Virus record (IMG/VR): IMGVR_UViG_3300003319_000356
Span: 1 to 32,739 of that record
Length of the DNA: 32,739 nt
Direction: 5' to 3' (one strand)
DNA from: a virus
Shown here piece after piece: positions 1 through 32,739 of this stretch. The notes beneath the pieces are model-generated. The model was not told where the DNA came from. It ran no database searches and worked only from the letters and a program-made list of their open reading frames with translations. The translations under genes and the position numbers were made by a program. Numbering within the stretch: the stretch's first letter is position 1; each line of letters opens with the position of its first letter.

Positions 1-1
1 C

Positions 2-34
2 GGCGGCGGCGTGGGCGGCGGCGTGGGCGGCGGA
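2..34. repeat. GGC-rich tandem repeat at left edge
   Basis: The 12-base unit GGCGGCGGCGTG occurs twice in tandem (2-13, 14-25), followed by a partial third unit. In the frame of the downstream nuclease it reads Gly-Gly-Gly-Val repeats with no stop codon up to the edge. The right edge of the window also ends in GGC repeats, so a shared low-complexity tract may have broken the assembly. Confidence 0.8.
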
Positions 35-85
35 GTCATCGTACCTACGTCAGGCAGAAAAGCTCTTGGCGCTTCTGGAGGCGGC

Positions 86-1114
86 ATGAAGATCACAGCC
101 TCAGCACTCAGCCGCGCGCGCAAGTGTCTCTGGTGGGCGCGCTCGGATGTGAAGTACACGCAGGCACCGGACCAGGGTCATGCAAGCGAAGGAACCGAAT
201 TCCATGACCTGATTGCACAGGTACTTTCCGGTCAGCTCGTCTACGCATCGGGTCCGGCGCGCATGCACCTGCTCATGGACTCTGCGCTGCGCTATATCAC
301 TGAGACCGATAATCCAGGTGCGAAGCGTTATGTAGAAATCGCCTACGCTTACGACGTGGTGCGCGGCACCGTGCGTGTGCTCGGAGAGAACATCAACCGG
401 GAGTACGGAGAACTCGCGGATTCCGAGATCGCGCAGACAGCGGACATGGTTGTCGTCGAGGCCGATGTCCTCGTGGTCCGGGACTGGAAAACCGGCTCTC
501 CGGAATTCGTGGAAGAGGTATCCGAGAACGCTCAGCTCCTGAGCCTTGCTTTGTGCGCTGCGAAGGCGCTGAGCTGGACTGGTCCGGTGCGGCTCGAGGT
601 TTGCTACGTCCGCCAGGCGAAGGTGTTCGCAGAGGCGTGCGTGGTCTACCCGTCGGATCTGCAGCGCTTCGCTTCCGAGCTTCAGTTGATGTACATCCAG
701 ATCGGGGATGCTGTGCCGAGCTCAGGTGACCACTGCCGGTACTGTCCAGCGCTCGGGAGCTGTCCGGCGACGACGGCGCAGGTCGACGCGCTGGCAACGG
801 CGTTCGGAGACACTAGCTCACCGGTCAAGCGCCTGCCGATGTGGACCACGACGCACCTGTCCGACGAGAACGACGCGCTGATGGCCGAGCAACTCCCGGC
901 GCTCGAGAAGGCCGTGGAGGCCGTGAAGGCCGCGTTAAAGGACCGGGCTCGAGCTCGCGGCGGAATCGAGCTCAGCGATGGCAAGGTTTGGAAGGAGACC
1001 AGCTATACGGTGGATCAGCTCGACGCCAAGAAGGTCGAGGAGATCTTGGGGCCTCGGATCTCGGAGTGCCGCACGCAACAGATCAGGACCCAGTTTCGGA
1101 GGGTGCGCCAGTGA
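86..1114 (+). CDS. PD-(D/E)XK nuclease, Cas4/RecB-like with Fe-S cysteines
   Basis: The 342-residue product looks like a RecB/Cas4-type exonuclease domain protein. Visible motifs are His40 (GTEFHDLI, motif I), Glu84, Asp120, the core motif VRDWKTG with Asp133 and Lys135, and Gln150 (NAQLL). One cysteine near the N-terminus (Cys14) and three near residues 217, 220 and 226 (HCRYCPALGSC) match the arrangement that holds a 4Fe-4S cluster in AddB/Cas4 nucleases. The family acts on DNA ends in recombination or replication; the role here is inferred. The ATG at 86 is preferred because GGAGG lies just upstream; the frame stays open to the left edge (GTG at 11), so a longer or fused form cannot be excluded. 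The stop overlaps the next start as GTGA. Confidence 0.85.
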   Translation: MKITASALSRARKCLWWARSDVKYTQAPDQGHASEGTEFHDLIAQVLSGQLVYASGPARMHLLMDSALRYITETDNPGAKRYVEIAYAYDVVRGTVRVLGENINREYGELADSEIAQTADMVVVEADVLVVRDWKTGSPEFVEEVSENAQLLSLALCAAKALSWTGPVRLEVCYVRQAKVFAEACVVYPSDLQRFASELQLMYIQIGDAVPSSGDHCRYCPALGSCPATTAQVDALATAFGDTSSPVKRLPMWTTTHLSDENDALMAEQLPALEKAVEAVKAALKDRARARGGIELSDGKVWKETSYTVDQLDAKKVEEILGPRISECRTQQIRTQFRRVRQ

Positions 1115-1377
1115 CTCGAGAAATCATAGCACGTATGCTCATCGGGCAGATCACGGCCGCCGTTCTGCCGATAACACCCGACCTGCGCGTTGAGTGGTCT
1201 CAGAAAGATCAACTGTTGGAAGCCCAGTTCGCATTGCGAAGAGCCGGGATGCGAAGGGTTTATCAGCGTGGGTTTTCTTGGCTAGAGCTGGATGCAATGC
1301 CCTACAGGCTATTCCCCAAGATGGCAGCGCTTGTAGTTGCGGATGTGATCCGAGTTCTGGAGCTCTCCAGTGGCTGA
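1111..1377 (+). CDS. hypothetical protein (88 aa)
   Basis: This small protein begins with GTG inside the stop of the nuclease gene (GTGA overlap). It is basic in the middle, with a run of Arg residues around MRRVYQRGF, and has a hydrophobic helical C-terminus. I see no membrane segment, cysteine cluster or recognisable catalytic motif. It lies between two PD-(D/E)XK nucleases and shares their transcript, so an accessory role in DNA processing is possible but purely contextual. Its stop overlaps the start of the VRR-NUC gene by eight bases. Confidence 0.7.
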   Translation: MTREIIARMLIGQITAAVLPITPDLRVEWSQKDQLLEAQFALRRAGMRRVYQRGFSWLELDAMPYRLFPKMAALVVADVIRVLELSSG

Positions 1378-1768
1378 GCGCGATGTGCTCACAGACGCGC
1401 GGCTCCTGCTCGTGCGAAAGTTCCCGGATCTGGTGATGTGGCGGAACTCTACCGGATTCGCAGATATGGTCGGTGTGCGGCGAGCAGACGTGAATCTCTG
1501 GATCTCGATGGCATCGGCTCCGCTGGCGGCCTTGCTCCGGAAGGCGCTCGGGCAGTCGCGCGCCATGCGGTTCGGGCTGGCACCAGGCTCGAGTGACCTG
1601 ATCGGGATCTCGAACGGTGGTCGGTTCACGGCGCTGGAAGCGAAGTCCGGCGCAGGCAGACTCACGCCGGAACAGGAGATGTTTCTGGAGCTGGTCCGCG
1701 CACGCGGCGGCGTAGCCGGTGCGTTCTGGAGCCCGGAAGAAGCTGTGGAGATCGTGAGGACAGGATGA
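1370..1768 (+). CDS. VRR-NUC domain nuclease
   Basis: The 132-residue product carries the VRR-NUC version of the PD-(D/E)XK fold: Asp76 in PGSSDLIGI, Glu90-x-Lys92 in ALEAKSG, and a following LTPEQEMFL helix with Gln102. The length is normal for stand-alone phage VRR-NUC proteins, which are Holliday-junction or replication-associated endonucleases in the wider family. About 30 residues between the N-terminal segment and the Asp motif (VRRADVNLW to LGQS) look like an insertion. The start is GTG at 1370, overlapping the previous stop; the end overlaps the next ATG as ATGA. It probably works with the upstream RecB-like nuclease in phage DNA metabolism. Confidence 0.85.
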   Translation: MAERDVLTDARLLLVRKFPDLVMWRNSTGFADMVGVRRADVNLWISMASAPLAALLRKALGQSRAMRFGLAPGSSDLIGISNGGRFTALEAKSGAGRLTPEQEMFLELVRARGGVAGAFWSPEEAVEIVRTG

Positions 1769-2619
1769 CCGACACGAAGCTGAGAGAGGCGTTCGTCAAT
1801 TTGATGTTCGACATCCAGAGCGAGCCCAGTGTCAGCCGGTGCGAGGCCGCCGAGAAGGCACGTATCGGAGCACGCATATCAGCCATCCTCGCCGCGCACC
1901 CGGAGCCGACGCCAGAACTCCCGAGTCTCGTCGAGACCATGGACAACGTCCGACAGTACTTCACTGAGAGTCACACGCAGCTTGATGCTATGGAAAGGGA
2001 CATCATGAACATGCTGACTGTGGCTCGGTTACGGTACGCGGAGGATATGGTGCTTCCGCTAATCGAAGCGATCACCAAGCGGCCGATGGTCACAGGAGAT
2101 GACCCGGATTACATGATGGTCGATGTATCGCCTCGCAAGGCTGACACATTGAGAGAAGCACTGGCAAAGCTGGTCGAAAAACTCAAAGACTGGTCCAATC
2201 GAGGCGCGGACGACAAGGCGTCGAACGCATTCAAAGATGCTGCGTTAGAGCTCGAGGACGTCGTCGCCGCGCACCCCGAGCCGACGGTCGAGTTGAAGGC
2301 CGCGATAGCCCTGCTCTGGTCGGCGTATCCCGTAGCGGGTTATGCGCGATCTCAGTTACGCAGAGTCTTCGCGCTTCTCGGTGAGATCCCACCGGATCCC
2401 GACGAGCCGACGGTCGACCCCGAGCAGGCGGAGCGGGAGCGGCTGGGGCGGTGGCTTGCGGCCGGTCACGGTCGTACATGGTACGGCCCGACCCCCTGTG
2501 AGGAGACGAAGTGGAAGTACAGTCTCATCGCCGGAGTTGGCCTCGCACATGAGGGAGTTGATGCGGACGAGACGCTGGCACTTGCTGCCGCCCTCGACCG
2601 CGCAGGAGCCGACCGATGA
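1765..2619 (+). CDS. hypothetical protein with repeated AHPEPT linkers (284 aa)
   Basis: No known family was recognised. The protein appears modular. An N-terminal helical section of about 40 residues ends in AAHPEPTPEL, a middle helical section ends in AAHPEPTVEL, and a third related Pro/Asp-rich linker (DPDEPTVDPEQ) precedes a C-terminal domain containing HGRTWYGPTPCEETKWKY. The two AHPEPT copies are also alike at DNA level (about 1889 and 2267), suggesting internal duplication. There is no signal peptide or membrane segment. It is translationally coupled on both sides through ATGA overlaps and belongs to the nuclease cassette; its function is unknown. Confidence 0.75.
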   Translation: MTDTKLREAFVNLMFDIQSEPSVSRCEAAEKARIGARISAILAAHPEPTPELPSLVETMDNVRQYFTESHTQLDAMERDIMNMLTVARLRYAEDMVLPLIEAITKRPMVTGDDPDYMMVDVSPRKADTLREALAKLVEKLKDWSNRGADDKASNAFKDAALELEDVVAAHPEPTVELKAAIALLWSAYPVAGYARSQLRRVFALLGEIPPDPDEPTVDPEQAERERLGRWLAAGHGRTWYGPTPCEETKWKYSLIAGVGLAHEGVDADETLALAAALDRAGADR

Positions 2620-2765
2620 TCTACCTCGGGATCTATTGCGGCATCGCGATCGACGCAGGCGAGTCGGCCGTACCGATCGTGGGCACGGCGCACAATGCGC
2701 TGGACGATGCGAGAAACATCAAGGCGCGGCACGATTGGCTGAGACAGCGCTGCGAATCTGCTTGA
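2616..2765 (+). pseudogene. C-terminal remnant of a DEDDh 3'-5' exonuclease (49 aa)
   Basis: This short reading frame starts with ATG overlapping the previous stop (ATGA). Residues 23-34, GTAHNALDDARN, match the Exo III motif (H-x-A-x-x-D) of DnaQ-like/Rv2179c-like DEDDh exonucleases, followed by the usual terminal helix (KARHDWLRQ). The Exo I (DxE) and Exo II parts are absent, so it cannot be an active nuclease alone. It may be a degraded exonuclease or a retained small protein. Its last 47 bases overlap the 3' end of the convergent gene, which suggests truncation where the two operons meet. The exonuclease resemblance rests on one short motif. Confidence 0.5.
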
Positions 2766-3147
2766 TCTGTTCTTCCAGGATTGCCCGATCGTTCACCCGG
2801 GCATCCTCGAGTCGGCCGAGGCGCTGTTCCATGCCGCGCATCCAGGCCCGGACGTCTTCCCAGCGCTCCTCCTCCCGCCGGTCGCGCGCGGCCTGCTCGG
2901 CCCGCTGCGCGTCGACCTTCACGTCCGTGCTCGTGTTCGTCGGCAGGTAGCGGGCCCCGATGGCGCTTCCGAGCGCCAGGATGACCGCCCAGGGCATCGA
3001 GAGCTTCCAGCCATGCCCCCGCAGCTGGAGCTCGCCCTGAGGCGGCACGGAGGACTGTGGCGGGGTCTGCTCGAGCTCGACACGCGGGGCCTGCTCGACG
3101 ACCGTTCGGTAGCCGGTAGGCGAGCTGGGGAGACGCGGGCGGTTCAT
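2719..3147 (-). CDS. membrane protein with coiled coil, i-spanin/holin candidate
   Basis: The 142-residue product has a Pro-rich N-terminus of about 50 residues, one membrane segment (about 51-68, MPWAVILALGSAIGARYL) and a highly charged helical tail (about 78-136) likely to form a coiled coil. One membrane anchor plus an extended coiled coil beside the endolysin fits an inner-membrane spanin subunit; a single-span holin is the alternative. The start ATG overlaps the stop of the upstream gene (ATGA). It is the last gene of the long left-pointing operon and ends inside the convergent exonuclease remnant. I see no terminator hairpin at this junction. Confidence 0.6.
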   Translation of the reverse strand: MNRPRLPSSPTGYRTVVEQAPRVELEQTPPQSSVPPQGELQLRGHGWKLSMPWAVILALGSAIGARYLPTNTSTDVKVDAQRAEQAARDRREEERWEDVRAWMRGMEQRLGRLEDARVNDRAILEEQIKQIRSAVSANRAAP

Positions 3148-3449
3148 CCGCCCTCCGGGACCGACGGCGGCGGCTCGGTGTCGGCGCTGGCGCGTTCCGC
3201 AAACTGGAGAAGCTTCTGCATGCTCTCACCGTGCACGATTGCTTCCAGGTTCGCGATCCGACGCTCGCATTCCCGGACGCGGTGTTCATAGACACCGGCC
3301 GCTGCGAGCACGCGCTTCTCGAGCAGGTCGAACCGCACATCGATCCGCTTTGCGAGCCTGTCCTCGAACCCCTCCAGTCTCCGCTCGAGCCTCCGGTCGA
3401 TGGCCTTGATGAGAGGGTTCTCTCCGCCCGTGATTTCGTCGTCGCTCAC
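3144..3449 (-). CDS. coiled-coil protein, lysis cassette (101 aa)
   Basis: The start is GTG at 3449, overlapping the endolysin stop as GTGA; longer upstream readings in this frame run through the endolysin and are not credible. Residues about 13-75 are almost continuous charged helix (repeated Arg/Glu with spaced Leu/Ile) typical of a coiled coil, followed by a short acidic, Pro-rich tail. There is no membrane segment, signal peptide or catalytic motif. Position between the endolysin and the membrane coiled-coil gene suggests a lysis accessory role, but no family was recognised. Confidence 0.6.
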   Translation of the reverse strand: MSDDEITGGENPLIKAIDRRLERRLEGFEDRLAKRIDVRFDLLEKRVLAAAGVYEHRVRECERRIANLEAIVHGESMQKLLQFAERASADTEPPPSVPEGG

Positions 3450-4123
3450 GTGATCCTTTCGTCGCCGAACTCGTCGCGGCCAAGTTCCAACGGATCGAAT
3501 TGCTGGACACGTACGCGGGCCCGGAGCCCGTCCCAGTCGTGGTCCGTCTCCTCTGGCTCGAAACCGCGCACCGTGCGCAAGAATTCGTTCTGCAGCGAGA
3601 TAACAGCAGACCGATAGGGCCCCTCCGCCGCAGTGAAGTACCGCTCGGCCTTCAGCGTGTTCACGAACGTCACCGGATCGGCGGTGAAAAGCATCTCGTA
3701 CGAGCGCGGGAAATGCTGCACAAGCGCCTCGACGTACGAGTAGGCGCCGTCGTAGCGGTTCGCGTACGCACGTATGCGAGTCTGCGGGTGGCCGGGCGGG
3801 ACGTCGTAGACCTGGCCGACGAGTCCGTTTGGTCCTTCCTGTCCCTGCGGCGAGAACCAGACCACCTCGCCGTCGATGACCTCGTTGAGCCGAATGCACG
3901 TGTACATGCCGACGTAGCTTTCGCCCGCCTTCACGTTGCCCCAATTCCAGTTCCACATCGACCGCCAGCGCCCCGTCTCGAGCGCCGACTTCGCGAGCGC
4001 GAGGCAGAGCACGTCGTCACGCACGAGTTCGCTCCGGCCCGCCGACAGCGCTGTCCGGAGCGCCATCGCAGCATCCATGAGCGCCATCGGCGTCTTCACC
4101 GGATCGACGTATGTCGCGATCAC
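3446..4123 (-). CDS. endolysin, glucosaminidase/lysozyme-like
   Basis: The 225-residue product has the hallmark of glucosaminidase/lysozyme-fold peptidoglycan hydrolases: ALAKSALETGRW with the probable catalytic Glu49, then the NWGNVKAGES block (about 60-69). Further conserved-looking elements are the aromatic RAYANRY segment and a YSYVEAL/ERYFTA region typical of hydrolases that cleave the sugar backbone. The exact bond cut cannot be told from sequence. There is no signal peptide, so release would need a holin or spanin partner. The gene starts in the stop of the small lipoprotein-like gene and ends in the start of the coiled-coil gene, forming a compact lysis cassette. Confidence 0.75.
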   Translation of the reverse strand: MIATYVDPVKTPMALMDAAMALRTALSAGRSELVRDDVLCLALAKSALETGRWRSMWNWNWGNVKAGESYVGMYTCIRLNEVIDGEVVWFSPQGQEGPNGLVGQVYDVPPGHPQTRIRAYANRYDGAYSYVEALVQHFPRSYEMLFTADPVTFVNTLKAERYFTAAEGPYRSAVISLQNEFLRTVRGFEPEETDHDWDGLRARVRVQQFDPLELGRDEFGDERIT

Positions 4124-4371
4124 AGCTGTCCTCCTGGAACCAGCATATCGCCGCAGGGCAGCGGCACCTCACGCGGGTCGCACCCGAGCTCCTCGCGATA
4201 CGCAGCAAATTGCAGGATGAACGACTCTCTGGCCCAGTCGTCGTCCCATTCGTACTGCTGAATCAGCGGGATCGTGTTCTTGAGCTGCTCGCACGCGCGC
4301 GCTGCCTCTGGAGTCCCTGGCTGCGGGAGCGCCGCGCACGATGTACAGAGAAACAGAATCAGGTATCTCAT
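4120..4371 (-). CDS. small exported protein, possible outer-membrane spanin
   Basis: The 83-residue product begins with a short hydrophobic stretch (MRYLILFLCTSCAALPQP) resembling a lipoprotein signal. The lipobox is imperfect: Cys12 follows Cys-Thr-Ser, and Cys9 follows Leu-Phe-Leu. The mature part is short, acidic and helical, with two further Cys residues. A small exported protein directly upstream of the endolysin is consistent with an o-spanin/Rz1-like role, but it lacks the Pro-rich composition usual for Rz1. Both ends overlap neighbours as ATGA. Confidence 0.5.
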   Translation of the reverse strand: MRYLILFLCTSCAALPQPGTPEAARACEQLKNTIPLIQQYEWDDDWARESFILQFAAYREELGCDPREVPLPCGDMLVPGGQL

Positions 4372-6182
4372 GGTCCAATCGCAGTGAGGTACTGCTCCAC
4401 GGTTTGAGTTCCATCCGACGCCTTCCTAAGCCCGTACGTCGTATCGTTCGTCATCAGCGCGTACCCGGTGTCGTTCGGATGTCGAGAGTCGGAGCCGAAG
4501 TAGGTCGTGCTCCAGCCGGAGCCCAGCGCTTGGTACGGGCGCCAGCGGAAAATCTTGTGGCTCGGATGCGCCGCGTCCCAGGCATCCCAATAAGACGGTA
4601 CCCAGGCGTTGAAGTCCGCCACCAGCGTCGCAGCTGCGTCGACTCCGCCCGTTGCCTGAGCCGACGTGGCATACGGAAGGAACTCGGCGAGACACATGCG
4701 CGCGGTCGCAACCGAGGACGTCAGCCTGGTGTGCAGCGCCGTCACGGCAGCATCGTAGCTCGTCTGGAGCTGCGCCAGGGTCTTTCCGGGCACGTCCACG
4801 TCGTTCGTACCGACAAGCAGGGTCGCAAACTGAACTGTGGAGTACGCCTTGCCGGTGCCGTAATAGATGTTGATCTGCTGACTGACGACAGCGGCCATAT
4901 CGTTGCCGCCGAAGCCGCAGTGCTGGTTGTCGAAGAAGGATCCGCCAGCTTGCGGGCCCACAGCATCGACGTGGACGTTATTGGCGCTGTACCAGTTATA
5001 GAGCTCTTTGCGCCATTTCCCGTTTCCGCCGGATGCGGTAGTCGAGTCACCGATGAAGGTGATGGGGGTTCCGGTCGGAGTCGGCTGGTCGTTCGCGATG
5101 ATGTGGTTGTAGATCGCGCTCGCCTCCGAAGGCGTCACCGCGCGATTCATCACGCCCATCACCTGAATCTGGCCATCGATCGGGCTCGTCACGGATGCAG
5201 CGTGAAATGCTGCGCCCATCGCGTAACGGTCCGTGCTGAAGAGCCCCGTGTTGAGCGGCTGCGGATTGCTCGTATCCGCGACGTTGTCGAGGTAGGAGTA
5301 GAAGTTGATTCCGTCCGACGACGTCACGATCCAGATCTTGGTCGTGAGGCCCAGTGTCTGGCTGAAGAGCGCAGTCTGGAGTCCGAGGATGCCGTCGCGT
5401 CGGTTTGCTCGAGTGATGCCGCCGGAGCTCCAGGCACAATCGAAGAACTTGTTCGTATTGCCGGAGTTCCCGAGTGACGTCGACACGCGAGATCCGAGCG
5501 ACTCGAGGATGCGGCAGACCACAGTAATCGGTTTGCCTGAGCCATGCTCGAGCGCTGCGTTCCCGATTCCAGTCTGCGTATTGGCTGCTACGAACTCGAG
5601 ACACTTCGTGAACCCGGCACCCACGCGAATCGTCGGCGCTGTGCCGGCCGTGCCCTGAAACGTCGGCGCGGTTACACCTGGCGCGGCCTCGAGCAGGATC
5701 TCCGTGATCGGACCAGCCGTAGAAACCTGGACGCCCGGAGCTCCGGATATGAGCCGAGCATCAATCCAGAACCCATTGTTCGCTGCCCAGATACCAGGAA
5801 ACGGGACCGAAGATACCGACACCGTGACTGAGTTACTGAGGAATGCGCCGCCGACGGTGCGTCCGAGCAGCACCGAAATCGAGTGCGCGCCGTGCTGCAG
5901 CACATCCGGCGTGTACGTGAACGACCAGGTCAGGGCATCGATCTGGGTACCTGCGCCGAGCGGCGTCGCTGGGTAGTCGAAGAAGAAGTCTGCGCTCGTG
6001 ACGTTCGGAGCTTGGTCTGCGGCCACGCGCACCAAGATTGTGAACGGCTGGCCCTCCGGCACCGTCGTCCCGTTCGACGGCTGAATCACTAGCGCCGTGC
6101 CCGGCGGAGCGAGCACACGATTATTCCCGGTCGGAATCCGACCACGATTGAAGCGCACCCCGGGACGACGGCTGAAGCTCAT
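4368..6182 (-). CDS. receptor-binding/tail protein with SGNH esterase domain
   Basis: The 604-residue product has three parts. Residues about 25-120 resemble an Ig/cadherin-like beta domain. Residues about 130-350 resemble a LamG/concanavalin-type lectin domain. The C-terminal part is an SGNH/GDSL hydrolase with block I FIGDSTTAS (nucleophile Ser380), block II GFGGND (about 424), block III LVGTNDV (Asn460) and block V DSRHPND (Asp565, His568). All four catalytic or oxyanion positions are present, so deacetylation or de-esterification of a surface glycan is likely during adsorption. The ATG at 6182 is chosen because it overlaps the upstream stop (ATGA). Position between virion genes and the lysis cassette fits a tail fibre or spike. 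Confidence 0.85.
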   Translation of the reverse strand: MSFSRRPGVRFNRGRIPTGNNRVLAPPGTALVIQPSNGTTVPEGQPFTILVRVAADQAPNVTSADFFFDYPATPLGAGTQIDALTWSFTYTPDVLQHGAHSISVLLGRTVGGAFLSNSVTVSVSSVPFPGIWAANNGFWIDARLISGAPGVQVSTAGPITEILLEAAPGVTAPTFQGTAGTAPTIRVGAGFTKCLEFVAANTQTGIGNAALEHGSGKPITVVCRILESLGSRVSTSLGNSGNTNKFFDCAWSSGGITRANRRDGILGLQTALFSQTLGLTTKIWIVTSSDGINFYSYLDNVADTSNPQPLNTGLFSTDRYAMGAAFHAASVTSPIDGQIQVMGVMNRAVTPSEASAIYNHIIANDQPTPTGTPITFIGDSTTASGGNGKWRKELYNWYSANNVHVDAVGPQAGGSFFDNQHCGFGGNDMAAVVSQQINIYYGTGKAYSTVQFATLLVGTNDVDVPGKTLAQLQTSYDAAVTALHTRLTSSVATARMCLAEFLPYATSAQATGGVDAAATLVADFNAWVPSYWDAWDAAHPSHKIFRWRPYQALGSGWSTTYFGSDSRHPNDTGYALMTNDTTYGLRKASDGTQTVEQYLTAIGP

Positions 6183-6529
6183 GGCGACGGAGAGGTCTTC
6201 TTCTGGCCCGCAACGCGAAGCACGAGGAATCCCGCCCCGCTGGCGTCCCAAGAGATGTGGGTGTCCGAGGCCGTGATGTAGACTTGTTCCGATTGCCCGG
6301 AGCCGAGCGTGTCTCCGACGTCGTTGCCGGAGCCGGTCTGATCCTTCACGACCTGAGTCACGCTGGCGCCTCCGAGCTGGTAGTCCACGTCGGCACCGAC
6401 TGCCTGAATCCGGACCCAGCCGGAGCCGACGATTGCTGCCGAGAGAGGCGTTATGTTCCCGGTCGCGGACACCGCGATGCGCTGCTGCTTGCCCTGCCTC
6501 GGGCCGTAGATGAGATCCAGGTCTGCCAT
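6179..6529 (-). CDS. hypothetical virion-associated protein (116 aa)
   Basis: The small beta-rich protein (ISWDASGAGFLVLRVAG near the C-terminus) contains Gly/Ser/Thr-rich segments such as TGSGNDVGDTLGSGQ and no cysteine. It lacks membrane segments or enzymatic motifs. Size, composition and position just upstream of the SGNH receptor-binding protein suggest a fibre-attachment, trimerisation or head/tail decoration role; this is inferred from context only. Its ATG shares one base with the TAA of the large internal virion protein gene. Confidence 0.65.
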   Translation of the reverse strand: MADLDLIYGPRQGKQQRIAVSATGNITPLSAAIVGSGWVRIQAVGADVDYQLGGASVTQVVKDQTGSGNDVGDTLGSGQSEQVYITASDTHISWDASGAGFLVLRVAGQKKTSPSP

Positions 6530-9500
6530 TATCGTATTACCTCGTTGGATTCGACGCGGTCTCCCGCGCCCATGGTGTTGCGGGCGTAGTCGCGCTGGAC
6601 GCCGTCCTCGCCGAACGAGCGGCGCTCTGCCGGCGTCGGCCCAGTCTGTTGCTGCATCATGGCCCGAGCCTGGTGCACCATTTGCTGAGCCTGAATGTAC
6701 GCTGGTTGCATGGTCATATCCAGCGGAACGTTGAACAACGTGCTCAATTGGACCTTTGACGTGTACGGCAGTTTATCCTGCCCAACCTCAGATACATATG
6801 CGACCACCTGCTGCTTCAGATCTGCCACCAGCTCTGGTGCCGCCTGCTCCGCGACAACAACCATGTCTGGCGTGAGCGTACCTTGGGAAACGGAGTCGAG
6901 GATGGACGTCGGGTCGAGCGCGGAGTTCACGAGCCGGTTCCAATGCTCGAGCTCGGTGTCGGAGACCAGCCGGTACTCGGCGCCGCCGAAGAGGCTCGGC
7001 ACGGGTTTGGCTGGAGCAAGCTGCAGCAAGGTCTGCGCGGCGCGCTGGATCGCGTCCGCCATGTGCATCGGCACCGCAGGTGCCATGCGGAGCCCAGGGC
7101 CCAGAGTTGCGCCGATGGCCGCGAGCACCTTCCCTCGCTGCGTCGCCATTTCGTTCAGGTCGTTCAGCGTCTGCCGATACTGCGCGTTCCGCTGCTCGAC
7201 GTTTGCGCCTGTCGCTTGCGCCAGGACTCCGGGAGCTCCGGCGCGGCGTGCAAGCGCGGTCCCGCCGGCCGCGATCTTCGGTCCGGCCTCGCGCAGGCCT
7301 TCGGCCCCGCTCCGGAACATCTTCGAGAGCGCAGCGGAAACCCGGGCCCCGTGCGCACCCCACGCCCGTTCTAGTACGGCTCTCAGCGCTAGCCCGTGTC
7401 CCGGGTTGACGAGATGCGAGAATGCGACGCCAGCGGCTGCGCCAATGGGGCCGCCCACGAGGTAGCCGAGTAGCCCGCGTTCTCGGTACCCAGATCCCGC
7501 GATCCCGATCTTCCGCAGAGCCTGACCCTGTTCTACGCGCCGTGCGTAATGCATCGCCTCGGTCAGCGCCCGTTCGGAGTTTCCGACGGCGCCGTTGATG
7601 CCCTCGACGACGCGCAGGTCTTCCGGTGTCAGGTCGTAAAACTGCTTCACCAGCCCCGCGAGCTTCTTCGACTCCGCCAGGTGAGCGCGGAGCGCGTCGA
7701 GCTCCACTGCGCTCGCCGGGTCCTGAAACTTGTCCACCGCTGCCCGGATCTTGCCCAGGCTCGCGCGTTCTCCGACTGCCCACGGATTCCTCGGATCGGG
7801 TGCATAGGTGGAATCGAAGAATGCGCCGTGAAACGCCGGGTCGCGTGCAATGCGCTTATGCAGGATAGCGTTGATGTCGCGCTGAATGCCGGCGAACTGA
7901 GCTCCCCACAGATCGGGCCGCTCGAGTGCGGTCCGAAACTGCTCGTGCCAGAGACGTGCCAGGCCTTCGACGCCGTCCCCGGTGCCGAGGAAGCCCTCGC
8001 CCGCGTACGAGCCGAGCCGCTTCTTTATGTAGTCCAGGCTCGCCGCCGCATTCGCGCGGCCGCCCGCGGCGATGCCCTGACGCTCGTTCGCGAGCAGGCC
8101 CAGCACCTCCTTCAGCTTGCCCTGGCCGCCCTCTGCGAACGCGCCCTTCGGCAGAGCCGCTGCCTGTTCGTACGCCGCCCCCGCGTTGTCGATGAGCTCG
8201 AGCGCAGCTCGCTTCCACTGTGGAATCACGCCGGCCGCTTCCACGAGTGCACGCATCGTCTCGTTGTTCCCGAGCCCGGACCCGAAGAGCGCCGCCGCCA
8301 CGCGCCGGTCTCCCGTCGCGATGCCGTTCTCGATCACGTTAAGCGCGTTCGTCTCGTCGGCGCCGAGCGCAGTCAGGAGCTCTCCCCACTCCTTCGACTT
8401 GAACGCGACCTGCCTCTCGACTTCGCGTGCCACGATCTCCGCCACATGCGCCCGGTCTCGAAGCGGCACGGCTGCTACGTTCGCGATGGCGTCGGCGGCG
8501 TCGTCATGAAACGCCGTCTCCGGTACCCATTCCTCGATCTGCTGCTTCTTGAAACGCCCGGACCAGCCGCGCAGCGCGACCTGATCCATCGCATGGACCT
8601 GGTCCAGACCCTGCGCCAAGCTCCCTTCAGCTGCGTCGCGCAGACGCTGACCTTCGGTGAAGAGCTCGGCCCGCATGCGCTCCCCGAGCTCGCCCGGGGC
8701 GTTCGCCAGGTCGAAGAGCTCGCGCGACACAACCGGGTCGTTCAGGTTCGCTGCCTGGAAATCTCGCACCGCGCCCTTCAGCGCCGACTCGTCTCCAGCG
8801 AGACCGTGTGCGCGTGCCACCGCGATCGCATCCGCTTCGGACAGGCCGGGCTTCAGGATTTCGGCCAGCTGCGGCTGGATTTCGGCCCCGCGCTGCCCGA
8901 TAACCGACCGGTCCAGGTAGTTCGCGCCGGCCTCGAGCCCTTCGCCTGCGAGCCCGGCGCCCCTGCCCAGGGCCTGCGCACCAGCCTCTGCTGCGCCGAA
9001 GGGCAACCCCATCGCCGCGCCCAAGCCAAAGCCGCCGAACACGCCAGACATGAGCCTCTGGGCCGTCAGCGGCGTATCGTCCAGGTGTGCGTCCCTGATG
9101 GCCTGGGCGCCGCCGTAGATGCTGCCCTCGATGCCTGCACCGGCCGCGCGCGAGAGAGCCGTGGCGGCGAGCCCTGGCGATTCGCCACGCAGCGCCAGCG
9201 CTGCCCCCTCGCCCACGCGCGCCGCCAGAGAGACCGGCGCCGCTGCAGCAGCTCTGGCCCCGAGCCCCGTTCCGCCCGACAGCGCGAGCGGCACGAGCAT
9301 CGTGCCGAGCTCTGCAGCACCGGTAATGATCGGGTGCGCTCCTGACTCTGCAGCGAGCAGCGTACGTTCCTCCGGTGACTCCGCTGCCAGGTCCGACAGG
9401 CCAAGCGTCAGACCGCGCTTGACACCGAGCCCGATCGACTCCGGGACGTCGACCGTAGCCCTCAGGTCCTTGAATCCCTGGATCGCCTCCGCGTCGCGCT

Positions 9501-9654
9501 CCGATACAGGCAACCACCCGCCCAGAAATACGTTCTTCGCTGCCTGCTCCGGGTCCTGTAGCGCGGTCTCCTTCGTGACCGGGTTGTGAACGAAGACTTT
9601 CCCGTCGACTGCAGCAGTCGCTATCTTCGCTCTCTCGGGCGCGGTCTCAGGCAT
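6529..9654 (-). CDS. large internal virion/DNA-ejection protein (1041 aa)
   Basis: This very long, Ala/Gly/Arg-rich, mostly helical protein has several small-residue hydrophobic stretches that could insert in membranes: around residues 105-150 (ELGTMLVPLALSGGTGLG), 205-225 (VFGGFGLGAAMGLPFGAA) and about 720-755 (GYLVGGPIGAAAGVAF). No lytic transglycosylase motif was seen. Size, composition and location between tail and fibre genes resemble the ejection proteins of podoviruses (T7 gp15/gp16-like or P22 gp16/gp20-like), which leave the head and build a conduit across the envelope. Homology was not established. It ends with TAA overlapping the next ATG. Confidence 0.7.
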   Translation of the reverse strand: MPETAPERAKIATAAVDGKVFVHNPVTKETALQDPEQAAKNVFLGGWLPVSERDAEAIQGFKDLRATVDVPESIGLGVKRGLTLGLSDLAAESPEERTLLAAESGAHPIITGAAELGTMLVPLALSGGTGLGARAAAAAPVSLAARVGEGAALALRGESPGLAATALSRAAGAGIEGSIYGGAQAIRDAHLDDTPLTAQRLMSGVFGGFGLGAAMGLPFGAAEAGAQALGRGAGLAGEGLEAGANYLDRSVIGQRGAEIQPQLAEILKPGLSEADAIAVARAHGLAGDESALKGAVRDFQAANLNDPVVSRELFDLANAPGELGERMRAELFTEGQRLRDAAEGSLAQGLDQVHAMDQVALRGWSGRFKKQQIEEWVPETAFHDDAADAIANVAAVPLRDRAHVAEIVAREVERQVAFKSKEWGELLTALGADETNALNVIENGIATGDRRVAAALFGSGLGNNETMRALVEAAGVIPQWKRAALELIDNAGAAYEQAAALPKGAFAEGGQGKLKEVLGLLANERQGIAAGGRANAAASLDYIKKRLGSYAGEGFLGTGDGVEGLARLWHEQFRTALERPDLWGAQFAGIQRDINAILHKRIARDPAFHGAFFDSTYAPDPRNPWAVGERASLGKIRAAVDKFQDPASAVELDALRAHLAESKKLAGLVKQFYDLTPEDLRVVEGINGAVGNSERALTEAMHYARRVEQGQALRKIGIAGSGYRERGLLGYLVGGPIGAAAGVAFSHLVNPGHGLALRAVLERAWGAHGARVSAALSKMFRSGAEGLREAGPKIAAGGTALARRAGAPGVLAQATGANVEQRNAQYRQTLNDLNEMATQRGKVLAAIGATLGPGLRMAPAVPMHMADAIQRAAQTLLQLAPAKPVPSLFGGAEYRLVSDTELEHWNRLVNSALDPTSILDSVSQGTLTPDMVVVAEQAAPELVADLKQQVVAYVSEVGQDKLPYTSKVQLSTLFNVPLDMTMQPAYIQAQQMVHQARAMMQQQTGPTPAERRSFGEDGVQRDYARNTMGAGDRVESNEVIR

Positions 9655-11427
9655 TCAGCGCACCCTCGGCACGGCTTCGGGCAGCACCTCGGCGCCCACC
9701 GCTCGAGACGTCGTGTTCGGCGCGTTGCGATGGTAGTCGTTCAGCTGGTCAATGATCGGGACCAGTCGCTGCCCATACACACCGAGCCCAGTGCGGGCCT
9801 CCCCTTCGAGTCGATTGTATTCCGATGCCAGGTTGTTGTACCACTCCGCGAAGTAAGCCGGCTCGAGCTCCATCTGCTTCAGCAGCGCTTCGTAGCGGGT
9901 GAGGGCCTTGCCTCCGGCCGCGCGCACCGACGTAGAGAACGCGCTTGCGATGGCGCTCATGAACTTCTTGGCCTGCGGATCGTCCGACGCGGCGATGTTT
10001 CGGAGCAAAGATCCGAAGGGCATCGCCGGATTCGTTGCCAGCTGCTGCTGATAAAATCGCTTCACGTCCGAATCGGGCATGTTCTTCAGCGCGGACCGCA
10101 TCAGGTCTAACGTCTGATCCATCTCCGGAAGCCCAACCTTTTCGCGGTACTCGATGTAGTCCTTGATCTTGGCATCAGCATCCGCTGGCTTGAGCCCAGT
10201 TGCTTTTGCCGCCATCGAGATAAATTGAGGCGGCACGTACTTCACGGACTTCTGGACCGTGGTCTTCCCGGTCGACGTCTTCGCCATGTCCATCAGCGCG
10301 TCGCGGTAGCGCTCGTCGATGCTCGCCTTCAGGTCGTTGAATCTCGCATCGTTCAGCGTCACACCCATCTGAGCCGCCGTGCGCTCCACCGTACTCGCGA
10401 ACCCCTTCCAGAACATGGCCCGCTGCACCGCACGTGCCTCGGCATCCGACTGCGTGTGCTGCCGGATAAGCTCGTACAGCGACTGAGCGCCGCGGAGCTT
10501 GTTGCCTCGCTGCTCTGCGTTCAGCTTCTCGGTCGCCATGTCTGCCTCGAGCTGCCGGTCGAAGCTTTGAAGAAACGGGTTCTGCCCCGTGCGTGCACCC
10601 GCCGCGCCACCGAGCATGGACGCCAGCATGAACCCGATGCGCTTGCCGGCGCCCCACTTCGCCATCTTGTCCGTCGGAGACTCGATCGGGTGGTCAAGCG
10701 CATCGAGCGCGGCCTGGACCTTCTGCAGCGCTCCCTCTCGTTGCTTCGCTGCCTCGCGCTGGCCTTCGGATTCACCGGAGAGCAGGACCTTGTCCGCGAG
10801 CGCCGCGTGCTCTGCTGCGATACCGCGCGTTCGTTCGATCGCCTCGTTCGCAACCTTCTGCTTCGCAGCAGACTCGATCCGGTTCTCGAACCCCTGCTTG
10901 TTCAGAATCGCGGCGTCTTCCGGAATCGGTACCCCGGACTCCTGCTGGGTCGTCACGCGCTCCGGCTGCATGTGCCCCGGCACCATCGCTCCAACGGCGT
11001 TGACCGTGAACCGTCTCTGCAGGTCGGCTAGCGCGTCGTAGTTCGACGGATTGCGCATCGAGATGTCATCCGTACCGACGCGCTCGTCCGTCTTCGCCTG
11101 CTCGCCCTTGACTCTCTCCGAGTCCGTGGGCTGATTCCGGGCGACAGTGGCGACGCGGTTGCCGACAGCGGCATACGGATCGAGCCCCACAGCCTCCGGA
11201 TCTGGGCCTACGGCCGTGGCGCCGTGCCGCACGTCCTGCAGCATCGCTCGGTTCGGCTTCTCGCGCGGCGTGAGCATCTCGGACGGAATCTCCTGCGCCT
11301 GCGCCCGCGTGATGTACGGAGGCGGAACGTCGACCGTCATTTCCGGAGGCACCGGACTCAGCGAGTTCGGATCGATTCCGGCGGCGGCCGCTGCACGGAG
11401 CAGCTCCTGTTCTCTACTCGTTGGCAT
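9655..11427 (-). CDS. internal virion-type protein (590 aa)
   Basis: The start is placed at the ATG at 11427, which has a GGAG-containing purine-rich leader; an upstream ATG at 11460 would overlap the ADP-ribosyltransferase gene more. The N-terminal part is Pro/Glu-rich and probably flexible, the middle has long Ala/Glu/Gln helices, and a hydrophobic stretch (KRIGFMLASMLGGAAGA) could be membrane-active. The C-terminal half is helical with a conserved-looking segment EPAYFAEWYNNLASEYNRL. No known family was recognised. Its place beside other Gly/Ala-rich virion proteins suggests an ejection or head-core role. It overlaps the upstream gene by 14 bases. Confidence 0.65.
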   Translation of the reverse strand: MPTSREQELLRAAAAAGIDPNSLSPVPPEMTVDVPPPYITRAQAQEIPSEMLTPREKPNRAMLQDVRHGATAVGPDPEAVGLDPYAAVGNRVATVARNQPTDSERVKGEQAKTDERVGTDDISMRNPSNYDALADLQRRFTVNAVGAMVPGHMQPERVTTQQESGVPIPEDAAILNKQGFENRIESAAKQKVANEAIERTRGIAAEHAALADKVLLSGESEGQREAAKQREGALQKVQAALDALDHPIESPTDKMAKWGAGKRIGFMLASMLGGAAGARTGQNPFLQSFDRQLEADMATEKLNAEQRGNKLRGAQSLYELIRQHTQSDAEARAVQRAMFWKGFASTVERTAAQMGVTLNDARFNDLKASIDERYRDALMDMAKTSTGKTTVQKSVKYVPPQFISMAAKATGLKPADADAKIKDYIEYREKVGLPEMDQTLDLMRSALKNMPDSDVKRFYQQQLATNPAMPFGSLLRNIAASDDPQAKKFMSAIASAFSTSVRAAGGKALTRYEALLKQMELEPAYFAEWYNNLASEYNRLEGEARTGLGVYGQRLVPIIDQLNDYHRNAPNTTSRAVGAEVLPEAVPRVR

Positions 11428-13054
11428 TCTCTGCTCCTGCTCCAGCTGCGGCAGCCACACCCGTGATCGGGAGCGCCTGGCCCCACTCCGGACGCTTCAC
11501 TTCCATGGCATCGATGATTACCGTTCCGGTCGCCGGGTCTTCTTTCGAGCTCAAAATCTTCCACCGCTTCCCCGGGCGGAAGAGAACCTCGTCCTCGGAA
11601 CTTCCAAAGGCGGAGTTCGATTTGCCCTCAGAGGTCTTGCCAGAAATCGGGACCCCGGACTCCGACCGAAGCCTCAGAAGCACGCGCTTCTCTCCCCTGC
11701 CCGGAGCATGGCCGAATCCCTCCCCGTAATTCGCAGTAGCTGAAGTGCTCAGGAAGCTTTCATTCCTGAATCCGCCAGCAGCCTTCCAGACATCGATCAC
11801 TTCCTGAGGAAGTGTCAGACCTCGAAACGTGGTACCGCGAATCACGTGGCCTGCCTTCTCGGCATCCTCCAGTATCCTGCCAAGGCCGGCGGCGCGCTCG
11901 CGAAGCATGGGCTCCTTCGCGATATTCCAGTGCCCTTCTCTCCCGGCGAGCATGTTATTCATACCCTCGACTGCGAAGGTGTAATCGTACAGGTGCTGCT
12001 TATCCGGGTGCTGTGCGATGAAGTCGGCAGCGCGCTTGGCTTCAGCGGAAGTAACGCCGCGGCCCGCAAGCTGCTCCAGTCTGCGGTCCACTGGTGACTT
12101 GCTAGGCACAGACTGTGGCGGGGCGTACGTCGGCCCTTCTGACACCTTTCCAACTTCCGGGCTCTTCTTCGGCGGGTTGTTGTAGTAAGCGTCGTAGTCC
12201 GCTCCTGTATTATACGTGCCCTTCTTCTTGGCCATGTCTATGGCTTCACTGAAGTTCTTGGCCCCGGCCTTGATCTCGTTCTTGATGTAATCGAAGTAGG
12301 AATCGTACTCATTTACCTGAGCGGCGGCGTCCTTTTTCCACTTCGACCAGGCATCCTTGTCCCCGAAGGCAAACCCCTGCTTGTCCGGCACATCTTTCGC
12401 AAACATGAGCGCGTCGTCATGCGGGAGCCCCTTATCCATCAAGTCGTTCTTGATCGCCTGCTGAAACGACGTCAGCGACTCCTGGGGAGCGTCAGCCACC
12501 GCGACACCGCGCTGCGATGCGCGCCGAATCGCTTCCCACTCCCGATCGGACACGTTCGGAGGCCGCACAAATCCGGTCCGGCCGAGCTCTGCGCGGACCG
12601 CAGGCGCGGCCTTCATCGCGGCTCCGGTCAAAGCCCCTGCGCCTGCCTCGCCTGCCAGATCTCCTGTCGCCGCCCAGTCCGGGAACGCTCGTTCGCCTGC
12701 CTCGCGCCGGGCGCGCGTCGCTGCCGTAGGTTCAGCTCGAGCGAGCGACTCGGCCTCGTCGACGGCCTGGTTCGCGTTCAGGCGCGTCACCTTCGACACG
12801 TCGAGCCCAGGCACGTTCCGGAACACCGCAGCGACCTTCTGAACCGGGTCCATCAACGCGGTCACGGCCGTGCCAGCCGCGCGACGCACCAGCGTCGCCT
12901 CCGGCGATGTCGGTGGAGCAGCGCTCTGCGGATCCGGCACTCCGCTTCGGCCGAGCGTGTCGTAGTCCTCGAACGAGAGAACTCTCCGATCCGCCGGAGT
13001 CTGATGCGACAGCAGCGCGGACCGCACCCTGTCTCGCTCCGACGGGTCGGGCAC
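11414..13054 (-). CDS. virion-locus protein with C-terminal ADP-ribosyltransferase domain
   Basis: The 546-residue product starts with GTG, preceded by GAGGAG. Residues 1-320 are unrecognised: Pro/Ala-rich at first, then Lys/Tyr-rich helices. Residues about 340-520 form a complete R-S-E ADP-ribosyltransferase: Arg411 in TTFRGL, the STS motif at 436-438 (SFLSTSATA), and the bi-glutamate turn Glu487-Asp-Glu489 (SSEDEVLFRPGKRWKI). The ExE pattern is typical of arginine-specific enzymes (VIP2, iota toxin, T4 Alt/ModA class). They transfer ADP-ribose from NAD+ to target proteins. Location inside the internal-virion gene block suggests the protein is packaged and injected, like T4 Alt; this is inferred. 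A short Ala/Gly-rich tail follows the domain. Confidence 0.85.
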   Translation of the reverse strand: MPDPSERDRVRSALLSHQTPADRRVLSFEDYDTLGRSGVPDPQSAAPPTSPEATLVRRAAGTAVTALMDPVQKVAAVFRNVPGLDVSKVTRLNANQAVDEAESLARAEPTAATRARREAGERAFPDWAATGDLAGEAGAGALTGAAMKAAPAVRAELGRTGFVRPPNVSDREWEAIRRASQRGVAVADAPQESLTSFQQAIKNDLMDKGLPHDDALMFAKDVPDKQGFAFGDKDAWSKWKKDAAAQVNEYDSYFDYIKNEIKAGAKNFSEAIDMAKKKGTYNTGADYDAYYNNPPKKSPEVGKVSEGPTYAPPQSVPSKSPVDRRLEQLAGRGVTSAEAKRAADFIAQHPDKQHLYDYTFAVEGMNNMLAGREGHWNIAKEPMLRERAAGLGRILEDAEKAGHVIRGTTFRGLTLPQEVIDVWKAAGGFRNESFLSTSATANYGEGFGHAPGRGEKRVLLRLRSESGVPISGKTSEGKSNSAFGSSEDEVLFRPGKRWKILSSKEDPATGTVIIDAMEVKRPEWGQALPITGVAAAAGAGAENANE

Positions 13055-13055
13055 C

Positions 13056-13721
13056 TTACATCGCTCCTCGGCTCCGCAGGAACGCCGCTGCAGCCGGATC
13101 GATCTGAGTGTTCGCCGCAGGTCCTGTCAGCTGCGGAATCGCGCCACCGACTGGTACCCCCGCCGTCGCCGGAGGCATCCCGGCGCCCATCCCTGCCTGC
13201 TGCTGGCGCAGCATCGCATCGAGCGCGGCAGCGTCCTGCGGCGAGACGCCCGGCCCTGGCGCTTGCGGCGCAAGCGGCGGCCCCATCGGCGCGACCGGGG
13301 CTCCGGCGCTTGACACGCTCGAGACGAGTCCCGGATCCATACCTGCCATCGCGTTGCCCTGTGGCATCGCAGGCGGCGGAGCCTTGTAATCGAAGGGCTG
13401 GTCGCGCCACCCGAGCGCGCCGGGTGGCGGCTCTACCTGCGGGGCGTAGTTCCCCATCTGGCGAGCTCGACCCATGCCGCCCAGGTCAGCCGCAAACTCC
13501 GGACTCGGCCCGCCGCCGCCCGTGCCGCCGGCACCAGCCGCGCTCTGGTACGCAGCTGCGCCCGCAGCCTGGCCCGCTGCCTTCGTCTTCGCCGCCTCCA
13601 TGTCCGCGCCCTCCCGGAACGCATCGGACCATGCCGATGCCTTGTTGTTCCGGTCGGCGCTGTCCATTGCGATCTGGAGATCCGCGAGCATCCGCTGAAG
13701 CTCTGTGTTCTGGTACGGCAT
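13056..13721 (-). CDS. low-complexity Pro/Gly/Ala-rich virion protein (221 aa)
   Basis: Residues 1-60 form a charged helix (LADLQIAMDSADRNNKASAW region). The rest is low-complexity Ala/Gly/Pro/Met sequence with repeated PP and GG pairs, ending AAAFLRSRGAM. No domain or membrane segment is recognisable. Such extended, Pro-rich proteins occur among phage internal or linker proteins. It lies between the glycine-zipper protein and the ADP-ribosyltransferase gene, one base upstream of the latter's GTG, so it is probably co-translated with them. The function is unknown. Confidence 0.65.
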   Translation of the reverse strand: MPYQNTELQRMLADLQIAMDSADRNNKASAWSDAFREGADMEAAKTKAAGQAAGAAAYQSAAGAGGTGGGGPSPEFAADLGGMGRARQMGNYAPQVEPPPGALGWRDQPFDYKAPPPAMPQGNAMAGMDPGLVSSVSSAGAPVAPMGPPLAPQAPGPGVSPQDAAALDAMLRQQQAGMGAGMPPATAGVPVGGAIPQLTGPAANTQIDPAAAAFLRSRGAM

Positions 13722-13723
13722 GG

Positions 13724-14359
13724 TTATTTCCCGAACAGCCTTCCGGCGGCTCCACCGAGCCCGCCCATGAGACCACTGAAGAACGCGCCGCGCGCGTCGG
13801 CGTTGTGCACGTCGATCGCGGTACGCGCCTTGCCCACGTCGATGTCCGCCTCCCGCGCCGCCTGCAAGCCCTGCAGGTACTGCTGCATCGCCTGCTGCTG
13901 TTCCTGCGCCCGGAGCTGCGACGCCTGATAGCCAGTTGCCGCGTTCTGCTTCGCAAGCATGTTCGAGGTGAGGCTCGCTTGAAGCGCCGGATTCCCGCCG
14001 GCTATCACCTTCGCCATACCACCCGCGCTCGCGTTGTTCTGCTCCCGCGCCTGCGTGAGCAGCGACTGAGCCTGGCTCGGACCGGTCCCATTGAGGGCCC
14101 AGTTCCCGACCGTATTCAGGCCCTGCACCTGGCTGTTGCGGACCTGATTCTGGAGCCCGAAGTGGCGGTCCGATCGAACACCCGCCCCAGACAGCGTGTC
14201 GAGCAGGCTGCCACCGCCGAGCGCGGTGTACCCGAGTCCCGCAGCGCCGCCGACACCGGCCCCGATCGCGGTCCCCACACCCGGCACGACCGAGCCCACC
14301 GTCGCTCCGACGGCAGCGCCGGTGCCGGCGTTCGCTGCATAGTCTTTGGCTTTCGGCAT
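13724..14359 (-). CDS. glycine-zipper membrane-active virion protein (211 aa)
   Basis: Residues about 12-49 form a classic glycine zipper (GTGAAVGATVGSVVPGVG continuing to GAAGLGYTALGG), which packs helices in membranes. A Gln/Ala-rich coiled-coil region (about 140-185, with QEQQQAMQQYLQ) follows, and a second Gly-rich hydrophobic tail ends the protein (FFSGLMGGLGGAAGRLFG). This layout resembles P22 gp7/gp20-type or T7 gp14-type ejection proteins that enter the envelope at infection, although homology is not shown. The gene starts directly after the stop of the large tail protein gene. Confidence 0.65.
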   Translation of the reverse strand: MPKAKDYAANAGTGAAVGATVGSVVPGVGTAIGAGVGGAAGLGYTALGGGSLLDTLSGAGVRSDRHFGLQNQVRNSQVQGLNTVGNWALNGTGPSQAQSLLTQAREQNNASAGGMAKVIAGGNPALQASLTSNMLAKQNAATGYQASQLRAQEQQQAMQQYLQGLQAAREADIDVGKARTAIDVHNADARGAFFSGLMGGLGGAAGRLFGK

Positions 14360-17300
14360 CTACTTGGTCTCCGTCGCTGGTGCCTTCGCAGCACCGCGCT
14401 TCAATCCTAGCTCAAAACCGAACCCGAGCAGCTCAAAACCAGCTGTCGTTCCGGAAAAAGGACCAGGAGGATTCGTGTTCTGAAGATCCTGCACCGAGAT
14501 CTTCACGGCCCGGACCTTCTGATAAATCTGATGAACACGCAGAATATGCGATCCGGTCAACAGATCTGCATCTGCCCACGCGGAAACACCGGTTGGTGTG
14601 GTCGTGTCGAAGTCTCGGTACGTGAGCATCGAGATGCCCGACGCGGCAACCTTGTACAGGCTCACCAGGATTCGCCAGACCCGTTTCACCTGAGCCAGGT
14701 TATCGAATCTGATCCATCCGGACACCACCTGCATCTGATAAACGCGATTCAGTCCATGCTGCCCGTCTTCGTAAGACGACGTCGATAGCTTCATGCAGAC
14801 GTCGGTGTCTGCGATGTAGTAGTTGTCACCGATAACTTGCGCGTCCCGGAAAGTTCTCCCTGACGGGAGCGTGTCAGTGCTCCAGCGGTCCGTGTCATAC
14901 CAGTAGCAGAGCCGCATGTCCTCGCTCGCGTTCGACATCAGGAACCGGACTACGCCGCGCTTCAGGTCCACGTCCACTGACCGCGTGACGTAGGCGTCGA
15001 GTTCCTTCATCGTCCGCTCTGCCGGGGCACCGAGGTACTTCAGTGACAGGGTCCGATCGAGCAGCCACCAGCCCTGGTTCGACCGGAATATTACACCCAC
15101 GGGTGTGCGCGCGAAAGCCTGCGGTTCTGCGAGGCCCACTTCGGCTGAAAGTAACACCAGCCGAGCAAAAGCGTCAGGAGGAACACCTGTTGACGAAGGC
15201 CCATAACCTTCGAGGACATAGATCTGCTCCTTCGTGAAACAGGCGAGCGCTGATTCCAGGCTCGCCATGCCGACAACCTCTTGCGGACACGGAATCGTCT
15301 GTTCCTGTACCCACTCCACGCCGCGCGCATACGCCAGCGGCTTCGAGTACCAGAGCCGGAAGTCGTACGTGCTGAACGCGAACATCCGGTCCCTATGCGA
15401 CTCGATCGCCGTTGCTGGCGGCGGCGTATAGTTCTCGAGCTCGCCACCGAAGGTGTAGGGCCTGTCGCTGTTCTCGAGCCCGGCCACTGTCGAAATCGTG
15501 ATGGTAGAGTACGTCTGCCAGCGCGGGTCGAAGTCCTGGGTCGCCACCAGGAAATATTCCTCGGCGCCGAAGTTCGGCGGGTTAGTCATGAACACCAGAA
15601 TTCGAGGCCTGATCGTCTGATTCCGATAGGCCTTGTCCATCGCCGTGAACGAAGGGGGCCGGAACGTGATGTTGATCGTCTTGTTCACACCGTCGGTGTC
15701 GACCGTGGCTGATGCCCCGCCGAACTCCACCGCGTAGTTCGGCATCGAATACCAGTACTTCTGGTCGCTATCGAGAAACTCGTACACGAGGCGGATGTTG
15801 TAGGTGGATGAAGCCGCAAGCGACCCGCCGGCTGCCTTGGTCACCGACAGCACGCGCGGGCGCCAGAGCCAGCCGCACTCGAACCCGGTCATGCCGTCAT
15901 AGGTCCAGAGCAGGCCACCGCCGAAGATCGTTTGCCCGCCGTGCTCGCGATGATCCCAACGCTTCGGGTCCGCGAATTCGAACGACACGACGTCGAGCGC
16001 GTCTAGGCCGAACTGGAAATCCGTGCCCGGCTCGAAGCGACGCCCGCGCACGTACTCACCGACAACCAGGTCGGATAGATAGAACTTCGATCCGGACACG
16101 CAGCCGCGGAGCATGTTCGTGTCCGTGCCGGAGGCCGCGTTAAACGCCTTGTGGTTGCCGACGTCCGTAGCCCACGCCGCTGCCGGAATCCCAGTCGCGT
16201 AGGTGTTGGACGGGTTCGCGGTATCGATCTCGAACAACGCATAGCCGAACCTGGAGTAATATCCCTGATTCAGAGTCACTCCGTCGAGTCCGACGTCGCA
16301 GCCCGCAAGCGGCATGTACACACGCCCCGAAATGCTGAACGGGTTGTGCGTCAGGACCACGCCCGAGAGAAAATGGTCGCCGCCTGAAACGACGCCGCTC
16401 AGCACTCTTCGCCAGTGGAGCACCATCGGAATCGGGCTCGTGCCGGAAACGCCGCAATCCCAAGAAAAAACCCAGGCCAAGGTCGACGACGTGCCGACCA
16501 CTCCGACGCGCACCTGTCGATTCGCAGCCGTCGTCATCGTCGCCACGTGGTCCGACGCGAACCCGGCCATCGACGTCAGGCGATAGTAGTGCCCCACTGT
16601 GCCATCGGTCTGATGGCCGTGGATCGTGCCTGCGATCACGTCCACCGCGTAGGCGATTCCTGATGACACCGTCCCCGAGACAGCAGTCGCATTCGTAGCG
16701 AATGTCGCGCCAGAGCTCGCTACCTCGCGGAAAATGGTGCGCGCGCCCAGGTCCCACCGCGTAATAGTGACGATGGAGCTCGATGTGTAGGCACAGACGT
16801 CGAAAGAAGAGTTCCCTGCACCGGGCTGCGAGTTGAAGTTCGTTTTCCAGGTGGCGCTCGTGACGTTGTAGCCGCCCACCATGATGGCGAACTGGCTACC
16901 AGCTCCGTTGTAGTTCCAGACGACGACCAGTTCTCCGTTCGTGAGGGCCACGCACTTCACGCAAATCTCAGCTGACGTCGCCGCCGTTTCATCCAGTACG
17001 TGCGTGTCCTCGACCAGCACAGGAGGCTCCACGCTCACGTCGTACACCTGAGCGAGCACCGCCTGACCGTTGTTACCACCCGAGAACTTGTAGCCCTTCG
17101 CCACCCAGGCAAGAATCATGTACTTGCCATCCGCCGTCACCGCCACGGACGTGGTGTTCGCCTGCCCTTCGCGATTCGTCAGGACCTTGCGCAAAGTCGG
17201 GCGCGGGACCTTCCCGTGGTTCTTCCAAGCTTCGTGCGCAGGCGAATACGAGACGATGGAATCGCCAGCGTTGCCGACGCCGGCACCGGAGCCGAGCGAG

Positions 17301-17563
17301 ATCTGCTGATTCTGGAGACAGACGAGCTCTCCGCCGCGAGCCGCAAGCTTCTCGACCAGGCCGAAGCTCTGGCCGTCGTACATCGCAATCGACATGTCTT
17401 CATGGCCGTTGCGGCGTTTGATCTTGCCCGGCTCGGACAGATCCACGTTCGAGAGCACCGCCATCTCGAGCGGCGGCATCAGCTCGTCGGCATCCTTCTG
17501 ATCGAGCTTCCCTGTGAACGGGTGCTCGGCGACGACCTTCTGAAGTCCAGTAGGCCTCGGCAT
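14360..17563 (-). CDS. large tail nozzle-like/stabilisation protein (1067 aa)
   Basis: The ATG at 17563 is chosen because it shares a base with the preceding TGA; an in-frame upstream start would overlap more. The protein is long and almost entirely beta-rich. It opens with LSEPGKIKRRNGHE, a segment typical of podoviral tail nozzle/stabilisation proteins. The central and C-terminal blades contain aromatic repeats consistent with a beta-propeller (for example RMFAFSTYDFRLWYSKPL and FRSNQGWWLLDRTLSLKYLG). T7 gp12 and P22 gp10/gp26-region proteins have comparable position and roles, closing the tail tube after packaging. It follows the adaptor in gene order as expected. Confidence 0.65.
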   Translation of the reverse strand: MPRPTGLQKVVAEHPFTGKLDQKDADELMPPLEMAVLSNVDLSEPGKIKRRNGHEDMSIAMYDGQSFGLVEKLAARGGELVCLQNQQISLGSGAGVGNAGDSIVSYSPAHEAWKNHGKVPRPTLRKVLTNREGQANTTSVAVTADGKYMILAWVAKGYKFSGGNNGQAVLAQVYDVSVEPPVLVEDTHVLDETAATSAEICVKCVALTNGELVVVWNYNGAGSQFAIMVGGYNVTSATWKTNFNSQPGAGNSSFDVCAYTSSSIVTITRWDLGARTIFREVASSGATFATNATAVSGTVSSGIAYAVDVIAGTIHGHQTDGTVGHYYRLTSMAGFASDHVATMTTAANRQVRVGVVGTSSTLAWVFSWDCGVSGTSPIPMVLHWRRVLSGVVSGGDHFLSGVVLTHNPFSISGRVYMPLAGCDVGLDGVTLNQGYYSRFGYALFEIDTANPSNTYATGIPAAAWATDVGNHKAFNAASGTDTNMLRGCVSGSKFYLSDLVVGEYVRGRRFEPGTDFQFGLDALDVVSFEFADPKRWDHREHGGQTIFGGGLLWTYDGMTGFECGWLWRPRVLSVTKAAGGSLAASSTYNIRLVYEFLDSDQKYWYSMPNYAVEFGGASATVDTDGVNKTINITFRPPSFTAMDKAYRNQTIRPRILVFMTNPPNFGAEEYFLVATQDFDPRWQTYSTITISTVAGLENSDRPYTFGGELENYTPPPATAIESHRDRMFAFSTYDFRLWYSKPLAYARGVEWVQEQTIPCPQEVVGMASLESALACFTKEQIYVLEGYGPSSTGVPPDAFARLVLLSAEVGLAEPQAFARTPVGVIFRSNQGWWLLDRTLSLKYLGAPAERTMKELDAYVTRSVDVDLKRGVVRFLMSNASEDMRLCYWYDTDRWSTDTLPSGRTFRDAQVIGDNYYIADTDVCMKLSTSSYEDGQHGLNRVYQMQVVSGWIRFDNLAQVKRVWRILVSLYKVAASGISMLTYRDFDTTTPTGVSAWADADLLTGSHILRVHQIYQKVRAVKISVQDLQNTNPPGPFSGTTAGFELLGFGFELGLKRGAAKAPATETK

Positions 17564-17883
17564 CAGAACACCCACAGATCAAGGGTGCACGGGTCCGCGT
17601 TCTGCGCATCCCGCGCAAGCCGGATCGTGGCCTCGTCTGAGCTCACCTCGTAGATCACGTTGAAGTCTCCAGCTGACTGACGCAGCCGTTGCATGCTCCA
17701 GCCCTCGATCTTGCGCTGCAGCTTATGCTGCACCGTCACCTCGGTCTCGCCCGAAGCGAACTTGACGTCCTTGATACGGGCACCGGACTTGATCCAGTCC
17801 GGAACCTTCGTGTCGGTGTACTGCTGCGACTGCCGTTGTGCGACGTCTACGCCGCGTCCGAACCCGCCCTTGATCTCAGGCAA
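17563..17883 (-). CDS. small tail-associated protein with TTG start (106 aa)
   Basis: The only credible start is TTG at 17883, preceded by a GAGGA ribosome binding site eight bases upstream and overlapping the adaptor stop by eight bases. No ATG or GTG occurs in a suitable position. The product is basic in the first half (RIKDVKFASGETEVTVQHKLQRK) and beta-rich towards the end. Small proteins of this size commonly lie between the adaptor and nozzle genes in podoviruses; no named family was recognised. It ends in a TGATG junction with the nozzle gene. Confidence 0.65.
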   Translation of the reverse strand: MPEIKGGFGRGVDVAQRQSQQYTDTKVPDWIKSGARIKDVKFASGETEVTVQHKLQRKIEGWSMQRLRQSAGDFNVIYEVSSDEATIRLARDAQNADPCTLDLWVF

Positions 17884-18601
17884 AGAGATCGTCCTCGTAA
17901 ACCGGATCGTCCGACATGCCGCGAACCATCGGCCGCGCGCGCTGCATCACCCGAACCACGTTCCCGGCACCAGACACATCCATCGGGCTCCAGGACTTCC
18001 GCATGTTGTCCAGGAACGCTGCGCGTTCCGCGATCAGCACGCTGCAATCAGACTCTTCCTTGTCTCGAGCTTTGATCGCAGCCGTCAGCACCAGGTACTC
18101 CGACCACTCCACGTCGAAGTGCACAGCGTGCTGTGTGTCGGCGATATCCACAAGCGAAAGCTGCTGCGACACGAACCACTCCAAGGTGTAGATCGCGTCC
18201 GGAATCGGACGAATGAACAGCCGCCAAAGCCCAAGCGGCAGAGATCCGGTCAAGACATACTCCTGGGGCTTCCCGCGCTGCAGCGTCGAGTACGCTTGGA
18301 GCTCGCGTAGCGAGATCTGATTCAGGAAGTATTGATTCGACCCGTCGGTATATCGAATCCCGTGAATCTTCTTGACCTGACCACTCAGAGTCGAGTCCTC
18401 GCTGCCCGCCGCCGTGAACGAAGAGAACACGCTCATGCAGATCTCGGGCTTCTCGCCGCAGATGATTCCGTAGAACTCCTGCCACGCCGACTCGAGCCAA
18501 CGCTGCATCTCAGCGTTCGAGACGAAGCTTGAACCCACCATGTCCACGCGCTCGCGGACACGGAGCTCGAGATCGTCTACATCCCAAGTCGGCGCGGCCA
18601 T
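17876..18601 (-). CDS. head-tail adaptor protein
   Basis: The 241-residue product starts with a helical segment (DLELRVRERVDMVGSSFVSNAEMQRWLESAWQEFY) characteristic of podoviral adaptor proteins (T7 gp11/P22 gp4-like, HK97 gp6 fold), followed by a beta-rich loop region and a long C-terminal helical part (YLVLTAAIKARDKEESDCSVLIAE). The fold assignment rests on pattern and position. The protein would form the ring that joins the portal to the tail tube. It lies between the minor capsid genes and the tail genes and overlaps the next gene by eight bases. Confidence 0.7.
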   Translation of the reverse strand: MAAPTWDVDDLELRVRERVDMVGSSFVSNAEMQRWLESAWQEFYGIICGEKPEICMSVFSSFTAAGSEDSTLSGQVKKIHGIRYTDGSNQYFLNQISLRELQAYSTLQRGKPQEYVLTGSLPLGLWRLFIRPIPDAIYTLEWFVSQQLSLVDIADTQHAVHFDVEWSEYLVLTAAIKARDKEESDCSVLIAERAAFLDNMRKSWSPMDVSGAGNVVRVMQRARPMVRGMSDDPVYEDDLFA

Positions 18602-18604
18602 CGT

Positions 18605-18832
18605 TCAGTACGGCCCGGAAGGCATGCCGCCGAGCTCGTCCGGTTCGTCCGACCCGCTGCAGGCCTCGATGAAGTTCTTTAGCGCGTTAGCAGCCTTCCG
18701 CGCCTGCCCTGCCTTCATCGCGGCCATCAGCGTGCTCATGTGCGTCTCGAGCGCGCCCTCCATTCCGTCGTCACCTTCGGTCGGAGCGGGCGCCTCCGGA
18801 GCCGCGTCGTCGAGCATCATCGGCTTTGCCAT
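18605..18832 (-). CDS. hypothetical small acidic protein (75 aa)
   Basis: The protein has an acidic, Pro-rich N-terminus (LDDAAPEAPAPTEGDDG), one central amphipathic helix (about 25-57, MSTLMAAMKAGQARKAANAL) and an acidic tail. No domain was recognised. Its location between capsid-associated genes and the adaptor suggests a head-completion or chaperone-like role, inferred only from position. Its ATG shares a base with the stop of the upstream gene (TGATG). Confidence 0.6.
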   Translation of the reverse strand: MAKPMMLDDAAPEAPAPTEGDDGMEGALETHMSTLMAAMKAGQARKAANALKNFIEACSGSDEPDELGGMPSGPY

Positions 18833-19206
18833 CAGATCGGGTCCTTGTCCCAGGTGGCCGAGATGATGAAATCGATCTCGTCCGTGGTACCCGGATCCGT
18901 TGCTGTGCCGGAAGCGTTCTCGACCCGGAATTCCACCGCGTCGTCCGTGCTCACGTACTTCGGGCCCTTCAGGAAGTTCGCCGCGCCAGCGGCCTGACGA
19001 AGCGTCCCGACTGCGGCGACGATGCGGCCCATGCCGCCGTTGATGGTCACGAGGAACCGGCCGGTAGCGGGCTTCGAGACCGTGAACCCCTTGCCGCGCG
19101 CCACCGTTGGAGACGCGGCCGTGACCAAAGCTCCGCTGATGAAGTGCGTCGTAGGGCTGTTCGTGCTCGGCTGCTTGCCGAAGCGAGGTTTGCTTGCAGT
19201 CGGCAT
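18832..19206 (-). CDS. hypothetical head-associated protein (124 aa)
   Basis: The beta-rich protein is dominated by Gly/Thr/Ser/Val, with a conserved-looking centre (GRFLVTINGGMGRIVAAVG) and an acidic C-terminal strand (DEIDFIISATWDKDP). There are no membrane segments or cysteines. It lies just downstream of another small beta-rich protein and the major capsid gene, where head decoration or head-completion proteins are usual. The assignment is contextual. Confidence 0.6.
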   Translation of the reverse strand: MPTASKPRFGKQPSTNSPTTHFISGALVTAASPTVARGKGFTVSKPATGRFLVTINGGMGRIVAAVGTLRQAAGAANFLKGPKYVSTDDAVEFRVENASGTATDPGTTDEIDFIISATWDKDPI

Positions 19207-19209
19207 TGA

Positions 19210-19707
19210 TTACTCCCTCGGCTCGAAGAGCGCGCGGACCGAGCAGATCGGGAGCGTCAGACCGGTGCCAGTCTTCGTCAACTCCACCGTCAGAACGTCG
19301 TCCTGGGCGAAGTTGAAGTCTGTGTCAGCCGCCGCGGTTTTATAGACCGAGGTCAGGATGTCACGGGCCGCGAACGCCACCAGGTCGTCCGTCGTAGGCG
19401 TGTCGGCCACGAACGAGACGAGCCCGACCTGGGTACCCGGAACCGCTGCCGTGCGCTTCCGGAAGATCAGGCTCAGAAAGTTCGTGCCGTTCGCCGTGAC
19501 CGCCGCGCCCGGAGTGAGCACGAGGCCCACGAGACGCGACTTCAGCTTGGCAGCCCCGATGGGGGTCTCGCCGAGCGCCGTCGTGCCCGTGATAGCCGCC
19601 GCATTGATCCAGTCCATCACCTCTTGAGAGAAGCGATTGACGTCCGCTTCCCGAGTCACGCTCGGAAACACGGTTTTCAGACCAGAAACGATGTTTGAAT
19701 CAGCCAT
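19210..19707 (-). CDS. putative capsid decoration/structural protein (165 aa)
   Basis: The 165-residue protein has an N-terminal helix (READVNRFSQEVMDWINAAAI) and a beta-rich remainder with Thr/Val-rich strands (GLVLTPGAAVTANGTNFLSLIF). It ends in a strand (LPICSVRALFEPRE) and contains a single cysteine. No family was recognised. It is the first gene after the major capsid gene, ten bases away, a common place for decoration or minor capsid proteins. Function is inferred from position and composition. Confidence 0.6.
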   Translation of the reverse strand: MADSNIVSGLKTVFPSVTREADVNRFSQEVMDWINAAAITGTTALGETPIGAAKLKSRLVGLVLTPGAAVTANGTNFLSLIFRKRTAAVPGTQVGLVSFVADTPTTDDLVAFAARDILTSVYKTAAADTDFNFAQDDVLTVELTKTGTGLTLPICSVRALFEPRE

Positions 19708-19717
19708 GGTGCTCTCC

Positions 19718-20947
19718 TCAGACGGGCAGCTTGATGCGGAGATTATCGTTCGGCTTCGTGCAGATCAGGTCTCCGTACCAGCCCTGCCTGATTTCGACGC
19801 CGTTCGAGGCCACCTCGTTCAGCATCCGGTCGTCCGTGAGGAAGCGCGGGGCGCCCTTCAGCGTCCAGAACTTCCAGGAGCTTCGCGTACAGGCGAGCGC
19901 GTCGTCGTCCGCGAAGTTGATGTCCGCCATCACGCGCGTCTCGCGCCCGCGGGCATTGATCTTAATGCTGTCGAAGGCGAAGTTCGCAACCTTCACGGTC
20001 TCCCGGACGCAAGATGCGCCGAGCTCGCGCGAAAGGTCGGTGAACCGACCGTAGTTCAGCCACACGACTTCGGGGTTGCAGTTCGCGATCGAGCCGAAGC
20101 TGAGTGCGCGCTCGAGCGATTCCGCGAGCCCGTACGTGCTGCCGTCGAAGGCGTACCCGGCGAGATCACCTTCGGACTCGGACCGGTCCACGCCCTTGAA
20201 CAGAGTCGCGGAAACGGGCCGGTTCGCCACCGTCGGGATCCAGGCCTTCGTACCGGTGAGCGCGTTACCGATGCCGCCCTTCCAGTAAACCAGGTCGGTC
20301 GCGACCACGCCCAGCGTCGTCAGGTTGTCACCGCCGAGAGTCGTCGAAACCGTCAACGTGAGGCTGTTCGGGTCCTTCTTCGAGATCACCGCGAACCCGA
20401 GCACGCCAGCGCGCGGAGTCGTCGGCGTGCCGGCCGCGCAGAACACCACGCGGTCCTTCACGTTGAACTTCGGAAACTGGTCCTGGGTCACACGGAACGT
20501 GGTCGCCGTGAGACCGGCGCTCTGCACGACGCCTTGAAGGCCCGTGCCGTCGCCCTGCATGTCCCAGCCGAGGCGCTGAACTTGCTTCTTGAACCCGTTC
20601 TCCACCTGAAGCTCGTACGCATTCATGTACGAGTTCTCGGACCCTTCCGAGGCCTCGATCGTCTCGTTGTCGATCGCGATAACATTGAACGCGCGAGTCC
20701 TGGTGACCGTGAAGTTCCGGATGTCGCCACCCGACTTCGCCTCTTGCGCGGTCTGGAAATCCGGGCTGGTACCACCGCCGGGCCCGATCTCGATCGGGAT
20801 CTCGGCGTTGCGTCCTCCGAATCCCTGTTTCTTGGGGATCCAGGTGTAAAAATTCTGCTCGCCCACCCCGTACGAAGCGATGCGCTTCTGCGGGAAGAGC
20901 ACATAGAGTGCCGACTGATATGCAGTCGGCGTCAACGGCGTTGCCAT
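19718..20947 (-). CDS. major capsid protein
   Basis: The 409-residue product follows the scaffold gene, as capsid genes do in podoviruses. Features in line with an HK97-fold capsid subunit are the N-terminal arm, an extended charged segment (FTVTRTRAFNVIAIDNETIEASEG), a long helix region after residue 100 (ELQVENGFKKQVQRLGWDMQGDG) and a C-terminal beta-rich domain ending in KPNDNLRIKLPV. No protease domain or obvious propeptide is present. The separate scaffold and absence of a nearby protease suggest assembly without proteolytic maturation, as in P22 or T7. Identification rests on order, size and style. Confidence 0.8.
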   Translation of the reverse strand: MATPLTPTAYQSALYVLFPQKRIASYGVGEQNFYTWIPKKQGFGGRNAEIPIEIGPGGGTSPDFQTAQEAKSGGDIRNFTVTRTRAFNVIAIDNETIEASEGSENSYMNAYELQVENGFKKQVQRLGWDMQGDGTGLQGVVQSAGLTATTFRVTQDQFPKFNVKDRVVFCAAGTPTTPRAGVLGFAVISKKDPNSLTLTVSTTLGGDNLTTLGVVATDLVYWKGGIGNALTGTKAWIPTVANRPVSATLFKGVDRSESEGDLAGYAFDGSTYGLAESLERALSFGSIANCNPEVVWLNYGRFTDLSRELGASCVRETVKVANFAFDSIKINARGRETRVMADINFADDDALACTRSSWKFWTLKGAPRFLTDDRMLNEVASNGVEIRQGWYGDLICTKPNDNLRIKLPV

Positions 20948-20962
20948 TCAAAAACTCCCCGG

Positions 20963-22141
20963 CTAGGCACCTCCTCGGAGGCGAGCCCAAGCCGCTTTGC
21001 GTGCCTGTTCCGCGTCCTCTTCAGTCCACACGCCGTCGTCTTCGACGCGGGCGCGTGAGCGTTCCGAGTTCGCTTGGTTGGTGACTGGCTTCACAGCCGC
21101 AGGAGTTTTCGACGACTCTACGTCAGCGGCCTGCCCGCTGGCTCCCACCAGCAGATCGCGCTGCCGCGTGAGATCGGCCTCATATTGATCCATCCAATGC
21201 TGCGCCGCAAGCAGATTCTTGGTCGTAGCGTAGTGCCCGAGGATGTTCTGCAGCGTGGTCTTCACGATGTGAGGCACCCCGTACTTCGAAGCCAGCGGAT
21301 ACTTCCCAGAGGCGACGAGGTCCTGAATCTCCTGTCCCACCTTCGCCTCGAACTGAGAGCTCAGGTGGTCGTCCTGCGCCTTCTGGTATGCCTCCCGAAG
21401 CGCCTTGTTTTCCTTCTCGAGCGTGTCCGCGCGCGAGTCGAAGCTCGTGCGCACGTCCTGGATCTGCTTCTCGATCGGGATCTGGCCCTGGCTCGCAACA
21501 TACTTCGTCAGCTGGTCCCAGCTCCAGCCGATCTCTTCGAGCGCGGTGAGCGGCTCCTTCGCCGCACGCTGCCGGCGCGACTCGCGCTCCTGTTGCCACT
21601 GCTGCCGTTCCTGGTGAAACGCATCCCGCTCCCGCTGCCAGTTCTGGCGCTCGGCTTCAAACGCTCCGCGCTCCTGCGCGTGCTCCGTCACCCGCGCCTT
21701 CAGCCGCTTCTCCTGCGAGTGCAGCTTCGCAAAAGCGTTCGAGAGCTTCTCGTCATCGATCGAGCCGTCCTCGCGCGCGACGTCCTTCCGGCGCTTCGTA
21801 AGGTCCGGGTCTTCCGGCTCCGCCGCGGGCTCCGTCGGCTCTGTCTTGGGTGCGACTTTCGGCTCGGGCCTGGACTCTGCCTTGGGCTCCGGCTTCGGCG
21901 GCTCGGCAGCCGCAGGCGGATCCGGCTTCGACTCCGGCTTAGCCTTCGGCTTCTTGGGCTTCTCGCCGCGCAGAACCTTCTGGGCCTGTTCCCGGAGCTC
22001 TTCCAGGTCCAGATCCCCGCCCCCGTCCTCCGGCACGTCCTCGAACGAATTCGGCCCGCCGTCGATGACAGGCTCGAGCACTGTAGAAGGCGCCTGAGTC
22101 GGCGCGGCATTGCCGCCGCCGATGACTACTTCGGCGCTCAC
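20963..22141 (-). CDS. scaffolding protein
   Basis: The 392-residue product has the typical scaffold make-up. The N-terminus is acidic and is followed by a long Lys/Pro/Glu-rich disordered segment (about 58-110, repeated KPEPK/KPES units). Very charged coiled coils (about 120-200, with QRERDAFHQERQQWQQERES) come next, and the C-terminus is basic (residues about 370-392, EQARKAAWARLRGG), which in P22-like phages contacts the coat protein. It starts with GTG overlapping the portal stop (GTGA) and lies directly before the capsid gene. Confidence 0.8.
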   Translation of the reverse strand: MSAEVVIGGGNAAPTQAPSTVLEPVIDGGPNSFEDVPEDGGGDLDLEELREQAQKVLRGEKPKKPKAKPESKPDPPAAAEPPKPEPKAESRPEPKVAPKTEPTEPAAEPEDPDLTKRRKDVAREDGSIDDEKLSNAFAKLHSQEKRLKARVTEHAQERGAFEAERQNWQRERDAFHQERQQWQQERESRRQRAAKEPLTALEEIGWSWDQLTKYVASQGQIPIEKQIQDVRTSFDSRADTLEKENKALREAYQKAQDDHLSSQFEAKVGQEIQDLVASGKYPLASKYGVPHIVKTTLQNILGHYATTKNLLAAQHWMDQYEADLTRQRDLLVGASGQAADVESSKTPAAVKPVTNQANSERSRARVEDDGVWTEEDAEQARKAAWARLRGGA

Positions 22142-23943
22142 GCTGCCATCCCTCCCGCAGGCGCCGCAGGCGCGGGCATTGGCGGCGGCATCATCGCCTG
22201 AGTCGTGACCATGAAGTTCCTCACTTTTTGCAACCGCTCCTCATATTCGGGTTTCACCATGCCGTTCGAGTCCATGAATCCAAGCTTCGCCTCGTGATAC
22301 ATCAGATTCGCCGTATCGAGGCAGAGCGCGAGATTCATCTGCGGGTCAGGCGCCTGCTGCGGACCACCGCGAAGCATGACGTCGATCATCTTCTCGATGA
22401 TCTTGCGCGGCGCGAGCCGGCGCCTCGTCACCGAGATAATGTCCGGATGGTCCATGTTCTCCAGAATGTCGTCCGGGTTCTGGACCAAGCCCGACTTCAC
22501 CATGCGCTCGAAGTTATCGATCTGGCCCGCGGGCGTCTCGCCGAGCAACGACGTCGAGTATACGCGCATCAGGTACTCGTTCTCTGCCAGGTTGATGTCC
22601 CTCTTGAAGTCGATCTCCTCAACGCCCTCTTCGCCCCAAACACGGACCTTGTAGTTCTTCTTCTGGGCCGCGATACGGAGCGCAAGCTTCACCGCCGTCA
22701 TGAACAGGTTCTCGTACCCGCGAATCACGACGCTGAAGTTGTCGTTCTGCATCTCGTCGGCGACGAGCTGGGCACGCCCAGACTCGAACTGAGTTGGCGT
22801 CTCCGAGTGCGCCATCATCTGAGAGATACGAGCGATCTCGTAAGCTCGCTGATACAGCCGGTCCAGGTGCGCAAATACCTCCGGATGCACCGTCGCGAAT
22901 GCCTTGACATCAGGCGCTTTCCCTGAGTAGAGCAAGATCGAGCCCGGCACATCGGTGATAGTGGTCTTTTGGACATTGCTGCCTCTGTCGACCATGACAT
23001 AAGGGTTGCCGAGCAGGTGCATCGCGTTCTGAATCGTGCGAAGCAGCCGGTTGATCTCGGCCTGAATCCCCTTCAGCGATTCCGCAAGTCCCATCCCGTA
23101 GAACCCGAGCGGTGATTCGGCCCAGTAGATTCGCGGAAACGGGTCCCAGTGCGGCCACGTGGTCCGCGCGAGCTCGATACCGCCCGCACTCTGAATCATC
23201 AGGCCGTCGTCTGCCCCGTCCTCCGACGCCAGGTGGTACGCTTCCTCGAACCGGACCATATTCGTACGCCGCTCGCTGTAAAGCGCCGCGAGCTCCTCTT
23301 CATCGTCGGCGCCTGGACTCTGCAGCTCCATGATCTCGGCCTTGTGCTTCGGAAACATCCGCGCGAGCCGGCCCTTGTCGATGAACTTCCGCTGATAGAT
23401 GTTGCGCGGCGTCCCATACATGCCTTCGGCATGGTCGACGATAATCTCGCCCGGGAACGTACGTTCGATCTTGATGCCCTTGTCGGTGTCGCATACCTTG
23501 AAGAACCCCGTGCCGAAAATGCAGGCGTCCATCATCACGCGCGGTCCGTGCCGATAGCACTCGTTCTCGTACAGCACCCCGCGACTCCAGCGCTCGAGCA
23601 GCTTCGCCTTATACTGATCTTCCGACGTCGCACCGTAGGTCTGAAACCAGGGGTTCGGGCGCGACTTCGTGATCTTCGCTGTCACCGCGTCGCACATGTT
23701 CCGGACCACGTTGAACGCGAGCGGCGCGTCCGTGAACCGGTTCGCGATGCGCGCGTAGCCCTGCGGGCCCAAACCGGCCACTGCGAAGTTCCGGTACATG
23801 CGCAGATGCTGAAGATTCGCGAGCCGGAGCCCGTCCTGACTCGTCATTATCTGGTCGAGCGTGTCCTTGACCGCTTGCCCGCCTGAGCCGGGCTCTGACC
23901 GCCACCAATCCGAAAAGTGCTCGTCATCAATGAACTGAGCCAT
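22138..23943 (-). CDS. portal protein
   Basis: The 601-residue product resembles podoviral (P22/epsilon15-type) portal proteins. It has an N-terminal helical region (LANLQHLRMYRNFAVAGL), a conserved-looking clip/stem core (NVVRNMCDAVTAKITKSRPNPWF), a segment SPLGFYGMGLAESLKGIQAEINRL typical of the portal wing, and a long helix/barrel region ending in Met/Pro-rich sequence. It would form the dodecameric DNA gate at the capsid vertex. An AGAGGA ribosome binding site lies seven bases before its ATG, inside the tail of the inserted HNH gene; the ATG overlaps that gene's TGA. Confidence 0.9.
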   Translation of the reverse strand: MAQFIDDEHFSDWWRSEPGSGGQAVKDTLDQIMTSQDGLRLANLQHLRMYRNFAVAGLGPQGYARIANRFTDAPLAFNVVRNMCDAVTAKITKSRPNPWFQTYGATSEDQYKAKLLERWSRGVLYENECYRHGPRVMMDACIFGTGFFKVCDTDKGIKIERTFPGEIIVDHAEGMYGTPRNIYQRKFIDKGRLARMFPKHKAEIMELQSPGADDEEELAALYSERRTNMVRFEEAYHLASEDGADDGLMIQSAGGIELARTTWPHWDPFPRIYWAESPLGFYGMGLAESLKGIQAEINRLLRTIQNAMHLLGNPYVMVDRGSNVQKTTITDVPGSILLYSGKAPDVKAFATVHPEVFAHLDRLYQRAYEIARISQMMAHSETPTQFESGRAQLVADEMQNDNFSVVIRGYENLFMTAVKLALRIAAQKKNYKVRVWGEEGVEEIDFKRDINLAENEYLMRVYSTSLLGETPAGQIDNFERMVKSGLVQNPDDILENMDHPDIISVTRRRLAPRKIIEKMIDVMLRGGPQQAPDPQMNLALCLDTANLMYHEAKLGFMDSNGMVKPEYEERLQKVRNFMVTTQAMMPPPMPAPAAPAGGMAA

Positions 23944-24368
23944 CAGATATTCCTCTTCGGCCTAGAAATCGCCTCTTCTATCGTCCACCCGAGCTTCAGT
24001 CTCGCGAATAGCATATGATAGTTGATCCCGTATTTTTCTGCAGCCTCGGCAAGAGATATTTTCTCTCCGCGACACTCTACAATACGGTTTGTGCTTCTGT
24101 TTCTGCACTGCTCCTTCATGGAGGCCCAGCGACAGTTAGATTTTGAGTAGCCCGCGTTGTTATCGATGCGATCTAAGCGATAGCTTGGAGATGGGCACTC
24201 TCCCATGTCTTTCAGAAAATTCTCGAACGATGCCCAGGCCGGATCAAAGGTAATTCCACGTCCACCGTATCGATGGAATGCATGTTGCGTATGCCTTGTA
24301 CACCTACGCTTCATAGCTTCCCAAGATCTATAGGTTCTGGTCCGGATCCTGTTCCACGTCTGAGCCAT
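23943..24368 (-). CDS. HNH homing endonuclease (free-standing insertion)
   Basis: The 141-residue product has the HNH core YRLDRIDNNAGYSKSNCRW (residues about 63-81) with Asp66-Arg-Ile-Asp and the NCRW block, preceded by a Trp/Arg-rich helix (SWEAMKRRC). A C-terminal helix-turn-helix-like segment (ISLAEAAEKYGINYHMLF) resembles NUMOD/IENR-type DNA-binding modules. The gene is visibly AT-richer than its neighbours and separates the terminase-side genes from the portal, as expected for a mobile HNH gene. Both this gene and the portal gene begin ATGGCTCAG, so the insertion is bounded by that nine-base direct repeat. Confidence 0.85.
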   Translation of the reverse strand: MAQTWNRIRTRTYRSWEAMKRRCTRHTQHAFHRYGGRGITFDPAWASFENFLKDMGECPSPSYRLDRIDNNAGYSKSNCRWASMKEQCRNRSTNRIVECRGEKISLAEAAEKYGINYHMLFARLKLGWTIEEAISRPKRNI

Positions 24369-24371
24369 GAT

Positions 24372-24614
24372 TCATACCGCGGCGAACAGGTCTGCGTTCG
24401 CCTCCTCCTGCTTCCGTTCGATGTACCGACGCGCGATCTCGGCCTCTTCCTCGTCTGACCGGTAGCGCTGTGGCAGCTCTTCCAGGTTCACCGGCACCGC
24501 CACAACGTCCGAGTTGAATTCGAACACGCCGCCATGGTGCTCAAACTTCGTCAGGCCGAGCTGGCGAAGCTTCTTCAGGACCGGAATCAGCTCTTCGATC
24601 TCCTGCGCAGTCAT
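24372..24614 (-). CDS. hypothetical protein (80 aa)
   Basis: The small acidic protein starts with a helix (AQEIEELIPVLKKLRQLGLTKFEHHG), has a short beta hairpin (VFEFNSDVVAVPVNLEELP) and ends in a long charged helix (EEEAEIARRYIERKQEEA). No family was recognised. It starts in the stop of the 53-residue gene (ATGA) and ends three bases before the HNH endonuclease gene. It lies between terminase and portal, so it may have once directly preceded the portal gene. Confidence 0.65.
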   Translation of the reverse strand: MTAQEIEELIPVLKKLRQLGLTKFEHHGGVFEFNSDVVAVPVNLEELPQRYRSDEEEAEIARRYIERKQEEANADLFAAV

Positions 24615-24772
24615 TTTCCAAAAACCCCAGTGAATGCGTCGCCGATGCTGAACGCATCCGGATTCTTCACGCTGACCTCGAACTCTCGGACCAGGTCACC
24701 GTTCTCGTCACGGAAGCCAACCCAGATCGTTTTCTTGTCCCGGTCCAAAGCAACCACGATTCTGTCTTCCAT
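24611..24772 (-). CDS. small protein between terminase and portal genes (53 aa)
   Basis: This short gene fits exactly between two neighbours: its ATG overlaps the terminase stop (TGATG) and its TGA overlaps the next ATG (ATGA). The product is beta-rich and charged, MEDRIVVALDRDKK followed by IWVGFRDENGDLVREFEV, with a C-terminal FSIGDAFTGVFG. No family was recognised. The perfect junctions on both sides and codon use like its neighbours support it as a real gene. Confidence 0.7.
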   Translation of the reverse strand: MEDRIVVALDRDKKTIWVGFRDENGDLVREFEVSVKNPDAFSIGDAFTGVFGK

Positions 24773-26340
24773 CAGTACATCTCCCACTGCTGGTATGCGT
24801 CGAGCGTCTCCTCGATGCCGAACAACTTGTCGTATTCGTCGCCTTCATCGGTCGCCGTAGCCTTCGACTCCGCCGGACTCTCCTCGATGTACTGGCCACA
24901 GAGCATCGCAAGCATCGCTGCGTAGTCGGCGTGGCGCCCGTCGGCCGTCTCGGTGAACACGATCGAGAACTCGCCGCCGCTATTGATGCGCTTCTTCACG
25001 CGGAGCAGGTCCTCGCGCAGCTTCGCGTTCTTCGGCAGTTCGATCGCGTCGTTCGAAAACCTGGCCTTCAGACCTAGAAAATACGCCTTCTTCAGCGTTG
25101 CGCTCAGAATGCGCGGCGCGAGCTCGAATTCGTAGTCGAGCTCCTTCGACAGGTCCCGCACGATGTCCCGGAGCGCGTCCACCGCCCACTGATCGGTCAG
25201 AATCGTGCGGATCCCGAACTTCTTCAGCGTTGGCACGAGCTCCGTTAGTACGGTCTTCGGCGATAGCGGGTCGGCGGTGGATCCGGTCCACTGCTCCGCG
25301 TGCACACAGCGGTACTTCCGGTTGTCGGTCGTGTCGGCGATGCCGAACGTCCAGCTGTTCCCGCGCGTCGCCGGGTCCATGCATGCCGTGTACAGGCGGC
25401 CGGGCTCCCGCTCGAGGTTTCCTGACTCGCGCGTGGCGCGCTCGATCTCGACCGACGTGAACAGGTTCTGTTCCGGATCCAAGAACTGCGCGAGCACGTC
25501 CGTCCGGTGCGCGTCCGGGTCGCGTTTCCGAAGATCTTCACACCGCTCCGGCGTCCACCAGTAAGGGTTCATGCGCGGCCCCGTCGCGCGCACCACCGTG
25601 ATCTGCTGGTCCGGGTTCTCCCAGTTCTCCTGGACCATGTCATACACGTCCCCGATCGCGCCGACCGGGCTGCCCACGTAGATCACCACCGTTCCCGGCA
25701 GCATGCGGCCGACGACGGCGCTTCGCATCGACTTCAGATTCACCACGCCGTCCGCTTCGGACGCGATGCGCGGCGCCTCGTCGAAAATCATCCCCGCCAT
25801 CCAGCGCGAAATCAGCGTCGTGCCGCTGCGGGCGCCGGCCGCCACCATTATTTCGATTGGGGTCCCCGAGGCGTGCCGGACCAAGATCCGCTCCGACGTC
25901 GGCTCGGCCAGCAAGATCTGGTTCAGGACCGGACTCTCCATGAACGCGCCCTTCAGGTACGCGAACGCAGCGTCCGCCTGGTCCGTGTACCGCGACACGA
26001 GCGACACCCGCGGGATCTCTCCCGGTCGCAATCCAGGCGGCATCACGCAGTGCTGGCTCGCCCACGTCACACCGACGCACGCGAGCAGGGTCTTCGCGCA
26101 GCGAATCGCTGCCAGCACGACCACTTCCGGCGTCGGCTTCGGCTCGATTCCCCCGAATGCCTCCAGAACCTCCGGGTCGGTGGCGTACGCTGGGGGCATC
26201 GGGACGCCGCACATCACGTACGAGACAGCGCGCTGAAGCTTCGTCGCCGTCGTGAGCCCGTACCCGTGCTCCGACACCAAGAGCTCCTCAGGCGAGCTGA
26301 AGAGCTTCTTGAGCCGGAGAGCTGCGATCTCGGCTCGCAT
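24772..26340 (-). CDS. terL: terminase large subunit (TerL)
   Basis: The 522-residue product has the two-domain terminase layout. The ATPase part carries a degenerate Walker A-like loop (AAIRCAKTLL, about 77-86) and a clear Walker B, MIFDEAP, with Asp187 and Glu188. The nuclease part has the RNase H-like acidic residues Asp322 (CMDPATRGNSWTFG), Asp383 (ILTDQWAVD) and Asp472 (GRHADYAAML). The enzyme cuts concatemers and drives DNA into the procapsid through the portal. The Walker A lacks the canonical Gly-Lys-Thr spacing, as in several terminase lineages. It is followed by a coupled small gene. Confidence 0.9.
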   Translation of the reverse strand: MRAEIAALRLKKLFSSPEELLVSEHGYGLTTATKLQRAVSYVMCGVPMPPAYATDPEVLEAFGGIEPKPTPEVVVLAAIRCAKTLLACVGVTWASQHCVMPPGLRPGEIPRVSLVSRYTDQADAAFAYLKGAFMESPVLNQILLAEPTSERILVRHASGTPIEIMVAAGARSGTTLISRWMAGMIFDEAPRIASEADGVVNLKSMRSAVVGRMLPGTVVIYVGSPVGAIGDVYDMVQENWENPDQQITVVRATGPRMNPYWWTPERCEDLRKRDPDAHRTDVLAQFLDPEQNLFTSVEIERATRESGNLEREPGRLYTACMDPATRGNSWTFGIADTTDNRKYRCVHAEQWTGSTADPLSPKTVLTELVPTLKKFGIRTILTDQWAVDALRDIVRDLSKELDYEFELAPRILSATLKKAYFLGLKARFSNDAIELPKNAKLREDLLRVKKRINSGGEFSIVFTETADGRHADYAAMLAMLCGQYIEESPAESKATATDEGDEYDKLFGIEETLDAYQQWEMY

Positions 26341-26343
26341 GCA

Positions 26344-26574
26344 CTACCGGTACCTGACCCGCTTCACCGCAGCCCACGGCACCCGATCGCGGCCCTCGCT
26401 GCTCTGAATCACCACCCCGATCGCGTCTTCCGTGATCGTCACACCGTCGGCCGCGTGCACCATCCGAACCTGCGTTCCGGCGCCGAGCCCCGCCGACTTC
26501 GTGAATCGCTCCTGCGTCTCCACGAAACTGACCCAGGCGATCGTGGGCGCTGGAGGCGCCTTCGGCTCGTTCAT
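26344..26574 (-). CDS. hypothetical protein (76 aa)
   Basis: The start ATG at 26574 overlaps the Tad2-like stop (ATGA), which favours it over a longer reading in the same frame. The product is beta-rich (AWVSFVETQERF, QVRMVHAADGVTITEDAIGVVI) and ends in VPWAAVKRVRYR, reminiscent of small SH3- or barrel-like proteins. No family was recognised. It ends three bases before the terminase start, so it is translated immediately ahead of TerL. Confidence 0.65.
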   Translation of the reverse strand: MNEPKAPPAPTIAWVSFVETQERFTKSAGLGAGTQVRMVHAADGVTITEDAIGVVIQSSEGRDRVPWAAVKRVRYR

Positions 26575-26849
26575 TCGACGACCTGCCAGTCGGCAGCAAG
26601 AATGTCCGTCTGACTCGCGAGCCACGGAACAAAACAGTCGTCCGCGGTCTTCATCATCAGGTAGGGTAGGAATCGACACACGGTGCCCTCCGGAATCCCA
26701 GTGGCCTCCGCCGTGTTCTTGTTGATGGGAATCCCGTCCGGATAGGCCTTCTGCAGCACGATATACATGCCTTTGCCGTTCCAGCCGGACCGCTGGAGCT
26801 TCTTGCCCAGACGCAGCTGCGTTAACGCGTACTCGAACGGAGCTTTCAT
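26571..26849 (-). CDS. Tad2-like (DUF2829) anti-Thoeris protein
   Basis: The 92-residue product matches the DUF2829 pattern closely: an N-terminal helix FEYALTQLRLGKKLQRSGWNG, the KGMYIVL strand, a variable loop, LPYLMMKTADDCFVPWLASQTDILAADW and the final QVVE. DUF2829 contains Tad2, a homotetrameric phage protein that binds and sequesters the cyclic ADP-ribose-type signal produced by Thoeris ThsB, thereby silencing the defence. Length and core motifs are intact. The start is ATG at 26849, overlapping the stop of the upstream gene (ATGA). It lies in the terminase cluster rather than with the small right-pointing genes. Whether this homologue binds the same signal cannot be seen. Confidence 0.85.
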   Translation of the reverse strand: MKAPFEYALTQLRLGKKLQRSGWNGKGMYIVLQKAYPDGIPINKNTAEATGIPEGTVCRFLPYLMMKTADDCFVPWLASQTDILAADWQVVE

Positions 26850-27187
26850 GAATAGAAATCCCTTTGCTGCAGTAGCTCGATAACTTCCTGACGTTCCTGC
26901 TCGAGCTGCAACAGAAGCGCCGCGAGTCCTTCGCGCGTCCCCAAATCCGCCTGATTCTGCCCGTGACTCCGCGCGAGCCGCTTCATCAGCCGGTCGTGCA
27001 CATCCACCATCAGCTTCACCAGCGTCTGCGGAATCGGCCCGTCCTGCTGCTGATACCGCTCCCACTCTTTCGCCACCGCCTCGAGCATCTTCCGCTCGAT
27101 GTCGTTCAGGTCCTGACTCGTGCCTGGGCCGCGCATACTGCGGAACTTGACACAAGTTGCCATAGCTTGCAACACATCCAGTCGCAT
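26846..27187 (-). CDS. helical protein, first gene of the left-pointing operon; possible TerS
   Basis: The product is up to 113 residues and entirely helical, with a C-terminal Gln/Glu-rich coiled coil (ALLLQLEQERQEVIELLQQ) and a middle section rich in Lys/Arg (LVKLMVDVHDRLMKRLARSHG). Candidate starts are ATG at 27187, 27163 and 27136; none has a convincing ribosome binding site. An inverted repeat (27144-27158) lies just before the 27136 start. As the first gene before TerL it could be a small terminase, but no helix-turn-helix is obvious, so this is only a positional guess. Confidence 0.55.
   Translation of the reverse strand: MRLDVLQAMATCVKFRSMRGPGTSQDLNDIERKMLEAVAKEWERYQQQDGPIPQTLVKLMVDVHDRLMKRLARSHGQNQADLGTREGLAALLLQLEQERQEVIELLQQRDFYS
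27144..27158. promoter_or_regulatory. inverted repeat AACTTG-ACA-CAAGTT
   Basis: Perfect six-base arms (AACTTG/CAAGTT) around three bases. It lies about eight bases before the third possible start (27136) of the first left-pointing gene, so it could act as an operator or translation-control hairpin if that start is used. A second small pair (GTTGC 27156-27160, GCAAC 27168-27172) is nested beside it. No function is demonstrated. Confidence 0.4.
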
Positions 27188-27506
27188 GTATGGTCATGTG
27201 TGGCACAGCCGCAGGGGCCTCGGCCGGGCCCTCTGGACGCGCGCTAGCCTGGCCCGGGACCAGGGCCGTGCTGGGCTCAGGCTGCCCGCTGGCGAGCTTT
27301 TCGACGGGTGATGCGGGTGTCGGTGGCTTCGGATGGAGTTGGCTCGTTTACGGGGCTATTCGGGACTGTATAGGAGTGTCTTCAGTATTTTCTGAGCCCG
27401 AGAGGGGGTCCCCCGCGCCGGCCACCCTCCCTTCGAAAAAGGGATGCTCTGTCGGCCGCCGGTCCAGTGCCGGCCCCATGGCTGAACTACCGACTGGCCG
27501 ACTGAG

Positions 27507-27521
27507 TTAGACTCTGTCTAA
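27507..27521. promoter_or_regulatory. inverted repeat TTAGAC-TCT-GTCTAA
   Basis: Perfect six-base arms around TCT, followed by an A tract and a CCGGCC box. It lies in the divergent control region. It could be a repressor operator; no T-run follows on either strand in the right place, so it does not look like an intrinsic terminator. Confidence 0.4.
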
Positions 27522-27524
27522 AAA

Positions 27525-27539
27525 CCGGCCCGCGATCCA
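27525..27539. repeat. 15-base block CCGGCCCGCGATCCA, copy 1
   Basis: This block recurs identically at 27756-27770, and each copy is followed by a similar TCT-containing stretch. Copy 1 follows an A-rich run after the 27507 inverted repeat. Part of the repeated AT-tract/CCGGCC pattern of the control region. Confidence 0.6.
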
Positions 27540-27755
27540 TTCTTCGCCACGGTGCGTCGAAGACCGGGTCACGGCCCAGTACAGCGCGCTGCGTCGTGCT
27601 CGACCTGGCCACTTTCGTCGGCCTTTCATCTGGTTTTTATGCCGGCTGGCCGTTTCAGTTTTTTATCCGGCTCTCGGGCCGTTCTTCGTCTCGGTGCGTC
27701 ATTCTCACGGGCCGGTCGCCGATCTGTGTCTAATGAATTCGGGTAGTTAGCCTGT

Positions 27756-27770
27756 CCGGCCCGCGATCCA
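27756..27770. repeat. 15-base block CCGGCCCGCGATCCA, copy 2
   Basis: Second identical copy of the block at 27525-27539, on the same strand 231 bases away. It follows GTTAG/CCTGT sequence resembling that upstream of copy 1. Confidence 0.6.
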
Positions 27771-27848
27771 GTCTACCTCAGGAGCCCCATTTATTCAGAA
27801 TTTCGTCGAAAAAAAGTTCGCCTATGCCCCCTCTACCACCCCTCCCAA

Positions 27849-27862
27849 TTCTCTTTAGAGAA
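27849..27862. promoter_or_regulatory. inverted repeat TTCTCT-TT-AGAGAA
   Basis: Perfect six-base arms around TT, located just before the first long direct repeat. A candidate operator in the divergent control region; too short and without a T-run to be called a terminator. Confidence 0.35.
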
Positions 27863-27873
27863 ACTGTAGAACA

Positions 27874-27925
27874 AGATCGCTATTTCTTAATTAAATAGAC
27901 CAGCCGGCCAAGCTCATTCGTCCAA
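27874..27925. repeat. 52-base imperfect direct repeat, copy 1
   Basis: Matches copy 2 (28055-28106) at 46 of 52 positions by hand alignment. Contains AGATCGCT, the AT core TTTCTTAATTAAA, a CCGGCCA box and a terminal TTCGTCCAA. The six differences are scattered single substitutions, which suggests selection to keep the pattern, for example as protein-binding sites or phage-type promoters. Confidence 0.75.
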
Positions 27926-28054
27926 CTGACCGCATCCAGACGCCTGAAAAACAGCATCTACCAGTGTCAGCCAGAATCATCGCATATCCGTGTGACCGCG
28001 TTTTTTTTGTGACCATACAATTCGGCCCATTATCCAGCCGACTACTTCCAGGAA

Positions 28055-28106
28055 AGATCGCTGTTTCTTAATTAAACTGACCAACCGGCCAGGCTCCTTC
28101 GTCCAA
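28055..28106. repeat. 52-base imperfect direct repeat, copy 2
   Basis: Second copy of the element at 27874-27925, same strand, offset 181 bases. A degenerate partial third copy, keeping only the CCGGCC box and ATTCGT, may lie at about 28259-28283. Confidence 0.75.
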
Positions 28107-28192
28107 TCCACGGACAAAACAAGCTATACATTCTAACAGTACATGAGAACGCCCTATCAGCTTTCGGCCAATGGGCCCAAAACGGAAAACGC

Positions 28193-28209
28193 AACTGGTT
28201 CAACCAGTT
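28193..28209. promoter_or_regulatory. inverted repeat AACTGGTT-C-AACCAGTT
   Basis: Perfect eight-base arms around a single C, the longest perfect palindrome noticed in the control region, about 160 bases before the first right-pointing gene. The symmetry suits a dimeric DNA-binding protein. It is followed by TAAAAACAC rather than a T-run, so an operator is more likely than a terminator. Confidence 0.5.
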
Positions 28210-28340
28210 TAAAAACACTCAGCACGACTCTTGCATAACACTGCTCGAGCTCCCGTTTCAGGCCGGCCAGCCGTTATTCGTGAAACAGCAAGACACCGCT
28301 TGACTGCGCTCGACTCCTGATGCATGCTGTCTGCACATGA

Positions 28341-28355
28341 TCGGTCATCGACCGA
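28341..28355 (+). promoter_or_regulatory. leader hairpin TCGGTC-ATC-GACCGA before first right-pointing gene
   Basis: Six-base perfect stem with a three-base loop, immediately followed by the ribosome binding site GGAAGGAG and the ATG at 28371. Two comparable hairpins precede the other uncoupled starts in this operon (28683 and 29501). It could control translation or protect the transcript end. Confidence 0.5.
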
Positions 28356-28370
28356 GGAAGGAGCATCGAG

Positions 28371-28667
28371 ATGGCACGGATGACACGTGAGTTGCGAGAG
28401 GCGAGGGCGGCGAGGCTGGCGGGTGAGGACTTGATCCCGGAGCACATCCTTCGGCTGGCGGACATGATCGGGGCCTACGAAACGACGGGAGACGCGCTGA
28501 GGCTGTTCGCTGCGGCGTTCCGGCTCTCGGCCGAGGCGTGTGTGTCGGAGGGTGGGCTCCCGGCCTCGGTACCTGGGCTGTTTGAGCGGCAGCAAAAGCT
28601 GCTGGATGGGTTCGCCGGCTCGGCCGAGCTCGCGCAGCTGGACGAAGCGATCCTGAACGCCGACTGA
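28371..28667 (+). CDS. hypothetical helical protein (98 aa), first gene of right-pointing operon
   Basis: The start is supported by a strong ribosome binding site (GGAAGGAG, ten bases upstream). The product is Arg-rich at the N-terminus (TRELREARAARLAG) and otherwise helical, with LFAAAFRLSAEACVSEGG in the middle and an acidic C-terminus (LAQLDEAILNAD). No DNA-binding or enzymatic motif is certain. As the first gene after the control region it is probably expressed early, and a regulatory role is possible but unsupported. Confidence 0.7.
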   Translation: MARMTRELREARAARLAGEDLIPEHILRLADMIGAYETTGDALRLFAAAFRLSAEACVSEGGLPASVPGLFERQQKLLDGFAGSAELAQLDEAILNAD

Positions 28668-28682
28668 CCGCGGGCACGGGCC

Positions 28683-28697
28683 CGGACCCCATGTCCG
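28683..28697 (+). promoter_or_regulatory. leader hairpin CGGAC-CCCAT-GTCCG
   Basis: Five-base stem in the 70-base gap before the gene at 28738. The following sequence (CCGGCCGCCA then CCGAAAGGAG) closely resembles that after the hairpin at 29501, so this is a repeated leader element rather than a chance stem. Confidence 0.5.
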
Positions 28698-28737
28698 AGC
28701 TCGTACCGGCCGCCAGAGGGCGCCGAAAGGAGTGAAG

Positions 28738-28938
28738 ATGAAACGCGAGAACCTGGTGGTCGGGCAGAAGTACTTGGCCAAGATCGGCCGTGACTGGAAG
28801 CCGGTACGGCTGGAGTCGCTTCGCGATGACGTCCCTGAACCACCCTGCGCACTGGTCCAGTCATCGACCGTGATCGTGCGGACCGAGTCAGGGAACCTGA
28901 TTTACCGCGAGCCGAGCGAGCTCCGGAGGGCGCCGTGA
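28738..28938 (+). CDS. hypothetical small protein (66 aa)
   Basis: The ATG at 28738 follows AAAGGAG with good spacing; an in-frame GTG two codons earlier lies within the ribosome binding site and is unlikely. The basic, beta-rich protein begins KRENLVVGQKYLAKIGRDWKP and ends with YREPSELRRAP, a style common in small barrel-type phage accessory proteins. No family was recognised. Its stop overlaps the next start (GTGA). Confidence 0.7.
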   Translation: MKRENLVVGQKYLAKIGRDWKPVRLESLRDDVPEPPCALVQSSTVIVRTESGNLIYREPSELRRAP

Positions 28939-29117
28939 ATCGCCACGCGACCGACTACTGGGAAGCCTGCCGGCTAGCGCGCAGGGCGGCGTACCTGAGG
29001 GGCCTTGACAGGCACTCCGAGGCCGACGCCGCGGAAGCCAGAGCACTCGTGCTGAGCGGGTACGAAGCTCCGCGCGAGATCGTGTTCACCTCGCTGGCAC
29101 AGGAGTCCCGCCGATGA
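28935..29117 (+). CDS. hypothetical small protein (60 aa)
   Basis: GTG start within the previous stop, with GGAGG six bases upstream. The product is helical and rich in Arg/Ala/Glu (YWEACRLARRAAYLRGLDR and ADAAEARALVLSGY), with no recognised domain. It ends by overlapping the next ATG (ATGA). Expression is probably tied to the neighbours by translational coupling. Confidence 0.65.
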   Translation: MNRHATDYWEACRLARRAAYLRGLDRHSEADAAEARALVLSGYEAPREIVFTSLAQESRR

Positions 29118-29485
29118 GCTCGCGTCGTTCGCGCCCTGGGCGCCTGAATTGGCTGTGCGGCATCGCTCGCGAGATTTGGGCGCAAGCCGCACGCGAGCAC
29201 TGGCACTTCGATCGGATTCTGTCCGAGATCGAGCGCCAGGTACATCAGAGCCCTGAGCGCAAGCTTCTGACGCGCGAGGAGGCCGGTTACCTTCGCGGCA
29301 CGCTCGATTGCTTGCGCAACAATGCTTACGCCTCGTGCGTTTGGGCTTTCGACCTGGGCGACGGCAAGCCGCGCACGCGCGGGGATATGACCCCAGCGCA
29401 GTACCATCAGCTCGACCCCGAGAAGCAAGGACACTTCTACTGGCGCACTCTTCTTGGCGCCCCATCGCCCGACGTATTCCACTGA
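29114..29485 (+). CDS. hypothetical protein (123 aa)
   Basis: The protein is mostly helical with a Trp/Arg-rich first half (LNWLCGIAREIWAQAAREHW) and a mixed second half (WAFDLGDGKPRTRGDMTPAQY). No catalytic motif or membrane segment is seen. It is translationally coupled to the upstream gene (ATGA) and followed by a 71-base gap that holds the next leader hairpin. Confidence 0.65.
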   Translation: MSSRRSRPGRLNWLCGIAREIWAQAAREHWHFDRILSEIERQVHQSPERKLLTREEAGYLRGTLDCLRNNAYASCVWAFDLGDGKPRTRGDMTPAQYHQLDPEKQGHFYWRTLLGAPSPDVFH

Positions 29486-29500
29486 CGCCTGGTCCGGGCT

Positions 29501-29514
29501 CGGACATCGGTCCG
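29501..29514 (+). promoter_or_regulatory. leader hairpin CGGAC-ATCG-GTCCG
   Basis: Five-base stem, followed by GCCGGTCGCCA and GGCCGAAAGGAG before the ATG at 29557. The same order of parts is found at 28683, giving two matching leaders in front of the only two internal uncoupled genes here with a long gap. Confidence 0.5.
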
Positions 29515-29556
29515 GGCGCGCGCCGGTCGCCACTGGCCGAAAGGAGAGAGCACAGG

Positions 29557-29745
29557 ATGCCCCGCTGGACAGTTGAGATCTCGGCGCGCCGCGTTGGCGC
29601 CATTGGAATCATGGCACTCTACCGTTACGAGTTCACGGCCGAGGATGCCGCGCTGGCCGCCGAAGCGGCACGGAATCAAGCCTACGAACAAGGACTCGAG
29701 CACGTGAACATCGAGGCCGTGTTCCTGGCGGAGGACTCGCCATGA
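29557..29745 (+). CDS. hypothetical small protein (62 aa)
   Basis: The ATG at 29557 is preferred because AAAGGAG lies shortly upstream; the frame is open further back but has no better site. The product has an N-terminal beta part (RWTVEISARRVGAIGIMALYRYEF), an Ala/Glu helix (AEDAALAAEAARNQAYEQGL) and a final strand (HVNIEAVFLAED), a compact alpha/beta fold. No family was recognised. It is coupled to the next gene (ATGA). Confidence 0.65.
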   Translation: MPRWTVEISARRVGAIGIMALYRYEFTAEDAALAAEAARNQAYEQGLEHVNIEAVFLAEDSP

Positions 29746-30137
29746 CCGACCCGAATCACCTATTCACCTTGCGTGTCCCGCCGATGCGGCAGGGCGAGCC
29801 GGCCATCATGGTGCGCGCGTACGATGCGCCGCGTCCCAGCGAGACCGGACACAATTACATCGATCTGGAGGTCCGCCACGGGCGCGAGGTCATCTTCCCG
29901 CGCGGCCAGCTGTTCTGTGGCGTGAACCAGTGGACGAGCATCGATGGCACCGAGGCGCGCGAGCTCGCGCTTTCTGCCGTGGCGATGAAACCCGGCGACA
30001 CGGACCGCGATTACTTCGCCGGCTACACACCGGCACAGCTCGCTTGGGCTGAGGAGCACGGCGAGCACGTGAGCGCGTACCGCGAGCACCGATTCTGTGA
30101 CCCAGAGACGGGCGCTGTGCGAAAGGGCGCGCGGTGA
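29742..30137 (+). CDS. hypothetical protein (131 aa)
   Basis: The beta-rich protein (HLFTLRVPPMRQGEPAIMV, YIDLEVRHGREVIFPRGQLF) is followed by a helical, acidic C-terminal part (TPAQLAWAEEHGEHVSAYREH). No family, membrane segment or cysteine cluster was recognised. It overlaps both neighbours by four bases and belongs to the right-pointing accessory operon. Confidence 0.65.
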   Translation: MTDPNHLFTLRVPPMRQGEPAIMVRAYDAPRPSETGHNYIDLEVRHGREVIFPRGQLFCGVNQWTSIDGTEARELALSAVAMKPGDTDRDYFAGYTPAQLAWAEEHGEHVSAYREHRFCDPETGAVRKGAR

Positions 30138-30352
30138 ACAAGACACACGCTCCTCATCCGACGCAACATGCGGCGTGCGGCGCGCCGCACTACGTGCACG
30201 TGACTGCCGAGCCAACGTTCCGGGCGCTTCCTGAACACCGCAAGTGCAAGCGCTGTTCCAAAGTGCTCGAGGCTGCTGACGCAGGTCGTCCGGTGTTTAG
30301 CGGATACGAAGATCCGGAGACGGGAGAGCGCGGCGCGAGGGTTGTTAAATGA
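30134..30352 (+). CDS. small cysteine/histidine-rich protein (72 aa)
   Basis: GTG start overlapping the previous stop (GTGA). A single CKRC pair (KCKRCSKVL) and a His/Cys-rich N-terminus (HPTQHAACGAPHYVHV) could form a zinc-binding site, although four ligands in a clear ribbon are not certain. It is basic overall. The function is unknown; small zinc proteins are frequent among phage host-takeover genes. Confidence 0.6.
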   Translation: MNKTHAPHPTQHAACGAPHYVHVTAEPTFRALPEHRKCKRCSKVLEAADAGRPVFSGYEDPETGERGARVVK

Positions 30353-30624
30353 AGGTCATCCGGGACGACATCTGGCTCTGCCAGGGTTGCACCGTTGCCG
30401 CGTGCAATGACGACTACACCGGCTTCCGCACGGACGCCGCGATCGCTCGCACACAAGCGGGCCTCGAACGTCTCGGGCCGCACCTTGTGCCGGACTTCGA
30501 CTCGGGGAGCGAAGAGGACGACAACGGCATCGAGCCATTCTCGCGCCGCGGGTGCGACTGTTGCAAGTCCGGCCTCGCTGGCGAGCTTCACCGTTTTGCG
30601 ATTCTAGGAGAAGACAACACATGA
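30349..30624 (+). CDS. small zinc-binding-type protein (91 aa)
   Basis: Two cysteine clusters, LCQGCTVAAC near residue 10 and RRGCDCCKSGLAGELHRF near the C-terminus, are separated by an acidic loop (DFDSGSEEDDNGIEPF). The pattern EPFS...CDCC...L.GELH recurs in small phage and plasmid proteins and suggests zinc binding. No enzymatic motif is present. It is coupled upstream (ATGA) and overlaps the next ATG. Confidence 0.65.
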   Translation: MKVIRDDIWLCQGCTVAACNDDYTGFRTDAAIARTQAGLERLGPHLVPDFDSGSEEDDNGIEPFSRRGCDCCKSGLAGELHRFAILGEDNT

Positions 30625-30766
30625 AACCCGTGCGCGTAGCCATCACTCGGTACCTAGGACCGAGGCCGCCGCGACCCAAGTACTCGGGGGCGAGCCCGAC
30701 TGGTACGCTTCTGTCGACGGTGGCGGTTATATTTTCGGGCGCGATCCGTCTCGCGACCCTGTCTGA
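30621..30766 (+). pseudogene. small gene with apparent frameshift at a G5 run
   Basis: From ATG 30621 the first frame reads MKPVRVAITRYLGP, typical of small phage proteins, then continues in an odd, Pro/Arg-rich frame to 30818, overlapping the next gene by 41 bases. The -1 frame instead gives EPDWYASVDGGGYIFGRD and stops at 30766, just before the next ribosome binding site, as operon layout would predict. One extra G in the run 30686-30690 would join both parts into a 48-residue protein. It could be an indel, a sequencing error at the homopolymer or programmed slippage. Confidence 0.6.
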
Positions 30767-30777
30767 AAGGAATCACC

Positions 30778-31185
30778 ATGGCCAGAGCCAAAAAGTATAT
30801 TCAGATCCGATCAAGTGAAGTTCCGCCGGACATCGAATTTAAGCCGGTGCGCGAGCGCAACGTCCACGTAGACATAGCGCTCAGCTCAACCGGTCAGTAC
30901 AAGCGTGTCGTGAACAAGCTGATGCCACGGCGACCTGCTCTGTTCTTCCGGCTGGTGGCGCTGGCCTGCACGCTAGCGCTCCCGTCCGTGTCCCGGGCGC
31001 AGGGCAACGGCAAGCCGAGCGTGTGCGAGGATTTCCGGGTGTTCCAGGATACCCGGGATGACAAGCGCATCGTCGGAATCTGCTACGACAGCAAGAAACC
31101 GGTTCCTTGGACCAGCTGGTACTTGGTCGAGTTGACCGAGCCGAGCACGGGCGCAAAGCGCCGCTACGCTGTGGGGTTCCGGTGA
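30778..31185 (+). CDS. protein with internal signal sequence; possible dual start (135 aa)
   Basis: The ATG at 30778 has a good ribosome binding site (AAAGGAA). Residues 1-48 are basic and polar (KYIQIRSSEVPP, VHVDIALSSTGQYKRV). From residue 49 the sequence MPRRPALFFRLVALACTLAL with SVSRAQG following looks like a secretory signal peptide with an Ala-x-Ala-like cleavage site (SRA/Q). The rest contains two cysteines (VCEDF, GICYD). An in-frame GTG at 30910 or ATG at 30922 would give an ordinary exported protein. Whether this is one membrane-anchored protein, two fused genes or a nested pair cannot be settled. Confidence 0.6.
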   Translation: MARAKKYIQIRSSEVPPDIEFKPVRERNVHVDIALSSTGQYKRVVNKLMPRRPALFFRLVALACTLALPSVSRAQGNGKPSVCEDFRVFQDTRDDKRIVGICYDSKKPVPWTSWYLVELTEPSTGAKRRYAVGFR

Positions 31186-31628
31186 GCGACTTGCTCGAAC
31201 CCGGTACGTACCGACTCACACGCGACCTGCCCGCGTTGGAGCCGGATAAACGCAAGACTCGCGACTGGCGCGCGCAGCCAATGAAGGCCGGCACGCTCTT
31301 CTACGTGGCGCGCACAGAAAAGCCCAGTGATGACGTTCCCGATTGGGCGCGCGACATCTGGGACGCCCGGAGCTACGCCTTCAAGTGCGTTCGCCAGCGC
31401 AACGGCCAGACTTCGGCGATCTCGGCCCTGGTATCGGCTCTCGAGCGCGTCTACGAGTGGCCGAGCACGTGGCTCGACCGCGAGCATCGCTGCTCACCCA
31501 ATCTCGCGTCCCACGTGCTCGACATTCTGGTGCGCCAGCGCTTCGTGTCGATGCAGATGGTCAAAGAGGCGACCGAGATCTGCTTGAACGCCGACCCTGA
31601 TACCAAGGAGAAAGGGACCGACACATGA
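31182..31628 (+). CDS. hypothetical protein (148 aa)
   Basis: GTG start overlapping the previous stop (GTGA). The protein has a beta-type N-terminus (LLEPGTYRLTRDLPALEP, AGTLFYVARTEKPS) and a helical C-terminal half (SALVSALERVYEWPSTWL, ASHVLDILVRQRFVSMQ). It has a few scattered cysteines but no recognisable motif. It belongs to the accessory operon and overlaps the next ATG. Confidence 0.65.
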   Translation: MSDLLEPGTYRLTRDLPALEPDKRKTRDWRAQPMKAGTLFYVARTEKPSDDVPDWARDIWDARSYAFKCVRQRNGQTSAISALVSALERVYEWPSTWLDREHRCSPNLASHVLDILVRQRFVSMQMVKEATEICLNADPDTKEKGTDT

Positions 31629-31951
31629 ACCGCGAACGCTTCGCGGCCGTGCTCGCGCGCATCGAGGCGCACCCGGAGCTGTGGAACCAGCGCCAGTGGT
31701 GCGGCACGGCACATTGCTTCGCCGGGCACGCAGTCGATCTGTACGGGCCCGCACCAGAGAAGCGCTCGATGCTCTTTGGCAAGGGGATACTGGTGGACAA
31801 GGCCGCCAAGCGCATCCTCGGTCTCACGTACGAGCAATCTGAATGGCTGTTTTGGCTCGGGCGCACGCTGGACGACTTCCGCGCCGTGCTCGCCCTGCCC
31901 GATCCTGATGCCGTCGATTGGAATACTCTGTCTAGGGAGAACGAATCATGA
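31625..31951 (+). CDS. hypothetical protein (108 aa)
   Basis: Residues 15-40 carry a conserved-looking segment (HPELWNQRQWCGTAHCFAGH) with two cysteines and histidines, seen in uncharacterised phage proteins. The C-terminal part is helical (LGLTYEQSEWLFWLGRTLDD). No function is known. It overlaps both neighbours by four bases. Confidence 0.65.
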   Translation: MNRERFAAVLARIEAHPELWNQRQWCGTAHCFAGHAVDLYGPAPEKRSMLFGKGILVDKAAKRILGLTYEQSEWLFWLGRTLDDFRAVLALPDPDAVDWNTLSRENES

Positions 31952-32151
31952 CTCTGCCTCCGAACGGTGCTCGGTACCGCCACAAGCAGGACGGACAGAT
32001 CTACGTCTGCCGGCACGAGCGCGGCTCGTTCTCGTTCACGATGTGGAAGCGCGACGAGTCCGGGACCTTCTCGGCACGCCACCACTACGATGCGACCGAC
32101 CCGATCGAAACCTTCGTGAGCCGGTTCGAGCCGGTACTGGAGTCAGCATGA
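31948..32151 (+). CDS. hypothetical small protein (67 aa)
   Basis: The small basic, aromatic protein (GARYRHKQDGQIYVCRHERG, SFSFTMWKRDESG) looks like a compact beta barrel with an acidic C-terminus. No family was recognised. Coupled to both neighbours (ATGA). Confidence 0.6.
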   Translation: MTLPPNGARYRHKQDGQIYVCRHERGSFSFTMWKRDESGTFSARHHYDATDPIETFVSRFEPVLESA

Positions 32152-32372
32152 GAACCATAACTTACGGACGTCTGCCCCAACACCCGCGCTCGAACGTGAC
32201 ATTGGTCTGCCGCGACTGTGAGAATGAATATTCGTGCACACGCGGAGACTACTTCGACCGACGCCCGGAAGAGTGTTGCGTCTGTCCGGGGTGCAGTAAT
32301 CCGCTCCGACTTGCGGAGCGCTCGGTAGTGTACAGGGACATCACTCCGCTCGCCGCAGAGAGGTTAAGATGA
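32148..32372 (+). CDS. small zinc-ribbon-type protein (74 aa)
   Basis: The start is ATG at 32148 in the previous stop. Two cysteine pairs, VCRDC and CVCPGC, separated by about 24 residues, form a four-cysteine zinc-ribbon pattern. The remaining sequence is short and charged. Such proteins are common among phage accessory genes that bind nucleic acid or host proteins; the role here is unknown. Its stop overlaps the next ATG. Confidence 0.65.
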   Translation: MRTITYGRLPQHPRSNVTLVCRDCENEYSCTRGDYFDRRPEECCVCPGCSNPLRLAERSVVYRDITPLAAERLR

Positions 32373-32739
32373 AAACCGTATTACTCTCAGTCGAACTGAT
32401 CTGTGACGAATGGGAGGCCTGCTGGCCCGACACGCATGTGGAGGCGATGCTCCCGGCGCCGCGCGAAGTAGCCGCGCTGGAAGTCCTCCAGTGCGAGGAT
32501 ATTCCTCCGACCGATCGGCTGTGGCTGGTGCTGCGCACAGAATTTCTATCCGATCGGACCCTGCGTCTGTTTGCTGTCGACTGTGCGCGCCGCGCGCTTG
32601 AGCGTGAGCGTGCGGCAGGGCGAGAGCCGGACGAGCGCAGCTGGAAGTCCTGCGAAGTGGCCGAGAGGTTCGCGCTCGGTGAAGCATCCAATGCCGAGCT
32701 AGAGGCGGCGTGGTCGGAGGCGGCGGCGGCGGCGGAGGC
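32369..32739 (+). CDS. hypothetical protein with Ala-repeat tail, cut by right edge
   Basis: At least 123 residues are present. The beginning (VELICDEWEACWPDTHVE, LWLVLRTEFLSDRTLRLFAVDCARRALE, REPDERSWKSCEVAERFALGE) resembles a family of uncharacterised phage proteins whose C-terminus runs into Ala/Trp/Arg-rich repeats. Here the tail begins AELEAAWSEAAAAAEA and reaches the edge in GCG repeats. Joined to the left edge of the window, the frame would continue into the Gly-Val repeat before the nuclease gene. Confidence 0.65.
   Translation, partial: MKTVLLSVELICDEWEACWPDTHVEAMLPAPREVAALEVLQCEDIPPTDRLWLVLRTEFLSDRTLRLFAVDCARRALERERAAGREPDERSWKSCEVAERFALGEASNAELEAAWSEAAAAAE
32717..32739. repeat. 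GGC repeat at right edge
   Basis: Six or more GGC/GAG-type triplets, coding an Ala-rich tail in the last gene. Together with the GGC-rich left edge it may mark a single collapsed repeat or an assembly break. Confidence 0.7.

Follow-up and report, generated by a model that had tools for sequence, protein, structure and literature searches.

The window analysed here, which is the whole 32,739-nt stretch of IMG/VR record IMGVR_UViG_3300003319_000356, contains a tad2-like gene (PF11195) at 26571..26849 on the minus strand, and its product quite probably works as a Tad2-family signal sponge against Thoeris defence, with glycocyclic ADPR (gcADPR) as the most likely ligand. Homology and predicted fold together make the reading as a Tad2-type, probable anti-Thoeris sponge well supported. 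Like the Tad2 proteins of known structure, it would form a tetramer and bind, uncleaved at the protomer interfaces, an ADP-ribose-derived signal from a host TIR (Thoeris) enzyme, most likely gcADPR; once the signal is soaked up, the NAD-depleting effector should stay off.

Family, fold and ligand-pocket segments

The reading frame runs on the minus strand from an ATG at 26849 to a TGA at 26573-26571 and encodes 92 aa. Its GC content at the three codon positions (0.56/0.42/0.76) fits a coding sequence and is in line with the neighbouring genes, whereas a longer in-frame N-terminal extension offered by the ORF finder has the pattern reversed, so that the 92-codon start is right; AAAGGGAT, rich in purines, precedes the ATG. 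The product matched Pfam PF11195 (Tad2-like, formerly DUF2829) over residues 5-91 at E = 2.3e-24 and 86.2 bits, with a curated cut-off of 25 bits, which as a profile comparison is no chance match, and PHROGs 1048 and 872 also matched in profile searches; PADLOC has no model for a tad2-like gene. The preliminary description had proposed a Tad2-type gene with an intact DUF2829 core and had named an HMM search and a structure overlay as its checks. With both checks run, the proposal is borne out: the two quoted motifs (RSGWNGKGMYI and MKTADDCFVPWLASQTD) are present in the product, the DUF2829 match is nearly full length, and the pocket segments are kept in the structural alignment.

The AlphaFold2 monomer model of the window protein, built with 44 sequences, reached a pLDDT of 94.4. 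When searched with Foldseek and VIA-align, every Tad2/AcrIIA7 entry ranked at the top (Z 11.5-12.8, with 73-91 residues aligned at 36-42% identity), and the next fold followed at Z 6.4. The PDB sequence search matched seven distinct sequences, all of them Tad2/AcrIIA7, with a best E value of 1.6e-14. SPO1 Tad2 (gp34.65; PDB 8sme, 8smf, 8smg, 8wje) overlaid at Z 11.6-12.8 with about 36-42% identity and resembles the window protein in all pocket segments, including QTD at helix a3, and ModTad2 from a Myroides odoratus prophage (PDB 9eib with hisADPR, 8v3e) overlaid at Z 12.3-12.7 and shares R-GWNGKGM and DILA-DW. HgmTad2/AcrIIA7 (PDB 8kbi-8kbm, 9kzr) and SptTad2 (8wjd) were among the best sequence matches, and WLASQTD is identical in them. 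On profile match and modelled fold, the assignment of the window protein to the Tad2 family is solid.

The characteristic Tad2 assembly is a homotetramer that has two sites for gcADPR. To such a site, one protomer contributes its b1-b2 and b3-b4 loops and its strand b4, and another its b1-b2 loop, b4-a3 loop and helix a3 (review PMC12043709). These segments are taken at the level of the review rather than from listed ligand contacts, and we mapped them onto the window protein ourselves. By conservation and the review, residues 20-28 (RSGWNGKGM; codons at 26766..26792, minus strand) cover the end of strand b1 and the b1-b2 loop, which is part of the pocket in Tad2, and residues 68-88 (TADDCFVPWLASQTDILAADW; 26586..26648, minus strand) cover the remaining segments, namely the b3-b4 loop, b4, the b4-a3 loop and a3, as aligned to SPO1 Tad2, ModTad2, HgmTad2 and SptTad2. 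Across the 44 sequences, R20, W23, N24, W76, D82 and D87 are invariant, and G22, G25, K26, G27, M28, S79, L84 and W88 are conserved in at least 90%. Thirteen residues (R20, G22, W23, N24, G25, K26, M28, W76, S79, D82, A85, D87 and W88) are identical to those of all four solved proteins. Over 33 pocket-segment positions, the window protein is identical to HgmTad2 at 24, to SPO1 Tad2 and SptTad2 at 21 each and to ModTad2 at 19. By alignment and model, the ligand-pocket segments of Tad2 are thus preserved in the window protein.

The subclade insert and the candidate ligands

The window protein carries an insert at residues 33-57 (QKAYPDGIPINKNTAEATGIPEGTV; 26679..26753, minus strand), and the model places a helix in it. 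This stretch of 25 residues, with the pattern Q..YPxGI..N..TA.A.....EG, has a mean conservation of 0.86 in a 13-member subclade versus 0.18 in the same columns of the other rows, a contrast that is partly by construction because the motif [QE]..YP.G[IV] itself served to select the subclade rows. Nevertheless, the motif fixes only about 5 of the 25 columns, and N43, T46, A49 and G55 lie outside it yet are invariant; among subclade members, conservation of the insert equals or exceeds that of the pocket segments (0.81 and 0.74). In a 51-row tree the 13 rows fall on one branch with support of 91/96, the branch being drawn open since only few columns could be used. The rows are the window protein, contig proteins L003-L007, L009-L011 and L013, Brevibacillus phage Abouo, SpaA1 P7 and A511 gp64, and the YPxGI insert as such is found in Brevibacillus phages Abouo and Jimmer, Staphylococcus phage SpaA1 P7, Listeria phage A511 gp64 and contigs L003-L011 and L013. 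The contig members are 56-76% identical to the window protein but come from other phage types with other gene neighbours. In L010 (4740-5267), as in L037, L053 and L072, a degenerate Tad2-like domain is fused ahead of an intact one, with PHWSGFW or PSWGGYW for GWNGKGM and, in L010, a score of 20.6 bits, just below the cut-off.

The YPxGI subclade contains none of the Tad2 structures present in the searched copy of the PDB. Since the conserved insert is unlike that of every solved Tad2, the ligand specificity may differ from theirs, as far as sequence comparison goes; the bolder idea, that the near-invariant insert makes up an additional or modified site at which a nucleotide signal new to Tad2 would bind, we hold to be unlikely. 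The insert is one mild new point, the family and the gene position being already known from other phages.

The known ligands of Tad2 proteins are diverse, with gcADPR for SPO1 Tad2, His-ADPR for ModTad2, and both gcADPR-type signals and cyclic dinucleotides for HgmTad2 and SptTad2 (PMC12043709, PMC13299392, PDB entries). The sequence of the window protein does not tell gcADPR, His-ADPR and a cyclic dinucleotide apart, and gcADPR is by inference the likeliest of them. Residues 80-82 read QTD in the window protein, SPO1 Tad2 and HgmTad2, whereas ModTad2, which also lacks the YPxGI insert, has VSD in this b4-a3 region; this difference hints against His-ADPR binding of the ModTad2 type, without deciding the matter. 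P015 of Sinorhizobium phage AP-20-A resembles the present case as a podovirus protein with a putative Tad2-like domain, but it was described in a 2026 report as closest to MoTad2 (PMC13299392).

The same sponge fold might instead serve mainly against CBASS, with a cyclic dinucleotide as main ligand or with both kinds bound. HgmTad2 and SptTad2 take cyclic dinucleotides via their b2-b5 insertion (PMC12043709; PDB titles 8kbk, 8wjd), and the window protein likewise has an insert at b2-b5, helical in the model, and a core closest to HgmTad2. However, the stretch between the equivalents of M28 and K67 is 38 residues long in the window protein, as against 44 in SptTad2 and 50 in HgmTad2, and the insert sequence is unlike theirs; SPO1 Tad2 and ModTad2 have 33 residues, so that the window insert exceeds that of SPO1 by five and also differs from it in sequence. 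SPO1 Tad2 does not bind 3'3'-cGAMP (PMC11722364). On this balance, we consider a mainly anti-CBASS role improbable. An AcrIIA7-like block of Cas9 is more remote still and can hardly be expected: HgmTad2, one of the closest solved relatives, has also been deposited as AcrIIA7 or 'Inhibitor of Type II CRISPR-Cas system' (8kbi, 8kbk, 9kzr), but structures of the same protein with cADPR and cGG explain why the pocket is conserved, and it is in this signal pocket that the conservation of the window protein falls.

The packaging operon and the timing of expression

The gene order in the leftward direction is ORF113-tad2-ORF76-terL. The tad2-like gene shares an ATGA overlap with each of its small neighbours, and terL starts 3 nt past ORF76, so that the earlier placing of the gene in a left-pointing operon, two genes before TerL, was right. 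ORF113 (26846..27187, minus strand), the first gene of the operon, is all-helical in a single-sequence model with pLDDT 60, and ORF76 occupies 26344..26574 (minus strand); profile searches gave no family match for either. ORF113 was considered as a terminase small subunit, and is at most a putative one, given the missing family match, the weak helical model and the unlikeness to the candidate in contig L056. Further left of terL lie two small ORFs, an HNH endonuclease gene, the portal gene, a probable scaffold gene and a probable major capsid gene. The HNH gene (23943-24368, minus strand; phrog_3377, E 5.5e-49) sits between the small ORFs and the portal gene in the lowest-GC kilobase, and it is likely a homing endonuclease insertion.

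The terminase large subunit (24772..26340, minus strand) is divergent, and was recognized by tblastn to annotated terminases, with two weak matches among 50,697 phage records, one of 25% identity (E = 1e-10) to a protein 'similar to terminase' of Virus Rctr16k, and by a remote match to phrog_5909 (E = 0.007). By eye it contains IRCAKT (Walker A-like) and MIFDEAP (Walker B-like), and it is 39% identical to a protein of contigs L056/L057, located there in the same terL-portal-scaffold-head order. The portal protein (22138..23943, minus strand) matched PF16510 P22_portal at 27.6 bits, over the cut-off, as well as phrog_332 and phrog_156. The probable major capsid protein (19718..20947, minus strand) had no family match in profile searches and is 22% identical (E = 4e-10) to the L056 protein at the same place. 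For ORF113, ORF76 and the capsid candidate, the only relatives found were in the near-identical contig IMGVR_UViG_3300003267_000262, so no synteny argument can be drawn from them. The PF11195 gene is absent from L056/L057, both at the terL locus and elsewhere on these contigs, which are fragments; its lack at this place in the terL relatives is as expected of cargo rather than of a core structural gene.

Two other proteins of the window were noticed. One of 546 aa (11414-13054, minus strand), encoded among the virion proteins of the operon, has a C-terminal R...STS...ExE pattern (TTFRGL, FLSTSA, SSEDEVLF) and sub-threshold matches to the ADP-ribosyltransferase exoenzyme family PF03496 (E 0.05) and phrog_16625 (E 0.08); it may be an ADP-ribosyltransferase that, like T4 Alt, is ejected. 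The other, of 627 aa (4368-6251, minus strand), combines a Big_7 Ig domain with a GDSL lipase/acylhydrolase domain and likely modifies a surface polymer as a tail spike or fibre.

The major head protein is the activator of Thoeris cyclases from staphylococci and streptococci, and is sensed by ThsB1 (PMC12578639). If the tad2-like gene is transcribed on a packaging/head polycistronic mRNA, synthesis of the sponge would coincide with that of the capsid protein, the trigger of some Thoeris systems, or slightly precede it. A late Tad2 would therefore make sense, and the paradox of an anti-defence gene in a structural operon, raised in the preliminary description, would be gone; the late position of the gene is plausible in this light. 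Alternatively, a promoter within the 1.1-kb divergent region (27188-28370) could drive early expression of tad2, before that of the structural genes proper, an option that is possible but doubtful. The tad2-like gene is the second past this region, whose 53-nt direct repeats could be regulatory, but the single sigma-70-like site there points rightward and is at chance level, and no terminator-like site was found on the minus strand between tad2 and terL. The two 53-nt repeats (27873-27925 and 28054-28106) are 89% alike and 181 nt apart, contain GGCCGGYTGGTC and TTTAATTAAGAAA on the minus strand, have no further copy elsewhere in the window, and may be promoters or operators. Three imperfect 34-nt repeats (27525-27789; 68-79% to the reference), rich in CCGGCCCG, lie in the same divergent intergenic region.

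Tad2 genes among the head genes of other phages

The preliminary description had treated the place in a structural operon as peculiar, and this view is weakened by the many phages with Tad2 genes in their packaging/head module. In the same subclade, contigs L005 and L010 and phage SpaA1 share this placement with the window: the order is terL (phrog_38, E = 4.5e-104), tad2, portal (phrog_156) and major head protein in L005, and portal/adaptor (phrog_332), tad2, protease/scaffold and major head protein in L010, while SpaA1 tad2 is flanked by head morphogenesis and scaffold genes. The arrangement of L010 recurs in L070, a contig of a Bacillota bacterium. Elsewhere, tad2 is flanked by capsid and tail tubular protein genes in Klebsiella phage PWKp7, lies directly upstream of the terminase in Lactobacillus phage Lb and Mycobacterium phage Curiosium, and is flanked by lysis genes and terminase in Kapi1, IME10 and Pm86. 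In A511, VLCpiS11a, N4 and the SPO1-like Adastra it lies outside the packaging/head module, with the SPO1-type gene of Adastra in a run of small hypothetical genes, unlike the head operon of the window, and further phages have related Tad2 genes in accessory regions such as those for tRNAs or replication.

In 10 of the 20 IMG/VR records in which phrog_2 detected a TerL, tad2 lay on the same strand within 5 kb of it, with 5.9 expected at random placement (p ~0.03); without contigs under 15 kb, the count was 8 of 18 versus 4.2 expected (p 0.04). A phrog_12 portal scan matched 3 of 37 records and was left out of the position analysis. The strong enrichment beside TerL that had been expected beforehand was thus only modest. 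The packaging-linked position is recurrent, with modest enrichment, and unexceptional for Tad2.

This recurrent place among head genes, together with the operon position in the window, might also suggest a virion or head-assembly component with a Tad2 fold. The best non-Tad2 fold match of the model was a neck protein of phage 812 (8qkh chain S; Z 6.4 over 67 residues), which would suit such a role. However, its identity is only 13% and its Z score is in a range that the tool calls commonplace, and we judged the resemblance as a shared small-barrel arrangement rather than homology. Furthermore, the L056/L057 relatives keep the terL-portal-scaffold-head order without Tad2, and related genes occur in the accessory regions named above, so that a structural role appears very unlikely.

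Our results add a new Tad2 gene from a very divergent phage, and indicate that packaging-linked Tad2 is a recurrent arrangement. The conserved insert of its subclade provides a concrete lead on ligand specificity. A Tad2 linked to packaging fits capsid-triggered Thoeris, in which sponge and trigger of the defence would be produced at the same time.
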